Below are positions 1-64,000 of a stretch of 64,000 nt of DNA, piece by piece. Under the pieces are notes generated by a model. The model ran no database searches, was not told where the DNA came from, and was given only the letters and a program-made list of their open reading frames with translations. The position numbers and the translations under genes are program-made. Numbering within the stretch: the first letter of the stretch is position 1; each line of letters opens with the position of its first letter. The DNA comes from Halopenitus malekzadehii (lineage in GTDB: Archaea; Halobacteriota; Halobacteria; Halobacteriales; Haloferacaceae): the NCBI RefSeq assembly GCF_900108505.1, contig NZ_FNWU01000004.1, positions 62,001 through 126,000 on the forward strand, read 5' to 3'.

Positions 1-1479
1 ACCGTCGTCGTTTCCGTCGTCCACGACGCCTCGGGTGAGGTGCTCGACCGGACCACCCGCGACCTCGCCGCCACGAACGATGCCGGTGACGGCGACGACA
101 CCGATGACGGCGACGACACCGATGACGGCGATGCTGATGATGACGAGGAGGAGCCCACCGCACCGACCCTCGAGTTCGCCTCGATCGACGGGCTCGAGGA
201 CGCCGACACGGACCACGAGTACGAACCCACCGTCACGGTCGCCGAAACCGCGGGTGTGACCGCCGAGAACGTGACCGTGACGCTCACGATCGAGGCCGAC
301 GACGGCGTCGAGGAGACGATCGACGTCGGAACCGTCTCCGCGGACGGGACCGCGACGGTCACCTTCGAGGACGTCGGCGACTTCGACGCGGGGCGTTACG
401 AGTGGACCCTGACTGTCGAGTCCGACACGACCGACCCGATGGCGGAGACCGGGACGATCCTGGTCGAGGAGGAGGACGAGTCGCCGGCGATCGAGATCGA
501 GGAGGTTCGCGGCCTCGAGGATGGCAGCACGTCGGGGTCCTACGCGCCGGCGATCGATATCAAGGAGGATAACGGCGCGCTCGCGGAGAACGTTTCCGTC
601 TCACTCCAGATATATGCTGGCGACGACGTGGACGAAGAGGACGAAGTCGACGAAGAGGACGAGAGCGAGGGGTCGATCGTCTACGAGGAGACGAACACCT
701 CCATCGGGTCCCTCATCGCGGAGACCGCCACCGTGGAGTTCAGGGTCGGGACCCTGGGTCCCGGCGAGTACACCTACGAGGTCACCGCCGACGCGGATGA
801 CGTGGATCCGGTTTCCGAGGACGGCGACTTCGAGGTTGACGGCCCCGAGCTGGAGATCGAGGACGTCAACGGGCTGGACGACGCCGACTCCGTTACTCCG
901 ACTGCGGCGTCCGTCGAGATCGAGGAGGACGAGGGCGTTCGGGCGGAGAACGTGTCGGTTCGGTTCCTTGTCACCGACGGGGACGGAAACGAGGTCTTCA
1001 ACGTGACGAACGACTCTCTCGGTGCCATCCACGACGAGTCTCGGACCGTACCCTTCGATACGGGACAGCTTGAATCGGGCGAGTACAGCTACGAGATCAC
1101 GGTCGATGCCGACGACACGGATCCGATCACCGAGAACGACGACTTCGAGGTCGCGGCGGTCAGTCACTTCGAGACGCTGACCGCGACGACCGAGGAGACC
1201 GGGAAATCGGGGAAGGTGAAGGACGCGACCGTCTCCTGGCGCGCGGACGACGTCGAGATGGTCACGATCGCGATCGAGGGGATCGACGACGATCTCGAGG
1301 CGGAGTTCGAGGGGTCCGAGGCCGTATCGGGGACCACCACCTTCGAAAATGTGAACGACCAGGGCATCACGATCCGTGCGACCGTGGAGGGTCCCGATGA
1401 CGGGATGACGTGTACGGTCGAGGACGTCGACGGCTCAACGTCGTTCACCCGGGCGGACTTCTCGTGTGAACGGGACTGA
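1..1479 (+). CDS. Secreted/cell-surface repeat protein, 5' end outside window
   Basis: The reading frame is open from base 1, so only the C-terminal ~490 residues are seen. After an Asp/Gly-rich linker come three related domains of about 95-115 residues, each with the pattern [IL]E..GL.D, then AENV.V.L, then G.Y.Y or G.YEW, then D.TDP..E. This is the look of CARDB/Ig-like beta-sandwich adhesion modules. A last domain carries two cysteines (TCTV and SCERD) near the C-terminus, possibly a disulphide. No C-terminal membrane anchor or sorting motif follows; the protein stops at CERD. The very acidic composition fits a haloarchaeal extracellular protein. Function is inferred only from the repeats. 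The promoter and signal peptide cannot be judged here. Confidence 0.75.
   Translation, partial: TVVVSVVHDASGEVLDRTTRDLAATNDAGDGDDTDDGDDTDDGDADDDEEEPTAPTLEFASIDGLEDADTDHEYEPTVTVAETAGVTAENVTVTLTIEADDGVEETIDVGTVSADGTATVTFEDVGDFDAGRYEWTLTVESDTTDPMAETGTILVEEEDESPAIEIEEVRGLEDGSTSGSYAPAIDIKEDNGALAENVSVSLQIYAGDDVDEEDEVDEEDESEGSIVYEETNTSIGSLIAETATVEFRVGTLGPGEYTYEVTADADDVDPVSEDGDFEVDGPELEIEDVNGLDDADSVTPTAASVEIEEDEGVRAENVSVRFLVTDGDGNEVFNVTNDSLGAIHDESRTVPFDTGQLESGEYSYEITVDADDTDPITENDDFEVAAVSHFETLTATTEETGKSGKVKDATVSWRADDVEMVTIAIEGIDDDLEAEFEGSEAVSGTTTFENVNDQGITIRATVEGPDDGMTCTVEDVDGSTSFTRADFSCERD
85..138 (+). repeat. 18-bp coding tandem repeat (DGDDTD linker)
   Basis: Three adjacent 18-bp units, two nearly identical and one diverged, encode an Asp/Gly/Thr linker before the first adhesion-like domain. 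Such acidic linkers are typical spacers between surface-protein domains and can change length by slippage. Confidence 0.6.
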
Positions 1480-1565
1480 GACCCCTCCCCGTGGCTCCGG
1501 CGGAAACGGTCCACTCCGTGATCGTCGCTTCCGTTTCGATCATTGACGTACCATCCTATCGACAG

Positions 1566-1577
1566 GCCCTTATGGGC
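1566..1577 (+). promoter_or_regulatory. TATA element of hmgB
   Basis: A CTTATG-type TATA element sits about 26 nt before the ATG at 1597. This spacing places transcription start at the start codon (leaderless) and supports the short form of the protein over an 18-codon N-terminal extension. Confidence 0.5.
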
Positions 1578-1596
1578 GGTTCCCGAACCCCCGGCT

Positions 1597-2940
1597 ATGA
1601 CTGCCGTCGGCATCGACGCGATCGAGATCCGCACGGGCAAGCTACAGCTCGACCTGCCGAACACCTTCGCCCCCAAGAAGGGCGAGGACCCCGAGAAGTA
1701 CACGAAGGGGCTCGGCCTTGAGACCTCCTCGTTCCCGGACGTCTACGAGGACATCGTCACGATGGGGGCCAACGCGGCCAAGTCGTTGCTCGACCGGAAG
1801 GGACTGGCGCCCGACGAGATCGGCCGGATCGACGTCGCGACCGAGTCGGCCTTCGACCACTCGAAGCCGGTCTCGACCTACATCGCCGGCTGTCTCGAAC
1901 AGGTCTACGACGGCGACTTCCGACACGCCAACAAGGGCGAACGGAAGTTCGCCTGCGTCTCGGGCACCCAGGCGATCGACGACGCGTACAACTGGATCCG
2001 CGCCGGCCGCAACCGCGGGCGCGCGGCGCTGGTGATCGCGACCGACACGGCGCTGTACGAGCGGGGCGACCCCGGCGAGGCCACCCAGGGCGCCGGCGCC
2101 GTCGCGATGCTCGTCACCGAAGACCCCTCGATCGTCGAGTTATCCACCGAACAGGGCTACGGAAGCATGGACGAGACGGACTTCCTCAAGCCGAACCAGC
2201 AGTTCCCCAGCGTCGACGGCAAGCGCTCGATGCAGGTGTACCTGTCCCGGATGCGCGAGGCGCTCGAGGACTACGAGTCGATCGTCGGTCCAGTCGAACC
2301 CGACACCGTCGCGTACGCCCCGTTCCACACCCCGTTCCCGGGAATGGTCCGGAAGGCGGGGCTGTTCGCCTACCGACACATCACCCGAAACACCTCGATC
2401 GAGGACGAGCTGGCCGACTCGATCGGTCGCCAGCCCCGCGAGGACGACTACGGCTCCCGGGAGGCCTACGAGGAGGCGATCAGCGAGTATATGGACGCGC
2501 TCAAGGGAACCGACCGGTATCAGGACTGGTACGCCGAGACGATCGAACCGACCCTCGGGCTCTCGCGGGTGGTCGGCAACTGGTACACCGGATCGGTCCA
2601 CCTCGCTCGCACGAGCGCGCTCCGTGATGCGGCCGAGCGCGGCCTCGACGACGCGTTCGTCGGCGAACGCCTGTTGGTCGGCTCGTACGGCTCCGGCGCC
2701 CAGGCGGAGATCCACTCCGAGACGGTCCGGCCCGGCTGGCGCGAGGAGATCGAGGCGCTCGACATCGACGAGCAGCTCGCGTCGCGGTACGACCTCTCCT
2801 TCGAGGAGTACACGCAGGTCCACGAGGTCCACGACTACGACAAGTCGGTCGACGTCGAGGAGTTCACCGTCCCCGACGGCGAGTTCGTCTTCACCGGCTG
2901 GGGCCGGATGAACGAGCGCACCTACGACTACGTCGAGTAG
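1597..2940 (+). CDS. hmgB: Hydroxymethylglutaryl-CoA synthase
   Basis: Condenses acetyl-CoA with acetoacetyl-CoA to HMG-CoA, the second step of the mevalonate route to archaeal isoprenoid lipids; cytosolic. The 447-residue protein is full length for haloarchaeal HMG-CoA synthases. Visible catalytic elements are the Glu in VATESAFDHSKP, the nucleophilic Cys in FACVSGTQAID and the His in YAPFHTPFPGM. The start at 1597 gives the family-type N-terminus MTAVGIDAIEIRTGK; the frame is open 18 codons further upstream but the TATA element lies inside that stretch. The gene stands alone: its neighbours are a surface protein upstream and a convergent operon downstream. Confidence 0.95.
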   Translation: MTAVGIDAIEIRTGKLQLDLPNTFAPKKGEDPEKYTKGLGLETSSFPDVYEDIVTMGANAAKSLLDRKGLAPDEIGRIDVATESAFDHSKPVSTYIAGCLEQVYDGDFRHANKGERKFACVSGTQAIDDAYNWIRAGRNRGRAALVIATDTALYERGDPGEATQGAGAVAMLVTEDPSIVELSTEQGYGSMDETDFLKPNQQFPSVDGKRSMQVYLSRMREALEDYESIVGPVEPDTVAYAPFHTPFPGMVRKAGLFAYRHITRNTSIEDELADSIGRQPREDDYGSREAYEEAISEYMDALKGTDRYQDWYAETIEPTLGLSRVVGNWYTGSVHLARTSALRDAAERGLDDAFVGERLLVGSYGSGAQAEIHSETVRPGWREEIEALDIDEQLASRYDLSFEEYTQVHEVHDYDKSVDVEEFTVPDGEFVFTGWGRMNERTYDYVE

Positions 2941-2982
2941 GACCCGTATTCGCCCACCGCGGGACGCACGGATCCGCGTCGA

Positions 2983-3396
2983 TCAGGCGTCCGGGTCGAT
3001 CGGCACCCCATCCTCGGTCCGCGGGGCGATGTGGTCGATGAACGACTCGACGTCCGGCTCCCGGACCGTCACCGAGACGTCGATGTCGCCGAGTTCATCC
3101 GGCGAGCCGACCGCGAAGGTCACGACACCCTCGAAGGCGGGCTGTTTCTTGATCGCGAACTCGAAGCCGTCCTCGTCGGCGGTCTCGAAGAACACGCGGC
3201 GAGCCGTGTCGAGGATCTCCTGCTCGTGGAGCACGTCCGAGAACGGATCCAGCGTGTGCGTCTCCGCGACGAGTCGGCCGTCGCGGAACGTCAGCTCCGC
3301 CTCCGGGAAGACGTGTCTGACGGCGTCGGCGACCCGGTCGGTGACCTCCGTGTCGTTGACCGGAGCCTCGATCCGCACGTCGATGCTGTAGATCAC
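2983..3396 (-). CDS. RNA-binding domain protein, UPF0201 family
   Basis: A 137-residue protein starting MIYSIDVRIEAPVNDTEV. It has the features I associate with the archaeal UPF0201/COG1325 family: an N-terminal alpha-beta domain, then F.DGRLVAET and a QEILDTARRVFF helix. Its molecular role is not established; COG1325 is described as RNA-binding/exosome-related. Its ATG overlaps the stop of the upstream kinase-like gene by four bases (3393-3396), so the two are translationally coupled. A 3' end 43 nt past the convergent hmgB stop suggests a short shared termination zone. Confidence 0.8.
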   Translation of the reverse strand: MIYSIDVRIEAPVNDTEVTDRVADAVRHVFPEAELTFRDGRLVAETHTLDPFSDVLHEQEILDTARRVFFETADEDGFEFAIKKQPAFEGVVTFAVGSPDELGDIDVSVTVREPDVESFIDHIAPRTEDGVPIDPDA

Positions 3397-4007
3397 GATC
3401 CGTCGCCCCGTTCGGCCCGAACGGCAGTGTCCCCGGTCGTGTCGTCGGATCCCGCGTCGATCCTGAGGAGGTCCCGGACCCGGTCGCGAAACGCCGACAG
3501 TGAGTCGGTGTTGTCGATCTCGACGTCGGCCGCGTCGATCACCGCTCCCAGCCCGAGATCGAGTTCCCGCTCGTCGCGTTCCCGAAGCGCCTCGACGTCC
3601 GCGTCGGCCGCGTCACGGCCACGGGCGGCGAGGCGCTTCGCGCGAACGTCGAACGGTGCCCGGATCGCCACGAGCGTGAAGTCGTCACCGAACGCCTCCC
3701 GGAACCGCTTGAGCTCGACCGGTGACCGGAGCCCGTCGACGAGCACCGTTTCCACGTCCGACCCCGCCGTCTCGATCGCCTCCCGGATCCGGGGGACGGT
3801 CCGGGCCGCGATGGCGTCGGGTCCCTCCTCCTCGCGAAGCTCGCCGGCGACTCGACCGTGGTGCTCGGCCGGATCGATCCCGCGGTTCCGACACGCCTCG
3901 CGGATCACGTCGCCCATCACGACGACCGGGATTCCCGCTTCCGTCGCGACCGTCGCCGCTTCCCCTTTTCCGCTCCCGGGAAGCCCGACGGTACCGATAA
4001 CGCGCAT
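3393..4007 (-). CDS. P-loop nucleotide kinase-like protein, UPF0200 family
   Basis: A 204-residue protein beginning MRVIGTVGLPGSGKGEAA. The Walker A motif GLPGSGKG is within the first 15 residues, followed by VVVMGDVIREACRNRG as in adenylate/dephospho-CoA kinases, and VLVDGLRSPVELKRF. This matches the archaeal UPF0200 group (dephospho-CoA kinase-like); the substrate is unknown. The frame is open for 76 codons upstream, but that extension would run through tRNA-Arg, so the start at 4007 directly before the P-loop strand is chosen. It is the first gene of a two-gene operon with the UPF0201 protein, a common archaeal pairing. Confidence 0.85.
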   Translation of the reverse strand: MRVIGTVGLPGSGKGEAATVATEAGIPVVVMGDVIREACRNRGIDPAEHHGRVAGELREEEGPDAIAARTVPRIREAIETAGSDVETVLVDGLRSPVELKRFREAFGDDFTLVAIRAPFDVRAKRLAARGRDAADADVEALRERDERELDLGLGAVIDAADVEIDNTDSLSAFRDRVRDLLRIDAGSDDTTGDTAVRAERGDGS

Positions 4008-4117
4008 TACTCCGTCGTCGGCCGCGACCGCCATTAAGCGCTGCGAAGCGACCCCGATCCGTTCGAGCACGCCGGCGACGACGTCGATCGACGGTGATCG
4101 ACGGCCGAGAACCTCAT

Positions 4118-4128
4118 CCCTTATAAGC
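4118..4128 (+). promoter_or_regulatory. TATA element of tRNA-Arg
   Basis: CCCTTATAAGC centred near 4123 lies about 27 nt before the first base of tRNA-Arg, the expected archaeal spacing for transcription starting at or just before the mature 5' end. Confidence 0.6.
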
Positions 4129-4150
4129 GATCGACCGTACGTTCCGATGA

Positions 4151-4225
4151 GGGCACGTAGCTCAGCCAGGAGAGAGCGTCGGACTTCTAATCCGATGGTC
4201 GTGGGTTCGAATCCCACCGTGCTCG
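4151..4225 (+). tRNA. tRNA-Arg(TCT)
   Basis: A complete cloverleaf can be drawn. The acceptor stem pairs GGGCACG with CGTGCTC (one G-U pair). The D stem is GCTC/GAGC, the anticodon stem is TCGGA/TCCGA around the loop CTTCTAA, and the T stem is GTGGG/CCCAC around TTCGAAT. The anticodon is TCT, decoding AGA/AGG. No intron is present and CCA is not encoded. The discriminator base is G. The 3' side is followed by a short region of unknown small genes with base composition unlike the rest of the window. Confidence 0.96.
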
Positions 4226-4255
4226 TTGAATTCACCGTGAGCGTGCATTTGTGAG

Positions 4256-4375
4256 TTACTGGTGAGTACGGTCCGGGACAAACAGCACTTGACCGGCAAC
4301 GTCGTCGATGTTCGGCAGCTCAACAATCTTCAGTCGTTCGAGAACCGTGGCCGTTTCCCGGAAGTTCACCATCAT
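4256..4375 (-). CDS. Possible 39-residue small protein or gene remnant
   Basis: A short open frame starts with two adjacent ATG codons, directly preceded by an in-frame TGA, and ends in TAA just beyond the 3' end of tRNA-Arg. It would encode MMVNFRETATVLERLK and a hydrophobic-acidic tail ending FVPDRTHQ. Composition looks protein-like and codon use is less GC-biased than in the neighbours. It may be a real small protein or the debris of a gene inserted at the tRNA. I recognise no family. Confidence 0.3.
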   Translation of the reverse strand: MMVNFRETATVLERLKIVELPNIDDVAGQVLFVPDRTHQ

Positions 4376-4449
4376 TCACCTAGTCAACCGCGACCGAGGA
4401 GACGGAGCAGAACTGCTTAACGGTTCCAGGTATTCGGACGGCGTAGACG

Positions 4450-4836
4450 ATGGGAAACGGGACCGTACACTACATCGAGTGGGTCGAATATCCACACGCT
4501 CGGCTTCGCGTCGAAATCGACAAAACCGCGGGCGTTCCCACTCGATTCGTCGTTCAACTCGAACGGCGTGTCGACGAGTTCTGGCAGCAGGTCGTTCGAT
4601 TCGATCACGACCCGGAGAATCCGATGGGACACGACATCATCGAGGAAGGACTCCATATGGACGTGTACCGTAATGGTGAAAAGAGCCGCGTGAAAGACGA
4701 CTTCCCACCCGTGGACTTAACACGAGCGCCGCGCTACTGTATTGCGTACATTGAGCAGCACGCAGGGATACTGCTCCGGAGGTTCGAACAATGGCACGAT
4801 CTGAATCAGGATCCGACCCGCGGGATGAGCCGATGA
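4450..4836 (+). CDS. Haloarchaeal protein of unknown function, resembles DUF7718
   Basis: A 128-residue protein with conserved-looking blocks VVQLERRVDEFWQQVVRFDH and HDIIEEGLHMDVYRNGEK. These resemble a small haloarchaeal family I believe is catalogued as DUF7718; its function is unknown. No signal peptide or membrane segment is visible. A TTAA-type element near 4417 (ctgcttaacgg) precedes the ATG by about 30 nt. The downstream small acidic gene overlaps it, so the two are co-translated. The pair sits just after tRNA-Arg, a common integration point, which suggests an accessory cassette. A toxin-antitoxin role is conceivable but not supported by any motif. Confidence 0.6.
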   Translation: MGNGTVHYIEWVEYPHARLRVEIDKTAGVPTRFVVQLERRVDEFWQQVVRFDHDPENPMGHDIIEEGLHMDVYRNGEKSRVKDDFPPVDLTRAPRYCIAYIEQHAGILLRRFEQWHDLNQDPTRGMSR

Positions 4837-5000
4837 GCGACGCCGAACTCGACGCGTTCGAGGACGCCGTCGACGACCTCGGCGAGCGCGTGAGCGAGTA
4901 CCTTGCGGACGGGACCGACCACACCGCAGCCGAAATAGAAACCGACGTCGACGAGCTTCCGATGCCCGACCCACTTGACGATCGAGCCGTCAACGAGTAG
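4791..5000 (+). CDS. Small acidic protein overlapping the DUF7718-like gene
   Basis: Encodes at most 69 residues, rich in Asp and Glu. A second start at 4833 forms an ATGA overlap with the stop of the preceding gene and would give 55 residues beginning MSDAELDAFEDAVDDLGERV. That coupled start may be the true one. A short amphipathic helix is likely; no family is recognised. The tight overlap indicates a functional link with the upstream protein. Confidence 0.5.
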   Translation: MARSESGSDPRDEPMSDAELDAFEDAVDDLGERVSEYLADGTDHTAAEIETDVDELPMPDPLDDRAVNE

Positions 5001-5051
5001 CTACTCCCTGCCAGCGTCTCAACGATATCCTTATAGCCCCCGGCGGCGGCC

Positions 5052-5546
5052 CTAGAGCCCCTCGCCCTGATACGCGCCGTCGTAGGTGTCCTCGTGGTCC
5101 GCCGCGGCGAGGACGAGCTGGGCGATCCGTGCATCGCGTTCGATCGTGATCGGCCGGCCGACCTGCAGGAGTCCCTCGCCGACCCCCTCATAGCCCGCGT
5201 CCCAGACCGCGGTGTTGAGCATACAGGAGTTCCGCAACAGCGAGGAGCGTGGGTAGACGAACCCGACGTGCCCCTCGGGGATCCGGACCGGTTCGCCGTA
5301 CTCGACGACGTAGGCACCGGGTTCGAACCGATAGACATCCGCATCGCCATCTGCATCACCACCCTCGATCGGCACCGGCGTCCGGTCGCCGACTGTCTTT
5401 CCGTCGCGGCCGATGTGTCCCGGGGTGGTCTGCTCGTAGGCGGTTCCGAGGGTGAGATCGACGCCGTTCGGCTGTCGCTGTGCGGCTGTGAGGTCGGCGC
5501 CGGCCGCCTCGAGCGCGGCGGCGACGCGGGCTCCGGATTCGAACAT
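5052..5546 (-). CDS. dcd: dUTPase/dCTP deaminase family protein
   Basis: A 164-residue protein of the Dcd/dUTPase fold, which removes dUTP or deaminates dCTP in pyrimidine nucleotide metabolism. Visible motifs are NGVDLTLG near the N-terminus and PRSSLLRNSCMLNTAVWDAGYEG in the core, split here into PRSSLLRNS and AVWDAGYEG. The start at 5546 gives MFESGARVAAALEAAG; the longer frame upstream is unlikely because the family begins here. Archaeal members can be mono- or bifunctional, so dUTPase versus dCTP deaminase cannot be decided from sequence alone. The gene is divergent from the aconitase gene across 289 bases that hold both promoters. Confidence 0.85.
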   Translation of the reverse strand: MFESGARVAAALEAAGADLTAAQRQPNGVDLTLGTAYEQTTPGHIGRDGKTVGDRTPVPIEGGDADGDADVYRFEPGAYVVEYGEPVRIPEGHVGFVYPRSSLLRNSCMLNTAVWDAGYEGVGEGLLQVGRPITIERDARIAQLVLAAADHEDTYDGAYQGEGL

Positions 5547-5800
5547 ACCCAGCGATCGACCCCCGGCCGGCAAAACCGTATCGACGGGTCCACGCCGAAG
5601 CACACGACGGGCCCACGTCGAAGTCACGCGCCGACGTTCCATCGACGCCGTCGAGACCGATCGGCGTCGATCGTCGTCGATCGCCGTCCGTGTCCTCTGT
5701 TCTCACTGGCCAGTTTTGTTGCGTGTTACCGCGATCTCGATCACCCCAAAATTGCCGGACACAGCGATCCTACACGGTCGTATAGGCGAAAAACTCGCGG

Positions 5801-5810
5801 GATTTATATC
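5801..5810 (+). promoter_or_regulatory. TATA element of aconitase
   Basis: GATTTATATC with TTTATA at 5803-5808 lies about 30 nt before the ATG at 5836, placing transcription start within a few bases of the start codon. Confidence 0.6.
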
Positions 5811-5835
5811 CGAGGCGACTCGACTTACGGTCGAT

Positions 5836-7818
5836 ATGGGACAAACGATAACTGAGAAAATCCTCGATGACCATCTCGTCGACGGCGAGCTGACGCCCGG
5901 CGAGGAGATCGGCATCGATATCGATCAGGTACTCACGCAGGACACCACGGGGACGATGGTCTGGCTCCAGTTCGAGGCGCTGGACATGGACGAGGTCCAG
6001 ACGGAGCTGGCCGCGCAGTACTGTGACCACCAGACTTACCAGTTCGACTTCAAGAACACCGACGACCACCGCTTCCTCCGTTCGGCCGCGGGCACCTATG
6101 GCGCATACTTCTCCCGCCCCGGCAACGGCATCTGTCACCAGGTACACAAGGAGAACTTCGCGGCGCCCGGCAAGACGCTCCTCGGCTCCGACTCGCACAC
6201 CCCGACCCCCGGCGGGCTCGGCCAGTTCGCGATCGGCGCCGGCGGGCTCGATATCGCCGTCGCGATGGGCGGCGGCGCCTACTACGTCGAGATGCCCGAG
6301 ATCGTCAACGTCCACCTCGAGGGCGAGCTGCCCGAGTGGGCGACGGCCAAGGACATCGCGCTGCACCTGCTCGGCGAGCTGACGGTCAAGGGCGGCGTCG
6401 GCAAGGTCTTCGAGTACACCGGCCCCGGCGCGGAGTCGCTCACCATCCCCGAGCGGACGACGATCACCAACCTCGGCACCGAGCTCGGCGCCACCTCCTC
6501 CATCTTCCCGACCGACGAGAAGACGAAGAGCTGGCTCGCCCGACAGGGCCGCGAGGACGAGTACGTCGAGCTGCAGCCCGACGACGACGCCGAGTACGCC
6601 GAGGAGATCACGGTGAACCTCGACGAGCTCGAGCCGCTCATCGCGTGCCCGTCGATGCCCGACAAGGTCGTCCCGGTCAGCGAGGTCGCCGGGACCGAGG
6701 TCGAGCAGACGATCATCGGCTCCTGTACGAACGGCGCCTACGAGGACATCCTCCCGGCCGCGAAGATGCTCGAGGGCCGCGAGGTCGCCAAACACACCGA
6801 GATGATCATCGCGCCCGGCTCCAAGCAGGCCTCTGAGATGCTGGCCCGTGAGGGCTGGACGTCCGAGCTGATGGCCGCCGGCGTCAACTTCTCCGAGGCG
6901 ACGTGTGGCGCCTGCATCGGCATCGGCCACGTGCCCGCCTCCGACTCCGTCTCCCTGCGGACCTTCAACCGCAACTTCGAGGGACGGACGGGCATCGAGG
7001 ACGACTCCGTCTACCTCTGTTCGCCCGAGGTGGCCACCGCGGCCGCGATCAAGGGCGAGATCGTCGACCCGCGGGACCTGGCCGACGAGCTCGACGACCT
7101 CGAGGCCCCCGGCCTCGAGATGGGCACCACCTATACCGACGGTATGGGCCAGGACGACGCCGACATCATCACGCCCGAGGAGGCTATCGACGACGAGCTG
7201 ATCAAGGGTCCGAACATCGGCGACGTTCCCCTCCGGGACGGCATCGACTCCGAGGTCGCGGGTGAGGCCCTCCTCAAGATGGAGGACAACATCACGACCG
7301 ACCACATCATCCCGGCGACGGCGGACATCCTCAAGTTCCGCTCGAACATCGACAAGCTCTCGGACTTCACGCTCTCGCGCATCGACGACACGTTCGCCGA
7401 CCGCGCCCGCGAGGCCGACGGCGGCGTGCTCGTTGCCGGCGAGAACTACGGTCAGGGCTCCTCGCGTGAACACGCGGCCCTGTGTCCGATGTACCTCGGC
7501 ATCGAGGCGGTCTTCGCGCAGAGCTTCGCCCGCATCCACAAGGCGAACCTCTTCAACTTCGGGATCGTCCCGCTCGAGATCGACGCCGAGACCTACGACC
7601 GGATCGACCAGGGTGACGACCTCGATATCCTCGAGGACGTCGACGCCGCGGTCCGCGCGGGCCAGGAGGAGTTCCAGGTCAGCGTGAACGGCGACTGGGA
7701 GTTCAGCGCGACGCTTGACGCCTCCGACCGCGAGCTCGACATCCTCGCGGCCGGCGGCAAGCTCTCCTGGACGAAACGGCAGCACCAGTCCGACGGCGCC
7801 GCGCCCGCCGACGACTGA
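5836..7818 (+). CDS. acn: Aconitate hydratase
   Basis: Interconverts citrate and isocitrate in the citric acid cycle; cytosolic 4Fe-4S enzyme. The 660-residue protein carries the three cluster cysteines in IGSCTNGAYED and ATCGACIGIGH. The N-terminal catalytic part has SDSHTPTPGGLGQFAIGAGG, and the C-terminal swivel domain has GENYGQGSSREHAA. All key elements are present. The ATG at 5836 is chosen because it yields MGQTITEKILDDHLVDG, the normal family N-terminus, and follows the TATA element. The window also holds sucCD, so two citric acid cycle steps lie within 4 kb on opposite strands. Confidence 0.96.
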   Translation: MGQTITEKILDDHLVDGELTPGEEIGIDIDQVLTQDTTGTMVWLQFEALDMDEVQTELAAQYCDHQTYQFDFKNTDDHRFLRSAAGTYGAYFSRPGNGICHQVHKENFAAPGKTLLGSDSHTPTPGGLGQFAIGAGGLDIAVAMGGGAYYVEMPEIVNVHLEGELPEWATAKDIALHLLGELTVKGGVGKVFEYTGPGAESLTIPERTTITNLGTELGATSSIFPTDEKTKSWLARQGREDEYVELQPDDDAEYAEEITVNLDELEPLIACPSMPDKVVPVSEVAGTEVEQTIIGSCTNGAYEDILPAAKMLEGREVAKHTEMIIAPGSKQASEMLAREGWTSELMAAGVNFSEATCGACIGIGHVPASDSVSLRTFNRNFEGRTGIEDDSVYLCSPEVATAAAIKGEIVDPRDLADELDDLEAPGLEMGTTYTDGMGQDDADIITPEEAIDDELIKGPNIGDVPLRDGIDSEVAGEALLKMEDNITTDHIIPATADILKFRSNIDKLSDFTLSRIDDTFADRAREADGGVLVAGENYGQGSSREHAALCPMYLGIEAVFAQSFARIHKANLFNFGIVPLEIDAETYDRIDQGDDLDILEDVDAAVRAGQEEFQVSVNGDWEFSATLDASDRELDILAAGGKLSWTKRQHQSDGAAPADD

Positions 7819-7942
7819 TCACGGTCGAACCGCTCGGTCGACCCGAGCACCGACTCTCACGTTCTTTGCCACGTTCGACGGAACCGAGCACCGACCGGCG
7901 TCGGCCATAGCCTTACAAGACGGGACGACGAACGGGACGGGT

Positions 7943-9142
7943 ATGGATGACCTCCCCGATGATGCAGACGTCGTCATCGTCGGCGGCGGGGTGATGGGAA
8001 CGAGCACGGCGTTCTTTCTCGCCCGGGAGACCGACCGCGACGTGCTGCTTCTCGAGAAGGACGCGATCGCCGCGGGGTCGACGGGCGACTCCTCGGCGAT
8101 CCTCCGACACCACTACGGAGACCAAGCGATCTACAGCCGGATGGCCTGGTGGAGCCACGAGTTCTACCGGCGCTTCGAGGCGGAGACGGGTCAGCCGCTC
8201 TCACACGCCGAAAACCCGCTCGTCCGATTCGGTGTCGAGGGGACGCCGAGCGGCGAGTACGCCCAGGACGGGTACGAGGTCCTCTCGGAGCTGGACGTTC
8301 CGGTCACGCGGTACGAACGCGAGTCGCTCCCCGACCGATATCCGATGGTCGCGGACGCCGAGCGGTACGACTTCGCGGTCTCCGACGACGCGGCCGGCTA
8401 CTCGGACGGCTCCGACGCCGCGAAGGGGTTCGAACGCGCCGCGCGGGAGCAGGGGGCGACCGTCGTCACCGGCACCGCCGTCGAGTCGATCGTGACCGAT
8501 GAGAACGGGAGCACGGTCGTCGGCGTCGACGCCGACGGGACACGGATCGTGTGTTCGGAAGTCGTAATCGCCGCGGGTCCCTGGACGCCGCGGCTCGCGG
8601 CGACGGTGGGCGTGGAGCTGCCGATCGTCCCAACCAGGGAGCAGGTCCTCATCCTCGACCCGCCCGCGGAGTACGCCGAGACGCATCCGTCGCTCGTGCC
8701 CACAACCGCGCTGCCCGGCGGGGAGTGGTACGTCCGACCCGACGTCGGCGACGGGATCCTCGTCGGAACCCATCACACCGGGGAGGCGGTCGATCCCGAC
8801 GAGTACGACGCGACGCCGGACGAGTCGACGATCCTTGAGCTGGTCGACCGGCTCGGCGACCTGATCCCCGAGCTGCGCGATGCGGGGATCCAGGGCCGCT
8901 ACTGCGGCGTCTACTCGAACACGCCCGATCACGACTTCATCATCGACGCGGTCGGCCCGACAGGCTGTTACGTCGCCTGCGGCTTCTCGGGACACGGCTT
9001 CAAACAGGCGCCCGCGGTGGGCCGGATCGTGACCGACCTGGTCACCGAGGGCACGAGCGAGTTCGTCGACCTCGAGTACTTCTCGCTGAGCCGGTTCGAG
9101 GGGTCCCCGGAGGGGCACGGCGCGCCTGCCGACAACGTGTGA
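7943..9142 (+). CDS. FAD-dependent oxidoreductase, DAO/sarcosine oxidase family
   Basis: A 399-residue flavoprotein. The dinucleotide-binding motif VVIVGGGVMGTSTAFFL is at residues ~9-25, followed by LLLEKDAIAAGSTGDSSA. The C-terminal part has CGVYSNTPDHDFIIDAVG and CGFSGHGFKQAPAVGR, the substrate/FAD end of the D-amino-acid oxidase, glycine and sarcosine oxidase family. It probably oxidises an amino acid or N-methylated amine; the substrate is not predictable. The start at 7943 sits directly before the Rossmann strand; the frame upstream runs back into the aconitase gene. It stands alone, with a convergent cupin gene downstream. Confidence 0.85.
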   Translation: MDDLPDDADVVIVGGGVMGTSTAFFLARETDRDVLLLEKDAIAAGSTGDSSAILRHHYGDQAIYSRMAWWSHEFYRRFEAETGQPLSHAENPLVRFGVEGTPSGEYAQDGYEVLSELDVPVTRYERESLPDRYPMVADAERYDFAVSDDAAGYSDGSDAAKGFERAAREQGATVVTGTAVESIVTDENGSTVVGVDADGTRIVCSEVVIAAGPWTPRLAATVGVELPIVPTREQVLILDPPAEYAETHPSLVPTTALPGGEWYVRPDVGDGILVGTHHTGEAVDPDEYDATPDESTILELVDRLGDLIPELRDAGIQGRYCGVYSNTPDHDFIIDAVGPTGCYVACGFSGHGFKQAPAVGRIVTDLVTEGTSEFVDLEYFSLSRFEGSPEGHGAPADNV

Positions 9143-9209
9143 CCAACGTCGAACTGGGGGAGCAAACTCGGATCGGGAAACGCGGATCCGAAGTCTCGAA
9201 GCGATCCGT

Positions 9210-9578
9210 CTACTCGACGAGCTCGATCTCGTCGTCGCCGTGGGGAACCACGCAGATGAACGCCCCGCGCTCGGGGCCGTCGTTGTGGTAGGCGTGTTCG
9301 GCGCCGGCCGGAATGAACAGCGAATCGCCGTGTGAGACCGTCCGTTCCTCGCCGTCGAGGGTGATGGTGTACTCGCCGGCGAGGACGTACTGGACGTGCT
9401 CGACCGCGTTGGTGTGCAGCGGGACGGTCGCCTCAGGCTCGAGGATGAACCGACGCATCGCGAAGTTGGGCGCGCCGTCCGTCTCGTCGATCAGCACGCC
9501 GCGACCCAGCCCCTCTGCGGCTGTGACGACCTCGTAGTCGACCTCCGAATCGCGGGTTATCGTCGGCGTCGGTGACAT
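9210..9578 (-). CDS. Cupin domain protein
   Basis: A 122-residue single-domain cupin. Metal-binding motif 1 is readable in [19 protein letters not shown], and motif 2 in [16 protein letters not shown]. Such proteins are small metal-binding dioxygenases, isomerases or sensors; no substrate is suggested by the sequence. The start at 9578 ([16 protein letters not shown]) is preferred to a longer Arg-rich extension that is atypical of this acidic proteome. It lies just downstream of sucD on the same strand (57 nt), possibly on the same transcript. Confidence 0.8.
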
Positions 9579-9635
9579 ACCGGAACGAAGGCGGCGCCGG
9601 CGTAAAACCGTGCGGATCGGTCGACGCAAGCCGCG

Positions 9636-10505
9636 TTACAGGAAGTCCTCGACGTGGTCGGCGACTTCCTCGGGGGTATCGCCGACGGGGACGCCCGCGT
9701 CGTTGAGCGCGTTGATCTTGGACTCGGCGGTGCCGGTGCCGGAGCCGGAGACGATGGCACCGGCGTGGCCCATCCGCTTGCCCGGCGGCGCGGTGCGGCC
9801 GGCGATGAAGCCGGCGACCGGCGTGTCCATGTGCTCGCCGATGTACTTGGCGGCCTGCTCTTCGTCCTCGCCGCCGATCTCGCCGCACATCACGACGGCG
9901 TCGGTCTCCTCGTCGGCCTCGAACGCCTCGAGCGCGTCGATGAAGGAGGTGCCGATGATCGGGTCGCCGCCGATGCCGACCGCGGTCGTCTGGCCGATGC
10001 CGCGGTTGGTGAGGTTATCGACGACCTGGTAGGTGAGCGTGCCCGACCGCGAGACGAGCCCGACGTTGCCGTCGGTGAAGATGTTGCCCGGCAGGATGCC
10101 GAGTTTCGACTCGCCCGGCGTGATGATCCCGGGACAGTTGGGGCCGAGCAGTCGCGTGTCGACCTCCGAAAGGCGCTTGTTCACCTTGGCCATGTCCTGG
10201 GTCGGGACGCCCTCGGTGATCGCCACCACGAGATCGAGGCTGGTGTCGAGCGCCTCGAAGATCGCGTCCGCGGCGAACGCCGGCGGCACGAAGATCACGG
10301 AGGCGTCCGCGTCCTCGGCCTCGACGGCCTCGTCGACGGTGTCGTAGACGGGGACGCCGGCGACTTCCTCGCCACCCTTGCCGGGGACTGCGCCCCCGAC
10401 GACGTTCGTCCCGTATTCGATCATCTGTTCGGCGTGGAACTTCCCCTCCCCGCCGGTGATGCCCTGTACTACGACTCGTGTGTCATCGTCCACGAATACA
10501 CTCAT
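9636..10505 (-). CDS. sucD: Succinate-CoA ligase (ADP-forming) subunit alpha
   Basis: With SucC converts succinyl-CoA to succinate with nucleotide phosphorylation in the citric acid cycle. The 289-residue length is standard. The CoA-binding region [18 protein letters not shown] is at the N-terminus, [11 protein letters not shown] is in the middle, and the phosphorylated histidine lies in [11 protein letters not shown]. The start ATG overlaps the sucC stop by four bases, giving the operon order sucC-sucD. Confidence 0.96.
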
Positions 10506-11647
10506 TGTTCTACCTCCGCGGCATTGGCGACCGCACGCTGGACGGCGTCCTCCAGCGTCTCCTCGACCTCGACGAGGTCGGCGTTCAGGATCTCCATCCC
10601 CTCCTCGGCGTTCGTTCCGGCCAGCCGGACGACCACCTTCTTGGGGATCTCGTCGAACTGCTCGAGGGCCTCGTTGATCCCCTTGGCGACCTCGTCGCCG
10701 CGAGTGATCCCGCCGAAGATGTTGAAGACGACGGCGTCGACGTTCTCGTCGGAGAAGACCATGTCCAGCGCGTTCGTGACGCGCTCGGCCTTCGCGCCGC
10801 CGCCGATGTCGAGGAAGTTCGCGGGCGACCCGCCGTAGTGGTCGACCAGATCGAGCGTCGTCATCACGAGCCCGGCACCGTTGCCGATGATGCCGACGTT
10901 TCCGGACAGGCGGACGTAATCGAAACCGTACTCGCCGGCCTTTCGTTCGAGGTCGTCCTCGTAGGACTCCTCGGCCATCTCGGAGAGTTCGGGCTGGCGG
11001 AACAGCGCGTCCTCGTCGATGTTCATCACGGCGTCGGCCGCGATCACGTCGCGGTCGCCCGTGATCATCACCGGGTTTACCTCGATCTCGGAGGCGTCGC
11101 TGTCCTCGTAGAGGTCGTACAGCGTCGAGAGGATCGAGGCGACGTCGAGTGCGACGTCGGCGTCGACGCCGGCCTCGTAGACGACCTTGCGGGCCTGATA
11201 GGGGTGCAGGCCGAAGGCGGGGTCGACGTGCTCGCGGGCGATCGCGTCGGGGCTCTCGGCGGCGACCTCCTCGATGTCAACGCCGCCCTCGGTCGAGACC
11301 ATCAGGACCGGCTGGCCCTCGCCGCGGTCCATCGTCACGCCGACGTAGAGTTCATCGACGAAATCGACGCCGGACTCGACGAGGACGCGGTCGACGGTGT
11401 AGCCCTTCAGATCCATCCCTAGGATCTCCTCGGCGTACCGTTCGGCCTCCTCGCGGTCGGTCGCGATCTTGATGCCGCCGGCCTTGCCGCGGCCGCCGAC
11501 GTGTACCTGTGCCTTGATGGCGGCCGGGTACCCGATCTCGTCGACCGCGTCGAGGACCTCCTCGACGGATTCGGCCAGCTGCGAGTCGGGAACCGGGATC
11601 CCGGCATCGGCGAAGATTCCCTTCGCCTGATACTCGTGAAGTTTCAT
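10502..11647 (-). CDS. sucC: Succinate-CoA ligase (ADP-forming) subunit beta
   Basis: A 381-residue ATP-grasp subunit beginning [20 protein letters not shown], the conserved family start. The nucleotide-binding lysine region [15 protein letters not shown] and the C-terminal [15 protein letters not shown] and [11 protein letters not shown] motifs are intact. It is the first gene of the sucC-sucD operon. Its promoter must lie in the 119 bases shared with the divergent membrane-protein gene at 11767; a TTTAAGCG-like element near 11676 reads toward sucC. Confidence 0.96.
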
Positions 11648-11766
11648 TGGCGTCCGAAAAGGGGGTCGTCGGGCGCTTAAATCCCGCTCTTTCGACTCGC
11701 GAACCGGCGGCCCGTTCGACCCCGAACGGCAACGGTTTTGCCGGTGGCGGACGCGTTCCTCCGACG

Positions 11767-12201
11767 ATGGATCGGGAGTTCCTCCGCCGGCTCCTCGTCG
11801 AGGAGGCGTTCGCCTATGGCTTCACGATCGCCTTCTGGGGATCCGGGGTTCTCCTCGTCGATGCCTTCGGCGTGTTCGGGATCCGTGGGGTCCTCGCGTA
11901 CGCGGTCGGAGCGGTCACCGGCTTCGGGCTCCTGCTCGTGGGAACTTTCGACGGGGTACTCGCGGCCGTCGACGTCGACGGCGACCCGAGCTACCACGTG
12001 CTCGCGGGGATCCACTACGTCGCCGCACTCGTGCCGATCGTGACGGCGCATTTCCTGGTTCGGGCGGACATTGGGCAAACGCCCACCGTCTTCCTCGTCG
12101 GCGTCTCCGTCCCGGTCTGGTACAATCTGTTCGTGACGGCCGAGGAGGTTCTCACGACGTGGCTCCGGCGGATCGAGCGGACGACGGAGCGGCGTCGATG
12201 A
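11767..12201 (+). CDS. Small integral membrane protein of unknown function
   Basis: A 144-residue protein with about four hydrophobic segments, near residues 18-36, 41-61, 80-98 and 105-123, and a basic C-terminus (TWLRRIERTTERRR), which suggests a cytoplasmic tail. No family motif is recognised. The ATG at 11767 follows a TTTTGCC-type element about 27 nt upstream; a longer in-frame extension would cover that element. It is divergent from sucC and convergent with the PfkB kinase gene. Confidence 0.65.
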   Translation: MDREFLRRLLVEEAFAYGFTIAFWGSGVLLVDAFGVFGIRGVLAYAVGAVTGFGLLLVGTFDGVLAAVDVDGDPSYHVLAGIHYVAALVPIVTAHFLVRADIGQTPTVFLVGVSVPVWYNLFVTAEEVLTTWLRRIERTTERRR

Positions 12202-12255
12202 GGGTCGTGGTCCGAGTGTCGATGAGGAACGTCGACCGGGCATCGATCGTCGTGG

Positions 12256-13407
12256 TCACGTCGGCGAATCCGACCCTGCCCGGGTTCCGAGATCGTGATC
12301 GGCGATGAAGGCGTCGATCCGGTCCCACGTGAGCGTCGTTCGGGCGCCGTACTCCCGGGTCGCGAGCGCGCCGGCGGCGTTGCCGATCCGGAGCGCGTAC
12401 GCGAGATCGGCGTCACGGAGATGAGGAGCGGTCGTCCCCGGAATCCCGCGGTTCGATCCCCCGAGATCGGTCGAATCGCCGGCGTCCACGTCCCCCGCGA
12501 GTTCGTTCCCGATCTCGGGTTCGCGGCCGCGAGCGGACTCGAAACACGCGGCGATGAAGCCGGCAGCGAACGCGTCGCCGGCGCCGGTCGTGTCGACCGG
12601 ATCGACCGGGAAGGCGGGCGCACGACACAGATCACGGTCGGCGGTGTCGACGGTGCCGGTGGTGTCGACGGCATCGGCGTCGCCGACGATGTCGATGGCG
12701 CCGGCGGTAGGGTCCCGGACCGCGGCCCCCTCGCTGCCGAGCTTGACGACGAGAATCGGCGCGTCCGTCGCCGTCGAGTCGAAGCCGGATTCCTCGAGCG
12801 TCGCCGCCTCGCGTCGGTTCACCAGGAGGACGTCGACGTGCTCGAAGGCGCTCGTGTAGCCCCGGTCGCCGATCCGCCGACCGGGGTCGAAACTCACCGC
12901 GGCGCCGTGGTCGGCCGCCGTCCGCGCGAGTTCCGTCGCAACCTTCGGGTCCTGTCCGGTCAGATGCAGGTGGTCGAGGTCGGCGAGTCGAGCCGCGGGG
13001 AGGTCGGCGGCGGTATACGCCTCGTTGGCGCCCGACGCGGACAGCACCATCACCTCGCCGCCGGCGTCGACGATGAGGTACTTCACCGACGTTTGGCGGC
13101 CCTCTCGGACCGACACGGGGTCGCAGTCGACCCCAGTGCGGTCGAGTTCGCGCAGCGTTAACGTACCCGGATCGTCGTCCCCGACGCTGCCGAACAGCTC
13201 GGCACGAACCCCGAACCCCGACAGACCCGTGGCGACGTTCGCCGCGCTTCCGCCGCCGGCCTGCCGGAGGTGGTCGATCGGTCGTTCACCGTCCGGCTCG
13301 GGAAGCCGCTCGACCTGCATCGTGACGTCCCAGTTGACGTGGCCGGCGCACAACGCCCGCGGCGCCTCGGAGACGTGGTCGGCCGGCCCGTCCGCGTTCC
13401 GGGTCAC
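12256..13407 (-). CDS. PfkB-family sugar kinase, candidate ribose-1-phosphate kinase
   Basis: A ribokinase-fold protein of about 383 residues. It has the N-terminal GHVNWDVTMQVERLPEPDGE and GGGSAANVATGLSGFG motifs, and the catalytic anion-hole motif DTTGAGDAFAAGF. A GTG at 13407 overlaps the stop of the preceding isomerase gene (GTGA), so that start is chosen; another GTG lies four codons upstream. The link to ribose-1,5-bisphosphate isomerase suggests it phosphorylates ribose-1-phosphate to ribose-1,5-bisphosphate in nucleoside salvage, as described for haloarchaeal PfkB homologues. An acidic insert of about 30 residues after AGFIAACFESARGREP is unusual. Confidence 0.82.
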   Translation of the reverse strand: MTRNADGPADHVSEAPRALCAGHVNWDVTMQVERLPEPDGERPIDHLRQAGGGSAANVATGLSGFGVRAELFGSVGDDDPGTLTLRELDRTGVDCDPVSVREGRQTSVKYLIVDAGGEVMVLSASGANEAYTAADLPAARLADLDHLHLTGQDPKVATELARTAADHGAAVSFDPGRRIGDRGYTSAFEHVDVLLVNRREAATLEESGFDSTATDAPILVVKLGSEGAAVRDPTAGAIDIVGDADAVDTTGTVDTADRDLCRAPAFPVDPVDTTGAGDAFAAGFIAACFESARGREPEIGNELAGDVDAGDSTDLGGSNRGIPGTTAPHLRDADLAYALRIGNAAGALATREYGARTTLTWDRIDAFIADHDLGTRAGSDSPT

Positions 13408-14372
13408 GGCTCCGCCCACGGGGTTTCGGCCCCATCGCCGAACAGCTCGCGCATCAGCGTGACGATGCTTTCGGGCGGGAACTGGCCGCTTTCGGTGACG
13501 ATCGCGTCCATGTATCGCGGCGGCGTCACGTCGAAGGCGGGGTTCTCGACCGCGATGTCGCCGATCCCCGCGCGCGTTTCGGGGTCGATCACTTCGTCCT
13601 CGTCGCGGGTCTCGATTTCGACGGTGTGGCCCGTCAGCGTCTCCGGATGGAGCTTGATCGTCTGGGCCGCCGTCATGATCGGGACGCCGCGCTCCCGGGC
13701 GTTGACCGCGAGTCCGGAGGTGCCGATCTTGTTGATGACGGAGCCGTCGGCGGCGATCGAGTCCGCTCCGACGAGCACGTGGTCGGTCTCATCGAGGTAC
13801 CGACGCGCCGCGGAGTCGACGATGAGGGTGACCGGCACGTCGAGTTCCCGGAGCGCCTCGGCGGTGATGTGTCCCTGCCTCCGGGGGCGGGTCTCCTTGA
13901 CGATCGCCGACAGGGATTTCCCCTGGTTCAGGGCGGCCTCGATACAGGCCAGCGCGTCCGTGGAGTGACAATGCGTCATCACCACGTCGCCGTCCTGCAG
14001 CCGGTTCGCGCCGACCTCCCCGAGCCGGCCGCGGGCCTCCTCGAGTCGGCGCGTGAATCGGGCGCTCGCCCGAACCACGCGTCGCCGGAGCGCTTCGACG
14101 TCCTCGCCCTCCATCCGCTGGAGCACGTACCGGAGCGCGTTCGGCAGCGAGACCGCCGTGGGACGGGTCTCGTGAAGTCGGCGGGCGGCGGCCCGCATCG
14201 TCGCCCGGAACCGCGCGGGATCGTCGACGTCGATTTCCCGGGCCTGTTCGGCGAGCGCCTCCGCGGCGGCGCCGGCGATCGTCGCGGCGCCCCGGATCTC
14301 CATCGATGCGATCGACTCGGCGGTCTCCTCGACGGCCGGCACGAGGTCGGCGGCTCCGCGGTCGTCGGTCAT
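13404..14372 (-). CDS. Ribose-1,5-bisphosphate isomerase
   Basis: Converts ribose-1,5-bisphosphate to ribulose-1,5-bisphosphate, the RuBisCO substrate, in the archaeal AMP/nucleoside pathway. The 322-residue protein belongs to the eIF2B-like family. Key regions are VMTHCHSTDALACIEAA (Cys and His of the active site), VTLIVDSAARRYLDE and VLVGADSIAADGSVINKIGT with the catalytic Asp. A TATA element at 14397-14405 places transcription start near 14375, favouring ATG 14372 over ATG 14387 (five residues longer). It is coupled to the PfkB gene downstream. Type III RuBisCO lies 42 kb away in this same window. Confidence 0.93.
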   Translation of the reverse strand: MTDDRGAADLVPAVEETAESIASMEIRGAATIAGAAAEALAEQAREIDVDDPARFRATMRAAARRLHETRPTAVSLPNALRYVLQRMEGEDVEALRRRVVRASARFTRRLEEARGRLGEVGANRLQDGDVVMTHCHSTDALACIEAALNQGKSLSAIVKETRPRRQGHITAEALRELDVPVTLIVDSAARRYLDETDHVLVGADSIAADGSVINKIGTSGLAVNARERGVPIMTAAQTIKLHPETLTGHTVEIETRDEDEVIDPETRAGIGDIAVENPAFDVTPPRYMDAIVTESGQFPPESIVTLMRELFGDGAETPWAEP

Positions 14373-14396
14373 TCCATAAAGGTTCATGCCCCGACC

Positions 14397-14405
14397 ACTT
14401 ATACG
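14397..14405 (-). promoter_or_regulatory. TATA element of the isomerase-kinase operon
   Basis: On the minus strand this reads CGTATAAGT, about 27 nt before the ATG at 14372, and decides between two possible start codons. Confidence 0.5.
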
Positions 14406-14478
14406 ACTATCCCGGATCCGGCGTCGCCGATCCCGATATTTCGACGATCGTCGATCTCAAAATCGTCGCATAACAGAA

Positions 14479-14488
14479 CCCTTTTGCC
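14479..14488 (+). promoter_or_regulatory. TATA-like element of pccB
   Basis: CCCTTTTGCC, a degenerate haloarchaeal TATA element, centred about 27 nt before ATG 14511. It predicts a transcript starting at that ATG, which opens a seven-codon minigene rather than pccB itself. Confidence 0.4.
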
Positions 14489-14510
14489 CCGTCTGGCGGA
14501 CTCACACACA

Positions 14511-14534
14511 ATGAGTCAGGGTGGTCCGACGTGA
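14511..14534 (+). CDS. Possible seven-residue leader peptide MSQGGPT before pccB
   Basis: An ATG at the predicted transcription start opens a seven-codon frame whose TGA stop overlaps the GTG start of pccB (GTGA at 14531-14534). Translation of the leader would bring ribosomes exactly to the pccB start. The peptide itself shows no attenuator-like codon run. Whether it is made is unproven. Confidence 0.3.
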   Translation: MSQGGPT

Positions 14535-16081
14535 CGATGGACGACCGGATCGACGACCTCCGCGAGCGTCGGGAGCGGGCGCGGAAGGGCGGCGGCGAGG
14601 ACCGCATCGCGTCCCAACACGAGAAGGGCAAGATGACCGCTCGCGAGCGGATCGACTACTTCCTCGACGACGGGACGTTCCACGAGTTCGACCAGTTCCG
14701 GACCCACCGTAACCACTCCTTCGGGATGGAGGAGACGAAGATTCCCGGCGACGGCGTCGTGACGGGATACGGCGACGTGAACGGCCGCAAGACGTTCGTC
14801 TTCGCGCACGACTTCACCGTCTTCGGCGGATCGCTCGGCGAGGTGTTCGCCGAGAAGATCTGCAAGCTGATGGACACGGCGATGGAGGTCGGCGCGCCCG
14901 TCGTCGGCCTGAACGACTCGGCCGGCGCCCGGATCCAGGAGGGCGTCGGCGCGCTGGGCGGGTTCGCGGAGATCTTCCGGCGCAACACCGAGGCCTCCGG
15001 CGTGGTCCCACAGATATCCGGGATCATGGGCCCCTGTGCCGGCGGCGCCGTCTACTCCCCGGCGATCACCGACTTCACCGTGATGGTGAAGGACACCTCC
15101 CACATGTTCATCACCGGGCCGGACGTGATCGAGACGGTGACCGGCGAGGAGGTGACCTTCGAGGAGCTCGGCGGCGCGGTCACCCACTCCTCGCGAACCG
15201 GCGTCGCCCACTTCGCCGAGGAGTCCGAGGAGGCGGCGCTCGACCGGATCGCTCGCCTGCTGTCGTACCTCCCGCAGAACAACGTCGAGGACCCGCCGCG
15301 AGTCGATCCCTGGGACGATCCCGAACGCGCCGACGAGGAGCTCGAGACGATCGTTCCGGACGCGCCGCGAAAGCCCTACGACATGACCGAGGTGATCGAG
15401 CGCATCGTGGACGAGGGATCGTTCCTCGAGGTGCAGGCGAACTTCGCGAAGAACCTCGTGATCGGCTTCGCCAGGCTCGACGGTCGGTCGGTCGGGATCG
15501 TCGCGAACAACCCGCGGGTCAACGCCGGCACGCTCGACATCGAGGCCAGCCAGAAGGGCGCTCGCTTCATCCGGCTGTGTGACGCGTTCAACGTCCCGAT
15601 CCTCACCTTCGAGGACGTGCCGGGCTTTATGCCCGGCACCGACCAGGAGCACAACGGGATCATCCGCCACGGCGCGAAGCTGCTGTACGCCTACTCGGAG
15701 GCGACCGTCCCGCTGCTCACCGTCATCACCCGCAAGGCCTACGGCGGCGCCTACTGCGTGATGGCCTCGAAACACGTCGGCGGCGACGTCAACTACGCCT
15801 GGCCGACCGCCGAGATCGCGGTAATGGGCCCGAAGGGCGCGGTGAACGTCCTCTATCGCGAGGAGCTGGCCAACGCCGAGGACCCCGAGGCACGCCGGCA
15901 GGAGCTGATCGAGGAGTATCGCGAGGAGTTCGCGAACCCCTACACCGCCGCCGACCGCGGCTACATCGACGACGTGATTGAACCGACCGAGACCCGGGCA
16001 CGGCTCGTCGACGACCTCGAGCTGCTCGCGAGCAAGCGGACCGATCTCCCCGAGAAGAAACACGGTAACCTCCCGATCTAA
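14531..16081 (+). CDS. pccB: Acyl-CoA (propionyl-CoA) carboxylase carboxyltransferase subunit
   Basis: Transfers carboxyl from carboxybiotin to propionyl-CoA (or acetyl-CoA), giving methylmalonyl-CoA. The 516-residue length is standard. The N-terminal half has [15 protein letters not shown] and [19 protein letters not shown]; the oxyanion-hole glycines are in [15 protein letters not shown]. The C-terminal half has [20 protein letters not shown] and the second oxyanion site around [18 protein letters not shown] 14531 or ATG 14537 could be the start. The small gene at 16086 follows after four bases. No biotin carboxylase or biotin carrier gene is in the window, so that subunit must be encoded elsewhere. 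Confidence 0.93.
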
Positions 16082-16085
16082 CCAG

Positions 16086-16430
16086 ATGCCGACGAACACG
16101 ACGGGCACGGACTCCCCGGATGCGGACGCTCCCAGGGCGAGATCCGCCGACGCGGACGTCCGCGACCGACTCTCGATCCCCGCCGACGCCGACGACGAGG
16201 AGGCCGCCGCCATCGTCGCCGCCATCGCGGCCCATCTGCGGGATCAGGATCGCGCTCGCGCCGTCGCGGTGGCGGCCGAACGCGCCCACGGCGAGACGGA
16301 CGACGGCTGGACCGGTGATCGATGGGCGTTCGCGGGACGAACGGCCGCACTTGGAGGACGGACCGGCCGTGTTCCCGACGGGGCGCCCCGTGACGCCTGG
16401 ACCGCCGCCGGCCGGCGTGACCGTTTTTAA
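16086..16430 (+). CDS. pccX: Small propionyl-CoA carboxylase subunit, PccX/Acc-epsilon-like
   Basis: A 114-residue protein starting four bases after pccB. It has the two hallmarks of the carboxylase epsilon-type subunits: an N-terminal helix [20 protein letters not shown] and a WAFAGR motif near the C-terminus. Haloferax mediterranei has a third propionyl-CoA carboxylase subunit, PccX, encoded beside PccB; this gene fits that description. It is probably needed for holoenzyme assembly or activity. The first 30 residues are a low-complexity Asp/Ala/Arg segment. Its TAA stop lies within a CGTTTTTAA run that may double as a terminator. Confidence 0.75.
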
Positions 16431-16432
16431 AC
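16421..16432 (+). terminator. T-run after pccB-pccX
   Basis: Five consecutive T residues (16424-16428) overlap the pccX stop codon, six bases before the end of the convergent HAD gene. Archaeal intrinsic termination uses such T-runs. Confidence 0.35.
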
Positions 16433-16435
16433 CTA

Positions 16436-17041
16436 TCAGTCGTCGTCGCCGTCGCCGCCGTCGTCGCCGCCATCGTGTCGTGCCGCGGTCGGGTTCACGC
16501 GCGCGAACTCGACCCCGGCCCGGCGGGCGGTGCGCGCGTCGCGGTCGGAATCCCCGACGAACATCGATCGCTCCGGGTCGGCCGACAGCGCCTCGATCGT
16601 CGCCCGAAGCGGCTCGGGATCGGGTTTGTACGTCCCGATCGTGTCGCGGCCGACGATCGCGCTCACTCGGTCGTCGAGCCCGTGGGCCCGCAGGGCGATC
16701 CGGCAGGCCTCCTCGGCGTTGAGCGAGCAGACCCCGGTCCGGGACGCTCGATCGGTCGAGAGCGCGTCCGCGACCGCGAGCCGTCGCGACTCCCGGGCGC
16801 CGTCGTGTTCGTGGGCGGCGATGGCCGCCTCGACGGCGTCCGCGATGCCGTACTCGGGGGCCGCCTCGAGGAGGTCCCAGAGGCGGTCGCTCGGGGGTTT
16901 GACCGCGTGTTCGGTGTACACGGCGAGCACGTCCTCTGCGACGACGTTCCAGTCGACGGTCAGCCGGACGAGCGTCCCGTCGAGGTCGTAGATCACGGCG
17001 TCGTAGGCGTCGGGGTCGAACCCGAGATCGAACTCGGTCAT
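16436..17041 (-). CDS. HAD-superfamily phosphatase
   Basis: A 201-residue haloacid dehalogenase-type hydrolase. Motif I is VIYDLDGTLVRL with the nucleophile and acid Asp. Motif II is the Ser in VCSLNAEEA, motif III the Lys in GTYKPDPEP, and motif IV the FVGDSDRDARTA acidic pair. The cap is helical, of phosphoglycolate phosphatase type. With RuBisCO and the isomerase nearby, phosphoglycolate or ribulose-1,5-bisphosphate are plausible substrates, but this is inference. The C-terminus is an unusual Asp/Gly tail. It is 76 nt downstream of the AIR-synthase-like gene on the same strand. Confidence 0.85.
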   Translation of the reverse strand: MTEFDLGFDPDAYDAVIYDLDGTLVRLTVDWNVVAEDVLAVYTEHAVKPPSDRLWDLLEAAPEYGIADAVEAAIAAHEHDGARESRRLAVADALSTDRASRTGVCSLNAEEACRIALRAHGLDDRVSAIVGRDTIGTYKPDPEPLRATIEALSADPERSMFVGDSDRDARTARRAGVEFARVNPTAARHDGGDDGGDGDDD

Positions 17042-17117
17042 ACCTCACGATTGGGAGGCAGTCACACTGTGTGTTTCGGTCCGCGTGATCGCCGCAGGGT
17101 CCCTCGCTCCCCGGCAG

Positions 17118-18167
17118 TTACTCCCCGTCGGCCGCTTCCCACAGGGCGTACATATCGTCACGCGGGGGCTCGGGAATCGGGGTCCCGTCGAGGACGACGG
17201 ACCCGCCGGCATCGGCCCCGCCTTGGTCGCCCGATCCGCCGGCGTCGGTCCCGCCGTGGTCGCCCGACCCGCCATCGGTCGGCAGTATCTCGCCGATCGT
17301 CGCCGCCGCGATGCCGAGCGATTCGACGGCCTCGATGGCCTCCGCGGTCCGGTTCGACGGGACGGCCGCAAGCAGCGCGCCGGAGCCGAAGGTTCGGAGC
17401 GGATCGACGTCGACCGCCGCACAACACGCCCGGGTTTCCGGGCGGATCGGGACGTCCGCGCGGTGGATCTCCGCACGGACGCCGGCCGCGTTCGCCATCT
17501 CGTGGAGGGCGGTGAGCAGGCCGCCCTCCGTCGGGTCGTGCATTGCCGTGGCGAACTCCCGGATCGCGGCTGCCTCGGGCACGACGCTGACGTCGTCGAA
17601 GAAGCTGCGGGCGGCCTCGAGGGTCGCCTCCTCGACGCCGGCGGCTCGACACTCCTCGGCGAAGTCGCTCGCGAGGATCGCCGTCGCCTCGATGCCGGCA
17701 CCCGTCGTCAACACGAGCCGATCGCCGGGACGTGCGCCGCCGGACGGGAGGAATCGATCCGTGGTTCCCATCGCGGTCATCGAGAGGAGCGGCCGGTCGA
17801 TCGCGGGCAGGTATTCGGTGTGGCCGCCGACGATCGCGACGCCGAGGTCGCTCGCCGTCTCGTCCAGTTGCGTGGCGAGCGTCCGGCGCGTGTCGGGGTC
17901 CTCATCGGGGAGAAAGACGGTGCTCGTCACCCACCGTGGGTCCGCGCCGCTGACCGCGACGTCATTGCACGCGACGTGGATCCCGAGCTGGCCGGCACGT
18001 TCGGCCGCCAGCGAGATGGGATCGGCGCTCACCACGAGCGTCCGGTCGCCCAGGTCGATCGCGGCCGCGTCCTCGCCGTAGGCGGCGCCCTGGATCACGG
18101 ACGGGTCGTCAGCGCCCACCGCACCGAGGAAATCCGCGAGCCCCTCGGGATCGAGTTTGCCCGTCAT
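17118..18167 (-). CDS. AIR synthase/HypE-like ATP-binding protein
   Basis: A 349-residue member of the PurM/HypE/ThiL/SelD superfamily. It has YGEDAAAIDLGDRTLVVSAD (nucleotide-binding Asp region), HVACNDVAVSGADPRW, VAIVGGHTEYLPA, GDRLVLTTGAGIEATAIL and AMHDPTEGGLLTALHEMA. These proteins phosphorylate or dehydrate amide or carbamoyl groups with ATP. No hydrogenase maturation gene is near, so a HypE role is unlikely and the substrate is unknown. A Gly/Asp-rich repeat insert (GGSGDHGGTDAGGSGDQGG) lies near residue 300. Its ATG overlaps the stop of the AlaX-like gene by four bases, suggesting linked functions. Confidence 0.8.
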   Translation of the reverse strand: MTGKLDPEGLADFLGAVGADDPSVIQGAAYGEDAAAIDLGDRTLVVSADPISLAAERAGQLGIHVACNDVAVSGADPRWVTSTVFLPDEDPDTRRTLATQLDETASDLGVAIVGGHTEYLPAIDRPLLSMTAMGTTDRFLPSGGARPGDRLVLTTGAGIEATAILASDFAEECRAAGVEEATLEAARSFFDDVSVVPEAAAIREFATAMHDPTEGGLLTALHEMANAAGVRAEIHRADVPIRPETRACCAAVDVDPLRTFGSGALLAAVPSNRTAEAIEAVESLGIAAATIGEILPTDGGSGDHGGTDAGGSGDQGGADAGGSVVLDGTPIPEPPRDDMYALWEAADGE

Positions 18168-19489
18168 CGCTCGGCGCCAGGAGTGGCGAGGGCGGTTGTC
18201 TCGGACCGGAGGAACTCGGCGACCGCCGCGGGATCGGCGTCCAGCCCGCCACCCTGGGCGAACGTCCGGCTACCGCCGCCCCCGCCGCCGAACTCGTCGG
18301 TGACTGTGTCGACGATCCCGCCGGCGTCGAGGGGCGCCTCCCCCGTCGTCGCGACGACCACGAACGGCGTGCCGTCCGCGCCGACGACGGCCACGACGTC
18401 CGGGAATTCGGGGTCGGTCCCCACGGCGTCCTCGACCGGTCCCTGCAGATCGTTCGGGCCGACGTCGGCAAGCGGGCCGTCATCGTCGATCGTCCCGACG
18501 GCCCAGGTCGCCGTGGCTGCGTCACCGTCGCCGTCGCCGTCGCCGTGGTCGGAGCCCGCATCGAGGGCGGAAGAACCGGACGCATCGACCGTCTCGAGGT
18601 CCGCGATCCGGGCCGACAGGACCGCCTTTCGCAGCGACGCCACCTCGGCGGCCAACTCATCGGCCTCCTCGCGAAGCCGGTCCACGGTCTCGGGGAGATC
18701 GGCCACGCTCGCGTCCGCCGCGCGACTCGCGGCCCGCGCGGCTCGGTGGACGGTGGCGCGGTGCTCGATCCCGGTCGGGCCGACGGCGAACTCGATCCGG
18801 GTTCGGCCCTCGCCGGGGTTCGACCGGTCGATGAGTTCGATCGGACCGATCTCGCGCGTGTTCGAGACGTGGGTGCCGCCGCAGGCGGCGGTATCCCATC
18901 CTTCGATCGTCACGACGCGGACTGACGCTGCCCGGTGGGCCATCGCACCCTCCTCGGTTCGCTCGTTGAACGCGATGTCGGGCAGCGCTCGCGCCTCCTC
19001 GGCCGGCATCGTCTCCCACGTAACGGGGAGGGCGTCCCACACGGCACGGTTCGAGAGCCGCTCGAGCTCGATCAGGTCGTCCTCGTCGATCGGGTCTGCG
19101 GTCGTGAGGTCCACGCGTATCGTCTCGGTGCCGATGTCGAAGCCGGCGTAGCCGAGATCGTCGAAACAACGCCGGGCAGCGCCGTAGAGCACGTGAGAGG
19201 CCGTATGTGCCCGCATACAGTAGGTTCGGAACGTGGGGTCGATCGAACACGCGACCGTCTCCCCGACCGTGACCGGCGGTTTCTCGGCGAGGTGGTGGAC
19301 GACGCCGCCGTCGACCGTCTCGCCATGGGTGACGGCGACGTCGGCGATCGTTCCCCGGTCCGCGGGCTGACCGCCCGACTCGGGGTAAAAGTACGTCTCC
19401 GCGAGTTCGACTGCGGTCCCGTCGATCCGCTCGACGGTCGTCTCGAACGCCAGCACGTCGGGATCGGCGGGTGCACGTGAGGCCGTCAT
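18164..19489 (-). CDS. alaX: Alanyl-tRNA editing protein, AlaX-type with DHHA1-like C-terminus
   Basis: Deacylates mischarged Ser- or Gly-tRNA(Ala). The zinc/catalytic elements of the editing domain are intact: RAHTASHVLYG (HxxxH) and CGGTHVSNTREIG (CxxxH). The N-terminal half resembles the second additional domain of alanyl-tRNA synthetase. A coiled segment follows, then a C-terminal DHHA1-like domain ending in FGGGGGGSRTFAQGGG. At 441 residues this is a long AlaX form. The start at 19489 (MTASRAPADPDVLAFETTV) is chosen over a nine-residue longer start. An Asp/Gly repeat (DHGDGDGDGD) splits the C-terminal part. It is co-translated with the AIR-synthase-like gene. Confidence 0.88.
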   Translation of the reverse strand: MTASRAPADPDVLAFETTVERIDGTAVELAETYFYPESGGQPADRGTIADVAVTHGETVDGGVVHHLAEKPPVTVGETVACSIDPTFRTYCMRAHTASHVLYGAARRCFDDLGYAGFDIGTETIRVDLTTADPIDEDDLIELERLSNRAVWDALPVTWETMPAEEARALPDIAFNERTEEGAMAHRAASVRVVTIEGWDTAACGGTHVSNTREIGPIELIDRSNPGEGRTRIEFAVGPTGIEHRATVHRAARAASRAADASVADLPETVDRLREEADELAAEVASLRKAVLSARIADLETVDASGSSALDAGSDHGDGDGDGDAATATWAVGTIDDDGPLADVGPNDLQGPVEDAVGTDPEFPDVVAVVGADGTPFVVVATTGEAPLDAGGIVDTVTDEFGGGGGGSRTFAQGGGLDADPAAVAEFLRSETTALATPGAER

Positions 19490-19570
19490 ACCCACCGGTG
19501 GGCGGCGATGATCCAAAAAGGTGCGCGCTTCGGCGGGCGTTACTGTGTAATCGTCGGTCGACCCGAAGTG

Positions 19571-19771
19571 CTACTCCGCCAACTCAAAGGCGATCTCAAC
19601 TTCCGCCTGGTACTCCCGCTCGGGCGCGTTCTTCACCTCGACGCCGAACTCCTGTACCTCCGCCCAGTAGACGTTCTCGAGGGTGTCCTCGGCGCGGTCG
19701 ATCGCGTCGTCGGCCGCGTCGTCGAAGCTCTCGGTGCTCGTTCCGATCAGGGATATCTTCTTATATACCAT
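19571..19771 (-). CDS. Dodecin
   Basis: A 66-residue flavin-binding dodecamer subunit that stores riboflavin/lumichrome in halophiles. The sequence [20 protein letters not shown] followed by [17 protein letters not shown] closely matches the Halobacterium salinarum dodecin, including the tryptophan that stacks on the flavin. The C-terminus [12 protein letters not shown] is typical. A TATA element at 19796-19802 gives a leaderless transcript. It is monocistronic. Confidence 0.95.
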
Positions 19772-19793
19772 ACCGCGAGATAGCGCGCGCGGC

Positions 19794-19803
19794 AGTATAA
19801 AAG
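19794..19803 (-). promoter_or_regulatory. TATA element of dodecin gene
   Basis: On the minus strand CTTTTATACTG, centred about 28 nt before the ATG at 19771, so the transcript is predicted to be leaderless. Confidence 0.6.
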
Positions 19804-19860
19804 TACCCCGCGACCCGTTCGGGCCGCCGGCTCCGTCCCGCAGCCGGACCGATCGTCGTC

Positions 19861-20199
19861 TCAGGGACTTCCCGGCCGCCCCTGCATCACGTCGAACTCG
19901 CCGGCGTCGTCGACGCCGATGACCGCCCAGTCGAACGGCGGTTTGAGTTTCAGGAGGTGGTCACGGAGGTCCGTCGCCGCCCGCCGCCACGTCACGAAAC
20001 ATCGCAAGCGCGGCGTCTCGCCGCCATCGGCCAGATACGGCTCCGGGTCGGTGGCGTCGTCGGCACACACCGGTGTGACGAGGACGCGTCGCCACTTCCG
20101 CTCGGCGACGAATTCGGACCCGTCCCCGTCGACGGTGTATCCTAGTTCACGGAAAACGTCTCTGGCCTCCGTCGTCGGTGGCATGCTAACAGGGGCCAT
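19861..20199 (-). CDS. Haloarchaeal protein of unknown function, resembles DUF7116
   Basis: A 112-residue protein with the core [20 protein letters not shown] followed by [13 protein letters not shown] and a C-terminal [17 protein letters not shown]. It resembles a haloarchaeal family I believe is DUF7116; function unknown. No membrane segment or metal motif is visible. A GTTTATCA element at about 20225-20233 predicts transcription start close to ATG 20199; a second ATG five codons later is possible. It is followed by dodecin and preceded by the SAMP-like gene, each with its own TATA element. Confidence 0.65.
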
Positions 20200-20224
20200 C
20201 TACTCGAGCGTTCGGGCTCCTGTG

Positions 20225-20233
20225 TGATAAACT
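20225..20233 (-). promoter_or_regulatory. TATA element of the DUF7116-like gene
   Basis: AGTTTATCA on the minus strand, about 28 nt before ATG 20199, overlapping the 3' end zone of the SAMP-like gene. Confidence 0.45.
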
Positions 20234-20236
20234 TTC

Positions 20237-20512
20237 TCACGACCCGCCGCTGACCGGCGGGAAGAGCGCGAGTTCGTCGCCGTCCTCCAGCTCGGTCGCG
20301 AGCCCGTCCTGGTGGAGGACGTTCCGGCCGTTCCGCAGTAGATTGATGTGGTCGGCGAGATCGCCGTCCTCGAGCACTCGATTGCGGAGATCCGGTCGCT
20401 CCGCGAGAAGCGCGTCGAGCGCGTCCCCGACCGTATCGCCGGGAGCGGCCGCGACGGTCACGGTCCGGTCGCCGGCCAGTTCCGCGAGATCAGCGAACAG
20501 CTTCCACTCCAT
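20237..20512 (-). CDS. samp1: SAMP1-like ubiquitin-like modifier / MoaD family, extra C-terminal Ser
   Basis: A 91-residue beta-grasp protein beginning MEWKLFADLAELAGDRTV, very close to Haloferax SAMP1, which is conjugated to proteins and serves as a MoaD-type sulphur carrier after C-terminal adenylation. The C-terminus reads ALFPPVSGGS. Haloferax SAMP1 ends VSGG, whereas here one Ser follows the diglycine, so trimming by a protease would be needed for activation. ATG 20512 is preferred to GTG 20521, since a CTCATAC element near 20538 predicts a leaderless start there. It is 42 nt upstream of the DUF7116-like start region. Confidence 0.88.
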   Translation of the reverse strand: MEWKLFADLAELAGDRTVTVAAAPGDTVGDALDALLAERPDLRNRVLEDGDLADHINLLRNGRNVLHQDGLATELEDGDELALFPPVSGGS

Positions 20513-20562
20513 ATCCGACACACCGGTTGCCGGGAGTATGAGGGTTGCGTCCCGACTCGCGA

Positions 20563-21870
20563 TCAGCCGCCGTCTTGGGTTCGGTCAGCCGTGCCGTCCC
20601 CGCCACCATCGTTCCCGATCTCGTCCGTCGACTCGGCGTCGGCCCCGGCCGCAGCGTCGGACGCCGCCGGTGTCGTTGCCGAGGTTTCGAACCGACGGAT
20701 GGCATCGAGCCGACCGACGAGGTAGACGGCGTCTCCGGGCTCGAAGACGTGGCTTCTTGGCGGAAGTGCTCGAACGGACCCTTCGGCGGGCCGGATCGCC
20801 GCAACGACGGCGGAGACGTCGCCGACCGCGGTGCCGACCAGCTCGCTTCCCGCAGCGACGGTGACGACGCTCATCGTCTCGTCGGCGCTCCGCAGCAGGC
20901 TCGCGAACTCGCGGTCGGCCTGCGGCTGGGCGGGAAGCGTCACCAGCCGGTACGTCGCCGCATCGTCGAGGCGCTCCGCGTCCGCGGCGTCGAGCGCGAG
21001 CGTCGCCACGTCGCCGGCCGTCGCGCGGAGCTCGGCGGTCGCGACCCGTTCGGGGGTCTCACCGCCGCGCCACACCTGTACGACGTCGCCGGGTGTCGCG
21101 GTGTTGGCCGGATCGGCGATGATCGCCACCGCGGCGGTACCCGGCGCGAGCGTCGGCCCGAGGCCGGCCGCCCGGGTTCCGACGGCGAAGTACTCGATCT
21201 CGCCGCGCTCGTCGACGTCGACGTCGACGTACGTGATCCCGAAATCTTCCTTCACGCGGGCGACGAGCCGGGTTCGAAGCTCCTCGACGGTCAGCTGCCG
21301 GGGGAACAGCAGCGTTTTCTCCGCCATCTCGGCCTTCCGATCGGGGGAGACGGCCTCGTAGGATTCCATATCCTCGATCTCCTCGGCCGGCGGGAGCGTG
21401 ACCGGAGTCACGCGGCCGACCGTCCGCACGACTGCACCGACCTCTCCCTCGAGCCGCTTGCCGCCGGCCAGCGAGAAGACGTTCCGCGCAACCGTGTCGC
21501 CGACGCGGAGGCCTGCCGGGGAGACCGCCGCCGCGACGCCGACGGCGACGACGTTGAACAGGACGGCGTCGAGCCGCAGGAGTTCGAACTCTCCGCCGCC
21601 GATCAGCCCGCCCAGCGAGGTCGTGTTGAGGTACAACACGACCACCGCGACGCCGAACAGGATCGCGACGCCCTCCGGGGCCCGCTGACGGAAATACCAC
21701 CGGTAGAGCGCGGCGATCGCCCCCGTGATCAGCAGCGCCAGACACGCGAACAGCAGGAGGGTCGCGGCCGCCCGCAGGGGCTCGCTGAAGGTGACCACCG
21801 AGGCAAGCGGTACGGCGTCGGTCGCGACCGAGAGACCCGCCTCGAGAGCCGATGCTCCGGTTCCGGTCAC
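20563..21870 (-). CDS. Membrane protein with TrkA-C domains (second of pair)
   Basis: A 435-residue protein. Two or three N-terminal membrane segments (ATLLLFACLALLITGAIAAL and GVAILFGVAVVVLYL) are followed by an amphipathic region, then a soluble C-terminal half. That half contains RCK_C/TrkA-C-like domains ending RSHVFEPGDAVYLVGRLDAI. Such domains sense ligands in K+ transport systems. The start is the GTG at 21870 that overlaps the upstream gene's stop (GTGA); the frame further upstream is not coding. The extreme C-terminus is an Asp/Gly/Thr-rich tail. With the neighbour it probably forms a two-protein membrane regulator or channel-like complex; no pore filter sequence is seen. Confidence 0.75.
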   Translation of the reverse strand: MTGTGASALEAGLSVATDAVPLASVVTFSEPLRAAATLLLFACLALLITGAIAALYRWYFRQRAPEGVAILFGVAVVVLYLNTTSLGGLIGGGEFELLRLDAVLFNVVAVGVAAAVSPAGLRVGDTVARNVFSLAGGKRLEGEVGAVVRTVGRVTPVTLPPAEEIEDMESYEAVSPDRKAEMAEKTLLFPRQLTVEELRTRLVARVKEDFGITYVDVDVDERGEIEYFAVGTRAAGLGPTLAPGTAAVAIIADPANTATPGDVVQVWRGGETPERVATAELRATAGDVATLALDAADAERLDDAATYRLVTLPAQPQADREFASLLRSADETMSVVTVAAGSELVGTAVGDVSAVVAAIRPAEGSVRALPPRSHVFEPGDAVYLVGRLDAIRRFETSATTPAASDAAAGADAESTDEIGNDGGGDGTADRTQDGG

Positions 21871-23120
21871 GCCGCCACCTCCGTGAACCGGTCGAGCGCG
21901 TCGCGGGTTCCCACGACGAACAGCTCGTCGCCGGCCGACAGCTCTTGCCCCCCGCGCGGGGCGATCACCCACGATCCGTGCTTCGCGGCCACGATCGCGA
22001 CCTCGTACCGGTCGCGGACGTCGACGTCCCCGATCGTAGCCCCGTCGAGCGGGCCGCCGGCGACGACCGAGACGCGCCGGAAACGATTTCCGGCCCGGCG
22101 GATCAGGGCGGTCAGCTCGAACTCCCGCCGCGTCCCGCGCGAACGGACCAGGACGCTCCCACGGTCGGCCTCGAGCAACGGACGCGCGTCGGACCGCGTC
22201 ACTGCGACCGTGATCCGCCCCTCTCCGCCCGTGGTGACGGGAACCGAGAGGGACGGTGCGTCGGCGTCGGCTTCGGAATCGGCTCCCCCGTCGGTGGCGA
22301 GGTCGTCATCGGTGGGGTTCCGAGCAGCGGGGGCGCCGTCCACGCGGTCGGCGTCCGGGCTCGATCGTGCCGAGACGACGGTGCCGTCGACGGCGCTGCC
22401 GGGCGTAAAAACCGTCACCTCGTCGCCGCGGGCGATGCCGGTCGGTATCAACGCGGCGATCGAGACCGCCCGTCGCCCGTCCGGAACCCGCCGCGAAAGG
22501 CCACCCGTCGGGGGCGCAGCCTGGACGGTTGCCCGTGCGTGTTCATCGATGCCCACGGAGACGTCCGCAAGCTCAAACTCCGTCCGAAGCCGGTCGGCAA
22601 AGCGGGTCTCGAGCTCCGCGATCGGGAGGTCCGCCGGGAATGTCCACTCCCCGTCGGCGATCGATTGACGAGTTTCGGCCGACAGCGGCGGGTAGCCCTC
22701 CATATCGCCGACCTCTCCGACGATCTCGACTCGTGCCCGGCCGCGGCCACCGACGAAGTCGACGACGTCCGCCGACAGGGTCCGGTTCCGCAGCGAGCGC
22801 AACGACAGGCGTTTTGGGGCGTTTGCGCCGAGTGTGTCCCCTTGTGCGTGTGCGTACAGCGCGAGCATCAGGACGACGATGATCGCCGTCAGGATCGCCG
22901 GCGCGCGCTCGGATGCGCGAACCGAAGGATCGTTGAGCGCAAGCAGACCGCCGTTGACCCCGGCTATCGCAAGCGCCAGGACGACGACACCGAACCCCGG
23001 GATCGTCACCCCGGTGAAGTACTTGAACAGGAAGCCGAGGACGCCCGAAACGATCGCCGGAATGATCCCGGTGAGCAGTCCGAGGTAGATCCCGTAGAGT
23101 ATCTCGACTGGCAGTTCCAT
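21867..23120 (-). CDS. Membrane protein with TrkA-C domain (first of pair)
   Basis: A 417-residue protein beginning MELPVEILYGIYLGLLTGII. Three N-terminal membrane segments (residues ~5-35, 40-62, 74-92) precede a long soluble part. The C-terminal ~75 residues form a TrkA-C/RCK_C module (GGPLDGATIGDVDVRDRYEV, then RGGQELSAGDELFVVGTRDAL). It is architecturally parallel to the following gene, with which it overlaps by four bases, so the two likely arose by duplication and work together. A role in cation transport control is inferred from the TrkA-C domain only. An acidic insert near residue 265 is typical halophile spacer. Confidence 0.78.
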   Translation of the reverse strand: MELPVEILYGIYLGLLTGIIPAIVSGVLGFLFKYFTGVTIPGFGVVVLALAIAGVNGGLLALNDPSVRASERAPAILTAIIVVLMLALYAHAQGDTLGANAPKRLSLRSLRNRTLSADVVDFVGGRGRARVEIVGEVGDMEGYPPLSAETRQSIADGEWTFPADLPIAELETRFADRLRTEFELADVSVGIDEHARATVQAAPPTGGLSRRVPDGRRAVSIAALIPTGIARGDEVTVFTPGSAVDGTVVSARSSPDADRVDGAPAARNPTDDDLATDGGADSEADADAPSLSVPVTTGGEGRITVAVTRSDARPLLEADRGSVLVRSRGTRREFELTALIRRAGNRFRRVSVVAGGPLDGATIGDVDVRDRYEVAIVAAKHGSWVIAPRGGQELSAGDELFVVGTRDALDRFTEVAA

Positions 23121-23186
23121 ATCCGCCGGTCACACGGCTCACGTATACCGTTATCGGCGGCCGCCACGTCGTGGGACGACGCCGGA

Positions 23187-25730
23187 TCACCCGGACCCGG
23201 AACCGGTATCGGAACCGCGTCCGGATCCGGCGTAATCGCTCCCGACGACCTCGCGGATCCGTTCGGCGGTGACCGTCCCGACGCCCTCGACCTCCCGGAG
23301 GTCGTCCTCGCGGGCGGTCATCACGGCCTCGACGGTGCTGAAGTGGTCGAGCAGCGATCGGGCGGTGACGGGGCCGATGTCCGCGATAGCGGAGACCACG
23401 TACTCCTGCTGTTCGGCCATCGTCTTCGTCGTCTTCTCGCCGTGGACGCTTACCTCGCGGTCGCGGGTCTCCTGTTCGCGGCGGGCGATCGTCTCGAAGA
23501 GTTCGGTCGTGTCCTCCTCGTCGTCGGTGCGCAGCACGCTGAGTCCGAAGTCGACCGCGAGCGAGGCGATCGCGCCCCGGATCGCGTTCGGGTTCACGTT
23601 CCGCTGCGTGTAGAGGTCGCCGCCCTCGATGACGATCACGGGGCGGGCGTAGGCCCGCGAGAGCTCGCCGACCTGCTCGAAGACCGATCGGTCGCCGTCG
23701 AGGAGGGAGTCGACGAAGTCGGCCGCCGATTTGCGCTCGACGGCGACCCGGTCCGAGAGCACGTAGTCGCCGACCGCGAGCGTCTCCAGACGGGTGCGGA
23801 TCCCCGAGCGCGTCGAGAGGTCCTTGGCGATCCCGGCGTCGAGCTCGCGCTGGTCGATCACGACCTCGACGACGTCGTCAGCGTCGGCGACGCCAGCCGT
23901 GGCGACCACGCCGTCGTCGTCAATACCGTCCCCGATCGCGTCCGCCGTTGCCTCATCGGCGGTCGTCTCCGCCGCGAAGTCGGTCAGACCTGGCTGTCCG
24001 TCGGCGTCGGGACTCGCGGCGTCGTCGGGGCCGACGCTTCCGCGATCGACGTCTCCGGAGCCGGCAACCTCGGCGTCGGCAGCCTCGGAACCGGCGTCCT
24101 CGTGGTCGGTTGCGTTCCCCGTCTCGCCGCCCGGCTCCTCGAACGCGTCCAGGTTCGCCTGGTCCTCGTCGGCTATTTCGGCCTCGAGGTCGCCGGTCGC
24201 GGCCTTGAGGTCGCGAAGCTCCTGGCGCATCTGTTTCTCCCGGCGGCGGGAGATCCAGAAGAACGCCTCGTCGCGGGTGTCCTCGGCCATCAACACGACC
24301 ACGCGTCCGCTGGCCTGCCGGCCGGTCCGACCCTTCCGCTGGATCGACCGGATCGCGGTCGGAACCGGCTCGTAGAACAACACGAGGTCGACCTCGGGAA
24401 CGTCGAGCCCCTCCTCGGCGACCGACGTCGAGACGAGCACTTCGAACTCGCCGGCGCGGAAGGCGTCGAGCGTCTCCTGCTGTTCGGTCTGGCTCATTCC
24501 GTCCGAGCCTTCCTTGTCGCCCTGTCCGACGAACCGCTCGACGTCGACGCTTGCCTCGAGGAACTCCACGAGCGCCTCCGCGGTATCCCGTGATTCGGTG
24601 AAGACGATCGCACGGTCGCCGCCGTTGACGCCGAGCGTCTCCGCGAGCAACAGCCGCGTCTTCGAGAACTTCGGGTGGAGATCGTCGAACGCCTCCGCTT
24701 TGCGCATCGCCTCGCGGACCTTCGGCTCGGCGACGAGCCGCTGGCTCGCCTTGGAGGCACCCGAGGAGCGGGCCGCGTTCCGCTGGCGCTCGAAGTACCG
24801 GCGCAGCGACTCGACCGACTGCGTCTCCACGAGCTCGACCGCGCGCCGGAGCTTCATCACCTCGGCGTGGGTCGACATCCCGGTGTACCCGTCCGAGTTC
24901 CCGGCGTCCATCATCCGCTTGAGCTCCCCGCGCATCGCGTTGAGCTGGCGCTGTGAGAGGTCGGGATCGGTCGTGTCCGCGACGCCGATGGACTTGAGCT
25001 TCTCGAGCCGGTCGGCGATCACCTCGTTCAGCGCGTCGCGGATCGCCAGCAGCTCATCGGGAAGTTCGATCTGCTCCCAGCGAACGTCGGTGTCGTGGGT
25101 GTACTCGTCGACGTCGGCGTCGTCCTCGGTCATCACCTCGACGTTGTCGATCCCGAGGTTCTCACAGACGATCTCGATCTCCTCGAGGTCGCCGCCCGGG
25201 GAGGCGGACATCCCGGTGACAAGCGGGTCGGCGGCGTCGGCGTGGTAGCGCTCGGCGATATAGACGTACGAATAGTCCCCGGTGCCCCGGTGACACTCGT
25301 CGAAGGTGAGATGCGTGACGTCCCGCAGCGATATCCGGTTGCCGACGAGGTCGTTCTCGATCACCTGCGGGGTCGCGATCACGATCCGCGCCGACTCCCA
25401 GAGATCGCCGCGGTCGTCCGGCGAGACGTCGCCGGTGAACACGACGATCTCGTCGTCGGGGACCGACAGCGCCTCCCGGTAGAAGTCGGCGTGCTGTTGG
25501 ACGAGCGGCTTGGTCGGCGCCAGAAACAGCGCCGTTCCGCCCGCCTCCGCGAGTCGGTCGGCGGTGACGAGCAGGCTCACCGTCGTCTTTCCGAGGCCCG
25601 TCGGGAGGCACACGAGGGTGTGGCCCGCACGCGCCGCGGTCGCGAGCTCGATCTGGTAGCGGCGTCGCTGGAGAACGCCCTCGACGAGCAGGGGGTGGTC
25701 GATGCTCACCGCGTCGGCCTCGGTCGCCAT
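23187..25730 (-). CDS. hef: Hef: XPF/FANCM-type helicase-nuclease
   Basis: An 847-residue fusion of an SF2 helicase and an ERCC4 nuclease that processes stalled replication forks. The helicase has Walker A PTGLGKT (residues 43-49), DECH box (144-147) and motif VI IQRKGRTGRQ. An acidic linker of about 75 residues (roughly 540-615) joins it to the nuclease, whose catalytic motif is AVERKSAADF. Two helix-hairpin-helix repeats (IADIGPVTARSLLDHF and VEGVGTVTAERIREVV) end the protein. All catalytic residues are present. The short C-terminal tail is a Gly/Ser/Asp repeat. The gene is monocistronic or follows the small gene at 25866. Confidence 0.96.
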   Translation of the reverse strand: MATEADAVSIDHPLLVEGVLQRRRYQIELATAARAGHTLVCLPTGLGKTTVSLLVTADRLAEAGGTALFLAPTKPLVQQHADFYREALSVPDDEIVVFTGDVSPDDRGDLWESARIVIATPQVIENDLVGNRISLRDVTHLTFDECHRGTGDYSYVYIAERYHADAADPLVTGMSASPGGDLEEIEIVCENLGIDNVEVMTEDDADVDEYTHDTDVRWEQIELPDELLAIRDALNEVIADRLEKLKSIGVADTTDPDLSQRQLNAMRGELKRMMDAGNSDGYTGMSTHAEVMKLRRAVELVETQSVESLRRYFERQRNAARSSGASKASQRLVAEPKVREAMRKAEAFDDLHPKFSKTRLLLAETLGVNGGDRAIVFTESRDTAEALVEFLEASVDVERFVGQGDKEGSDGMSQTEQQETLDAFRAGEFEVLVSTSVAEEGLDVPEVDLVLFYEPVPTAIRSIQRKGRTGRQASGRVVVLMAEDTRDEAFFWISRRREKQMRQELRDLKAATGDLEAEIADEDQANLDAFEEPGGETGNATDHEDAGSEAADAEVAGSGDVDRGSVGPDDAASPDADGQPGLTDFAAETTADEATADAIGDGIDDDGVVATAGVADADDVVEVVIDQRELDAGIAKDLSTRSGIRTRLETLAVGDYVLSDRVAVERKSAADFVDSLLDGDRSVFEQVGELSRAYARPVIVIEGGDLYTQRNVNPNAIRGAIASLAVDFGLSVLRTDDEEDTTELFETIARREQETRDREVSVHGEKTTKTMAEQQEYVVSAIADIGPVTARSLLDHFSTVEAVMTAREDDLREVEGVGTVTAERIREVVGSDYAGSGRGSDTGSGSG

Positions 25731-25865
25731 CGGCGGGTCTTGGCCGGCATCGCGGAAAAGGGTTCGCGATGCGTGGTGGAAGTGGTCGACGGACTCGAGA
25801 CCGGATCCGTCGGCCGCTGACGCGAGCCAGCGGCCGAATCGAACCAGCGACCGGAGGCGGGTGAC

Positions 25866-26003
25866 CTATCGGTCCGTGTCGTCGTCGGGGATGCGGTCCT
25901 CCGACAGCCGGTCCTCCGGGACGTCCTCGCCCACGAGCGCGGCCCACTCCGCGACCCGCGATCGGCTCGTTCCGGCCGGGGTGGTGGGTGTGTGACCGTT
26001 CAT
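25866..26003 (-). CDS. Small protein of 45 residues, unknown function
   Basis: A short frame from ATG 26003 to TAG encodes an acidic protein starting MNGHTPTTPAGTSRSRVAEW with a likely short helix (VAEWAALVGE) and an Asp-rich tail. A TATA-like element (GATTAAGAC, minus strand, about 26029-26037) lies about 30 nt before the ATG, the arrangement of leaderless haloarchaeal genes. The gene lies between serB and hef on their strand. Codon use matches genomic genes. No family recognised. Confidence 0.5.
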   Translation of the reverse strand: MNGHTPTTPAGTSRSRVAEWAALVGEDVPEDRLSEDRIPDDDTDR

Positions 26004-26037
26004 CACTTGTACCTGATCGAAGCCGTCGTCTTAATCG

Positions 26038-26721
26038 TTACTCCGGTTGCCGCCGCTCGGGAACCCGTTCGGCGTCGTCGTCGGCCCGAAGCACCCGATA
26101 CCCCTCGAGTACGCGACCCAGTCGGGGCATCGAGGCGACGACGGCGTCACAGGACGGTCGAACCGCGTCTTTCGGGACGAATCCGATCGAGAGCCCGGCG
26201 ACCTCGAGCATCGGGAGGTCGTTGGCGCCGTCGCCGATCGCCACCGTGTCGGCCATCGGGACGCCGACCTCCTCGGCCAGCGACTCGAGGGCGTCGTCCT
26301 TGGTTCCCTCGATGAGCGGCCCCTCGGCGTCCCCGGTCAGGCGACCGCCGGACTGCGGTAGCCGGTTCGCGACGATCGTGTCGACGGAAACGCCCTCGCG
26401 TTCGAGGGCCGCCTCGACGCCGCGCTCGAACCCGCCGGTGAGGATCGCGACGTGATGGCCCGCCGCCTGTAGCCGTTCGATGAGAGCCGCCGATCCCGGT
26501 CGAACCCGGACGTCGTCGAAGGCGGCCTCGACGTCCGCCTCGGGGAGCCCCTCCAGCAGTTCCGCCCGCTGGTAGAGGCTCTCCGCGTAGCTGATCTCGT
26601 CGTTCATCGCCCGCTCGGTGATCGCCGCGACCTCGTCGGCGACGCCGGCGCGCTCGGCGAGCAACACCGTCATCTCGGAGTCGGAGAGCGTCCCGTCGAA
26701 GTCGAACGCGATGAGTCGCAT
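26038..26721 (-). CDS. serB: Phosphoserine phosphatase
   Basis: Last step of serine synthesis, hydrolysing phosphoserine. The 227-residue HAD protein begins MRLIAFDFDGTLSDSEMTVL with the nucleophile Asp in motif I at residues ~7-11. Motif II lies in VAILTGGFERGVE and motif IV in VAIGDGANDLPMLEVAGLSIGF, the SerB signature. The C-terminus extends ~25 residues with Arg/Glu-rich sequence. The start is set at motif I; 46 further in-frame codons upstream are not family-like. It is divergent from pspA. Confidence 0.92.
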   Translation of the reverse strand: MRLIAFDFDGTLSDSEMTVLLAERAGVADEVAAITERAMNDEISYAESLYQRAELLEGLPEADVEAAFDDVRVRPGSAALIERLQAAGHHVAILTGGFERGVEAALEREGVSVDTIVANRLPQSGGRLTGDAEGPLIEGTKDDALESLAEEVGVPMADTVAIGDGANDLPMLEVAGLSIGFVPKDAVRPSCDAVVASMPRLGRVLEGYRVLRADDDAERVPERRQPE

Positions 26722-26811
26722 ACCCACGGTTGCGTGGCGATCGATTAAACGTCGATGATCCGTCGTCTGGACGGATCGCTCCCGAACACCAGACTTCCTC
26801 CCGGACACACG

Positions 26812-26820
26812 ACTTTTTAC
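26812..26820 (+). promoter_or_regulatory. TATA element of pspA
   Basis: CTTTTTAC about 27 nt before ATG 26844; predicts a near-leaderless transcript. Confidence 0.5.
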
Positions 26821-26843
26821 CGGACAGGCCGTCAATGACGTAT

Positions 26844-27710
26844 ATGGGTATCCTCTCACGCGCCTCGTACGTCATCCGCTCGAAGGTGAACTCGATCCTG
26901 AACCGGGCGGAGGACCCGACCGAGACGCTCGACTACTCCTACGAACAGATGCGCGACGAGCTCCAGGACGTCAAACAGGGGATCGCCGACCTGACGACCC
27001 AGAAGAAACGGCTGGAGATCCAGAAGCGTCGCCTCGAGGAGAACGTCGAGAAGCACAACCGCCAGGCGCGGGAGGCCGTCCAACAGGACCGCGACGACCT
27101 GGCGCGGCAGGCCCTCGAGAAGAAGAACTCCAAGATGCAGCAGATCGAGGAGATCGAGGGCCAGATCGCCGAGCTCCAGTCCACACAGGACTCGCTGGTC
27201 GAGAAAAAGAACGAACTCCAGAGCCGGATCGAGGAGTTCAGAACGAAAAAGGAGACGATGAAGGCGCGCTACGAGGCGGCGGAGGCGTCCACGCGCGTGT
27301 CGGAGGCGATGACCGGCGTCGGCGACGAGATGGACGACGTCGGGCGGGCGATCGAGCGCGCGGAGGACCGGACCGACGAGATGGAGGCGCGGTCGCAGGC
27401 GATGGACGAGCTGCAGGACACCGGCGCCTTCGACGACGCCCTCTCGGACAAGGACAGCATCGACCGCGAGCTCGAGGAGGTCTCCTCGGACCGGGAGGTC
27501 GAGGCCGAACTGGAGACGCTCAAGTCCGAGGCCGGAACCGGCGCCGATGGCGATGGGTCGGGTTCCGCGGCGTCGACGGACGAGGTCGAGTCGGAACTCG
27601 CTGATCTCGAGGCGGAGGTCGACACGGCGGACGCGGACGAGGACGTCGATGTGGCCGACCTGGAGACTGAGGACCTCGGGGCGGAGGACGTCGACGCAGA
27701 GAATCGGTAA
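26844..27710 (+). CDS. pspA: PspA/IM30 (Vipp1) family protein
   Basis: A 288-residue ESCRT-III-like membrane-remodelling protein made mostly of coiled coil. It has the N-terminal amphipathic helix MGILSRASYVIRSKVNSIL and the conserved AEDPTETLDYSYEQM, then long heptad-rich helices to about residue 190. The last 70 residues are a very acidic Asp/Glu/Ala tail not found in bacterial PspA. It likely binds and stabilises the cytoplasmic membrane under stress. A second ATG three codons upstream (26835) is possible, but the TATA spacing and the family start favour 26844. Confidence 0.92.
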   Translation: MGILSRASYVIRSKVNSILNRAEDPTETLDYSYEQMRDELQDVKQGIADLTTQKKRLEIQKRRLEENVEKHNRQAREAVQQDRDDLARQALEKKNSKMQQIEEIEGQIAELQSTQDSLVEKKNELQSRIEEFRTKKETMKARYEAAEASTRVSEAMTGVGDEMDDVGRAIERAEDRTDEMEARSQAMDELQDTGAFDDALSDKDSIDRELEEVSSDREVEAELETLKSEAGTGADGDGSGSAASTDEVESELADLEAEVDTADADEDVDVADLETEDLGAEDVDAENR

Positions 27711-27740
27711 CCGCCCGTCAGAACACCGATCTCACTCCGT

Positions 27741-27797
27741 CCGAACGCCGATCCCTTACTCCCGGACGCCGATCCCCTACTCCCGGACGCCGATCCC
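27741..27797 (-). repeat. 21-bp tandem repeat spanning the dgcA stop codon
   Basis: Two full 21-bp units (27756-27776 and 27777-27797) and one partial unit (27741-27755). Read on the minus strand each full unit encodes GIGVRE and a stop, so the end of dgcA with its stop codon has been copied two more times downstream. The stop changes from TAG to TAA between units. Confidence 0.85.
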
Positions 27798-28811
27798 GTT
27801 TGCGTCCGCATCGAGCTGGATCCGTCCACTCGAGAGGTCGGGGCCGGTGAAGGGATCGGCGGCAAGCAACAGTGAGCCGTCGAGGTCGGCGTAATCGACG
27901 AGCGGCGCGAGCTGTGCCGCGGCGGCGATCGACGCGTTCGTCTCGATCATACAGCCAAGCATCACCTCGAGCCCGTGCGCGCGGGCCGCCGCGATCATCC
28001 GTCTCGCCTCCCGGATCCCCCCGGTCTTCATCAGCTTCAGGTTCGCGATGTCACACCGGTCGGCGATCCGCGGGACGTCTGAGAGCGTGACGCAGGATTC
28101 GTCGGCGGCGATGGGCAGCGCGGACCGTTCGTAGGCCACGCGCAGCCCCTCGGGGTTTTCCGCCGGTACGGGCTGTTCGATGAACTCGACCCCGTACTCC
28201 GCGAGCCACTCGCTTTTCCGGACGGTCTCGGATGGTGACCACGCCTCGTTGGCGTCGACGCGGATCGTCGCCTCCGGCGCGGCCGACCGGACGGCCTCGA
28301 TCAGCTCGCGGTCGCGATCGGTCCCGAGTTTGATCTTCAAGATCGGGTATCCTGCGTCGACGGCGGCCTCGGTCTTCTCGCGGACGCGCTCCGTCGTGTC
28401 GAGGCCGATCGTGTAGGAGGTCCGCGGTGTCGCCGTCGGGTCGAGCCCCCACAATCGGTGGAGCGGAACGCCGAGCCGGCGGGCCGCGAGATCGTGTACG
28501 GCGATCGAGACGGCCGTTCGGGCGGCGGGATTCCCGCGAACCGTGTCGGCCATTCGGGACTCGATCGCGGCGAGCGCGTGGGGGTCATCGATCTCCTCGA
28601 CGACGGCGAGCAGGTCCGGCAACACCGCCGCGACGGTCTCCGGCGTGTCACCGTAGTGGGCCGCCGGCGCGGCGCCGCCGATGCCGGTCATTCCGCCGCC
28701 GTCGGTGACCCTGACGATCACGTTCTCGGCGTGGGTCTGTGTTCCCCTGGAGATGGAAAAGGCGGTCTCGAGCTCGACGGAGAGGCGCTCGAACGACGTC
28801 GAGAGGCTCAT
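27777..28811 (-). CDS. dgcA: Enolase-superfamily epimerase, probable N-acetyl-D-glutamate racemase DgcA
   Basis: A 344-residue member of the mandelate racemase/muconate lactonising group. Catalytic Lys in LKIKLGTD, metal ligands in IRVDANEAW, IEQPVPAEN and AADESC, and the second catalytic Lys in NLKLMKTGG are all present, as in dipeptide epimerases. The gene overlaps by four bases with a DUF1611 gene. That pairing matches the DgcN-DgcA system, in which DgcA interconverts N-acetyl-D- and L-glutamate during D-glutamate use. A dipeptide epimerase role remains possible from sequence alone. The C-terminus GIGVRE is repeated in frame after the stop. Confidence 0.85.
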   Translation of the reverse strand: MSLSTSFERLSVELETAFSISRGTQTHAENVIVRVTDGGGMTGIGGAAPAAHYGDTPETVAAVLPDLLAVVEEIDDPHALAAIESRMADTVRGNPAARTAVSIAVHDLAARRLGVPLHRLWGLDPTATPRTSYTIGLDTTERVREKTEAAVDAGYPILKIKLGTDRDRELIEAVRSAAPEATIRVDANEAWSPSETVRKSEWLAEYGVEFIEQPVPAENPEGLRVAYERSALPIAADESCVTLSDVPRIADRCDIANLKLMKTGGIREARRMIAAARAHGLEVMLGCMIETNASIAAAAQLAPLVDYADLDGSLLLAADPFTGPDLSSGRIQLDADANGIGVRE

Positions 28812-29890
28812 CCCTCGAGGACCTCCGCCTCGATCGCCTCGACGATCGGGCCGGCACCGAAGCGGACCGGATCGCTGACGGGCGCCGCGAGGTCGGCGGC
28901 CAGCTCGTCGACGGCGCTCCGGGCTGTCGCGTCGTCCGCCACGTCCTTGGTGTTGAGCGCGCCTGCGATCACGTCCGCGTCCGCGACCGGGGCCGAGAGG
29001 CCCTCATAGAGGTCGACGTACTCGGGGATCGGCGGCAGCTCGAAGGACTCGTAGCCGTGGATCGCCTCGCGGCCGGCCGCGTGACACAGCACCAGCGCGT
29101 CGGGCATCGACCCGTGAAGGATGCCGCAGGTGACCGCCGAGTAGGCCGGGTGGACGATGCTGCCCTGTCCCTCGACGACGAGCAGGTCGTGTTCGTCGCC
29201 CTTCTCGAGGATCATCTCCTCGACCGCGCCGGCGGTGAAATCGGATATCACCCGGTCGATCGGGTTGCCCCAGCCCTCGATCAGGATCCCCGTCTGTCCG
29301 GTCGGGATCACCGCCGCATCGATCCCGCGATCGCGAGCGGCCGCCACGATCTCCATCGTCGCCGTCATCTTCCCGACCGAACAGTCGGTCCCGACGGTAC
29401 AGATCACGTCCGCGTCCACGTCGCCGGCACGTCCCTCGGCGACGCCGAGCCCCTCGTGGGGATCGCGCACGTCGATCAGTTCGACGCCGTGCTCGGCTGC
29501 GAGCGTGGCGAACTCCTCGTCCTCGTTCAGGAAGTAATGAAGCCCTGCGACCACGTCACAACCCGCCTCGATCGCCGCCCGGATGTCCGCGCGCCAGGAG
29601 TCGTCCAGGCCGCCGCCGATCGGCGCGATCCCGACGAGGAGGGCGTCGATGCCGTGGTCGTCGGGACCGCCCTCCGCCTCCAGAAGGTCCGCGAAGGACG
29701 CCGCGATCGGCGCATCGTCGATCGTCGCCGCGTCGCTCTCGACGAGGTGGTCGTGCACACGCGTGCCGGCGGTTTCGCGGTCGAGAACCGCAGCGACCTC
29801 CTGATCACCGTACCGCATCACGCCGAGGGCGGTCTTCGCTCGGTCCGGGAACTTCTCGTGGGCGAGGATCGCGATTCGCTGGTGGTCCAT
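28808..29890 (-). CDS. dgcN: DUF1611 protein, probable D-glutamate N-acetyltransferase DgcN
   Basis: A 360-residue protein of the DUF1611 family. The P-loop-like region CTVGTDCSVGKMTATMEI is at about residue 165-180, followed by IPTGQTGILIEGWG and VVEGQGSIVHPAYSAVTCGI. The N-terminal Rossmann-like domain starts MDHQRIAILAHEKFPDRAKT. DUF1611 proteins were recently assigned as D-glutamate N-acetyltransferases (DgcN) encoded beside DgcA; I rely on memory for this. It is first in the dgcN-dgcA operon. A TTTTATATCC element (minus strand, about 29908-29917) precedes the ATG by about 24 nt, giving a leaderless transcript. Confidence 0.85.
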   Translation of the reverse strand: MDHQRIAILAHEKFPDRAKTALGVMRYGDQEVAAVLDRETAGTRVHDHLVESDAATIDDAPIAASFADLLEAEGGPDDHGIDALLVGIAPIGGGLDDSWRADIRAAIEAGCDVVAGLHYFLNEDEEFATLAAEHGVELIDVRDPHEGLGVAEGRAGDVDADVICTVGTDCSVGKMTATMEIVAAARDRGIDAAVIPTGQTGILIEGWGNPIDRVISDFTAGAVEEMILEKGDEHDLLVVEGQGSIVHPAYSAVTCGILHGSMPDALVLCHAAGREAIHGYESFELPPIPEYVDLYEGLSAPVADADVIAGALNTKDVADDATARSAVDELAADLAAPVSDPVRFGAGPIVEAIEAEVLEG

Positions 29891-29984
29891 ACCGGATACA
29901 GATCCGGGATGGATATAAAAACGAGCGACTGGTCCTCGTCGAGGGCGCCGTCGAACGAGGTCCGAAACGCCGGTGGGCCGGCGA

Positions 29985-30659
29985 TCAGTAGAGCAGGTCG
30001 TCGTTGTTCTCGATCATGTACAGCGAGCGGGCCGCGATGTTGACGCCGTGATCGCCGACGCGTTCGAGATCGCGGATCGTGAGTAGCAGCCGTGAGACGT
30101 CGCGCATCGTCCCCTCGATGTCCTCGTCGCTTCCGAGCTGATCGCGCTGGATCAGGTCGCGCACGACCAGTTCGCTGGCAGCCTCACACAGCTCATCCAC
30201 CTCGTCGTCCATCTCCGAGACCGCATAACACGCCTCGGCCGTCTCCTCGCGATAGGCGTTCATCGCGGTCTCGAGCATCTCCAGCGTGGCGTCGCCGATA
30301 CGCTGGATGTCGACGTCGGGGTAGAGCTCCTGGTGTGCCTCGCCGGCGTATCCGCCGAGATTGGTGGCGAGGTCCGCGATCCGCTCGAGGTCGGTGATTA
30401 TCTTAAAGGAGGCGGCGATGAACCGGAGGTCGCCGGCCACCGGCTGTTGGAGCGCGATGAGGTCGATACAGTCCTGTTCGAGATCGAGGTAGAGCTCGTT
30501 GACCTCCGCGTCGCCGGTGATCACCTCCTCGCCGAGGTCGCCGTCCTGTTGTTCGAGTGCGTCGAGCGCCAGCCGCAGACGCTCCGCGACGACCTCGCTC
30601 ATGTAGAGCACGTCGTCGCGCAGTTCGTCGAGTTTGGTCTGGTATTCCTTGCGAACCAT
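29985..30659 (-). CDS. phoU: Phosphate signalling protein PhoU
   Basis: A 224-residue all-helical protein with two PhoU repeats. Metal-binding signatures are in FKIITDLERIADLATNLGGY and IRDLERVGDHGVNIAARSLY (E/DxxxD patterns). It modulates the Pst phosphate transporter and signalling. It lies downstream of pstB with 223 bases between, holding a long hairpin and a separate TATA element (minus strand ATATTTAAGT, 30759-30768), so it may have its own transcript. Confidence 0.93.
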   Translation of the reverse strand: MVRKEYQTKLDELRDDVLYMSEVVAERLRLALDALEQQDGDLGEEVITGDAEVNELYLDLEQDCIDLIALQQPVAGDLRFIAASFKIITDLERIADLATNLGGYAGEAHQELYPDVDIQRIGDATLEMLETAMNAYREETAEACYAVSEMDDEVDELCEAASELVVRDLIQRDQLGSDEDIEGTMRDVSRLLLTIRDLERVGDHGVNIAARSLYMIENNDDLLY

Positions 30660-30756
30660 CGGTGAACCCGTATGTCGGTGAACCCGTGTCGTCGTTCCGT
30701 CGGGGACGAACGCCCCGACTTCGTGCGTCGATCCGATCGCTTCCAGTCGAATGGTC

Positions 30757-30770
30757 GGGGATACTTAAAT
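30757..30770 (-). promoter_or_regulatory. TATA element for phoU
   Basis: On the minus strand GCATATTTAAGTATCC, placing a transcription start near 30735 and a leader of about 75 nt before phoU. It suggests phoU can be transcribed independently of pstB. Confidence 0.45.
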
Positions 30771-30811
30771 ATGCCCCCCGCAGTGGCCCGTCGGGTATCT
30801 CGCCGCGTGTC

Positions 30812-30859
30812 CGATCGTCGATCGTCAACCGCTGACGGTTGAGCGGCGATCGTCGATCG
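30812..30859 (-). other. Long inverted repeat between pstB and phoU
   Basis: A perfect 7-bp stem with a 4-nt loop (TCAACCG/CGGTTGA, 30825-30842) is flanked by 13-bp arms (30812-30824 and 30847-30859) that pair with one mismatch after a four-base bulge. In the pstB transcript this would form a stable hairpin 24 nt after the stop codon, either a terminator or an RNA processing/stability element. Confidence 0.5.
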
Positions 30860-30882
30860 CCGACCTCCGAAACGGCGTGTCG

Positions 30883-31779
30883 CTACCCGAACTTGCCGGT
30901 GATGTAGTCCTCCACGCGCTGGTTCTCGGGGTTCTCGAAGATCTGGTCCGTATTGCCGAACTCGACGAGCTGGCCGCCGGTGAGAAACACCGCGGTCTTA
31001 TCGGAGATCCGGGCCGCCTGTTGCATATTGTGCGTGACGATGATCACGGTGTACTGTTCGGAGAGGTCCGCGATCAGGTCCTCGACCTTCGCGGTCGCGA
31101 CGGGATCGAGCGCGGAGGCCGGTTCGTCCATCAGGACGACCTCCGGATCCGGCGCGATCGCGCGGGCGATACAGAGCCGCTGTTGTTGGCCGCCGGAGAG
31201 GTCGAGTCCGGAGCTGTCCAGTTGGTCTTTCACCTCATCCCACAGGGCGGCGTTGCGCAGCGCCTCCTCGACGCGGGCATCCATATCGCCCTCGAAGCCC
31301 TGGATCTTCAGTCCGTAGGCGACGTTGTCGTAGATGGACTTCGGGAACGGATTCGGCTTCTGGAACACCATCCCGATCTTCCGGCGGAGCGCGACCGGAT
31401 CGATGTCCTCGGCGTAGATGTCGGTTCCGCGGAACCGGACGGTTCCGGATATCTTCGCTGCGTCGATCATATCGTTCATCCGGTTGAGACACCGGAGATA
31501 CGTTGATTTCCCACAGCCGGACGGACCAATGATCGCCGTCACTTCCCGTTCGGGGATGCCGACCGTAACCGACTGTAGCGCCTGTTCGTCGCCGTAGTGA
31601 ACCGTCAGATCCTCGGATCGGATCACCGACTGCGACTCGGGGACGTCCTCGATCGTCGGCACGAGGTCGTCGGTCTCGCCGGGCCGAACCGTGTCGTCCG
31701 TGGACGAGTCGTCCGGTGTTGGATCGGGTGAGGATGACGAGTCGGCGTCGGTTTCTTGGATGTGGTAACTGTCGCTCAT
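30883..31779 (-). CDS. pstB: Phosphate ABC transporter ATP-binding protein PstB
   Basis: Energises high-affinity phosphate uptake. The 298-residue protein has Walker [10 protein letters not shown], the Q-loop [20 protein letters not shown], signature [16 protein letters not shown] and Walker [14 protein letters not shown]. An acidic Ser/Asp-rich N-terminal extension of about 60 residues precedes the ABC domain. The usual partners pstS, pstC and pstA are not upstream: the 332 bases before it are noncoding and lead to a divergent regulator gene. The membrane subunits must therefore lie elsewhere. A TTATTTAC element at 31911-31918 would give a leader of about 110 nt. Confidence 0.93.
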
Positions 31780-32111
31780 TGGTAGATCGATCGCGGTGAG
31801 AACGCACAACGGGAACACGTCTGGACGGACGGGAGCCGTCGCCGGCGAGTTCGGCCAACCGGGAGCGCCCAGGAGTCGTCCGTCATCACCTAGTGGAGGG
31901 CTTCGTGGACGTAAATAACCTACTATAAGATCTATATAGATATATATTCAGACACGGATCTCTGCGGAAAATCCGCGATTTACTCCAATTCCCGTTCTGG
32001 TATATCACGCCGACATCCGAAGATGTAACGGGTATATGGTGGATTGGCGATCCGAAGTCTGGGCGGTATATATATAGTTACATTTATACATAGCCTACAG
32101 AGAGATACGCT
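31780..32111. promoter_or_regulatory. Divergent control region between pstB and the AbrB-PhoU regulator
   Basis: A 332-base noncoding region, AT-rich from 31915. It holds TTATTTAC (31911-31918, reading toward pstB) and a perfect 12-bp palindrome ATCTATATAGAT (31930-31941) just upstream of it. A hairpin GCGGA-AAA-TCCGC (31964-31976) and the TATA element ATTTATAC (32082-32089) reading toward the regulator complete it; the last gives a leaderless transcript at 32112. Several further TATAT stretches occur between. The palindromes are candidate sites for phosphate-responsive control, in keeping with the flanking genes. Confidence 0.6.
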
Positions 32112-33110
32112 ATGGAAACGCGGAAAGTCCAGGTGACGGGTGGGTCCACGTACACGGTGTCGATCCCCAAGACGTGGGCGAACCGGAACGACGTCGAGGC
32201 CGGCAGCGAGGTCGAGTTCTACCCCGACGGGGACTCGCTGCTTTTGAGCCCGCGATCCGACGACGAGGGGACCACCGGAACCCTCGACATCACCGACCTC
32301 ACTGATCGCGAGCTCACTCGGGCAGTGATGACGATGTACGTGAGCGGCTTCGACGTCATCGCGCTTGAGGGCTCGGAGATCACCACCGAGCAGCGGTCGA
32401 CGATCCGGGACGCGACCCAGAGCCTCGTCGGGCTGGAGGTGCTCGAGGAGACCCGCGATCGAGTCGTGGTCCGGGACCTACTCGATTCCTCGGAGCTGTC
32501 GATCCACAACGCGGTCACCCGAATGCGGCTGATCTCGACGTCGATGCTTTCGGACGCGCTGACGGCGCTTCGCGATCTCGACGACGGTCTCGCGCGCGAC
32601 GTCATCCGGCGTGACGACGATCTCGACCGGCTGTGGATGGTCGTCTCCCGCATCTTCCGGTCGACGCTGCGGACGCCGAAGGCGGCCGAGGAGCTCGGGT
32701 TGCCCCGTGAGGCGTGTTTCGATAACCACTCCAGCGCCCGCCAGCTCGAGCGGATCGGCGATCACGCGACCAAGATCGCCCATCTGACCCTCAACATCGA
32801 CGAGCCGCTCCCCGACGACGTCCTCTCGGCGATCGATGACCTTCACGAGGACGCCGTCGAGGTGATCGACACCGCCATGGACGCCCTCTTCGAGGACGAC
32901 ACGGAGCAGGCGACGGCGATGGCGAACGACGCGCGCGAACACGTCCGCGACATCGACGACCGGGTTCGCCAGATCGACGAGCTGCTCCGCGATCTGGACC
33001 CGACGCGGGCACAACTGCTCGGGCTCGTCGTCGATTCAGTCCTCCGGAGCGCCGATTACGGCGGCAACATCGCCGAGACGGCGCTGCAGAAGGCCGCGCC
33101 GACGCCGTAG
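32112..33110 (+). CDS. Phosphate uptake regulator: AbrB-like DNA-binding domain fused to PhoU domains
   Basis: A 332-residue protein starting METRKVQVTGGSTYTVSIPK, a SpoVT/AbrB swapped-hairpin DNA-binding domain (residues ~1-45). The remaining ~280 residues contain two PhoU-type helical repeats with SSARQLERIGDHATKIAHLT and DSVLRSADYGGNIAE. This haloarchaeal architecture is generally annotated as a phosphate uptake regulator. It is transcribed divergently from pstB across a palindrome-rich region, so autoregulation and control of pstB are likely. The start coincides with the predicted transcription start. Confidence 0.9.
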   Translation: METRKVQVTGGSTYTVSIPKTWANRNDVEAGSEVEFYPDGDSLLLSPRSDDEGTTGTLDITDLTDRELTRAVMTMYVSGFDVIALEGSEITTEQRSTIRDATQSLVGLEVLEETRDRVVVRDLLDSSELSIHNAVTRMRLISTSMLSDALTALRDLDDGLARDVIRRDDDLDRLWMVVSRIFRSTLRTPKAAEELGLPREACFDNHSSARQLERIGDHATKIAHLTLNIDEPLPDDVLSAIDDLHEDAVEVIDTAMDALFEDDTEQATAMANDAREHVRDIDDRVRQIDELLRDLDPTRAQLLGLVVDSVLRSADYGGNIAETALQKAAPTP

Positions 33111-33191
33111 ATCCGGTCGATCGGTTTCCTGGATCCGGGGCTGTCGGCCGGTCCCGCAACCTCTTTCCGCTCGCTCCGCGAACCGCTGGGT

Positions 33192-34097
33192 ATGAGCGAC
33201 GAGCCGTTCGATCCGGACGAGATCGAGAGCTACCGGGAGGCGGGGGCGATACTCGCCGATGCGATGAATGAGGCACGGGAGATGGTCGAGCCCGGCACGA
33301 CCCATCTCGAGATCGCCGAGTGGACCGAGGACTACGTCCGGGAGCAGGGCGCCGGGTTGGCGTTTCCCGTCAACATCAGCGTCGATGAGGAGGCCTCCCA
33401 CGCGACGCCGGGCGTCGACGACGACGCGGCGATCGGCGAGGAGATGGTGTGTCTGGACGTCGGCGTCCACGTCGACGGCTACATCGCCGACGCCGCGGTG
33501 ACGGTCGACCACACCGGATCGACCGAGCTCGTCGAGGCCTCGGAGATGGCCCTCGAGGCCGCGGTCGACGAGGCCGGTCCGGGCGTCCCGGTCGGCGAGA
33601 TCGGGCAGGCGGTCGAGGACGTTATCCGTGGCTACGGCTACACCCCGGTGTTGAACCTCTCGGGCCACGGCGTCGAGCGGTACGACGCCCACACCGGCCC
33701 GAACGTCCCGAACCGCGGCGTCGACCGGTCGGTTACGCTCGAGCCCGGCCAGGCGGTGGCGATCGAGCCGTTCGCGACCGACGGCCGCGGCAAGGTCGGG
33801 GAGGGGCCGACCGAGGAGATCTTCGAGCTCAAACACGACCGGAGCGTTCGCGACCGCCGCGCCCGGCAGGTCCTCGACGCGATCCGGGAGTTCGACGGGC
33901 TCCCGTTCGCCGCCAGATGGCTCGACATCGAGGGCGTCGAGATGGCGCTGCGCCGGCTCAAACAGCGGGACGTGATCACGGGCTACCCGGTGCTCAAGGA
34001 ATCCGACGGACAGCTCGTGAGCCAGGCCGAACACACGATCCTGGTCACCGAGGACGGCGTCGAGGTCACGACCGCGGGCATTCACCGGTTCGATTGA
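33192..34097 (+). CDS. map: Methionine aminopeptidase, type II
   Basis: Removes the initiator methionine from nascent proteins. The 301-residue protein has the metal-binding Asp residues in VCLDVGVHVDGYIADAAVTV, the active-site His in NLSGHGVERYDAH and Glu in AVAIEPFAT. The type II helical insert lies between about residues 205 and 270 (KRL-type region FAARWLDIEGVEMALRRLKQ). It starts at MSDEPFDPDEIESYREAG. It follows the phosphate regulator by 81 nt. Confidence 0.95.
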   Translation: MSDEPFDPDEIESYREAGAILADAMNEAREMVEPGTTHLEIAEWTEDYVREQGAGLAFPVNISVDEEASHATPGVDDDAAIGEEMVCLDVGVHVDGYIADAAVTVDHTGSTELVEASEMALEAAVDEAGPGVPVGEIGQAVEDVIRGYGYTPVLNLSGHGVERYDAHTGPNVPNRGVDRSVTLEPGQAVAIEPFATDGRGKVGEGPTEEIFELKHDRSVRDRRARQVLDAIREFDGLPFAARWLDIEGVEMALRRLKQRDVITGYPVLKESDGQLVSQAEHTILVTEDGVEVTTAGIHRFD

Positions 34098-34133
34098 GAC
34101 CGTCGTGGTCGCGGCAGTGTGTCGTGTCCCGCC

Positions 34134-34334
34134 TCACGCGTTGTTCATTCTGGTCGCGGTCTCGTGGCCACAGCGCGTACAGACCGCAACGCGGTACGGC
34201 TCCCGGGAGAAGGCGGCGTTCTCGGGGTCCTCGCTTTCGGTCCGGATCTCGACGCGGACGCGATGGTGGGTCTCCTCACCGCAATCGGCACAGCGCTCAC
34301 GAACGTCGTCGGGACCGGCGGCGGGCATCGCCAT
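34134..34334 (-). CDS. Small zinc-ribbon protein, resembles DUF7835
   Basis: A 66-residue protein with two Cys pairs, CADC near residue 15 and CTRC near residue 52, that can bind one zinc as a beta-ribbon. The start is either ATG 34334 (MAMPAAGP) or two codons later. It resembles haloarchaeal small zinc proteins I believe are grouped as DUF7835. Role unknown; nucleic-acid or protein binding is typical for such ribbons. It is convergent with map and divergent from gatD. Confidence 0.7.
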   Translation of the reverse strand: MAMPAAGPDDVRERCADCGEETHHRVRVEIRTESEDPENAAFSREPYRVAVCTRCGHETATRMNNA

Positions 34335-34481
34335 ACGGCTCCGCCTACTCGGGAGCTCCGCAAAAAGCCTCGCCTCCCGGCGGATTTCGATCGATCCCGA
34401 CGGCGAGCGGCGCGTCGATCGGGACGCCCGCGAGCGTCCCGAACGAGTGGATTCAAGTCCGCGCCCTCGCAACCGGAGAGT

Positions 34482-35765
34482 ATGAACCCAGGGGATCGCG
34501 TCCGCGTCGAACGGGCGGACGTCACGAACGAGGGCGTGTTGATGCCCTCCTCGACGGCCGAACATCTCGTGATCAAACTCGATGGCGGATACAATGTCGG
34601 CGTCGACCGCGAGGCGGCGTCGGTCGACGTCCTCGAGTCGGACGTCCACGTGGTCGACGACGAGCCGGACCCCGAGGCCGGCGACGTCTCGGAGATCACC
34701 TTCGACGACGACCTGCCGACGATTTCGCTCATCTCGACCGGCGGGACGATCGCCTCGACGGTGGATTACCGGACCGGCGCGGTGACCGCGCGGTTCGACG
34801 CCGAGGACGTTCTCCGGGCAGTCCCCGATCTGGCCGGGCGGGCGAACTACCGCGGGCGGGTGGTCGCGAACATCCTCTCGGAAAACATGGACCCGTCCAT
34901 CTGGCAGGACCTCGCGCATGCGGTCCACGAGGAGATCGCGGCCGGAGCCGACGGCGTCGTCGTGATGCACGGCACCGACACGATGCAGTACTCCGCCGCC
35001 GCGCTCTCGTTCATCCTCGAGACGCCGGTCCCGATCGTTCTCACGGGCAGCCAGCGCTCCGCGGACCGCCCCTCCTCGGACAACGTGATGAACGCTGTCT
35101 GTGCGGTCGAGGCAGCCAAATCCGACTGCGCGGAGGTGCTCGTCTGTATGCACGCCGATGAGTCCGACGATGCGTGCGCGCTCCACCGCGGGACGCGCGT
35201 GCGGAAGAACCATACCTCCCGGCGGGACGCCTTCGAGACGGTCGGCGCGAAGCCGCTCGGGGAGATCGACTACGAAACCGCCACGGAGGACGGTTCGGAC
35301 GGGGCGGTCGCAGACGAGGCGATTACGCTCCGCCGCGAGTACGCGAGCCGCGGAGAGACCCTCGACATTGAGCCCGACCTCGCCGCCGACGTCGAACTTG
35401 CCACCTTCGCTCCGGGAATGGACCCGGCCGCCTGGGAGTACCTCGAGGACGCGGCGGGCGTCGTGGTCGCGGGCACGGGGCTCGGACACGTCCACACCGA
35501 TCTCATCCCGCGGATCGAGGCGCTCGTCGACGACGGGACGCCGGTCGTGATGACGAGTCAGTGTCTCGAGGGGCGCGTCTGTGACCGCGTCTACGACACC
35601 GGCCGGGACCTGCTCGATGCGGGCGTGATCGAGGGCGGCGACATGCTTCTCGAGACGGCGATGGTGAAGCTGATGTGGGCGGTCGCCAACGCCGACGACG
35701 TCGCGGGGACGATGCGAACGTCGCTTGCGGGCGAGCTCACCGCCGAGTCACGGCCCTGGCGATGA
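34482..35765 (+). CDS. gatD: Glutamyl-tRNA(Gln) amidotransferase subunit D
   Basis: Asparaginase-type subunit of the archaeal GatDE enzyme, which converts Glu-tRNA(Gln) to Gln-tRNA(Gln). The 427-residue protein has an N-terminal AnsA-like beta barrel (~75 residues, MNPGDRVRVERADVTNEGVL). The L-asparaginase domain follows, with catalytic Thr residues in ISLISTGGTIAS and VVMHGTDTMQYSAAAL, and the RPSSDNVMNAVCAVEAA and VVVAGTGLGHVH segments. The ATG at 34482 gives the family N-terminus. gatE is not in the window. Confidence 0.95.
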   Translation: MNPGDRVRVERADVTNEGVLMPSSTAEHLVIKLDGGYNVGVDREAASVDVLESDVHVVDDEPDPEAGDVSEITFDDDLPTISLISTGGTIASTVDYRTGAVTARFDAEDVLRAVPDLAGRANYRGRVVANILSENMDPSIWQDLAHAVHEEIAAGADGVVVMHGTDTMQYSAAALSFILETPVPIVLTGSQRSADRPSSDNVMNAVCAVEAAKSDCAEVLVCMHADESDDACALHRGTRVRKNHTSRRDAFETVGAKPLGEIDYETATEDGSDGAVADEAITLRREYASRGETLDIEPDLAADVELATFAPGMDPAAWEYLEDAAGVVVAGTGLGHVHTDLIPRIEALVDDGTPVVMTSQCLEGRVCDRVYDTGRDLLDAGVIEGGDMLLETAMVKLMWAVANADDVAGTMRTSLAGELTAESRPWR

Positions 35766-35811
35766 CCCGTCGCGATCGATCCGGCTGCGATCGGCGGTTC
35801 GGGGGCCGTTG

Positions 35812-36093
35812 ATGGCGCCACCCGCCGCCTCCGATCTCCTCGTCACGGTGGTTCCCCTCGCCGTCGACCTCGCGACGGTCCGGTCGCTCGTGTATTACGG
35901 CGCCATCTACGGCGTCGTCCTCGCGGTCGCGGTCTGGATCTACCGCGACGCACGCGACCGTGGCATCGGCTATCCGGCCGTCTGGGCGGTCGCGACGCTC
36001 GTGTTGACGATCGTGCCGGTGCTCGCGTACCTCTACGTCCGCGGCCAGCGAACCCGAGAGCACGCGACCGAGCCGGCCGATCGGGATCCGTAG
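35812..36093 (+). CDS. Small two-helix membrane protein
   Basis: A 93-residue protein with two hydrophobic segments (VYYGAIYGVVLAVAVWIY and AVWAVATLVLTIVPVLAYLY) joined by the polar loop RDARDRGIGYP. The C-terminus is charged. This RDAR.RG loop occurs in small haloarchaeal membrane proteins of unknown role. It starts 46 nt after gatD and may be cotranscribed. The start at 35812 is chosen because the upstream frame overlaps gatD. Confidence 0.6.
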   Translation: MAPPAASDLLVTVVPLAVDLATVRSLVYYGAIYGVVLAVAVWIYRDARDRGIGYPAVWAVATLVLTIVPVLAYLYVRGQRTREHATEPADRDP

Positions 36094-36142
36094 GGAACGG
36101 AACCGCCCGATCGAGACTTCCCAGAACCGACGGGAACTTGCC

Positions 36143-36592
36143 TTATGCCGTCTCGGTGTCCGTCTCGGCCCCGTTTCGTGGGAGCACGATGACGGGTCGA
36201 TCGCTGTTCGTTACGAGCTTCGTGCGAACGCTGCCAGAGAGGAAATCGAGGATCCGTCCGCCGCCGCGTGACCGAAAGGCGACCGTGGTCGCATCGTGCT
36301 CGGCGGCAGCGGCGGTGATCGTTTCGGCGACGTCGGTTCCGTAGTGAATCGCGGTCTCGATCGGGACGTCGTCGTTCTCGGCGAGCCCGCGGATCGCCTC
36401 GAAGGCCTCCTCGGCGACCTCGCGACGCTGTTCGACGCTCGCCTTGTCGATCCCGCCGCCGGCCTTTTCGATCACGTTGATGACGACGAGTGCGGTCTCC
36501 GTGTCGAGGTATCCCGAGAGGGCGTCGTAGGTGGCGACGGCGTCGGCCTCGCTCGAGATCGGGACGAGTATGCGGTCGGTGAGATCGGTCAT
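36143..36592 (-). CDS. Universal stress protein UspA family
   Basis: A 149-residue single-domain Usp. The first strand is DRILVPISSEADAVATYDAL. The C-terminal part has HYGTDVAETITAAAAEHDAT and a phosphate-binding region FLSGSVRTKLVTNSDRPVIV, the usual UspA ending. It may bind ATP. Monocistronic, convergent with the small membrane protein. Confidence 0.9.
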   Translation of the reverse strand: MTDLTDRILVPISSEADAVATYDALSGYLDTETALVVINVIEKAGGGIDKASVEQRREVAEEAFEAIRGLAENDDVPIETAIHYGTDVAETITAAAAEHDATTVAFRSRGGGRILDFLSGSVRTKLVTNSDRPVIVLPRNGAETDTETA

Positions 36593-36632
36593 ACTAGACG
36601 GTTTGAACCCCGTCGGTATAGTGTTGTGCGCT

Positions 36633-37034
36633 TCAGATTTCGCTCGCCCACACCCGGTAGTCGTCGTCGAGCTCGAAGACGGTTCGGAAGGTCCGCTCGA
36701 TGAAGTCGGCGATCCGGTTGGCGTCCGAACGAGCCGTGATCACGGCGTTCGTCCCCTCGGCGTCCTCGGGGCTGTGCAGCTCGTCGATCCGGAACTCGGG
36801 ATAGTCGTCAAGCAGGGTTTTCAGTCGATCGAGCTCGTCGTCGGTGACGTCGAGAACGACCTCGGTGCCCGCCACCTGGATCCACGGCGGGAGGTCGTCC
36901 TCGGTCGTCGTGGTGTCGCTGTCGGCGTCGACGTCGAGGGTCGCCACCGGGCTCGACCGGGCACGGTGGGCACTCACCGCGTCGGCGAACAGCGCGTGCC
37001 GCTCCGTCTCCTCGGCGGCGTCGAATCGGGTCAT
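36633..37034 (-). CDS. Haloarchaeal protein of unknown function
   Basis: A 133-residue soluble acidic protein beginning MTRFDAAEETERHALFADAV. An Asp/Thr-rich stretch near residue 40 separates a helical N-terminus from a predicted alpha-beta domain with LPPWIQVAGTEVVLDVTDDE and the C-terminal RTVFELDDDYRVWASEI. No motif is recognised. It lies 40 nt upstream of the Usp gene on the same strand, so the two may be one transcript. Confidence 0.6.
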   Translation of the reverse strand: MTRFDAAEETERHALFADAVSAHRARSSPVATLDVDADSDTTTTEDDLPPWIQVAGTEVVLDVTDDELDRLKTLLDDYPEFRIDELHSPEDAEGTNAVITARSDANRIADFIERTFRTVFELDDDYRVWASEI

Positions 37035-37623
37035 ACGGCACGGTTTCGCGGCGGGCCTAATAAGGCGGGCGGTGGGACGGAGTTCTCGGATAGTGGAACG
37101 AGTTTTGGACGGTGGGACGGAACATACGATCTCGATGTGGGAGCATTCGATCGCGATGCAGGATCGATCGACAACGCGCGTCGCAGCTGAATGGTGGCAT
37201 AGCGCAACTATAAATATATAAATTAAATATAATATATTGTATATTTATAATTCTGCAGATTAAAAACGCAGGAACTGGTACCATCGACCCCCTTCGGACC
37301 GGTTTGAGATCGACGGATGAACTATTTGATCACCGAGTAGCGACGATAGAGCGACCGTACTACGGAGAAACGGCTGAGAAAGACCACTCAAACACTCCTT
37401 TCGGTGACGGCTGTTCACGGCTGATCGCCGAGTGACGGCTGCTCGACGCCGACCTGCGATCACCTTATCCACCGGAATCGTGGCGGTCTCCCGGACGATA
37501 GATAGTATGTATCTAAGTAAAATATACGAGGTATTTGTATATTAGTATTATAACTAATCGTTCTGGCCCGCGATCGTTTTTGGTAATGACAAAAACTAAC
37601 CGTCTCGAACGAGATGTGGTAGT
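37035..37623. other. AT-rich noncoding region before iclR
   Basis: 589 bases without a convincing gene. Two very AT-rich blocks stand out, about 37203-37265 and 37498-37560, in an otherwise GC-rich sequence. An inverted repeat TAGATA-n5-TATCTA lies at 37499-37515. The middle part (about 37266-37490) has ordinary composition and no coding signal; it looks like an intergenic or decayed sequence and could be a dispersed repeat. The 16-bp putative IclR site is at 37578-37593. Confidence 0.5.
37578..37593 (+). promoter_or_regulatory. Putative IclR operator, copy 1
   Basis: TTTTGGTAATGACAAA, a pseudo-palindrome with half sites TTTG/CAAA, 30 nt before the iclR start codon. An identical 16-mer lies at 38574-38589 in the opposite orientation, between iclR and the operon it precedes. 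The position suggests autoregulation. Confidence 0.65.
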
Positions 37624-38421
37624 ATGGCTCGTGAGACCGAAAAACGAACCATCCAATCGGTCGATCGGGGGTGTGAGATCCTGGAGACCCTTCGCCGGAA
37701 CGGACCGTCGACGATCTCGGAACTGGCGGCCGACTCGGAGCTGTCGGCCGGCAGCATCCACACGTACCTTGCGACGCTGCGGGATCACGGTTTCGTCGAC
37801 AAGGACGGGACACAGTATCGGCTGGGATCGATGTTCATTCCCTTCGGCGTCCGTGTTCGAAACCGATCGGACCTCTATGCCGCCTCGAAGACCATCCTTC
37901 AGGAACTCGCCCAGGAGACCGGCGGCTGTGTCCACCTGACACGTGAGTACGACGATCGGCTTCTGATACTCGAGGAGGTCTACGGAGCGAACGCGATCGG
38001 CCAGGAGTTCCACGTCGAAAAGCGTGGCCGGCTGCAGCGACATCTGCACTGTACGGCGAACGGAAAGTCGATCCTGGCGTATCTGTCCGACGATCGGGTA
38101 CGGGAGCTGCTTGCGGACCACGGACTCCCGTCCCGAACCTCACACACGATTACGGACCGCGAGACGCTGCTCACGGAACTCGAAACGATCCGGGAACACG
38201 GATACGCGCGGAACGATCAGGAACATATGCCGGGCATACGGGCGGTCGGCGCACCGATCCGCCGTGATGAGGATGGCGCGGTCATTGGATCGGTTAGCGT
38301 CTCCGGATCGGCCGCGAGCTGGACCGGCACCCGGTTCGAGGAGACGATTCCGGCTGCCGTCACGGAGGCGGCCACCGACATCGAAATACGGATTCACTCG
38401 CGAGAACGAGAGGTTTGGTGA
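37624..38421 (+). CDS. IclR-family transcriptional regulator
   Basis: A 265-residue regulator. The N-terminal winged helix is clear (TIQSVDRGCEILETLRRNGP, then ISELAADSELSAGSIHTYLATL). The C-terminal IclR ligand domain runs from about residue 80, with HLHCTANGKSILAYLSDD and GIRAVGAPIRRDEDGAVIGSVSVSG. IclR proteins commonly sense aromatic or carboxylic acid metabolites and control adjacent catabolic operons. It is 362 nt upstream of the carboxylase operon on the same strand and is bracketed by two copies of a 16-bp pseudo-palindrome, likely its binding site. Confidence 0.92.
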   Translation: MARETEKRTIQSVDRGCEILETLRRNGPSTISELAADSELSAGSIHTYLATLRDHGFVDKDGTQYRLGSMFIPFGVRVRNRSDLYAASKTILQELAQETGGCVHLTREYDDRLLILEEVYGANAIGQEFHVEKRGRLQRHLHCTANGKSILAYLSDDRVRELLADHGLPSRTSHTITDRETLLTELETIREHGYARNDQEHMPGIRAVGAPIRRDEDGAVIGSVSVSGSAASWTGTRFEETIPAAVTEAATDIEIRIHSREREVW

Positions 38422-38485
38422 GACGGGAGTTGGGGGGGCTTGGTGAAGCAAGAGCCAGGGAGATCCCTCGTCGATCCTCCGGAAT

Positions 38486-38509
38486 AATTACACGTATATA
38501 GGTGTAATT
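38486..38509. promoter_or_regulatory. 24-bp inverted repeat with TATA core
   Basis: Perfect 8-bp arms AATTACAC and GTGTAATT around the spacer GTATATAG. Typical operator geometry for a dimeric regulator, and the core could itself be a TATA box. No gene starts within 50 nt, so its target is unclear. Confidence 0.5.
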
Positions 38510-38573
38510 CACCGGGGTGTGATGGCGAGATCTGTCTGGCTCGGCGCGCGAATACCCGCTGAGTTTGACTGTA

Positions 38574-38589
38574 TTTGTCATTACCAAAA
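38574..38589 (-). promoter_or_regulatory. Putative IclR operator, copy 2
   Basis: Identical on the minus strand to the 16-mer at 37578-37593. It lies about 160 nt upstream of the operon TATA element, farther than a simple repressor site, so activation or looping with copy 1 is possible. Confidence 0.65.
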
Positions 38590-38783
38590 GATCTCATCGT
38601 GAGGCGATTCGGTCCTCGGGCGGTTGGCACAGCGATCCGTACCGGGCCGACGGAGTCGATCGACGACTCGTTGGAGGGCTGACGACGGAATGGGTGCGGT
38701 TTTCTGTCACGATTATAGTCCCCACGGAATATGTTCACAACCACCGGAATATTTATAACGATTGTAACCAAGAGTTCGGTCGC

Positions 38784-40799
38784 ATGGCAGAGGATGACTA
38801 CTACGTGAGCATCGACACCGGTGGGACCTTCACCGACGGTTACGTGTCGTATCCTGATGGATCGACGACGGTCAAGGTCCCGACGACGGACCACGACCTC
38901 ACGGTGTGTTTCCGTAACTGTATCGACAAGGCGGCGGATAAGCTCGACAAACCGACCGAGGAGTTCCTCGTCGACACGGACGTTATCCGATTCTCGACGA
39001 CGATCGGGACGAACACGATCATCGAGCGGTCGGGACCGAAGATCGGGCTCATCGCGACGGCCGGCGAGGAGGACGGCCTGTTCAGCGCCGAGGACGATGA
39101 CGGTCTGATCTCGGGGGAAGACCTCGTGATCGGCGTCGAGGAGCGGACCGACGCCGACGGCGAGGTGGTCGATCCCGTGGACGCCGACGAGGTACAGGCG
39201 GCCGCAAAGACCCTGATGAACAGGGGCGCGAAGCTCATCCTGATCAGCTTCGCCAACTCGTTCCACGACGAGACGAACGAGGAGCGGGCACGCACGGTCA
39301 TCGAGACCGAGTATCCGCCCCACTACCTCGGCCCCAACCAGGTGCTGACCGCCAACGAGGTCAGCAGCCGACCGGGGTATCGAACGCGCACGTACACGGC
39401 TCTGGTCAACGCGTACGTCCATCGGCCGATGGCCCGCTCGCTTTACAAGGCGGAGGACGACGCCCGAAACAGCGGCTACTCGAACCCGCTGCTCATCGGC
39501 CAGTCGACCGGCGGCGTCGCCGGCGTCTCCAAGACCGTCGCGTTGCACACCTACAACTCCGGCCCGGTCGCGGGAGTGCTCAGCGCCGACGCGTTCCGGG
39601 AGCTGTACGACCTGGAGTCGGTGATGAGCGCGGATATGGGCGGCACGAGCATCGACCTCGGCACGATCGTCGACGGCGAGCTCGAACGAAACCTCCTGCC
39701 GGAGGTCGCCGATATGCCGGTCCACGTCCCGATGATCGACGTCCACACGGCCGGCGCCGGCGGCGGCAGCGTCGCCTCGGTGAGCGACGGGGAGCTCTCG
39801 GTGGGCCCCGAGAGCGCCGGTGCGGAACCGGGACCGGCGTGTTACGACCTCGGCGGGTTCCAGCCGACGACGACGGACGCGGACGTCGCGCTTGGGTACA
39901 TCGACCCGGACTACTTCCTCGGCGGGGACCAGCAGCTCAGCGCGGACCGGGCCGAGGAGGCGATCGAGCGGCAGGTCGCCGACCCGCTCGACGCCTCGGT
40001 CGCGGAGGCCGCGCTCCAGGTCAGACGGCGCGTCGACCGAAACATCGCCGACAGCATCGAGTCGCAGCTGGCCGAGCGTGGCGAGGACCCGGCCGACGTC
40101 ACCCTGATCGCCTACGGGGGCGCGGGGCCGACCCACTGCTGTACCTTCGCCGCAGCGGCCGGCGTCAACCGCATCATCACCGCCCCTGCCGCGGCCGAGT
40201 TCAGCGCCTTCGGCGGCGCGACTCTGGACGTCGAACACCGCTACTCGGCGGCGCTCGGCGAGACCATCGCCGGAGACGTTCCCTCGGTCGACGGGAACGC
40301 GTTCCGCCGAACCGTCGAGCGGCTGGAGGCGGAGGCGATCCAGGACATGGCCGGTGAGGGATTCGACGCGGACGACGTCGCGCTCCAGACGTCGATCCTG
40401 GCGCGTCTCGGCGACGAGATCCACGAGGTCGACGTGCCGTCCCGAATCGGCGGTCCGGACGACCTCGACCCCGTGATCGACGCGTTCGACGCCGATCCGG
40501 AGGACGAGATCGACCTTGACACGCTGGTGTTGACCGCGGTCGGGCCCGTCGCCACCGAGGATCTCGCTCGACACGAACTCGGGGACGCGGATCCCAGCGA
40601 CGCCCGGAAGGGATCCCGCGAGGCGTACTGGCCCGTCGACGGCTGGGTCGAGACCGACGTCTACCAGCGTGAGGAGCTCGAGCCCGGCAACGTCGTCGAG
40701 GGACGGGCGCTGATCGAGGCGACCGACACGACCTACGTCGTTCCCGACGACTGGACCTACACGATCGACGAATACGCCAACGGGATCATCGAACGATGA
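38784..40799 (+). CDS. HyuA-type (hydantoinase/oxoprolinase A) carboxylase subunit alpha
   Basis: A 671-residue subunit of the hydantoinase/acetone-acetophenone carboxylase family. The N-terminal actin-like ATPase starts YYVSIDTGGTFTDGYV; ADMGGTSIDLG and HTAGAGGGSVASV form the rest of the nucleotide site. GAEPGPACYDLGG and AYGGAGPTHCCTFAAAAGV are family signatures. It heads an operon with overlapping stop-start junctions (ATGA at 40796-40799). The start at 38784 coincides with the expected transcript start. A second, 715-residue HyuA-type protein follows in the same operon, so the two are probably the alpha and alpha' subunits of one complex. Substrate unknown. Confidence 0.88.
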   Translation: MAEDDYYVSIDTGGTFTDGYVSYPDGSTTVKVPTTDHDLTVCFRNCIDKAADKLDKPTEEFLVDTDVIRFSTTIGTNTIIERSGPKIGLIATAGEEDGLFSAEDDDGLISGEDLVIGVEERTDADGEVVDPVDADEVQAAAKTLMNRGAKLILISFANSFHDETNEERARTVIETEYPPHYLGPNQVLTANEVSSRPGYRTRTYTALVNAYVHRPMARSLYKAEDDARNSGYSNPLLIGQSTGGVAGVSKTVALHTYNSGPVAGVLSADAFRELYDLESVMSADMGGTSIDLGTIVDGELERNLLPEVADMPVHVPMIDVHTAGAGGGSVASVSDGELSVGPESAGAEPGPACYDLGGFQPTTTDADVALGYIDPDYFLGGDQQLSADRAEEAIERQVADPLDASVAEAALQVRRRVDRNIADSIESQLAERGEDPADVTLIAYGGAGPTHCCTFAAAAGVNRIITAPAAAEFSAFGGATLDVEHRYSAALGETIAGDVPSVDGNAFRRTVERLEAEAIQDMAGEGFDADDVALQTSILARLGDEIHEVDVPSRIGGPDDLDPVIDAFDADPEDEIDLDTLVLTAVGPVATEDLARHELGDADPSDARKGSREAYWPVDGWVETDVYQREELEPGNVVEGRALIEATDTTYVVPDDWTYTIDEYANGIIER

Positions 40800-41755
40800 G
40801 CTTCGGATCGCCGCCGGCCGTCGACTACCTCGAAGGACTCTCGACGGAGCAGCCGTTCGTGCCCCTCGTCGACACGCTGGCGGCGGAGATCAACCAGGTG
40901 CCCCACGAGATCTACCACCGGAACGCCACGCAGTCCGCGAACGGCCGGCAGCGCGCACAGCGGCTCTTCGAGCACGACGCAGTGGCGACCACCCTCGACC
41001 GGACGCTGCTGTGTGACGTCCTCGACGCGGCCGTCGAGTGGAGCGATGACGCCGATCGCTTCGTCGTCGACTCAGTCTCCGGCGGCGGCGAGCTGAGCGC
41101 GCCGACCGACGTGGCCGCCGCGGGACGCGTCCCGACGGTCCTCGACGTGGCCGAACGACTCACCACGACCCTCGAGGACGTCGCGGTCGTCGGCGGACTC
41201 CCCGGTCCGGTCGCGACCTTCAACGAGCTGCTGCCGGACGCACGCCTCGACGCGAACCAGGAGACGACGGCGCTGATACGGGAGGTCTTCGGCGACGTGG
41301 CACGGGCCTACGGCCGGGCGGGCGTCGACGCGTTCCTCGTGACCGAGTTCGCCACGGGAGCCCAATCGCCGTCCGCCGTCATCGAGACGAACGTCGCGGC
41401 GTTGGAGATGCTCGGGAACATCGCCGAGTTCTTCGGCGTTCCCGTGGCGTTCGTGCCGGAGGGGTACGACGTGGACGTCGCGGCCGAGATCGCCGAGCGG
41501 ACGTCGATCGACGGCGTGCTCCTCGACAGCAGCGATCCCGCGACGCTCGCCGACCGATTCCCCGACCTCCGCGTCGGCGGCGGGATCACTCCCGAGCTGC
41601 TCGCGGAGTCGACGGACGAGATCGAGTCCACGATCGAGGATCGCTTCACGGACGCGCCGGACGCGGTGTTTCCCGCCAGTGGAACCGAGATCCCGCCGGA
41701 AACGCACCCGAGCAAGCTCACGGCCGTCTCCCGCGTCGTGGAGGCGACGACGTGA
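40796..41755 (+). CDS. ~34 kDa operon protein, possibly URO-D/methyltransferase-like barrel or epsilon subunit
   Basis: A 319-residue soluble protein starting MSFGSPPAVDYLEGLSTEQP. Repeated beta-alpha patterns (DVAVVGGLPGPVATFNELLP, GVPVAFVPEGYDVDVAAEIA, IDGVLLDSSDPATLADRF, LRVGGGITPELLAEST) suggest a TIM barrel, loosely like uroporphyrinogen decarboxylase or corrinoid methyltransferase proteins; the likeness is not strong. The size and position match the fifth (34 kDa) subunit of acetophenone carboxylase. It overlaps the preceding HyuA gene by four bases, so it is made with the carboxylase. It may bind substrate or stabilise the complex. Function is inference. Confidence 0.55.
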   Translation: MSFGSPPAVDYLEGLSTEQPFVPLVDTLAAEINQVPHEIYHRNATQSANGRQRAQRLFEHDAVATTLDRTLLCDVLDAAVEWSDDADRFVVDSVSGGGELSAPTDVAAAGRVPTVLDVAERLTTTLEDVAVVGGLPGPVATFNELLPDARLDANQETTALIREVFGDVARAYGRAGVDAFLVTEFATGAQSPSAVIETNVAALEMLGNIAEFFGVPVAFVPEGYDVDVAAEIAERTSIDGVLLDSSDPATLADRFPDLRVGGGITPELLAESTDEIESTIEDRFTDAPDAVFPASGTEIPPETHPSKLTAVSRVVEATT

Positions 41756-41770
41756 GCGGACCGAGAAACC

Positions 41771-41926
41771 ATGACAGGACATACCGACACATCGAACTCG
41801 ACCGACCGCATCACAGCGACAGACAGCATCGACCGGCCAACCGAGCAGACCGACGGAACCGATCCGACTGACGGAATCGCAGCGACCGACGCGTTCGAAC
41901 ACGACCGACGGAGTGAGACCAGATGA
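41771..41926 (+). CDS. Small Thr/Asp-rich 51-residue operon frame
   Basis: A frame from ATG 41771 fills the space between the 34 kDa gene (15 nt gap) and the gamma-subunit gene. Its TGA overlaps the latter's ATG (ATGA, 41923-41926). The product would be low complexity, rich in Thr, Asp and Ser (MTGHTDTSNSTDRITATDSI at the start), with no fold expected. It may be a real small protein or only a translational bridge that keeps ribosomes moving to the gamma gene. Confidence 0.4.
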   Translation: MTGHTDTSNSTDRITATDSIDRPTEQTDGTDPTDGIAATDAFEHDRRSETR

Positions 41927-42261
41927 GCACGACGAAACGGATCACGGAATACCTGGAGATCGACCTCGAGGACCGGACGTGGACCTGCACCGAGTGTGCC
42001 GAGACCATCGCGCCGGCCGACGAGAACTACAAACGCGGCTGTGTGGTGCGTGAACGCCATCCGCACGAGGTCCATCGACCCCTGATCGAGGACGCCGAGT
42101 ACTCGTTCGCGCCGGACCCCGACTGGGTGCGGATCGTGGAGTTCTACTGCCCGGGCTGCGGGACGATGATCGAGAACGAGTACCTCCCGCCGGGTCATCC
42201 GATCACCCACGACACCGAGTTGGACGTGGACGCGCTCGTCGAAAACGGAGGGTCGCGATGA
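41923..42261 (+). CDS. Acetone/acetophenone carboxylase gamma-type zinc subunit
   Basis: A 112-residue protein. It carries Cys residues in WTCTECAETIAP and FYCPGCGTMIENEYLPPGHP, a likely zinc site, and the block NYKRGCVVRERHPHEVHRPL. This arrangement and the ending HPITHDTELDVDAL match the small gamma subunits of acetone and acetophenone carboxylases. Gene order places it directly before the second HyuA-type gene, which it overlaps by four bases (42258-42261). It is specific to carboxylases and absent from plain hydantoinases, so its presence argues for carboxylation chemistry. Confidence 0.85.
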   Translation: MSTTKRITEYLEIDLEDRTWTCTECAETIAPADENYKRGCVVRERHPHEVHRPLIEDAEYSFAPDPDWVRIVEFYCPGCGTMIENEYLPPGHPITHDTELDVDALVENGGSR

Positions 42262-44405
42262 CGACGCGCATCAACATCGACGCGGGCGGGACGTTCACCG
42301 ACTGCTTCACCCTTCACGACGGCGAGGCGGTGTCGGCGAAGACGCCGACGACCGAACACGACATGTCGGAGTGTTTCTTCAAGGGGATCCGCAAGTGTGC
42401 GTCCCAGCTCGATGTCGACCTCGACGAACTCATCGCCGACGTGGACTCGATCCGGTACTCCACGACGACCGCGATGAACCGACTGATCGAGCGAAAGGGG
42501 CCCAAGCTCGGGCTGCTCACCACGGCCGGCGTGCAGGACTACCCGCAGATCGGTCGCGGCCCGCGGTGGGCGGACGGTCTCACCGACAACGAGCAGCGGA
42601 ACATCTCCGACGCGGAGAAGCCGGAGTACCTCGTCCCCGACTCCCGAACCAATGGGATCCGTGAGCGCGTCGACAGCGAGGGAACCGTCCTCCGGCCACT
42701 CGACGAGGAGCACGCCCGCGAGCAGATCCGCGACCTCGTCGACCGGGGCGCGCGGGCGATCGTCGTCAACCTGCTGTGGTCCTACGAGTACCCCGAACAC
42801 GAACAGCGGATCCGGGAGCTCGTCCGCGAGGAGTACCCGCCCTCGTACCTCGGGAGCATCCCCGTGTTCCTCTCCTCGGAGGTAATGCCGACCAAACAGG
42901 AGTACGAGCGGACCAACACGACGCTGCTGGACGCCTACCTCTCGGAGCTGATGCAGGAACACATCGCCGACATCAAGGAGCGGCTGGAGGCGTACGGCTA
43001 CGAGGGGGACGTCCAGATGCTGCACAACACCGGCGGGATGGCCGAATCCTACAAGACGACCGCCGTCGAGACGTTCAACGGCGGGCCCGTCGCCGGGCTG
43101 AAGGGAGGCGAGTACCTCTGTGACCTGCTCGGCTACGACAAGGCGGTCGTGACGGACATGGGCGGCACGAGCTTCGACATCGGCATCCTCACCCAGGGCG
43201 GCGTCCAGTCCTACGAGTTCGAGCCCATCATCGACCGCTGGCGCGTCTCGGGGACGATGATCGAGTCGAAGTCGATCGGCGCGGGCGGCGGGTCGATCGC
43301 CTCCGTCAACGACGAGCTCGGCGGCCGGCTGGAGGTCGGCCCCGAGAGCGCCGGCGCGGACCCCGGTCCGGCCTGTTACAACCGCGGCGGCACGAAGCCG
43401 ACCGTCACGGACGCGGACGTGGTGCTCGGGTTCATCAACCCGGAGAAGTTCTACGCCGGCAACCAGCGGCTGGCGGTGGACCGCGCCGAGGAGGCGATCG
43501 AGACCCACGTCGCCGACCCCGCGGGAATGTCGGTCACCGAGGCCGCGCGCAACATCCGCCGGATCGCCGACGGCAATATGGGTAACACGGTCCGCAAGGA
43601 GACGATGCTTCGGGGTCACGATCCCCGGGAGTTCATCCTCTACAGTTTCGGCGGGGCCGGACCCCTCCACGCCGCCTCCTACTCGTCGTACCTCGACATC
43701 GACACCGTCGTGACGACGCCCTACTCGCCGGTCTTTTGCGCGATGGGGTCGGCGACGATGGACACGCTGCACCTCTACGAGCAGTCCAACTCGATGTACC
43801 TGCGCGAGTCGGGCGAGGAGGCCGTCTACTCGGCCGACTACGAGTCGTTCAACGAGACCGTCGCGGATCTCCGTGCGAAGGGGCGTCGCGACATCGAGAG
43901 CGAGGGCTACGACCCCGACGACATCACCTACGAACTCGAGCTGGATATGCGGTTCGGCGGACAGATCCACGTCGCCCGCATCAGGTCGCCGCGGCTCGAG
44001 ATCCACGACGAGTCCGACGTCGAGGCGATCTGTGACCACTTCATCGACCAGTACACGGACCGCTTCTCCTCGTACTCGGTGACGCCGAGCCACGGCATCA
44101 CCGTCGAGAACTTCGCGCTGAAGTCCCGCGTCGAGAGCTCGGACATCGACCTGCCGACCACGACGGTCGGCGAGCGCGACCCGGCGGCGGCGAAGGCGGG
44201 CTCCCGGGACGTCCACTGGGAGTCGAGCGACGGGACCGTCTCGACCCCGGTCTTTGAATACGACGACGTCCGACCGGGAATGGCGATCCGGGGGCCGGCA
44301 GTCGTCGACGCGGACTACACGACGACCGCGGTCCCCGACGGCTGGACGTACCGGATGGACGAGTACCGCAACGGAATCCTCGAAACCGACGGAGCAACCC
44401 AATGA
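42258..44405 (+). CDS. HyuA-type carboxylase subunit (acetone carboxylase beta-like, alpha')
   Basis: A 715-residue ATP-binding subunit starting MTTRINIDAGGTFTDCFTLH. The nucleotide motifs VVTDMGGTSFDIG and SIGAGGGSIASVND and the family signatures AGADPGPACYNRGG and YSFGGAGPLHAASYSSYL are all present. Its C-terminal domain ends GWTYRMDEYRNGILE, a block nearly the same as the end of the first HyuA protein (WTYTIDEYANGIIE), so the two are paralogues. In acetone carboxylase this subunit activates the ketone or bicarbonate with ATP. It overlaps the HyuB-type gene by four bases. Confidence 0.9.
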   Translation: MTTRINIDAGGTFTDCFTLHDGEAVSAKTPTTEHDMSECFFKGIRKCASQLDVDLDELIADVDSIRYSTTTAMNRLIERKGPKLGLLTTAGVQDYPQIGRGPRWADGLTDNEQRNISDAEKPEYLVPDSRTNGIRERVDSEGTVLRPLDEEHAREQIRDLVDRGARAIVVNLLWSYEYPEHEQRIRELVREEYPPSYLGSIPVFLSSEVMPTKQEYERTNTTLLDAYLSELMQEHIADIKERLEAYGYEGDVQMLHNTGGMAESYKTTAVETFNGGPVAGLKGGEYLCDLLGYDKAVVTDMGGTSFDIGILTQGGVQSYEFEPIIDRWRVSGTMIESKSIGAGGGSIASVNDELGGRLEVGPESAGADPGPACYNRGGTKPTVTDADVVLGFINPEKFYAGNQRLAVDRAEEAIETHVADPAGMSVTEAARNIRRIADGNMGNTVRKETMLRGHDPREFILYSFGGAGPLHAASYSSYLDIDTVVTTPYSPVFCAMGSATMDTLHLYEQSNSMYLRESGEEAVYSADYESFNETVADLRAKGRRDIESEGYDPDDITYELELDMRFGGQIHVARIRSPRLEIHDESDVEAICDHFIDQYTDRFSSYSVTPSHGITVENFALKSRVESSDIDLPTTTVGERDPAAAKAGSRDVHWESSDGTVSTPVFEYDDVRPGMAIRGPAVVDADYTTTAVPDGWTYRMDEYRNGILETDGATQ

Positions 44406-46462
44406 CTGTCAACCGCGACCAACTGATCGACTGGCTCGACCTGGAAGAACCGACCGACGAGGAACTGGCCTGTATGGACGACCTCGGCCACGGCGACTAC
44501 GAGATCTACTCGGAACGCCTCCGGCTGATCCTCGACGAGGGCGTCGACGTCTTCGTCCGCTCGGGCGTCTCACAGTTCATTGCCGCCCGCGACCTGGCGG
44601 TGGCGATCTACACGCCACAGGGGGACCTCATCGACTCGGCGGCGGGAGCGTACCTGCACGTCGTCACGGGCATCCCGCCGCTGAAGTACGTCATCAACAA
44701 CTTCGCCGACGACGAGACCGTCGGCGTCGAACCGGGCGACGTCTTCTACGCCAACGACGCCCTCTACGGCGGCATCCACAACCCGGACCAGATCGCCTTT
44801 ATGCCGATCTTCCACGAGGGGGAGATCATGGCGTGGGTCTCCGCCGCCGTTCACACGACCGAGACCGGCGCGATCGAGCCCGGCGGGATGCCCATCTCGG
44901 CGCGGACCCGCCACGACGAGGGAATGAAGCTCTCGCCGATCAAGATCGGCGAGGACTACCAGCTCAAGACCGATATGCTCGAGATGCAGAAGAACTTCAT
45001 CTCGCGAGCCCCCCGGATGCACGAGATCGATCTCCGGGCGCGGCTGACGACCTGTGACCGGGTCAGACGCCGGGTGAAGGACCTCATCATCGAGAAGCAG
45101 GGCCCCGACTTCTTCAAGGGACTCATCCGCCGGAACATCGAGGAATCCCGGACGGGCGCGAAGGAACGGGTCGACTCCTGGAACGACGGGACCTTCCGGA
45201 CCGTCCACTTCGCTGACTCCGTCGGGTACGAGGACGGCCTCTGGCGATTGAACGCGACGATGGAGAAGGAGGGACCGGAGATCTCCATCGACTACACCGG
45301 GACCTCCCCGGAGAACGACGGATCGTTCAACTCCCAGCCGGTCGCCTCGATCGCCCACACGGCGAACTACCTGTTCAGCGTTCCCTTCCACGACCTGCCG
45401 AAGAGCAACGGGACCTACGACCTGATCGACTTCGAGATCCCGAAGGGATCGATCCTGTACCCGGACGCCGAGGCGTCGACCGTCCAGGCCGTGATGGTCA
45501 ATCAGGTGGTGATGGACTCCACGACGACGCTGTTCTCGCGGTCGATGTACGACGACGAGACCGAGAACGAACACGTCACGGCCCCGATGGCCAACACCGG
45601 CGCCGGATACGCCTTCGGGGCGGTGAGCCAGCACGGGGAGCCGGTCGCCGACCTGATGTCGCACGCCCTGAACACCGACGGCACGGGGGGACAGGCTCGC
45701 CGGGACGGCGAGGACGAGGCGATCTTCCCGTGGTGTCCGTTCGGGCACGCCTCGAATATGGAGTTCGTCGAGAACGAGTACCCGTTCACCCACCAGTACT
45801 TCCGACACGGAACCGACTCGTGTGGCCACGGGAAACACCGCGGCGGGATCGGGATGCAGATGGCGTACATGCAACACCACGTGCCCGCCGTCGAGTGGCT
45901 CTCGATCTGTCACAACTCGAAGCTCGTCACCGGACAGGGGCTGTTCGGCGGATATCCGCCCCGAACCATCCCCGGTCTCACGGTCACCGATTCGGATCTG
46001 AAGGAACGGATGGCGAACGGGGAGTACGTCCCGGACGACATGATCGAGCTCCTCCAGGAGCAGCCGCTCGACGCCGACTACAACGTCACGAGCCACGTCC
46101 GGGAGTCACAGCCCTACGAGAACGGCGACCTCTTCATCGGCCACTCCGGCGGCGGCTGCGGCTACGGCGACGCGCTCGAGCGCGACCCCGAGGCCGTGAT
46201 GGAGGACATCGAAGCCGATCGTGTCTCCCACTGGGCCGCGGAGAACATCTACGAGATCGAATACGACGAGGAGTCGCTGACCGTCGATGAGGAGGCGACC
46301 GAAAAGCGCCGCGAGCGCTACCGGGAGCAGCGCCTCGAGGAGGCGGTCCCGTTCGAGGAGTTCCAGGACGATTGGGAGCAAAAGAAACCGCCGGAGGAGA
46401 TCCTCGAGCACTACGGCAGCTGGCCCGAGGCGGAGAAGGAAGGTCCCGTGCTCCGGATGTAA
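44402..46462 (+). CDS. HyuB-type carboxylase subunit (acetone carboxylase alpha-like)
   Basis: A 686-residue hydantoinase B/oxoprolinase-type protein. Signatures include LILDEGVDVFVRSGVSQFIA, DVFYANDALYGGIHNPDQI and WVSAAVHTTETGAIEPGGMP, with the later RHGTDSCGHGKHRGGIGMQM. In acetone carboxylase this subunit holds the metal-dependent carboxylation site; His and Asp residues in NDALYGGIHNPDQ are candidate metal ligands. The C-terminal ~60 residues are strongly charged (EEATEKRRERYREQRLEEAV). It is the last gene of the overlapped block; the CoA ligase follows after 46 nt. Confidence 0.9.
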   Translation: MTVNRDQLIDWLDLEEPTDEELACMDDLGHGDYEIYSERLRLILDEGVDVFVRSGVSQFIAARDLAVAIYTPQGDLIDSAAGAYLHVVTGIPPLKYVINNFADDETVGVEPGDVFYANDALYGGIHNPDQIAFMPIFHEGEIMAWVSAAVHTTETGAIEPGGMPISARTRHDEGMKLSPIKIGEDYQLKTDMLEMQKNFISRAPRMHEIDLRARLTTCDRVRRRVKDLIIEKQGPDFFKGLIRRNIEESRTGAKERVDSWNDGTFRTVHFADSVGYEDGLWRLNATMEKEGPEISIDYTGTSPENDGSFNSQPVASIAHTANYLFSVPFHDLPKSNGTYDLIDFEIPKGSILYPDAEASTVQAVMVNQVVMDSTTTLFSRSMYDDETENEHVTAPMANTGAGYAFGAVSQHGEPVADLMSHALNTDGTGGQARRDGEDEAIFPWCPFGHASNMEFVENEYPFTHQYFRHGTDSCGHGKHRGGIGMQMAYMQHHVPAVEWLSICHNSKLVTGQGLFGGYPPRTIPGLTVTDSDLKERMANGEYVPDDMIELLQEQPLDADYNVTSHVRESQPYENGDLFIGHSGGGCGYGDALERDPEAVMEDIEADRVSHWAAENIYEIEYDEESLTVDEEATEKRRERYREQRLEEAVPFEEFQDDWEQKKPPEEILEHYGSWPEAEKEGPVLRM

Positions 46463-46508
46463 CGATCCGGAGCCGGTATCGACACACATATTTCACTATC
46501 AACACACC

Positions 46509-47855
46509 ATGACCGACGTATACGACCCGATCGAGACGGACCCGTGGGACGACGTCGTGGCACGCCACGAGTCGCTGCTGTCCGACCAGCTCGCGTACCT
46601 CGCCGAGCACTCCGACTACTACCGCCGGAAGTTCCGGGAGTGGGACGTCGACCCGGCGTCGATCACGACCCTCGAGGCGTTCCGGGAGATCCCCTTCACG
46701 ACGAAGGAGGACGAGCGACGCAACCAGGCCGACCCGGACCCCGACCAACCCCTCGGCGCGCACCAGGCGGTCCCGACCGCGGACCTGAACCGCACCATCT
46801 CGTCGTCGGGAACGACCGGCAAGCCGACCTACTTCGGGCTGACGGCGAGCGACCGCGAGCACTGGAACGCGGTCATCAAGCGGTGTTTTTACGCCACCGG
46901 GATCCGCCCCGAGGAGACGGTGATCTTCGGCGTCGGCCAGACGATGGTCCCCGGCGGCACGCCGTACTTCGAGGCGATGACCGAGCTGGGGGCCAACGTC
47001 GTCCCCGCCGGCGGCGGGAGCACCGAGCGGCTGCTGGACGCCCTGCAGGACCTACACGCGCCGGTATTGTTCACGACGACCTCGCACCTTCGGTACCTTA
47101 CGGAGCGGGCGCCGGAGATCATCGACCGGAGCGTCGACGAGCTGCCGGCCGTCAAGCTGATCGGCGGCGGCGGGCCGGGGATCTCCTCCCCCGAAATTCG
47201 GCGGACGCTCTACGAGGCGTGGGACGCCGATCTGGTCCGCGAGCTGATGGGTCTCGGCGACGTCGTCGGCTGTCTGTGGGCCGAGTGCGCCGCGGAGGCC
47301 GGGATGCACTACTGCGGACAGGGATACGCCCACGTCGAGCTGCTCGATCCCGACACGGAGACGGTGATCCCGTTCGAGGAGGGTGCGGAGGGCGAGCTCG
47401 TGTACACCCCGCTCGGCCGCGAGGCGACGCCGCTGCTCCGGTACCGGTCGGGCGATTACGTCCGGATCACGGGCACCGACTGCGAGTGCGGGCGCACGTC
47501 GCCGCGGATGCAGTGTATCGGCCGCGTGGACGAGATGCTCATTTATAAGGGAATGAACGTGTTCCCGTCCGCGATCCGCGACGTCGTCGCCGAGGTCGAG
47601 GGCACGCTCCCGTACGCCCGGGTCACGGTCCCCGACTCCGACACCGTCCGCTTCGAGTCGCCGATCCCGGTGACCGTCGTCCTGGATCCGGATTCGGACC
47701 GGGAGGCCGACGCCGTCGTCGAGGACGCGATCGACCGCGTCCGGTCACGACTCAAGGTCCGGATCGACCCGCAGCCGGTCTCACCCTCGGCGATCGAGCT
47801 CTCCGAGTACAAGACGAACCTCGTGGAGGTGGAGTCGGAAGCGACGGAGGCGTAG
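46509..47855 (+). CDS. Acyl-CoA ligase, phenylacetate-CoA ligase (PaaK)-like
   Basis: A 448-residue AMP-forming ligase of the short PaaK type. The nucleotide motif is ISSSGTTGKPTYFGL, with VKLIGGGGPGISSPEIRRTL, YRSGDYVRITG and the zinc-like CECGRTSPRMQCIGRVDEM in the core. The C-terminal domain has LIYKGMNVFPSAIRDVV with the adenylation loop. It would activate an aromatic or keto acid with CoA. In acetophenone degradation the carboxylase product benzoylacetate is activated by a CoA ligase encoded beside the carboxylase genes; this gene occupies that position. Substrate not proven. Confidence 0.87.
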   Translation: MTDVYDPIETDPWDDVVARHESLLSDQLAYLAEHSDYYRRKFREWDVDPASITTLEAFREIPFTTKEDERRNQADPDPDQPLGAHQAVPTADLNRTISSSGTTGKPTYFGLTASDREHWNAVIKRCFYATGIRPEETVIFGVGQTMVPGGTPYFEAMTELGANVVPAGGGSTERLLDALQDLHAPVLFTTTSHLRYLTERAPEIIDRSVDELPAVKLIGGGGPGISSPEIRRTLYEAWDADLVRELMGLGDVVGCLWAECAAEAGMHYCGQGYAHVELLDPDTETVIPFEEGAEGELVYTPLGREATPLLRYRSGDYVRITGTDCECGRTSPRMQCIGRVDEMLIYKGMNVFPSAIRDVVAEVEGTLPYARVTVPDSDTVRFESPIPVTVVLDPDSDREADAVVEDAIDRVRSRLKVRIDPQPVSPSAIELSEYKTNLVEVESEATEA

Positions 47856-48446
47856 GCGTCTCCCGGACGAACACAGTTATGTACGATATAATGTATAAAT
47901 ACAAACTATTCATACTACAAACACGTTTGATCACCGACTGAACGTCGATCGATGGCGGGTTCTCCGGTCCAGGACGTTCGATCGAGTCGTCCCCTCCCGC
48001 TTCGTCGTGTCGATCCGGGCACAGGATCAGCTCCCGCCATACTGAGCGACGTAGCGCCGATGCGGGTCGAACGACCACATACACGTTATAAATAAATACG
48101 GTGACTACCGCGTTCGAACCGGTGACTGCCGATCACCACTGCAGAGACGCGACCCGCGAGATCGAGGATCGGTGGTTCCGACCGATGTAGTCGAACGTCA
48201 CACAGATATTTAGAATACATACATATAATTTAAAATACATTTAGGATACGAAGCGGAGAGAGGTACCGTGACGGAACCGCGGCTCACGATCGATATCGAC
48301 CCACCCACGGCCGGGCCACCATCGGACGCCGATCAACCCACCCACGGCCGGGCCACCATCGGACGCCGATCAACCCACTTACGACCGGGCCACCATCCGC
48401 GCCGATCGACCCACAGGTCTTTCCCCTCGTGCGGTGACCGGACGGT
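47856..48446. other. AT-rich noncoding region after the carboxylase operon
   Basis: 591 bases with no supportable gene. AT-rich blocks lie at about 47876-47925, 48080-48100 and 48198-48245, separated by GC-rich sequence with no coding pattern. The 12-mer TTTGATCACCGA (47926-47937) also occurs at 37325-37336 in the noncoding region before iclR. The 3' end holds a 37-bp tandem repeat (48295-48413) before deoC. The composition contrast suggests an accessory-region boundary. Confidence 0.5.
48295..48413 (+). repeat. 37-bp tandem repeat upstream of deoC
   Basis: Copies at 48295-48331 and 48332-48368 differ at one base; a third (48369-48404) is 36 bp and more diverged, with a partial fourth to 48413. 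The core CACGGCCGGGCCACCATC contains the palindromic GGCCGGGCC-type element. The array ends about 34 nt before the deoC start codon, so it abuts or includes the deoC promoter. Confidence 0.85.
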
Positions 48447-49106
48447 ATGCACCGACGGGAACTCGCCCCGCTGATCGACCACACCGTGCTCGGACCGACG
48501 ACGACCTGGGACGACGTCCGGATCGTCCTCGAGGCCGCGGTCGAGCACGGGATGAACGCGTGCGTGCCGCCGTGTTACCTCGAGGAGGCGACCGCGTTCC
48601 TCGACGCGGAGCCGGCCGAGGCGTCGACGGAGACGCTGCTCGTGACCGTGATCGACTTTCCCCACGGACAGGGCTCGACCGCCGCCAGGCGGGAGGCGGC
48701 CGTCGCCGCCTGGAACGACGGCGCCGACGAGTTGGACGTCGTGATCTCCATCGGTCGGCTGAAAGCCGGCGCGGACGACGCCGTTGCGGCCGATCTGGCG
48801 GAGGTGGTCGCCGCGGTCCCGATCCCGGTGAAGGTCATCGTCGAGACGGCCCTGCTGACCGACGCGGAGACGCGGCGCGCCTGCGAGGCCGCGGTCGCCG
48901 CCGACGCCGATATGGTCAAGACCTCGACCGGATTCGCCGACGGCGGGGCGACGACCGACGACGTCGAACTGATGAGCGAACATCTCCCGGTGAAGGCGTC
49001 CGGCGGGATCGGCAGCTACGAGGCGGCGATGGCGATGATCGAGGCGGGCGCGGAACGGATCGGTGCGTCCTCCGGCGTGGCGATCCTCGAGGGCGCGCCG
49101 GAGTGA
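48447..49106 (+). CDS. deoC: Deoxyribose-phosphate aldolase
   Basis: Splits 2-deoxyribose-5-phosphate into glyceraldehyde-3-phosphate and acetaldehyde in deoxyribonucleoside breakdown. The 219-residue TIM barrel starts [17 protein letters not shown]. The Schiff-base lysine is in [13 protein letters not shown], the second lysine in [13 protein letters not shown], and the proton-relay Asp region in ELDVVISIG. All are intact. Monocistronic, preceded by the tandem repeat array. Confidence 0.95.
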
Positions 49107-49227
49107 CGAACGGTCCGGGGTCGTGAGCGGTCCCGAGTGACGGGCGGTCTCGAGTACGATCGACGACGAGGACCGATCCGATCAACCGTCGGCTCGGTCT
49201 CCGGGCCGGTTCGGTCCTCGCGTCGGA

Positions 49228-51525
49228 TCAGTCTTCGGATCGATCGTCGTCGGACGTTCGCGACCGAGCGCCCGATCCGAACAGCCGGGACCGGATGCCG
49301 CGGTCGTGTTTCTTCTCGGCGAGCAACACCGAACAGTCGACGTCATAGAGGACGTCGAGCACGAGCGAGCCGCGCACGAGCCGCGAGAGCAGCCCCTTCT
49401 CGGTGGCGCCGATCACGAGCATCGTCGCGTCGGCGGCGGCCTCGGCGATCCGGGTCTGGACGTCGCCGGATTCGATCCGAAGGGTTGCGTCCGCGAGGTC
49501 GTTCTCACTCGCCCAGTCCTCGAGGAACCGCCGGCCTGCGGCCGGATCGTCGGCGACGTGTAACAGCGTGACCTCGGAGCCGTACTCCGCGCGCAGCATT
49601 CGGGCGACGGCCGCCGACAGCTCCGAGTCGGGGCCGCCGGCGGTCGGGACGAGGATCCGCGAGGGGTCGTAGCCGCGGTCCTTGAACACGAGGATGTCGC
49701 TGGGCAGCGAGTGGGCGATCTCGTCGATCGCGGACTCGGCGCGGCCGGGCGAACCGTGGACGTCCTCGCCCCACCCCATCACCGTGAGGTCGGCGCCGTA
49801 GGTCCGGGCGGCGTCGAAGACCTCCTCGAACGTTCGGTGCGAGAGGATCACGTGCGTCTCGACGTCGACGCCGAAGGTCTCGGCGTCCTCCTTGGCGCGC
49901 TCGAGGAGGTCATAGGCCGCATCGTGAGCCCCGCGTTCGCGGGCCGCCTCGAGGGAGGTCTGGTCGGGAACGTTGGCGATGTTGACGGCGACGACGGTTC
50001 CGTCCCGCTGCTTGGCGACGGCGGCCGCAAGCGAGATGAGGTGGCCCTCGGTCGCGGGGTTCGCGAGGGGAACCATCACGCGGTAGTCGGCAGCCTCGGG
50101 CTGGACGGACGTGGCCGCGGAGACGGCCGCATCGGGCATCTCCTCGGCGCGATCGAGGACCCACGTCCCGAGCACGCCGGAGCTCTCCACCCGGCTCCGG
50201 GCGTAGCCGAAGTACCAGAGGGTCGCGAACGCGACCAGTCCGGCCGAGAGCACGATGACCCGCGGTTCGATGTAGGCGATGAGCGCGAAGGAGGTGATCG
50301 CTCCGACGATCGGGACGATCGGATACAGCGGCACCGTGAAGTCGGGATCGTAGCCATCGGGCTCGGCCTCACGCATCACGATCAACGCGATGTTCAACAG
50401 CCCGTAGACGATGAGGTGAAGCACCGATCCCGCCGTCGCGAGGGTTTCGAGGTTCCCGAACACGAGGAAGACGATGATGAGCGCGCCCGTCACCGCGATC
50501 GATTTATATGGCGTCCCGAATCGACCGTGGATCTCGTTGAGTTTCGGGGTGACGATCTTCTCCCGACCCATCGCGAAGTTGATCCGGGACGAGGAGAGGA
50601 TCGAGGCGTTCGCCGAGGAGGCCGTCGCGAGCAGGCCGCCGAACAGCAACGCGCCCCAGCCGAGAATCCCGATGCTGTACCCCAGTATCGAGTACTGGCC
50701 GAACAGCAGCTGTGCGGCCTCGACGACCGCGGTATCGTTGTTCGCCACCATCTCGGTCGGCACCGCCGCAAGCAGGACGACCAAGAACAGCGCGTAGATG
50801 GTGGTGACGATCACGACGGAGCCGATGACCGCGATCGGGAGGTTCCGTCCCGGGTTCTTGATCTCCTCGGCGACGGAGGTGATCTGGACGAACCCGAGGT
50901 AGGAGACGAAGATGATGGCCGTGACCGGCAACACTTCCCCGGCAGCGCCCGGCGGGGCGATCGGGCGCAGCGATGAGAGCTCGGCGTTCAGCATGCCGAC
51001 GATCGTGAACAACCCGAGGATCGCAAGCAGGGTAAGCACGATGATGTTCTGCAGGCCACCGGTCTCCTTGGCGCCGACGTAGTTGACCCCAACGAACAGG
51101 ACGGCCCCGATCAGGCCGATCGTCTGGGCCGCGGACAACGATACCGGGCCGAGCGCGAGCGCCGGTGCGCCCACGAGCGCGTTGACGTACTCGCCGAAGC
51201 CGTACATGTAGAACGAGGACGCGAACGCGAGCCCGAGCCAGTTCGCCCACCCGCTTATCGACCCGAACAGGGGCCCGAGTGCACGGTTGATGTAGAAATA
51301 CGCCCCGCCGGACTTCGGCATCGCGGTCCCAAGCTCGGAGGCGGACAACGCCGTGAACAGGGCGACGACGCCGCCGATCACGAACGTGGCGGCCGACAGC
51401 GGTCCGGCCCGCGCCACGGCGGTCCCCGGAAGGACGAAGATGCCGGCGCCGATCATCGTCCCGATCCCGATCGTCAGTGCCGCCAACAGCCCGAGGTCCT
51501 TCGCGAGTTCCTCGTCGCCGCTCAC
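49228..51525 (-). CDS. APC amino-acid permease fused to universal stress domains (copy 1)
   Basis: A 765-residue protein. The N-terminal ~440 residues form a 12-helix APC-superfamily permease beginning [20 protein letters not shown], with the substrate-site motif [13 protein letters not shown]. The C-terminal ~300 residues form two UspA-like domains ([20 protein letters not shown] and [20 protein letters not shown]), with a final [17 protein letters not shown]. Such fusions are common in haloarchaea and probably couple amino-acid transport to nucleotide or stress sensing. Substrate is unknown. A close paralogue lies upstream on the same strand, 220 nt away. Confidence 0.9.
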
Positions 51526-51745
51526 GCGTCAAGCACCCCGAATCCACCCGATCGAGTATGGATCGACCGTTCACGCATCGATCGCGGAAGCGCTCCCGAC
51601 CGGGTAGCCGGTCGATCGACCGGTCGCGGCCGGTCACGATCGCGACTCGAACGCCGACGTGTAGACGGGAACATACCGGGCTTTTGGAGGCGATACGCTT
51701 AGTTCGTTCCGTCTTCGATCGGGAGATCCGGGATCGAGAGCAGGG

Positions 51746-54004
51746 TCACCGCCACCTGAAGAGCCGATCGAGGAGGCTCCTCGTTCGAGAGCGTTCCGCG
51801 AGCAGAACCGAACAGTCGACGGCGTCGACGACGGACGCCACCACGCTGCCACCGAGCAGCCGGGGGAACAGGCCGCGTTCGGTCGCCCCGATCGCCACCA
51901 GCGTCGCGTCGGCCGCCGCCCCGGTGATTGCCGCTTCCACGTCGCCGGTCTCGATCCGGAGCGTGGCGTCCGCAAGATCGTGTTCGGCGGCCCAGTCCGT
52001 GAGGAACTCCCGACCGGCCTCCTGCTCCCCCTCCTCGGTGACGTGGAGGAGTGTCACTTCGCTGCCGTATTGGTCTCGGAGCAGCCGGGCGATCCCGGCG
52101 CCGAGTACCGAGTCCGGACCGCCGGCAGTCGGAACCAGGACACGGGATGGATCGAAGCCACGGTCCCGGTAGACGAGGAAATCACAGGGGATGTCTCCGA
52201 CCACTTCGGCGATACGTCCTTCGATCCGGCCGGCAACACCGTGGGAGTCGGGCCCCCATCCCATCACCACGAGGTCGACGTCGTGGGTCCGTGCCGCGTC
52301 GAATATCTCCTCGAACCCGCGATGGGAGACGATGGTGTGTGTCTTGACCGGAACGCCGAACGTCTCGGCGTCGCGGCGGGCGTCGTCGAGGACGTCGTGG
52401 TAATCGGCTTCGTGTTCCTCAAGGTGGTCAACGGCGTACTCGAGCGAGGTCTGGTCGGGAACCGTCACGATGTGCACCGCGTGGACCTCGCCGCCGTGCT
52501 GTTTCGCGACGGCGCTGGCCAGGGTGACGAGCGGCCCCTCGTGTTGCGGGTTCGCAAGGGGAACCATTACCCGATAGTCGCCGCCGTCGGGCTGGATCCC
52601 GTCCGCCGCCGAGACCACGCCGTCGGGGAGAGACCCGGATCGCGACCGGATGTACGTCCCGAGGATCCCCTCCTTGTCGGCCCGTGAGCGGGCGTACGCG
52701 AAGTACCAGACGACCCCGAACCCGACGAATCCCGCCGCAAGCGCGATCTCCGTGGGCTTCATAAAGGCGATCAGTCCGAAGGAAGTCACGGCACCGAGTA
52801 TCGGGACCGCGGGATACAGCGGCACCGTAAAGTCGGGGTCGTATTCGGGGGCGTCAGCCTCGCGCATCACGATGAGCGCGAGGTTCAATAGGCCGTACAC
52901 GATCAGGTGGAGGACGCTCCCCGCCTTTGCGAGCGTCTCGACGTTGCCGACCGCGATGAACAGGAGGATGAACACTCCGGTAACCGCGATCGACCGGTAC
53001 GGGGTGGCGAACCGGGTGTGCGTCTCGTTGAGCCAGCCGGTGATGAGCCGGTCCCGTCCCATTGCGAAGTTGATCCGCGAGGACGCGAGGATGGACGCGT
53101 TTGCCGAGGAGGCGGTCGCGAGCAGTCCGGCGAACAAGATCAGTCCGCCGCCGATAGCTGCCAGCCCGAGCACGTCCCCGAAGGCGACCCGCGCCACGTC
53201 GATGACGGGAGTCGACGACTCGGCGAGGGTCGCCCAGTCGATGACGCCCATCAACACGACCATAATTATCGCGTACATCACGGTCACGATGAGGACCGAT
53301 CCGACGATCGCCAGCGGGAGGTTTCGACCCGGGTTCTTGATCTCCTCGGCGACCGTCGTGATCTTGGCAAAGCCGAGGAACGAGACGAACACGAGCGCGG
53401 TCCCGGGCAGCAACGCCCCGTACCCCTGGGGTGCGATCGGTCGAAGCGTCGAGAGGTCGGCGGTGAGTGCGCCGAGAACGGAGAAGAGCGTCAGGATGAG
53501 GACCAACAGGATCACGATCACGTTCTGGAGTCGCCCGGTCTCCTTGGCGCCGACGTAGTTCACACCGACGAACGCGCTGCCCGCGATAAGCCCGGCGACC
53601 TGTATCCGGGTGATCACGAGTACTCCGATGTCGATTGAGGGAAGCGAGACCAGCTCGACGAGAAAGCTTCCGAACCCAAGCATATAGAACGCGGAGGCGA
53701 ACGCAAGCCCCATCCAGTTGCCCATTCCGGCGATCGAGCCGAAGAGGGGCCCGAGTGCGTGGTTGACGTAGTAGTAGCTCCCGCCCGCCTTCGGCATCGC
53801 CGTGCCGAGCTCGGAGGCGGACAACGCTGTGAACAACGAGATGATCCCGCCGACCACGAAGGAAGCGGCAACGAGCGGTCCCGCGACCCCCGCTGCCTCG
53901 CCCGGCAGGACGAAGATCCCGGCACCGATCATCGTTCCCACGCCGATCGTCAGCGCCGCGAGAGGGCCGAGGTCCTTCGCAAGTTCCTCGTCAGCCGTAC
54001 TCAT
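51746..54004 (-). CDS. APC amino-acid permease fused to universal stress domains (copy 2)
   Basis: A 752-residue paralogue of the downstream gene with the same architecture: APC permease ([20 protein letters not shown] at the N-terminus) plus two Usp domains ([20 protein letters not shown] and [20 protein letters not shown]). The two proteins share most motifs nearly word for word, pointing to tandem duplication, but differ in the loops and in the linker, so their substrates may differ. The 220 nt between the genes leaves room for a separate promoter. The C-terminus [20 protein letters not shown] contains the usual Usp end. Confidence 0.9.
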   Translation of the reverse strand: MSTADEELAKDLGPLAALTIGVGTMIGAGIFVLPGEAAGVAGPLVAASFVVGGIISLFTALSASELGTAMPKAGGSYYYVNHALGPLFGSIAGMGNWMGLAFASAFYMLGFGSFLVELVSLPSIDIGVLVITRIQVAGLIAGSAFVGVNYVGAKETGRLQNVIVILLVLILTLFSVLGALTADLSTLRPIAPQGYGALLPGTALVFVSFLGFAKITTVAEEIKNPGRNLPLAIVGSVLIVTVMYAIIMVVLMGVIDWATLAESSTPVIDVARVAFGDVLGLAAIGGGLILFAGLLATASSANASILASSRINFAMGRDRLITGWLNETHTRFATPYRSIAVTGVFILLFIAVGNVETLAKAGSVLHLIVYGLLNLALIVMREADAPEYDPDFTVPLYPAVPILGAVTSFGLIAFMKPTEIALAAGFVGFGVVWYFAYARSRADKEGILGTYIRSRSGSLPDGVVSAADGIQPDGGDYRVMVPLANPQHEGPLVTLASAVAKQHGGEVHAVHIVTVPDQTSLEYAVDHLEEHEADYHDVLDDARRDAETFGVPVKTHTIVSHRGFEEIFDAARTHDVDLVVMGWGPDSHGVAGRIEGRIAEVVGDIPCDFLVYRDRGFDPSRVLVPTAGGPDSVLGAGIARLLRDQYGSEVTLLHVTEEGEQEAGREFLTDWAAEHDLADATLRIETGDVEAAITGAAADATLVAIGATERGLFPRLLGGSVVASVVDAVDCSVLLAERSRTRSLLDRLFRWR

Positions 54005-54416
54005 CGTTCCATCGATCCGGCCATCGGTTCATCGTGTTCTGTGTGATCGCTCATTCCAGACAGTTAGTGTCTATCGAGGGTCGGGCTCTCCAAACGAGGG
54101 GGCCGATGTTTCCAAGCGGGTTCGGACCGACGTGGCCGGGCAGTGACGGAGGGAGGCACGTCGGGGCACCATCCAGCTGCGGGTGAACCGAGCGCCGAGT
54201 CGTCGAACCGTCGAGTCGTGGCACGGGCGGTGAATGATTGCTCATAAGCGCCGTCCCACGGTATTTTCGGGTGCGAGTCAGCTACTGCCCGTTCTCGTCA
54301 CACCCAATGGCCGCCAACTAATTAAACGTTCAAGACTCGCAGGCGGACCACGTCCATATCGATCGTCAGAAACCGATCGTTGACCGATCGAACACCACTA
54401 TCGGTACGGGAACGAC
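54005..54416. other. Noncoding region before the permease pair
   Basis: 412 bases. On the minus strand a GTTTAATTAG element (about 54318-54327) and a GCTTATGAG element (about 54241-54249) are possible TATA boxes for the permease gene, implying a long leader. A few GATCG-containing short repeats occur at 54360-54390. A 64-codon minus-strand frame here lacks coding character. No other feature seen. Confidence 0.4.
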
Positions 54417-54602
54417 TCACTCGTCCTCGTCGTCCTTCATCTCCGAGAGCCGCCCCACCAGGTCGTCGGTCGAGGCGTCGCTCTCGAAGGACATCGATCC
54501 GTCGTGGTCGTTCTCGTGGACGTTGACCGCCTCGGAGTCGTCGTCCTCGTCGTCCCGGTTCGCGTTCTCCTGTTCGGATTCATCGTAGCTGCCAAAGCCC
54601 AT
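54417..54602 (-). CDS. Small acidic protein, DUF5786 family
   Basis: A 61-residue protein starting MGFGSYDESEQENANRDDED and ending with a predicted short helix TDDLVGRLSEMKDDEDE. The first residues and overall layout match the haloarchaeal DUF5786 family of very acidic small proteins with unknown function. The frame is open far upstream, but only this segment is coding; the start is set by the family N-terminus. It is divergent from the tRNA methylthiotransferase gene. Confidence 0.85.
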   Translation of the reverse strand: MGFGSYDESEQENANRDDEDDDSEAVNVHENDHDGSMSFESDASTDDLVGRLSEMKDDEDE

Positions 54603-54728
54603 ACCGATACTTTGCGGGCTCCCTGAAAACACCCCCGTCCCGGGACCGCAGTGAGGATCGGTACCGCACGTCGACGCCCCGCGGATCCGCCGTGCTTTTG
54701 GCCGCAGGCACGCTACCGTGTGTAACCG

Positions 54729-55979
54729 ATGGCGACGTATCACATCGAGACGTACGGCTGCACGTCGAACCGGGGTGAGAGCCGCGAGATCGAGCGGGCG
54801 CTGCGCGACGGCGGCCACCGCCCCGTCGCGGGGCCCGATGAGGCCGACGTCGCCATCCTCAACACCTGTACCGTCGTCGAGAAAACGGAGCGAAACATGC
54901 TCCGCCGCGCCGAGGAGCTCGCCGAGGAGACCGCCGACCTGATCGTCACGGGCTGTATGGCGCTGGCGCAGGGCGAGCAGTTCCGCGAGGCCGGCATCGA
55001 CGCCGAGGTGCTCCACTGGGACGACGTCCCGACCCACGTGCGCAACGGGGAGTGTCCGACCCCGGCGTCCGACACGGAGCCGATCCTCGACGGCGTCGTC
55101 GGGATCCTCCCGATCGCGCGCGGCTGTATGAGCAACTGCTCGTACTGCATCACCAAGTTCGCGACCGGTCGCGTCGACTCGCCGCCGATCGAGGAGAACG
55201 TCGAGAAGGCGCGCGCGCTCGTCCACGCCGGCGCCACGGAGATCCGGGTCACCGGCCAGGACACCGGCGTCTACGGCTGGGACGACGGCGATCGGAAGCT
55301 CCCCGAGCTGCTCGACCGGATCTGCGACATCGACGGCGAGTTCCGGGTCCGGCTGGGGATGGCGAACCCCGGCGGCATCCACGGCATCCACGAGGAGCTG
55401 GCGGACGTCTTCGCGCGCAACGAGAAGCTCTACGACTTCATCCACGTGCCGGTGCAATCGGGCAGCGACGAGGTGCTTGAGTCGATGCGCCGACAACACC
55501 GCGTCGACAAGTTCCGCGAGATCGTCGAGACGTTCGACGACCGGCTCGACCACTGGACGCTCTCGACGGACTTCATCGTCGGGTACCCGACCGAGACGAG
55601 CGCCGACCACGAGCTGTCGATGGACCTCCTCCGGGAGGTCCGCCCCGAGAAGATCAACGTCACGCGCTTCTCGAAGCGGCCCGGTACCGACGCCGCCGAG
55701 ATGAAGGGACTCGGCGGCACCGTCAAGAAGGAGCGCTCGAAGGCAATGTCCGAGCTGAAGATGGACGTCGTCGGCGAGGCCTACGAGACGATGGTCGGGA
55801 CGACGCGCGAGGTGCTCGTCGTCGAGGAGGGCACCGGCGACTCGGTGAAGTGTCGCGACTCCGCCTACCGGCAGGTGATCGTGCAGAACGCGACCGATCA
55901 CGGGCTCGAACCGGGCGACTTCACGACCGTCGAGGTCACCGGCCACAACACCGTCTACGCGTTCGGCGAGCCGGTATAA
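54729..55979 (+). CDS. tRNA t6A37 methylthiotransferase (MtaB/CDKAL1 type)
   Basis: A 416-residue radical SAM enzyme that adds methylthio to t6A at position 37 of ANN-decoding tRNAs. The N-terminal UPF0004 domain has cysteines in ETYGCTSNRGE, LNTCTVVEKTE and VTGCMALAQ. The radical SAM motif is GCMSNCSYCITKFATGR, and a C-terminal TRAM domain ends VEVTGHNTVYAFG. All six cluster cysteines are present. This is the archaeal/eukaryotic-type e-MtaB. Start at 54729 matches the family N-terminus MATYHIETYGC. Confidence 0.95.
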   Translation: MATYHIETYGCTSNRGESREIERALRDGGHRPVAGPDEADVAILNTCTVVEKTERNMLRRAEELAEETADLIVTGCMALAQGEQFREAGIDAEVLHWDDVPTHVRNGECPTPASDTEPILDGVVGILPIARGCMSNCSYCITKFATGRVDSPPIEENVEKARALVHAGATEIRVTGQDTGVYGWDDGDRKLPELLDRICDIDGEFRVRLGMANPGGIHGIHEELADVFARNEKLYDFIHVPVQSGSDEVLESMRRQHRVDKFREIVETFDDRLDHWTLSTDFIVGYPTETSADHELSMDLLREVRPEKINVTRFSKRPGTDAAEMKGLGGTVKKERSKAMSELKMDVVGEAYETMVGTTREVLVVEEGTGDSVKCRDSAYRQVIVQNATDHGLEPGDFTTVEVTGHNTVYAFGEPV

Positions 55980-56041
55980 CACCGACGCGTTTGGCGATCC
56001 CGTGTAACCACGGCGATGTCCCCCGAGCGACGCGAGGTCCG

Positions 56042-57334
56042 CTACCGGGGTGTCTCCGTCCCCCACTTCTCGATCGCCGTGGCGAGCGCGGGCTCCCGCT
56101 CGGCGGCGGCCGCGATGTCCTCGCCGGCCGCGGCCGCGTCGACGGCGGCCCGAAGCGCCTTCGCGCCCTCGTGGGTCCCGTCCGGGTGGCCGTGGATCCC
56201 GCCGCCGGCCTGGATGCACAGTTGCGTGCCGAGCCGGTCGACGAGCTCCGGGACGAGCCCCGGATGGAGCCCGCCGGAGGCCGTGGGCAGCACGTCCGAC
56301 AGACCGTACAGCTCGGAGCCGAGCCACTCGTTGATGCCGACGGTGTCCTCGTTGGCGAGCTTCCCGAGGTCAGCCGTTCCGGTGTGGATCTGGTCGACGC
56401 CGCACAGACGGGCGATCTGGGCGATGACGCGCATCGAGACGCCGTGGTCGGGCAGGCGGTCGAAGCCGGCGTGCATCGCCCGGTGGGCGTGGATCGCGAG
56501 CCCGTGACGGTCACAGCGCTCGCGGACCTGCTGGACCGATGCCCAGCCGCAGGTGACGACGTCGACCATCACGTACTCGCCGCCCGCCTCGGCGACGGCG
56601 TCAACGCGGTCGAGCATCTCCCCGCCGGGTGCGGTGACGTTGACCAGGTAGGACTTCCGCTCGTCGGTCTCCTCCTCGGCGCGGTCGCGCGCGTCGAGGC
56701 TCTCGGTGAGCCGGTCGTGGAACGGGTTGAACGCCTGGTCGGTGAGATTCTCGTCGTCCTTCAGCAGGTCGATCCCGCCGGTCCAGGCCTGGTAGCCGAC
56801 CTCGACGTGCTGGTCGGTCGAGAGGCCGACCTTCGGCTTCGGGACCGTGGCCGTGATCGGCCGGTCGCCGGCGTCGAAGATCCGGTCGCGTACGGCGGAG
56901 CCAAAGGCGGGCCCGGGAAACGACGTCGCCAGTGGCTCGGGCCACACACAATCACGCAGCCGGATCCGATCGACCGCCTTCATCCCGAGGATGTTGCCGG
57001 CGATACACGACAGCACCTGCGGCATACTGCCCGGTTCGAACAGTGCCATCGGGTAGGCGACGCCGACGCCGTAGCCCTCACGCCGGTCAGTGCCGGGCGT
57101 GTCGCCGCCCACGGCCGCCGGCTCGATGTCGAAGGCGATCGCCGAGAGGTCGGTGACCGACCCCTCGACCTGCAGCGCCGCCCATGTGCCGTTGGAGGAC
57201 TCGGAGGCGACCCGCGAGGCGGCGGCCTCGGCGTCCATGTCCGCCGCCGGCTCGACGTAGAACCGGCAGACGAGGTCGTCGTCCGTCGGCTCGTAGGAGC
57301 GATCCAGGAAGTCCTCGTAGGTGATTCCAACCAT
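56042..57334 (-). CDS. rbcL: RuBisCO, archaeal form III
   Basis: Carboxylates ribulose-1,5-bisphosphate to two 3-phosphoglycerates. The 430-residue large subunit has the catalytic Lys in TVPKPKVGLST, the carbamylated Lys motif GGIDLLKDDENLTDQAF, the loop 6 Lys in GTADLGKLANE, and SGGLHPGLVPEL. The N-terminal domain starts MVGITYEDFLDRSYEPTDDD. No small subunit or phosphoribulokinase is near, as expected for form III, which works in nucleoside salvage fed by ribose-1,5-bisphosphate isomerase (at 13404 in this window). The start at 57334 is preferred to a Met nine codons upstream. It is convergent with the methylthiotransferase gene. Confidence 0.95.
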   Translation of the reverse strand: MVGITYEDFLDRSYEPTDDDLVCRFYVEPAADMDAEAAASRVASESSNGTWAALQVEGSVTDLSAIAFDIEPAAVGGDTPGTDRREGYGVGVAYPMALFEPGSMPQVLSCIAGNILGMKAVDRIRLRDCVWPEPLATSFPGPAFGSAVRDRIFDAGDRPITATVPKPKVGLSTDQHVEVGYQAWTGGIDLLKDDENLTDQAFNPFHDRLTESLDARDRAEEETDERKSYLVNVTAPGGEMLDRVDAVAEAGGEYVMVDVVTCGWASVQQVRERCDRHGLAIHAHRAMHAGFDRLPDHGVSMRVIAQIARLCGVDQIHTGTADLGKLANEDTVGINEWLGSELYGLSDVLPTASGGLHPGLVPELVDRLGTQLCIQAGGGIHGHPDGTHEGAKALRAAVDAAAAGEDIAAAAEREPALATAIEKWGTETPR

Positions 57335-57445
57335 GGCTCGACCTTCACCCGGAAACGGCATAAAGCCTCAGGGCGGTGCCGTGGCTGGCGTCTTCGAGAC
57401 CGTTTCGGAAACCGGAAGCGCGTGGCGTCACGCGACGCCGCGTCG

Positions 57446-57925
57446 TTACTCCTCGACGTCCTCGTAGACCCACGTCGTGCCCGAGCGGGTCCAGTCGACG
57501 AGCTCCTCGTCGTCGAAGAAGAGGTCGATCTCGCGCACATTGGCGCCCTCGTCCTCGTGATCGGAGGCGTGGATGACGTTGTGGCCGAGATCGAGGCCGA
57601 AGTCGCCGCGGATCGTTCCGGGGGCGGACTCGGCGGGGTCGGTCTCGCCGACCATCGCGCGGACCTGGCGGGTGGCGTCGGCGCCCTCCCAGACCATCGC
57701 GAAGACCGGATCGGAGGTGATGAACTCGACGAGGCCGTCGAAGAACGGCTTGTCGGCGTGTTCGCCGTAGTGTTCGTGGGCGAGCTCCTCGTCGATCTGT
57801 ATGAACTTCGCGCCGACGAGCTGGAGGCCGCGGTCCTCGAATCGGGAGACGATCTCCCCGATGAGCCCGCGGTTGACGCCGTCGGGCTTGACCATCACGA
57901 AGGTGCGCTCGTCGTGGTGGCTCAT
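57446..57925 (-). CDS. ndk: Nucleoside-diphosphate kinase
   Basis: Transfers phosphate between nucleoside di- and triphosphates through a phosphohistidine. The 159-residue protein starts [20 protein letters not shown] and has the catalytic His in [15 protein letters not shown] slightly longer C-terminus ([20 protein letters not shown]) is the archaeal halophile type. The ATG overlaps the L24e stop by four bases. It closes the rpl7ae-rps28e-rpl24e-ndk operon conserved in archaea. Confidence 0.96.
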
Positions 57926-58122
57926 TCGTTCTCGCCCTTGTTGGCCTGCCCGGCCTCGGTCCACTCGAGGTCGCGGGATTCACGGCCCATGAAGTAGTTC
58001 TTTTCCGCCTTCGAGTCGACGAAGTGGAGGATCGTTCCGTCCGTCTTCACGAACATCGTGCCCGTGCCGGGCTCGATCTCCTCGCCGGTGTAGTCACAGG
58101 TTCGTGTCTCGACCATCGTCAT
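57922..58122 (-). CDS. rpl24e: 50S ribosomal protein L24e, zinc cysteines largely lost
   Basis: A 66-residue (or 64 from the second ATG at 58116) ribosomal protein. The order [19 protein letters not shown], then [12 protein letters not shown], then [20 protein letters not shown], is L24e. In the zinc-containing form the pattern is CDYC and CSSKC; here it is CDYT and VDSKA, so only one of four cysteines remains and zinc binding is unlikely. The ATG at 58122 overlaps the S28e stop (ATGA), suggesting coupled translation. Confidence 0.93.
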
Positions 58123-58343
58123 TGCCCCCCGATGGAGTCGGCGTCACGCTGGGTCTCCCGCAGCTGGAGCACGTCGCCCACGCGGGTGGGGCCCAGGACG
58201 TTTCGCGTGATGATGCGGCCCTGATTCGATCCTTCCTGGATGCGGCATTTGACCTGCATAGCCTCGCCGTGCATCCCGGTTTTGCCGACGACTTCGATGA
58301 CCTCCGCGGCCGTCGAGTCGCCGGTTCCCTCTTCTGCGCTCAT
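58119..58343 (-). CDS. rps28e: 30S ribosomal protein S28e
   Basis: A 74-residue protein with the S28e core [20 protein letters not shown] and ending [20 protein letters not shown], an OB-fold protein near the mRNA exit. An acidic N-terminal stretch ([11 protein letters not shown]) precedes it. Located six nt after rpl7ae and overlapping rpl24e by four bases. Confidence 0.95.
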
Positions 58344-58349
58344 AACCGC

Positions 58350-58712
58350 TTATCGGAGTTCCTCGACCTTTCCGGCGATGTCCTCGACGTCGTCGGACGC
58401 CTCGCCGGCGTCGACGATCGCGGCCGCCGCGGAGCCGACCTCGAGGCCGGCCGCGTGACCGACGTCGTCCTGGGTCTCGACGAAGACGACCGGGATGCCC
58501 TTCTCCTCGGCGAGTTCGGGGAGGTGCATCACGATCTCCTCCGGCGAGACGTCCTCGGCGACGAAGGCGAGCTTCGCGTTGCCGCGTTCGACGGACTTGG
58601 TCGTTTCGTTCGTGCCTTTCTTTACCGTACCGGTGTCTCGGGCGACCTCGAGCGCGTCGAGCGCGCGGTCAGCGAGGTCGGCTGGGGTGTCGTAGTCTAC
58701 GTAAACTGCCAT
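58350..58712 (-). CDS. rpl7ae: 50S ribosomal protein L7Ae
   Basis: A 120-residue kink-turn RNA-binding protein, part of the large subunit, box C/D sRNP and RNase P. The RNA-contact motif is [20 protein letters not shown], followed by [16 protein letters not shown]. The gene leads the four-gene ribosomal/ndk operon. Its leader is long (about 90 nt from a TATA element at 58826-58838), and contains a TGATGA box-C-like sequence that could form a kink-turn for self-regulation. Confidence 0.95.
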
Positions 58713-58838
58713 AGTTGGTCACCGTTCCCCTTCGTGGGCTCGCGTGGCCGCGCCGCGGTCGGTCCCTATCGGCGCGCCACATCATCAACCCCGAAGAGGC
58801 TGTGCCCCGTGATACTTCGGGATGGCATAAAAGGGCTT
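58713..58838 (-). promoter_or_regulatory. Promoter and leader of the L7Ae operon
   Basis: On the minus strand, CCCTTTTATGCC (about 58826-58837) is the likely TATA box, giving a leader of roughly 90 nt, unusual among the leaderless genes here. TGATGA at 58782-58787 resembles the box C half of a kink-turn, the structure L7Ae binds. A matching partner strand (GA-containing, e.g. GGTGACC just before the start) could pair, but I could not verify the fold. Confidence 0.4.
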
Positions 58839-58896
58839 TCAAACCGCCCCGAGCGTGCGAGGCGGCTGCATAGCACGCGGCAGCGTGTCGTCGGAC

Positions 58897-58910
58897 CGGG
58901 TCGCGACCCG
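58897..58910. terminator. Inverted repeat after livF
   Basis: A perfect 14-bp palindrome CGGGTCGCGACCCG six bases beyond the livF stop codon. It may mark the end of the ABC operon; it lacks a following T-run, so a termination role is uncertain. Confidence 0.3.
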
Positions 58911-58916
58911 CCGGCC

Positions 58917-59693
58917 TCAGAGCCCGAGGTACAGCTCCATCAGCTCGTCCTCCTCGGAGAGGTCCTCCGGCGGGCCGTGGAACTGTACCTCCCCCTCCGC
59001 GAGGATGTAGACGTAGTCGGCAAGCCGGAGGGCTGCCCGGACGTTCTGTTCGATCAGCACGACCTGGGCGCCCCGGTCGACGAGCCGTTCGATCAGGCCG
59101 AAGGCGTCGTCGACGAGCCGGGGTGCGAGGCCGGCCGAGGGCTCGTCGAGCAGGAACGTGTCGGCCCCGGTCATCATCGCCCGACCGAGGCTGACCATCA
59201 TCTGTTGGCCGCCCGAGAGATCACGCGCCTTCTGGTCGAGCTTGTCCTCGAGTGCCGGGAACACCTCGAGCACCTCGGCCTTTCGATCGGCGATCGCGTC
59301 CGCATCGTCCACGGTGAACGCGCCGACGTCGAGGTTCTCCTCGACCGAGAGGCTGGCGAAGATGCCGCCGCCCTGCGGCAGCGTCGCGATGCCGTGAGTG
59401 ACGATGTCCTCCGGCTTCTCCCCGGTGAGGTCGATGTCGCCGTAGGTGATCGTGCCGTCCCAGACCGGGACGATCCCGTTCAGCGTCTTCAGGAACGTCG
59501 ACTTGCCGGATCCGTTCGGGCCGAAGATGCACGTCACGCCGTCGCGGCTCTCGAAGGAGATCCCGTGGAGCACCTGGTGTTGATCGTAGCCGGCTTCGAC
59601 GCCGGTCGCCGAGAGCGTCGGGACGGCGTTCGCGTCCCGGGTCCGGCCGGATCCGCTGCCGGTCGCGTCGGCCCCGTCGGTCGCGTCGCTCAT
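58917..59693 (-). CDS. livF: Branched-chain-type ABC transporter ATP-binding protein LivF
   Basis: A 258-residue ATPase of the LivF type. Walker A is GPNGSGKST, signature RDLSGGQQMMVSLGRAMM, Walker B TFLLDEPSAGLAP, and the H-loop is replaced by the usual VLIEQN. A 25-residue low-complexity N-terminus precedes the ABC domain. Last gene of the livK-H-M-G-F order operon; overlaps livG by four bases. It drives uptake of amino acids or other carboxylates. Confidence 0.93.
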   Translation of the reverse strand: MSDATDGADATGSGSGRTRDANAVPTLSATGVEAGYDQHQVLHGISFESRDGVTCIFGPNGSGKSTFLKTLNGIVPVWDGTITYGDIDLTGEKPEDIVTHGIATLPQGGGIFASLSVEENLDVGAFTVDDADAIADRKAEVLEVFPALEDKLDQKARDLSGGQQMMVSLGRAMMTGADTFLLDEPSAGLAPRLVDDAFGLIERLVDRGAQVVLIEQNVRAALRLADYVYILAEGEVQFHGPPEDLSEEDELMELYLGL

Positions 59694-60442
59694 ACCGGCA
59701 CCTCGTCGTCCTCCGCGGTCGTTCCGCCGAGGTACGCCTCCCGGACGGCCTCGTCCTGGGAGACCTCCTCGAAGTCGCCCTGTGCGATGTGGCGCCCGGA
59801 ATCGAAGACGGACACCGTGTCGGCGAGCGTCTTCATCACGTGCATGTCGTGTTCGATGACGACGAAGGTCGTCCCGTCGTCGTTCAGCTCGTGGATGTGG
59901 TCCATGATCCGTGACTCGAGTGCCGGGTTGACGCCGGCTGCGGGCTCATCGAGCATCACGACGTCGGGATCGAGCATCAGCACGCGGCCGAGCTCGAGCA
60001 GCTTCTGCTGGCCGCCGGACATCCCACGGGCCTCGTTGTCCGCGATGTGGTCGATCTCGAGGAACTCGAGGATCTCCCCGACCCGGTCGCGCTTCTCCTC
60101 GCGGGAGCGGCCGTCGTCGGTCTGGACCGCGAGCATGTTCTGCCGGACGGTCATGTTCTTGAACGGGGAGACGATCTGGAACGTCCGCCCGAGCCCGCGC
60201 CGCGCGAGCCGGTGGGGCTCCCAGCCGGTAACCTCCTCGCCGTCGAAGTGGACGGTTCCGCCGTCCGGCTCGTAAAAGCCGGTGACGGTGTTGAAGAAGG
60301 TCGTCTTTCCGGACCCGTTCGGGCCGATGATACCGCGGATCTCGCCGCGCTCGACCGCCAGCGAGATCTCGTCGTTGGCAGTTAGCGCGCCGAAACGCTT
60401 CGTCAGGTCGGTCGTCTTGAGGATGGTATCGCGGTCGGTCAT
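59690..60442 (-). CDS. livG: Branched-chain-type ABC transporter ATP-binding protein LivG
   Basis: A 250-residue ATPase of the LivG type with Walker A GPNGSGKTT, signature RGMSGGQQKLLELGRVLM, Walker B VVMLDEPAAGVNP and the LivG-typical VIEHDMHVMKTL. The start MTDRDTILKTTDLTKRFGAL at 60442 overlaps the livM stop by four bases; the frame extends upstream inside livM but that part is not coding. Confidence 0.93.
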   Translation of the reverse strand: MTDRDTILKTTDLTKRFGALTANDEISLAVERGEIRGIIGPNGSGKTTFFNTVTGFYEPDGGTVHFDGEEVTGWEPHRLARRGLGRTFQIVSPFKNMTVRQNMLAVQTDDGRSREEKRDRVGEILEFLEIDHIADNEARGMSGGQQKLLELGRVLMLDPDVVMLDEPAAGVNPALESRIMDHIHELNDDGTTFVVIEHDMHVMKTLADTVSVFDSGRHIAQGDFEEVSQDEAVREAYLGGTTAEDDEVPV

Positions 60443-61470
60443 AGTAGATCGAACTTCTCCCCGAGCTCCTTGAGGTTCTTTCGCACATCGTCGCGACCGA
60501 CTTCGCCGCGGAGGATCCCGATGATCCCGCTGGGCGCGAACAGTACGGTGACCATAATGAGCACGCCGATGAGCGGCAGGTAGAACGTGCTCGATCCGAG
60601 GAACACCGACGAGAGGCGTTGGAGTAGGAACACCAACAGCCCGCCGAATATCGGCCCGGTCAGCGTTCCGAGCCCGCCGAGCAGCGCCATGATCACCATC
60701 CGGTCGGTGATGATCGGGGCCAGGACGTCGTTCGGGTGGATGAAGACGATGTACCACGCATACACCGATCCGAAGGTCGCCGCGACGACACAGGAGAGGA
60801 CGTACACCTGTCGCTTGACGCGGGTCGTATCGATTCCGAGCGACTCGGCGGCGTCCTGGTCGTCACGCAGCGCCTTCACCCGGTAGCCGAACTCGTGACG
60901 CTCGAAGAGGTAGTACGTGAGAAGCATCGTGGCCGTACACAGGACGAGCATCACGTAGTAGAAGAACGTCTCCGAGATCGCGAACGGAACCGCGATCCCG
61001 ATGAACGTATCCGGCGATCGTGGCAGGCTTAACCCGAACGTCCCACCGGTGATCTCGAGGATCAGTGCGGCCTGTTTAAGTGATTCGGCCAGCGCCCACG
61101 TGGCGATCGCAAAGTACGCGCCCGTGAGACGGAGCGTCGGCACCGCCACCAGGTACGCCAGAACGGCGGCCACCACGATCGCGAGGGCGAATCCGACGAC
61201 GAATGGATACCCGAACTGCACCATCGCGATCCCGGCCGCGAAGCCGCCGATGCCGAAGTAGGCGCCGTGGCCGAAGTCCAGATAGCCGGCGTACCCGCCG
61301 ATCATATTCCACGACTGGGCCAGTCCGATCCACATCAGCGCGCCGAGGCCGATCCGCGCCCAGAACGATCCGAACAGGAACGGCCAGGCGAGCAACAGCA
61401 CGGCGATCGCGGCGAACCAGTATCGCTGGTCGCCGGGGAGCCGTCCGATGACGGGAGCGGACGCGCTCAT
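60439..61470 (-). CDS. livM: Branched-chain-type ABC transporter permease LivM
   Basis: A 343-residue membrane permease with about nine hydrophobic segments. The LivM signature region WNMIGGYAGYLDFGHGAYFG is intact, as is the EAA-type loop ALRDDQDAAESLGIDTTRVK that contacts the ATPases. ATG 61470 overlaps the livH stop (ATGA) and is preferred to the Met three codons upstream. Confidence 0.92.
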   Translation of the reverse strand: MSASAPVIGRLPGDQRYWFAAIAVLLLAWPFLFGSFWARIGLGALMWIGLAQSWNMIGGYAGYLDFGHGAYFGIGGFAAGIAMVQFGYPFVVGFALAIVVAAVLAYLVAVPTLRLTGAYFAIATWALAESLKQAALILEITGGTFGLSLPRSPDTFIGIAVPFAISETFFYYVMLVLCTATMLLTYYLFERHEFGYRVKALRDDQDAAESLGIDTTRVKRQVYVLSCVVAATFGSVYAWYIVFIHPNDVLAPIITDRMVIMALLGGLGTLTGPIFGGLLVFLLQRLSSVFLGSSTFYLPLIGVLIMVTVLFAPSGIIGILRGEVGRDDVRKNLKELGEKFDLL

Positions 61471-62360
61471 GTGGCCCACTCCCCCTTCCCGAGAATGCCC
61501 GCCGGCGAGACAAGCAACACGACGTAGATGATCGCGAACAGAACGAGCAGCACCGCGTTCCCGCTGATGTACACCGCCGTGAACGACTGGGTGAGCCCGA
61601 GCACGACCCCCGCGATGATGACTCCCGGGAGGTAGCCCATCCCGGCGAGCACGACCATGAAGAACGCGAACGCCGTGTACTGCAGGCCCATTCCCGGGCT
61701 TGCGTTGAACGTCATCCCGATGAAGACGCCGGCGCTCCCGGTCAACGCCGCGTAGGCGCCGTAGGCGATCGACTGGTAGCGGTTGATGTTGATCCCCATC
61801 AGCCTGGCGTTCGTCCGGTCCTCGGCGATCGCACGGATGGCCATCCCGCCGCGCGTTCGGTACAGGTAGTACATGAACACGACCAGGCCGCTCACGCCGA
61901 AGACGGCGGTCACCGTCCGAACGACGGGAAACGTTCCGAGCCCCGGCACGGCGATGCCGCCGGTCAACAGGGACGAGGGGACGTCCTGGCTGTTCGGCCC
62001 GAAGATCGTGAGCACGCCCCCGCGGAGGAACGTCGCGAGCCCGAACGTGAACACGAGCCCCATCAACAGCGGATGTGGCCTATCGCCGGTGGTCACGTGG
62101 TGGATCAGCGGCTGGATGAGCGCGCCGACCGCGAAGAAGACGACGAGCACGATCGGGATCACGAAGACCCCCTCGGCGCCGAACAGGGGTGCAAGCACCG
62201 CGCCCATAAACGCGCCGACCATCACGTACTCGCCGACCGCGAAGTCGACGACCTCGAGCACGCCGAACGCCAGCGAGAAGCCGACGCCGATCGTGACGTA
62301 GATCCCCCCGAGCAGGAGGCCGTTGATCACGATCTGCGTGAAGAGTCCAATATCGACCAT
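61467..62360 (-). CDS. livH: Branched-chain-type ABC transporter permease LivH
   Basis: A 297-residue permease starting MVDIGLFTQIVINGLLLGGI with about eight membrane segments. The EAA loop is AIRAIAEDRTNARLMGININ. LivH proteins pair with LivM to form the channel. It lies 20 nt after livK. Confidence 0.92.
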   Translation of the reverse strand: MVDIGLFTQIVINGLLLGGIYVTIGVGFSLAFGVLEVVDFAVGEYVMVGAFMGAVLAPLFGAEGVFVIPIVLVVFFAVGALIQPLIHHVTTGDRPHPLLMGLVFTFGLATFLRGGVLTIFGPNSQDVPSSLLTGGIAVPGLGTFPVVRTVTAVFGVSGLVVFMYYLYRTRGGMAIRAIAEDRTNARLMGININRYQSIAYGAYAALTGSAGVFIGMTFNASPGMGLQYTAFAFFMVVLAGMGYLPGVIIAGVVLGLTQSFTAVYISGNAVLLVLFAIIYVVLLVSPAGILGKGEWAT

Positions 62361-62380
62361 TTAAAATAATGGCGAGGAAG

Positions 62381-63655
62381 TTACCGCTCGTCCCAGGCGG
62401 GGACGGGGTAGTTGGCCTCGCCGGTCGCGGCGTCCTCGGGACCGACGATCGTCGGCGATCCGTCCTCGCCGAGCTGGATGAGGAGGGTCTGCGTGTTGAT
62501 GTTGTTGTGGTGGTACTCGCCGCCGACCTCGAAGGTGACGTCGCCATAGAACGTGTTGACCTCGATCTCCTCGAGGATGCCAATGAGCTCGTCCTTGTCG
62601 TCCTGGGAGAGCGGCGGGGCCGCGTTGAGCTCCGTGAGCGCCTCCTGGTAGACGATCCCGGCCGCCGTCGAGCCGGCCTGCGTGTAGTCGGGTGCGGAGC
62701 CGTACGCGGCCTCGGCCGCGTCGGCGTACGCCTGCGGGGAGTCGAACAGCACGCCGCCGGACCGGTCGACGCTCGGGATCCAGACGGTCGCACCGAAGGT
62801 GTAGGGTGCCTGGGCGCCGGATCCGTCCTTGTAGGATCCCGTGTTGACGCCGTAATGCATCAGGAACCCGTTCGGGGTGTACCCGAGCTGCTCGGACGCG
62901 CTGACGAGGTCGACGTGGCTCCCGATGTGGCCGCCGTGGAGGTGCAGGTCCGGGTCCGCGTTCTGTGCCGCGCTCACGACGTTCGTGTAGTCGGTGTCGC
63001 GTGGGAACAGCTCGTAGTTCTCGACGGTGACACCGGCGTCCTCGGCGGCGGTCCGCATCGAGACGGCGGTCGCCTCCGAGAACGGCTCGTTCACGCCCGT
63101 GACGTAGACCGACTCGGGCTGGGGTTCGAGGTTCAACAGCGCGGACGTCGCCTCGTTGCCGATGATGCTGACGGTCGGGATGGTCCCGAAGCTGTACTCG
63201 TATCCCTCCTGCCAGATCTGCGGCGATTCGGCGCTGCCGGTGATGTGCGGCATCGAGTTCTGCTCGGCGATCGGGCAGACGGAGAGGGTCACGTTGCTCG
63301 AATACGGCCCGAGCAGCGCGTCGGCGCCGTCGTTGATCATCTGTGAGGCCGCGTCGGCGCCGGCCGAGGGGTTCGACTGCGCGTCAGCGTACTCGACCTC
63401 GACCTCGTAGGTGTCGCCGCCGATCTCGATCCCGCCCTGCTCGCGGTTGATCGTGTCCGCCCACATGTCGTAGCCGCGCTGGGTGACTCCGCCGCCGAAC
63501 CGAAGGTCGCCGGACAGCGACGTGACCGCGCCGAGCAGGAAGGTATCCCGTTCGGGGCCGCCTCCGAGTCCGGCACAGCCCGCGAGCCCCACGGTGGTTG
63601 CCGCAGCCCCGACGCTTTTGAGGAAGGTTCGACGATCGTCGTGTTTCCGTGGCAT
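62381..63655 (-). CDS. livK: Branched-chain-type ABC transporter substrate-binding lipoprotein LivK
   Basis: A 424-residue secreted binding protein. The twin-arginine signal DRRTFLKSVGAAATTVGLAG followed by lipobox Cys (AGCAG) shows Tat export and lipid anchoring, usual in haloarchaea. The mature part is a periplasmic-binding type I fold (FLLGAVTSLSGDLRFGGGVT, MINDGADALLGPYSSNVTLS). Ligand is an amino acid or, in many archaea and bacteria, an aromatic or short carboxylic acid; the sequence does not decide. Start at 63655 sits directly before the signal. Confidence 0.92.
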   Translation of the reverse strand: MPRKHDDRRTFLKSVGAAATTVGLAGCAGLGGGPERDTFLLGAVTSLSGDLRFGGGVTQRGYDMWADTINREQGGIEIGGDTYEVEVEYADAQSNPSAGADAASQMINDGADALLGPYSSNVTLSVCPIAEQNSMPHITGSAESPQIWQEGYEYSFGTIPTVSIIGNEATSALLNLEPQPESVYVTGVNEPFSEATAVSMRTAAEDAGVTVENYELFPRDTDYTNVVSAAQNADPDLHLHGGHIGSHVDLVSASEQLGYTPNGFLMHYGVNTGSYKDGSGAQAPYTFGATVWIPSVDRSGGVLFDSPQAYADAAEAAYGSAPDYTQAGSTAAGIVYQEALTELNAAPPLSQDDKDELIGILEEIEVNTFYGDVTFEVGGEYHHNNINTQTLLIQLGEDGSPTIVGPEDAATGEANYPVPAWDER

Positions 63656-63680
63656 AGGTACACTTTCGCATATGGTCCAT

Positions 63681-63697
63681 AGTATATAAACGTTTAT
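63681..63697 (-). promoter_or_regulatory. livK promoter with overlapping palindrome
   Basis: On the minus strand GTTTATATACT gives a TATA box about 30 nt before ATG 63655. A perfect 12-bp palindrome ATAAACGTTTAT (63686-63697) overlaps its upstream edge, an arrangement typical of a repressor or activator site beside an archaeal TATA box. Confidence 0.5.
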
Positions 63698-63946
63698 GCT
63701 GTGAACGACTTTTGTATCGGAATCATCGGAAAACATCAAACCGCGTTTCAATATTCGGGTGACGATGGAACAGTATCCACGGATCGGGCTGGCGGCCGAT
63801 GAGTGCCGTGGTATTCATTCTCCCTCGTCCGTGGGTTTCCTCATCTTCGTCCGCGGTTCCTTCATCCCGATTTCCGGTTCCGATCCACTGGCGATTCACG
63901 TCGATAAACCGGTTATCTCGTGTCGATCGCGGCACCCCGCGTCGAT
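63698..63946. other. Noncoding region upstream of the ABC operon
   Basis: Between the livK promoter and the promoter at the right edge. A 70-codon frame on the minus strand has no coding character; no repeat or RNA gene recognised. Confidence 0.35.
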
Positions 63947-63957
63947 CCCTTTTATTC
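63947..63957 (+). promoter_or_regulatory. TATA element of the gene at the right edge
   Basis: CCCTTTTATTC, about 31 nt before ATG 63984, the usual leaderless spacing. Confidence 0.45.
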
Positions 63958-63983
63958 GGTCCCCCACATACGATCGGTATCCG

Positions 63984-64000
63984 ATGCCGCGCCTTCTCCA
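63984..64000 (+). CDS. Start of a gene cut by the window edge
   Basis: Only five full codons (MPRLL) are visible. The call rests on the ATG position relative to the TATA element at 63947-63957; nothing can be said about function. Confidence 0.3.

Follow-up and report, generated by a model that had tools for sequence, protein, structure and literature searches.

Probable control of a carboxylase-like operon by an adjacent IclR-family regulator

Do two identical short sequences that bracket a single regulator gene mark the operators of that regulator, and if so, what would it do from each of them? The question arises from a 64,000-nucleotide stretch of the Halopenitus malekzadehii genome (the window), in which TTTTGGTAATGACAAA occurs as exact copies at 37578-37593 on the plus strand and at 38574-38589 on the minus strand, both noncoding and on either side of an iclR gene, at the coordinates given in a preliminary description of this DNA. 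No further match was found in the 64-kb window with up to three mismatches allowed, and 0.01 such matches are expected in a shuffled sequence of this length. In the whole 3.14-Mb genome, only these two exact copies are present, both at the iclR locus, and the next-best matches are four sequences with three mismatches each, all overlapping open frames of at least 83 codons. The preliminary description had judged a chance origin very unlikely and had named genome-wide abundance as the finding that would speak against a regulatory role; the former agrees with the expected count and with the positions kept in relatives, and the latter was not observed.

The exact repeat is indeed 16 bp long, but the conserved unit is shorter. 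The first T of the 16-mer varies in relatives (T/G/A), and the unit is therefore the 15-mer TTTGGTAATGACAAA, a near-palindrome of the form TTTG-N7-CAAA. On the basis of the exact repeat, predicted operator 1 spans 37579-37593 on the plus strand, with its centre (37586) at -38 from the iclR ATG (37624). Predicted operator 2 spans 38574-38588 on the minus strand, and its centre (38581) lies 159 bp past the stop of iclR; the hyuA ATG (38784) follows 203 bp after this centre. Thus, a dyad stands before the regulator and before the adjacent operon, as is expected of an IclR-family operator. Within the window, TTTG-Nk-CAAA has two occurrences at k=7 and a single one over all other k from 0 to 20 taken together, and the inner heptamer GTAATGA combined with TTTG/CAAA is found at the iclR locus only in the genome.

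The gene between the sites (37624-38421, plus strand) encodes a 265-aa protein with a helix-turn-helix domain at residues 12-62 and an IclR_C domain at residues 80-253 (PDB relative 1mkm). Both Pfam models were exceeded clearly (PF09339, 46.5 bits at a cut-off of 22; PF01614, 117.5 bits at a cut-off of 24), and the product has the HTH_IclR plus IclR_C architecture and the length of approximately 250 aa of the family. A contig scan with the regulator as query matched only Halopenitus persicus and distant Chloroflexota. The same genome holds ten further IclR_C genes, and haloarchaeal genomes in which they were counted contain 4 to 21 IclR genes. One of the paralogues (L092) also carries TTTG-N7-CAAA on both flanks, at C27:854971-854985 and C27:856089-856103, with the inner bases GAGCACA and CATCTCC and the first site at -40.

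Two other features of the noncoding DNA were recorded at this locus. The sequence ACACGTATATAGGTGTAAT at 38490-38508 is part of a 24-bp imperfect palindrome (38486-38509) and is kept in two other genomes of the genus (G153 and G076), where 17 to 18 of its 19 bases match and it precedes operator 2 by 72 to 83 bp; it could be the site of a second regulator or a TATA-containing promoter. A very A/T-rich segment with overlapping inverted repeats (37206-37255), located between a divergent gene at 37034 and iclR, is not clearly conserved in these two genomes.

Conservation of the site pair in relatives

G153 and G076 encode regulators that are 82-83% identical to the IclR of the window. In both, TTTGGCAATGACAAA or TTTGGTAATGACAAA is located at exactly -38 from the iclR start, and a second site (TTTGGTAATACCAAA and TTTGGCAATGACAAA) follows 169-173 bp past iclR. 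Both sites are thus kept in the three members of the genus while the upstream regions have otherwise diverged, and operator 1 together with the following ACTAA.CGTC forms a clear island of conservation in the comparison with G153 and G076. The distance between the sites is nearly constant within the genus (995, 1006, and 1002 bp). Whereas the window has the second copy inverted, G153 and G076 have it in direct orientation. The orientation is thus without significance, which is what a near-palindrome leads one to expect.

The arrangement extends to a genome of the same family (G216) and to one of another family (G107), whose regulators are 49% and 47% identical to that of the window. Here, too, the same set of carboxylase genes comes after the regulator, and TTTG-N7-CAAA sites with a different inner sequence are present. 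The site between iclR and hyuA matches all eight outer bases in G153, G076, and G216 and seven of eight in G107. Regulator, site, and complete carboxylase operon co-occur in all four genomes. A recurrence of the motif near iclR/hyuA orthologues, proposed as a check in the preliminary description, was hence found both upstream of iclR and between the two genes.

A recurrent site pattern among haloarchaeal IclR promoters

For a broader view, the regulator was searched in 293 genomes of the order, and 127 distinct IclR genes were taken, of which 104 remained after similar promoters had been collapsed. Within 150 bp upstream of these genes, TTTG-Nk-CAAA was present in 42 cases for k=7 and in 0-2 for each other k between 0 and 20, and first-order Markov shuffles gave a mean of 0.15 and a maximum of 2. 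Up to 300 bp downstream, the corresponding numbers were 32 for the seven-base spacer vs 0-1 for other spacers. This spacer specificity agrees with the earlier suggestion that TTTG and CAAA are half-sites for a dimeric regulator. As a proximal site, the pattern is present in 40 of the 104 promoters; relative to the start codon, 38 of these 40 sites are centred at -38 to -41. Counted from the site centre, positions +11 to +14 are rich in A and T in nearly all of the 40 aligned promoters.

At least seven of the eight TTTG/CAAA bases are matched in 51 of the 104 promoters. The share depends on the identity to the regulator of the window and amounts to 7/7 at 50% or more, 12/15 at 45-50%, and 5/22 at 38-40%. 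A use of the motif by all haloarchaeal IclR proteins was rejected, as in an unselected sample of eight genomes only 3 of 41 IclR_C genes carried it exactly within the upstream stretch examined. The 53 promoters without TTTG/CAAA showed other dyads, among them TTCC/GGAA, GTTCG/CGAAC, and TTGCA/TGCAA. At -42 to -37, these other dyads are approximately twice as frequent as elsewhere (16 vs mostly 3 to 9 per six-base bin), although one bin, at -102, reaches 14.

The inner heptamers were compared between the upstream and the downstream site of one and the same regulator. In 23 cases, 4.48 of 7 bases agree on average, compared with 3.05 of 7 for permuted partners, and none of 2000 permutations reached the observed value. 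Judging from this agreement, TTTG/CAAA looks like the signature of a subfamily, and the inner heptamer looks like the address of the individual regulator. The palindromy of the heptamers was not above that of column shuffles (0.80 vs 0.81 pairs), and the inner bases consequently do not form a strict dyad. On the protein side, 18 of 19 regulators of the TTTG class have Gly at recognition-helix residue 43 and 14 of 18 others have Ser (culled at 50% identity), a post hoc correlation that ignores kinship and is equalled by variable columns elsewhere in the protein. As it is clean over the N-terminal 110 residues and less so over the full protein, we regard it as a lead only.

Promoter geometry and proposed regulation

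A conserved A/T box is located at about -27 from the ATG in the 40 promoters, 8 bp past the operator end. With the centre locked at -38 to -41, the CAAA half falls on the expected position of the BRE, just before this box. From archaeal promoter spacing, we infer that the A/T box serves a leaderless transcript as its TATA and that the CAAA half-site lies on the BRE. In the window, the A/T-rich columns of the 40 promoters correspond to AACTAAC at 37594-37600 (plus strand), immediately behind operator 1 and the candidate TATA of a leaderless iclR transcript, although as a TATA element this candidate (ACTAAC) is weak. The probable core promoter of the carboxylase operon lies at 38745-38758 (plus strand) and comprises a BRE-like CGGAAT and TTTATA at 38752, approximately 28 bp before the ATG; the TTTATA is kept at the same distance before hyuA in G153 and G076.

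Measured from the hyuA start, operator 2 and its counterparts are located at -203 (window), -113, -130, -65 (and -249), and -81 (the 7/8 match), and the site is clear of the hyuA core promoter in five genomes. Its distance to hyuA varies by 90 bp within the genus, and 203 bp is a long distance for activation in archaea. Steric hindrance, one of two known archaeal modes of repression, is how repressors bound at BRE/TATA act (PMC6085418), and XacR, GacR, RhcR, and MscR, the catabolic IclR regulators described from haloarchaea, are activators (PMC11519228).

We therefore read both 15-bp sites as operators of the IclR encoded between them, with a dimer repressing iclR at operator 1 and activating the carboxylase operon from operator 2, and put the probability of this reading, which draws on sequence comparison, at about 85%. 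The dimer would read the outer TTTG/CAAA half-sites, common to a haloarchaeal IclR subfamily, and the inner seven bases would tell the sites of one regulator from those of another. On operator 1, it would cover the BRE beside the TATA of the leaderless iclR transcript, keep TFB/TBP off, and thereby repress iclR. From operator 2, upstream and clear of the core promoter, the effector-bound IclR would most likely activate the carboxylase-like operon; the effector might be a ketone, its carboxylation product, or the CoA ester. As for the signs of regulation, iclR is probably repressed and the operon probably activated from a distance. Activation is favored for the operon because site 2 is never found on the core promoter and because the described haloarchaeal catabolic IclR regulators activate. 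The autoregulation and operon control predicted in the preliminary description appear largely supported by this comparative evidence.

Alternative explanations

The main rival to activation of the operon is repression of both promoters from the same operators. Here, an IclR tetramer would bridge the sites 995 bp apart in a DNA loop, and the effector would release both. In bacteria, IclR proteins can assemble as tetramers, and many of them repress (PMC8222616); within the genus, the two sites keep a nearly constant distance from each other, whereas site 2 lies at varying distances from hyuA. However, the spacing is constant because iclR itself is constant in length, site 2 lies outside the hyuA core promoter, and the four haloarchaeal catabolic IclR regulators described so far are all activators (PMC11519228), so that we consider double repression unlikely, though to be taken seriously. 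The sites could also belong to another regulator controlling both genes, either one of the ten IclR paralogues or a TrmB/GlpR-type factor, given that at least one of the ten further IclR_C genes has its own TTTG-N7-CAAA pair (C27:854971 and C27:856089). But the inner heptamers track the neighboring regulator, and the sites of this paralogue differ inside (GAGCACA, CATCTCC) while GTAATGA is confined to the present locus, which makes such a foreign owner improbable.

Identical short repeats in inverted orientation around one gene are also what the ends of a small mobile cassette carrying iclR would look like. Such terminal inverted repeats are very improbable here, since the second copy in G153 and G076 is direct and different in sequence, the linkage of iclR and hyuA is kept in relatives, and the pattern recurs before dozens of unlinked iclR genes, at a fixed position in the promoter; moreover, only iclR and no transposase lies between the copies. 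A chance repeat without function is the least credible explanation and can practically be dismissed in view of the 0.01 matches expected in the window, the conservation of the same positions in relatives, and the spacer specificity. Repression of iclR at operator 1 combined with activation of the operon from operator 2 thus stays the preferred reading.

The carboxylase-like operon

The proposed target starts with a hyuA-type subunit resembling Apc alpha' at the ApcA position (38784-40799; Pfam Hydantoinase_A; 5l9w chains B, b), which stays below the equivalog cut-offs of NF042975/NF042960. It is followed on the same plus strand by a URO-D-fold protein (40796-41755; PF01208; NF042977), a small zinc-ribbon subunit of the Apc/acetone carboxylase type resembling ApcB (41923-42261; PF08882; 5l9w_C, E 2e-42), an Apc alpha-like hyuA-type subunit (ApcC; 42258-44405; 5l9w_B, E 5e-206), and an Apc beta-like hyuB-type subunit (ApcD; 44402-46462; 5l9w_A, E 2e-178). 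The last gene encodes a phenylacetate-CoA-ligase-like acyl-CoA ligase (46500-47855, plus strand; 2y27, E 3e-47; NF041878 below cut-off), the counterpart of the benzoylacetate-CoA ligase of the apc operon. The sole PDB match of the URO-D-fold protein is 9fou, Apc epsilon (E 7e-6), which makes it a distant relative of a subunit described as rarely conserved, here in second place of the operon.

Alpha, alpha', beta, gamma, and epsilon types and a CoA ligase are hence found together, and the operon is a complete acetophenone-carboxylase-like set. None of its subunits reaches the curated Apc equivalog cut-offs (NCBIfam), and such scores do not fix the substrate. In Aromatoleum aromaticum, the gene order is apcABCD(E) plus ligase (PMC5214803; PDB 5l9w, 9fou). 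All five subunit types and the adjacent CoA ligase are shared with that system, as is the order alpha'-gamma-alpha-beta, whereas the epsilon-like gene is second here and last there. The five-subunit operon together with iclR was seen in distant haloarchaea (L075 in G216, L081 in G107), yet in no more than 4 of the 148 genomes of the family, a distribution that hints at horizontal transfer. The ligase gene of G216 lies on the opposite strand.

Comparison with known IclR systems

The survey by Suvorova and Gelfand (2021; PMC8222616), which comprised 320 bacterial but no archaeal genomes, described the group 1 motif GKTYCRYW3-4RYGRAMC with the subgroups TGT-11-ACA, GTT-11-AAC, and WTT-11-AAW. Shared with bacterial group 1 are the odd-length palindrome, the A/T-rich centre, and the R/Y-biased shoulders, as well as the placement near the start of the regulator and between the regulator and one adjacent operon, with the centre within -20 to -80. 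The half-site, in contrast, is TTTG/CAAA here and TTYC/GRAA in bacterial group 1. The latter is not found in the 40 aligned sites, in which base 4 is G in 40/40 by selection, and the site core fits RYW3RY only as a trend of the columns. Different from group 1 are also the archaeal core promoter and the position locked at -38 to -41, and some other haloarchaeal IclR genes have TTCC/GGAA or GTTCG/CGAAC at this same promoter position. The group 2 motif TGRAACA-N1-2-TGTTYCA is absent from TTTGGTAATGACAAA by inspection.

Among the haloarchaeal regulators, XacR of Haloferax volcanii (Johnsen et al. 2015) is likewise an IclR protein that activates a catabolic operon, and its own promoter contains a negative element of semi-palindromic form. 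As summarized in PMC6085418, that element covers the WW motif near the transcription start and not the BRE as proposed here. An identification of xacR through an IlvD neighbor in one genus was dropped, with only one IlvD per genome. MscR, GacR, and RhcR (PMC11519228) belong to the IclR family of haloarchaea and lie next to catabolic genes, like iclR here, but serve sugar or sugar-alcohol pathways, unlike the carboxylase-like operon; no binding motif is defined for these three in that work. No description of TTTG-N7-CAAA for haloarchaeal IclR proteins was found in literature outside subscription papers, to which that of XacR belongs. The pair itself is ordinary in kind, and it is apparently the family-wide version of the operator that is useful and new relative to the literature found.

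Taken further, the data may point to a haloarchaeal IclR operator code that differs from the bacterial one, with a clade-specific outer half-site (TTTG/CAAA here; in other clades, TTCC/GGAA and GTTCG/CGAAC variants), a regulator-specific heptamer, a position locked on the BRE of a leaderless promoter, and regulons that can be read from sequence; we give this generalization an even chance.

Significance

Haloarchaeal IclR genes are numerous and few are characterized. An operator that can be read from sequence at a constant position ahead of the regulator gene would allow operators and targets to be assigned by a sequence scan, and if the operator code holds true, the gene of each regulator displays its operator, and hundreds of uncharacterized IclR regulons would become readable. 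The locus itself lends itself to testing directly whether BRE occlusion serves repression in archaea. Furthermore, it ties a complete acetophenone-carboxylase-like operon of a haloarchaeon to a specific regulator, and the operon may provide an inducible promoter as well as a route to its substrate through inducer screening.
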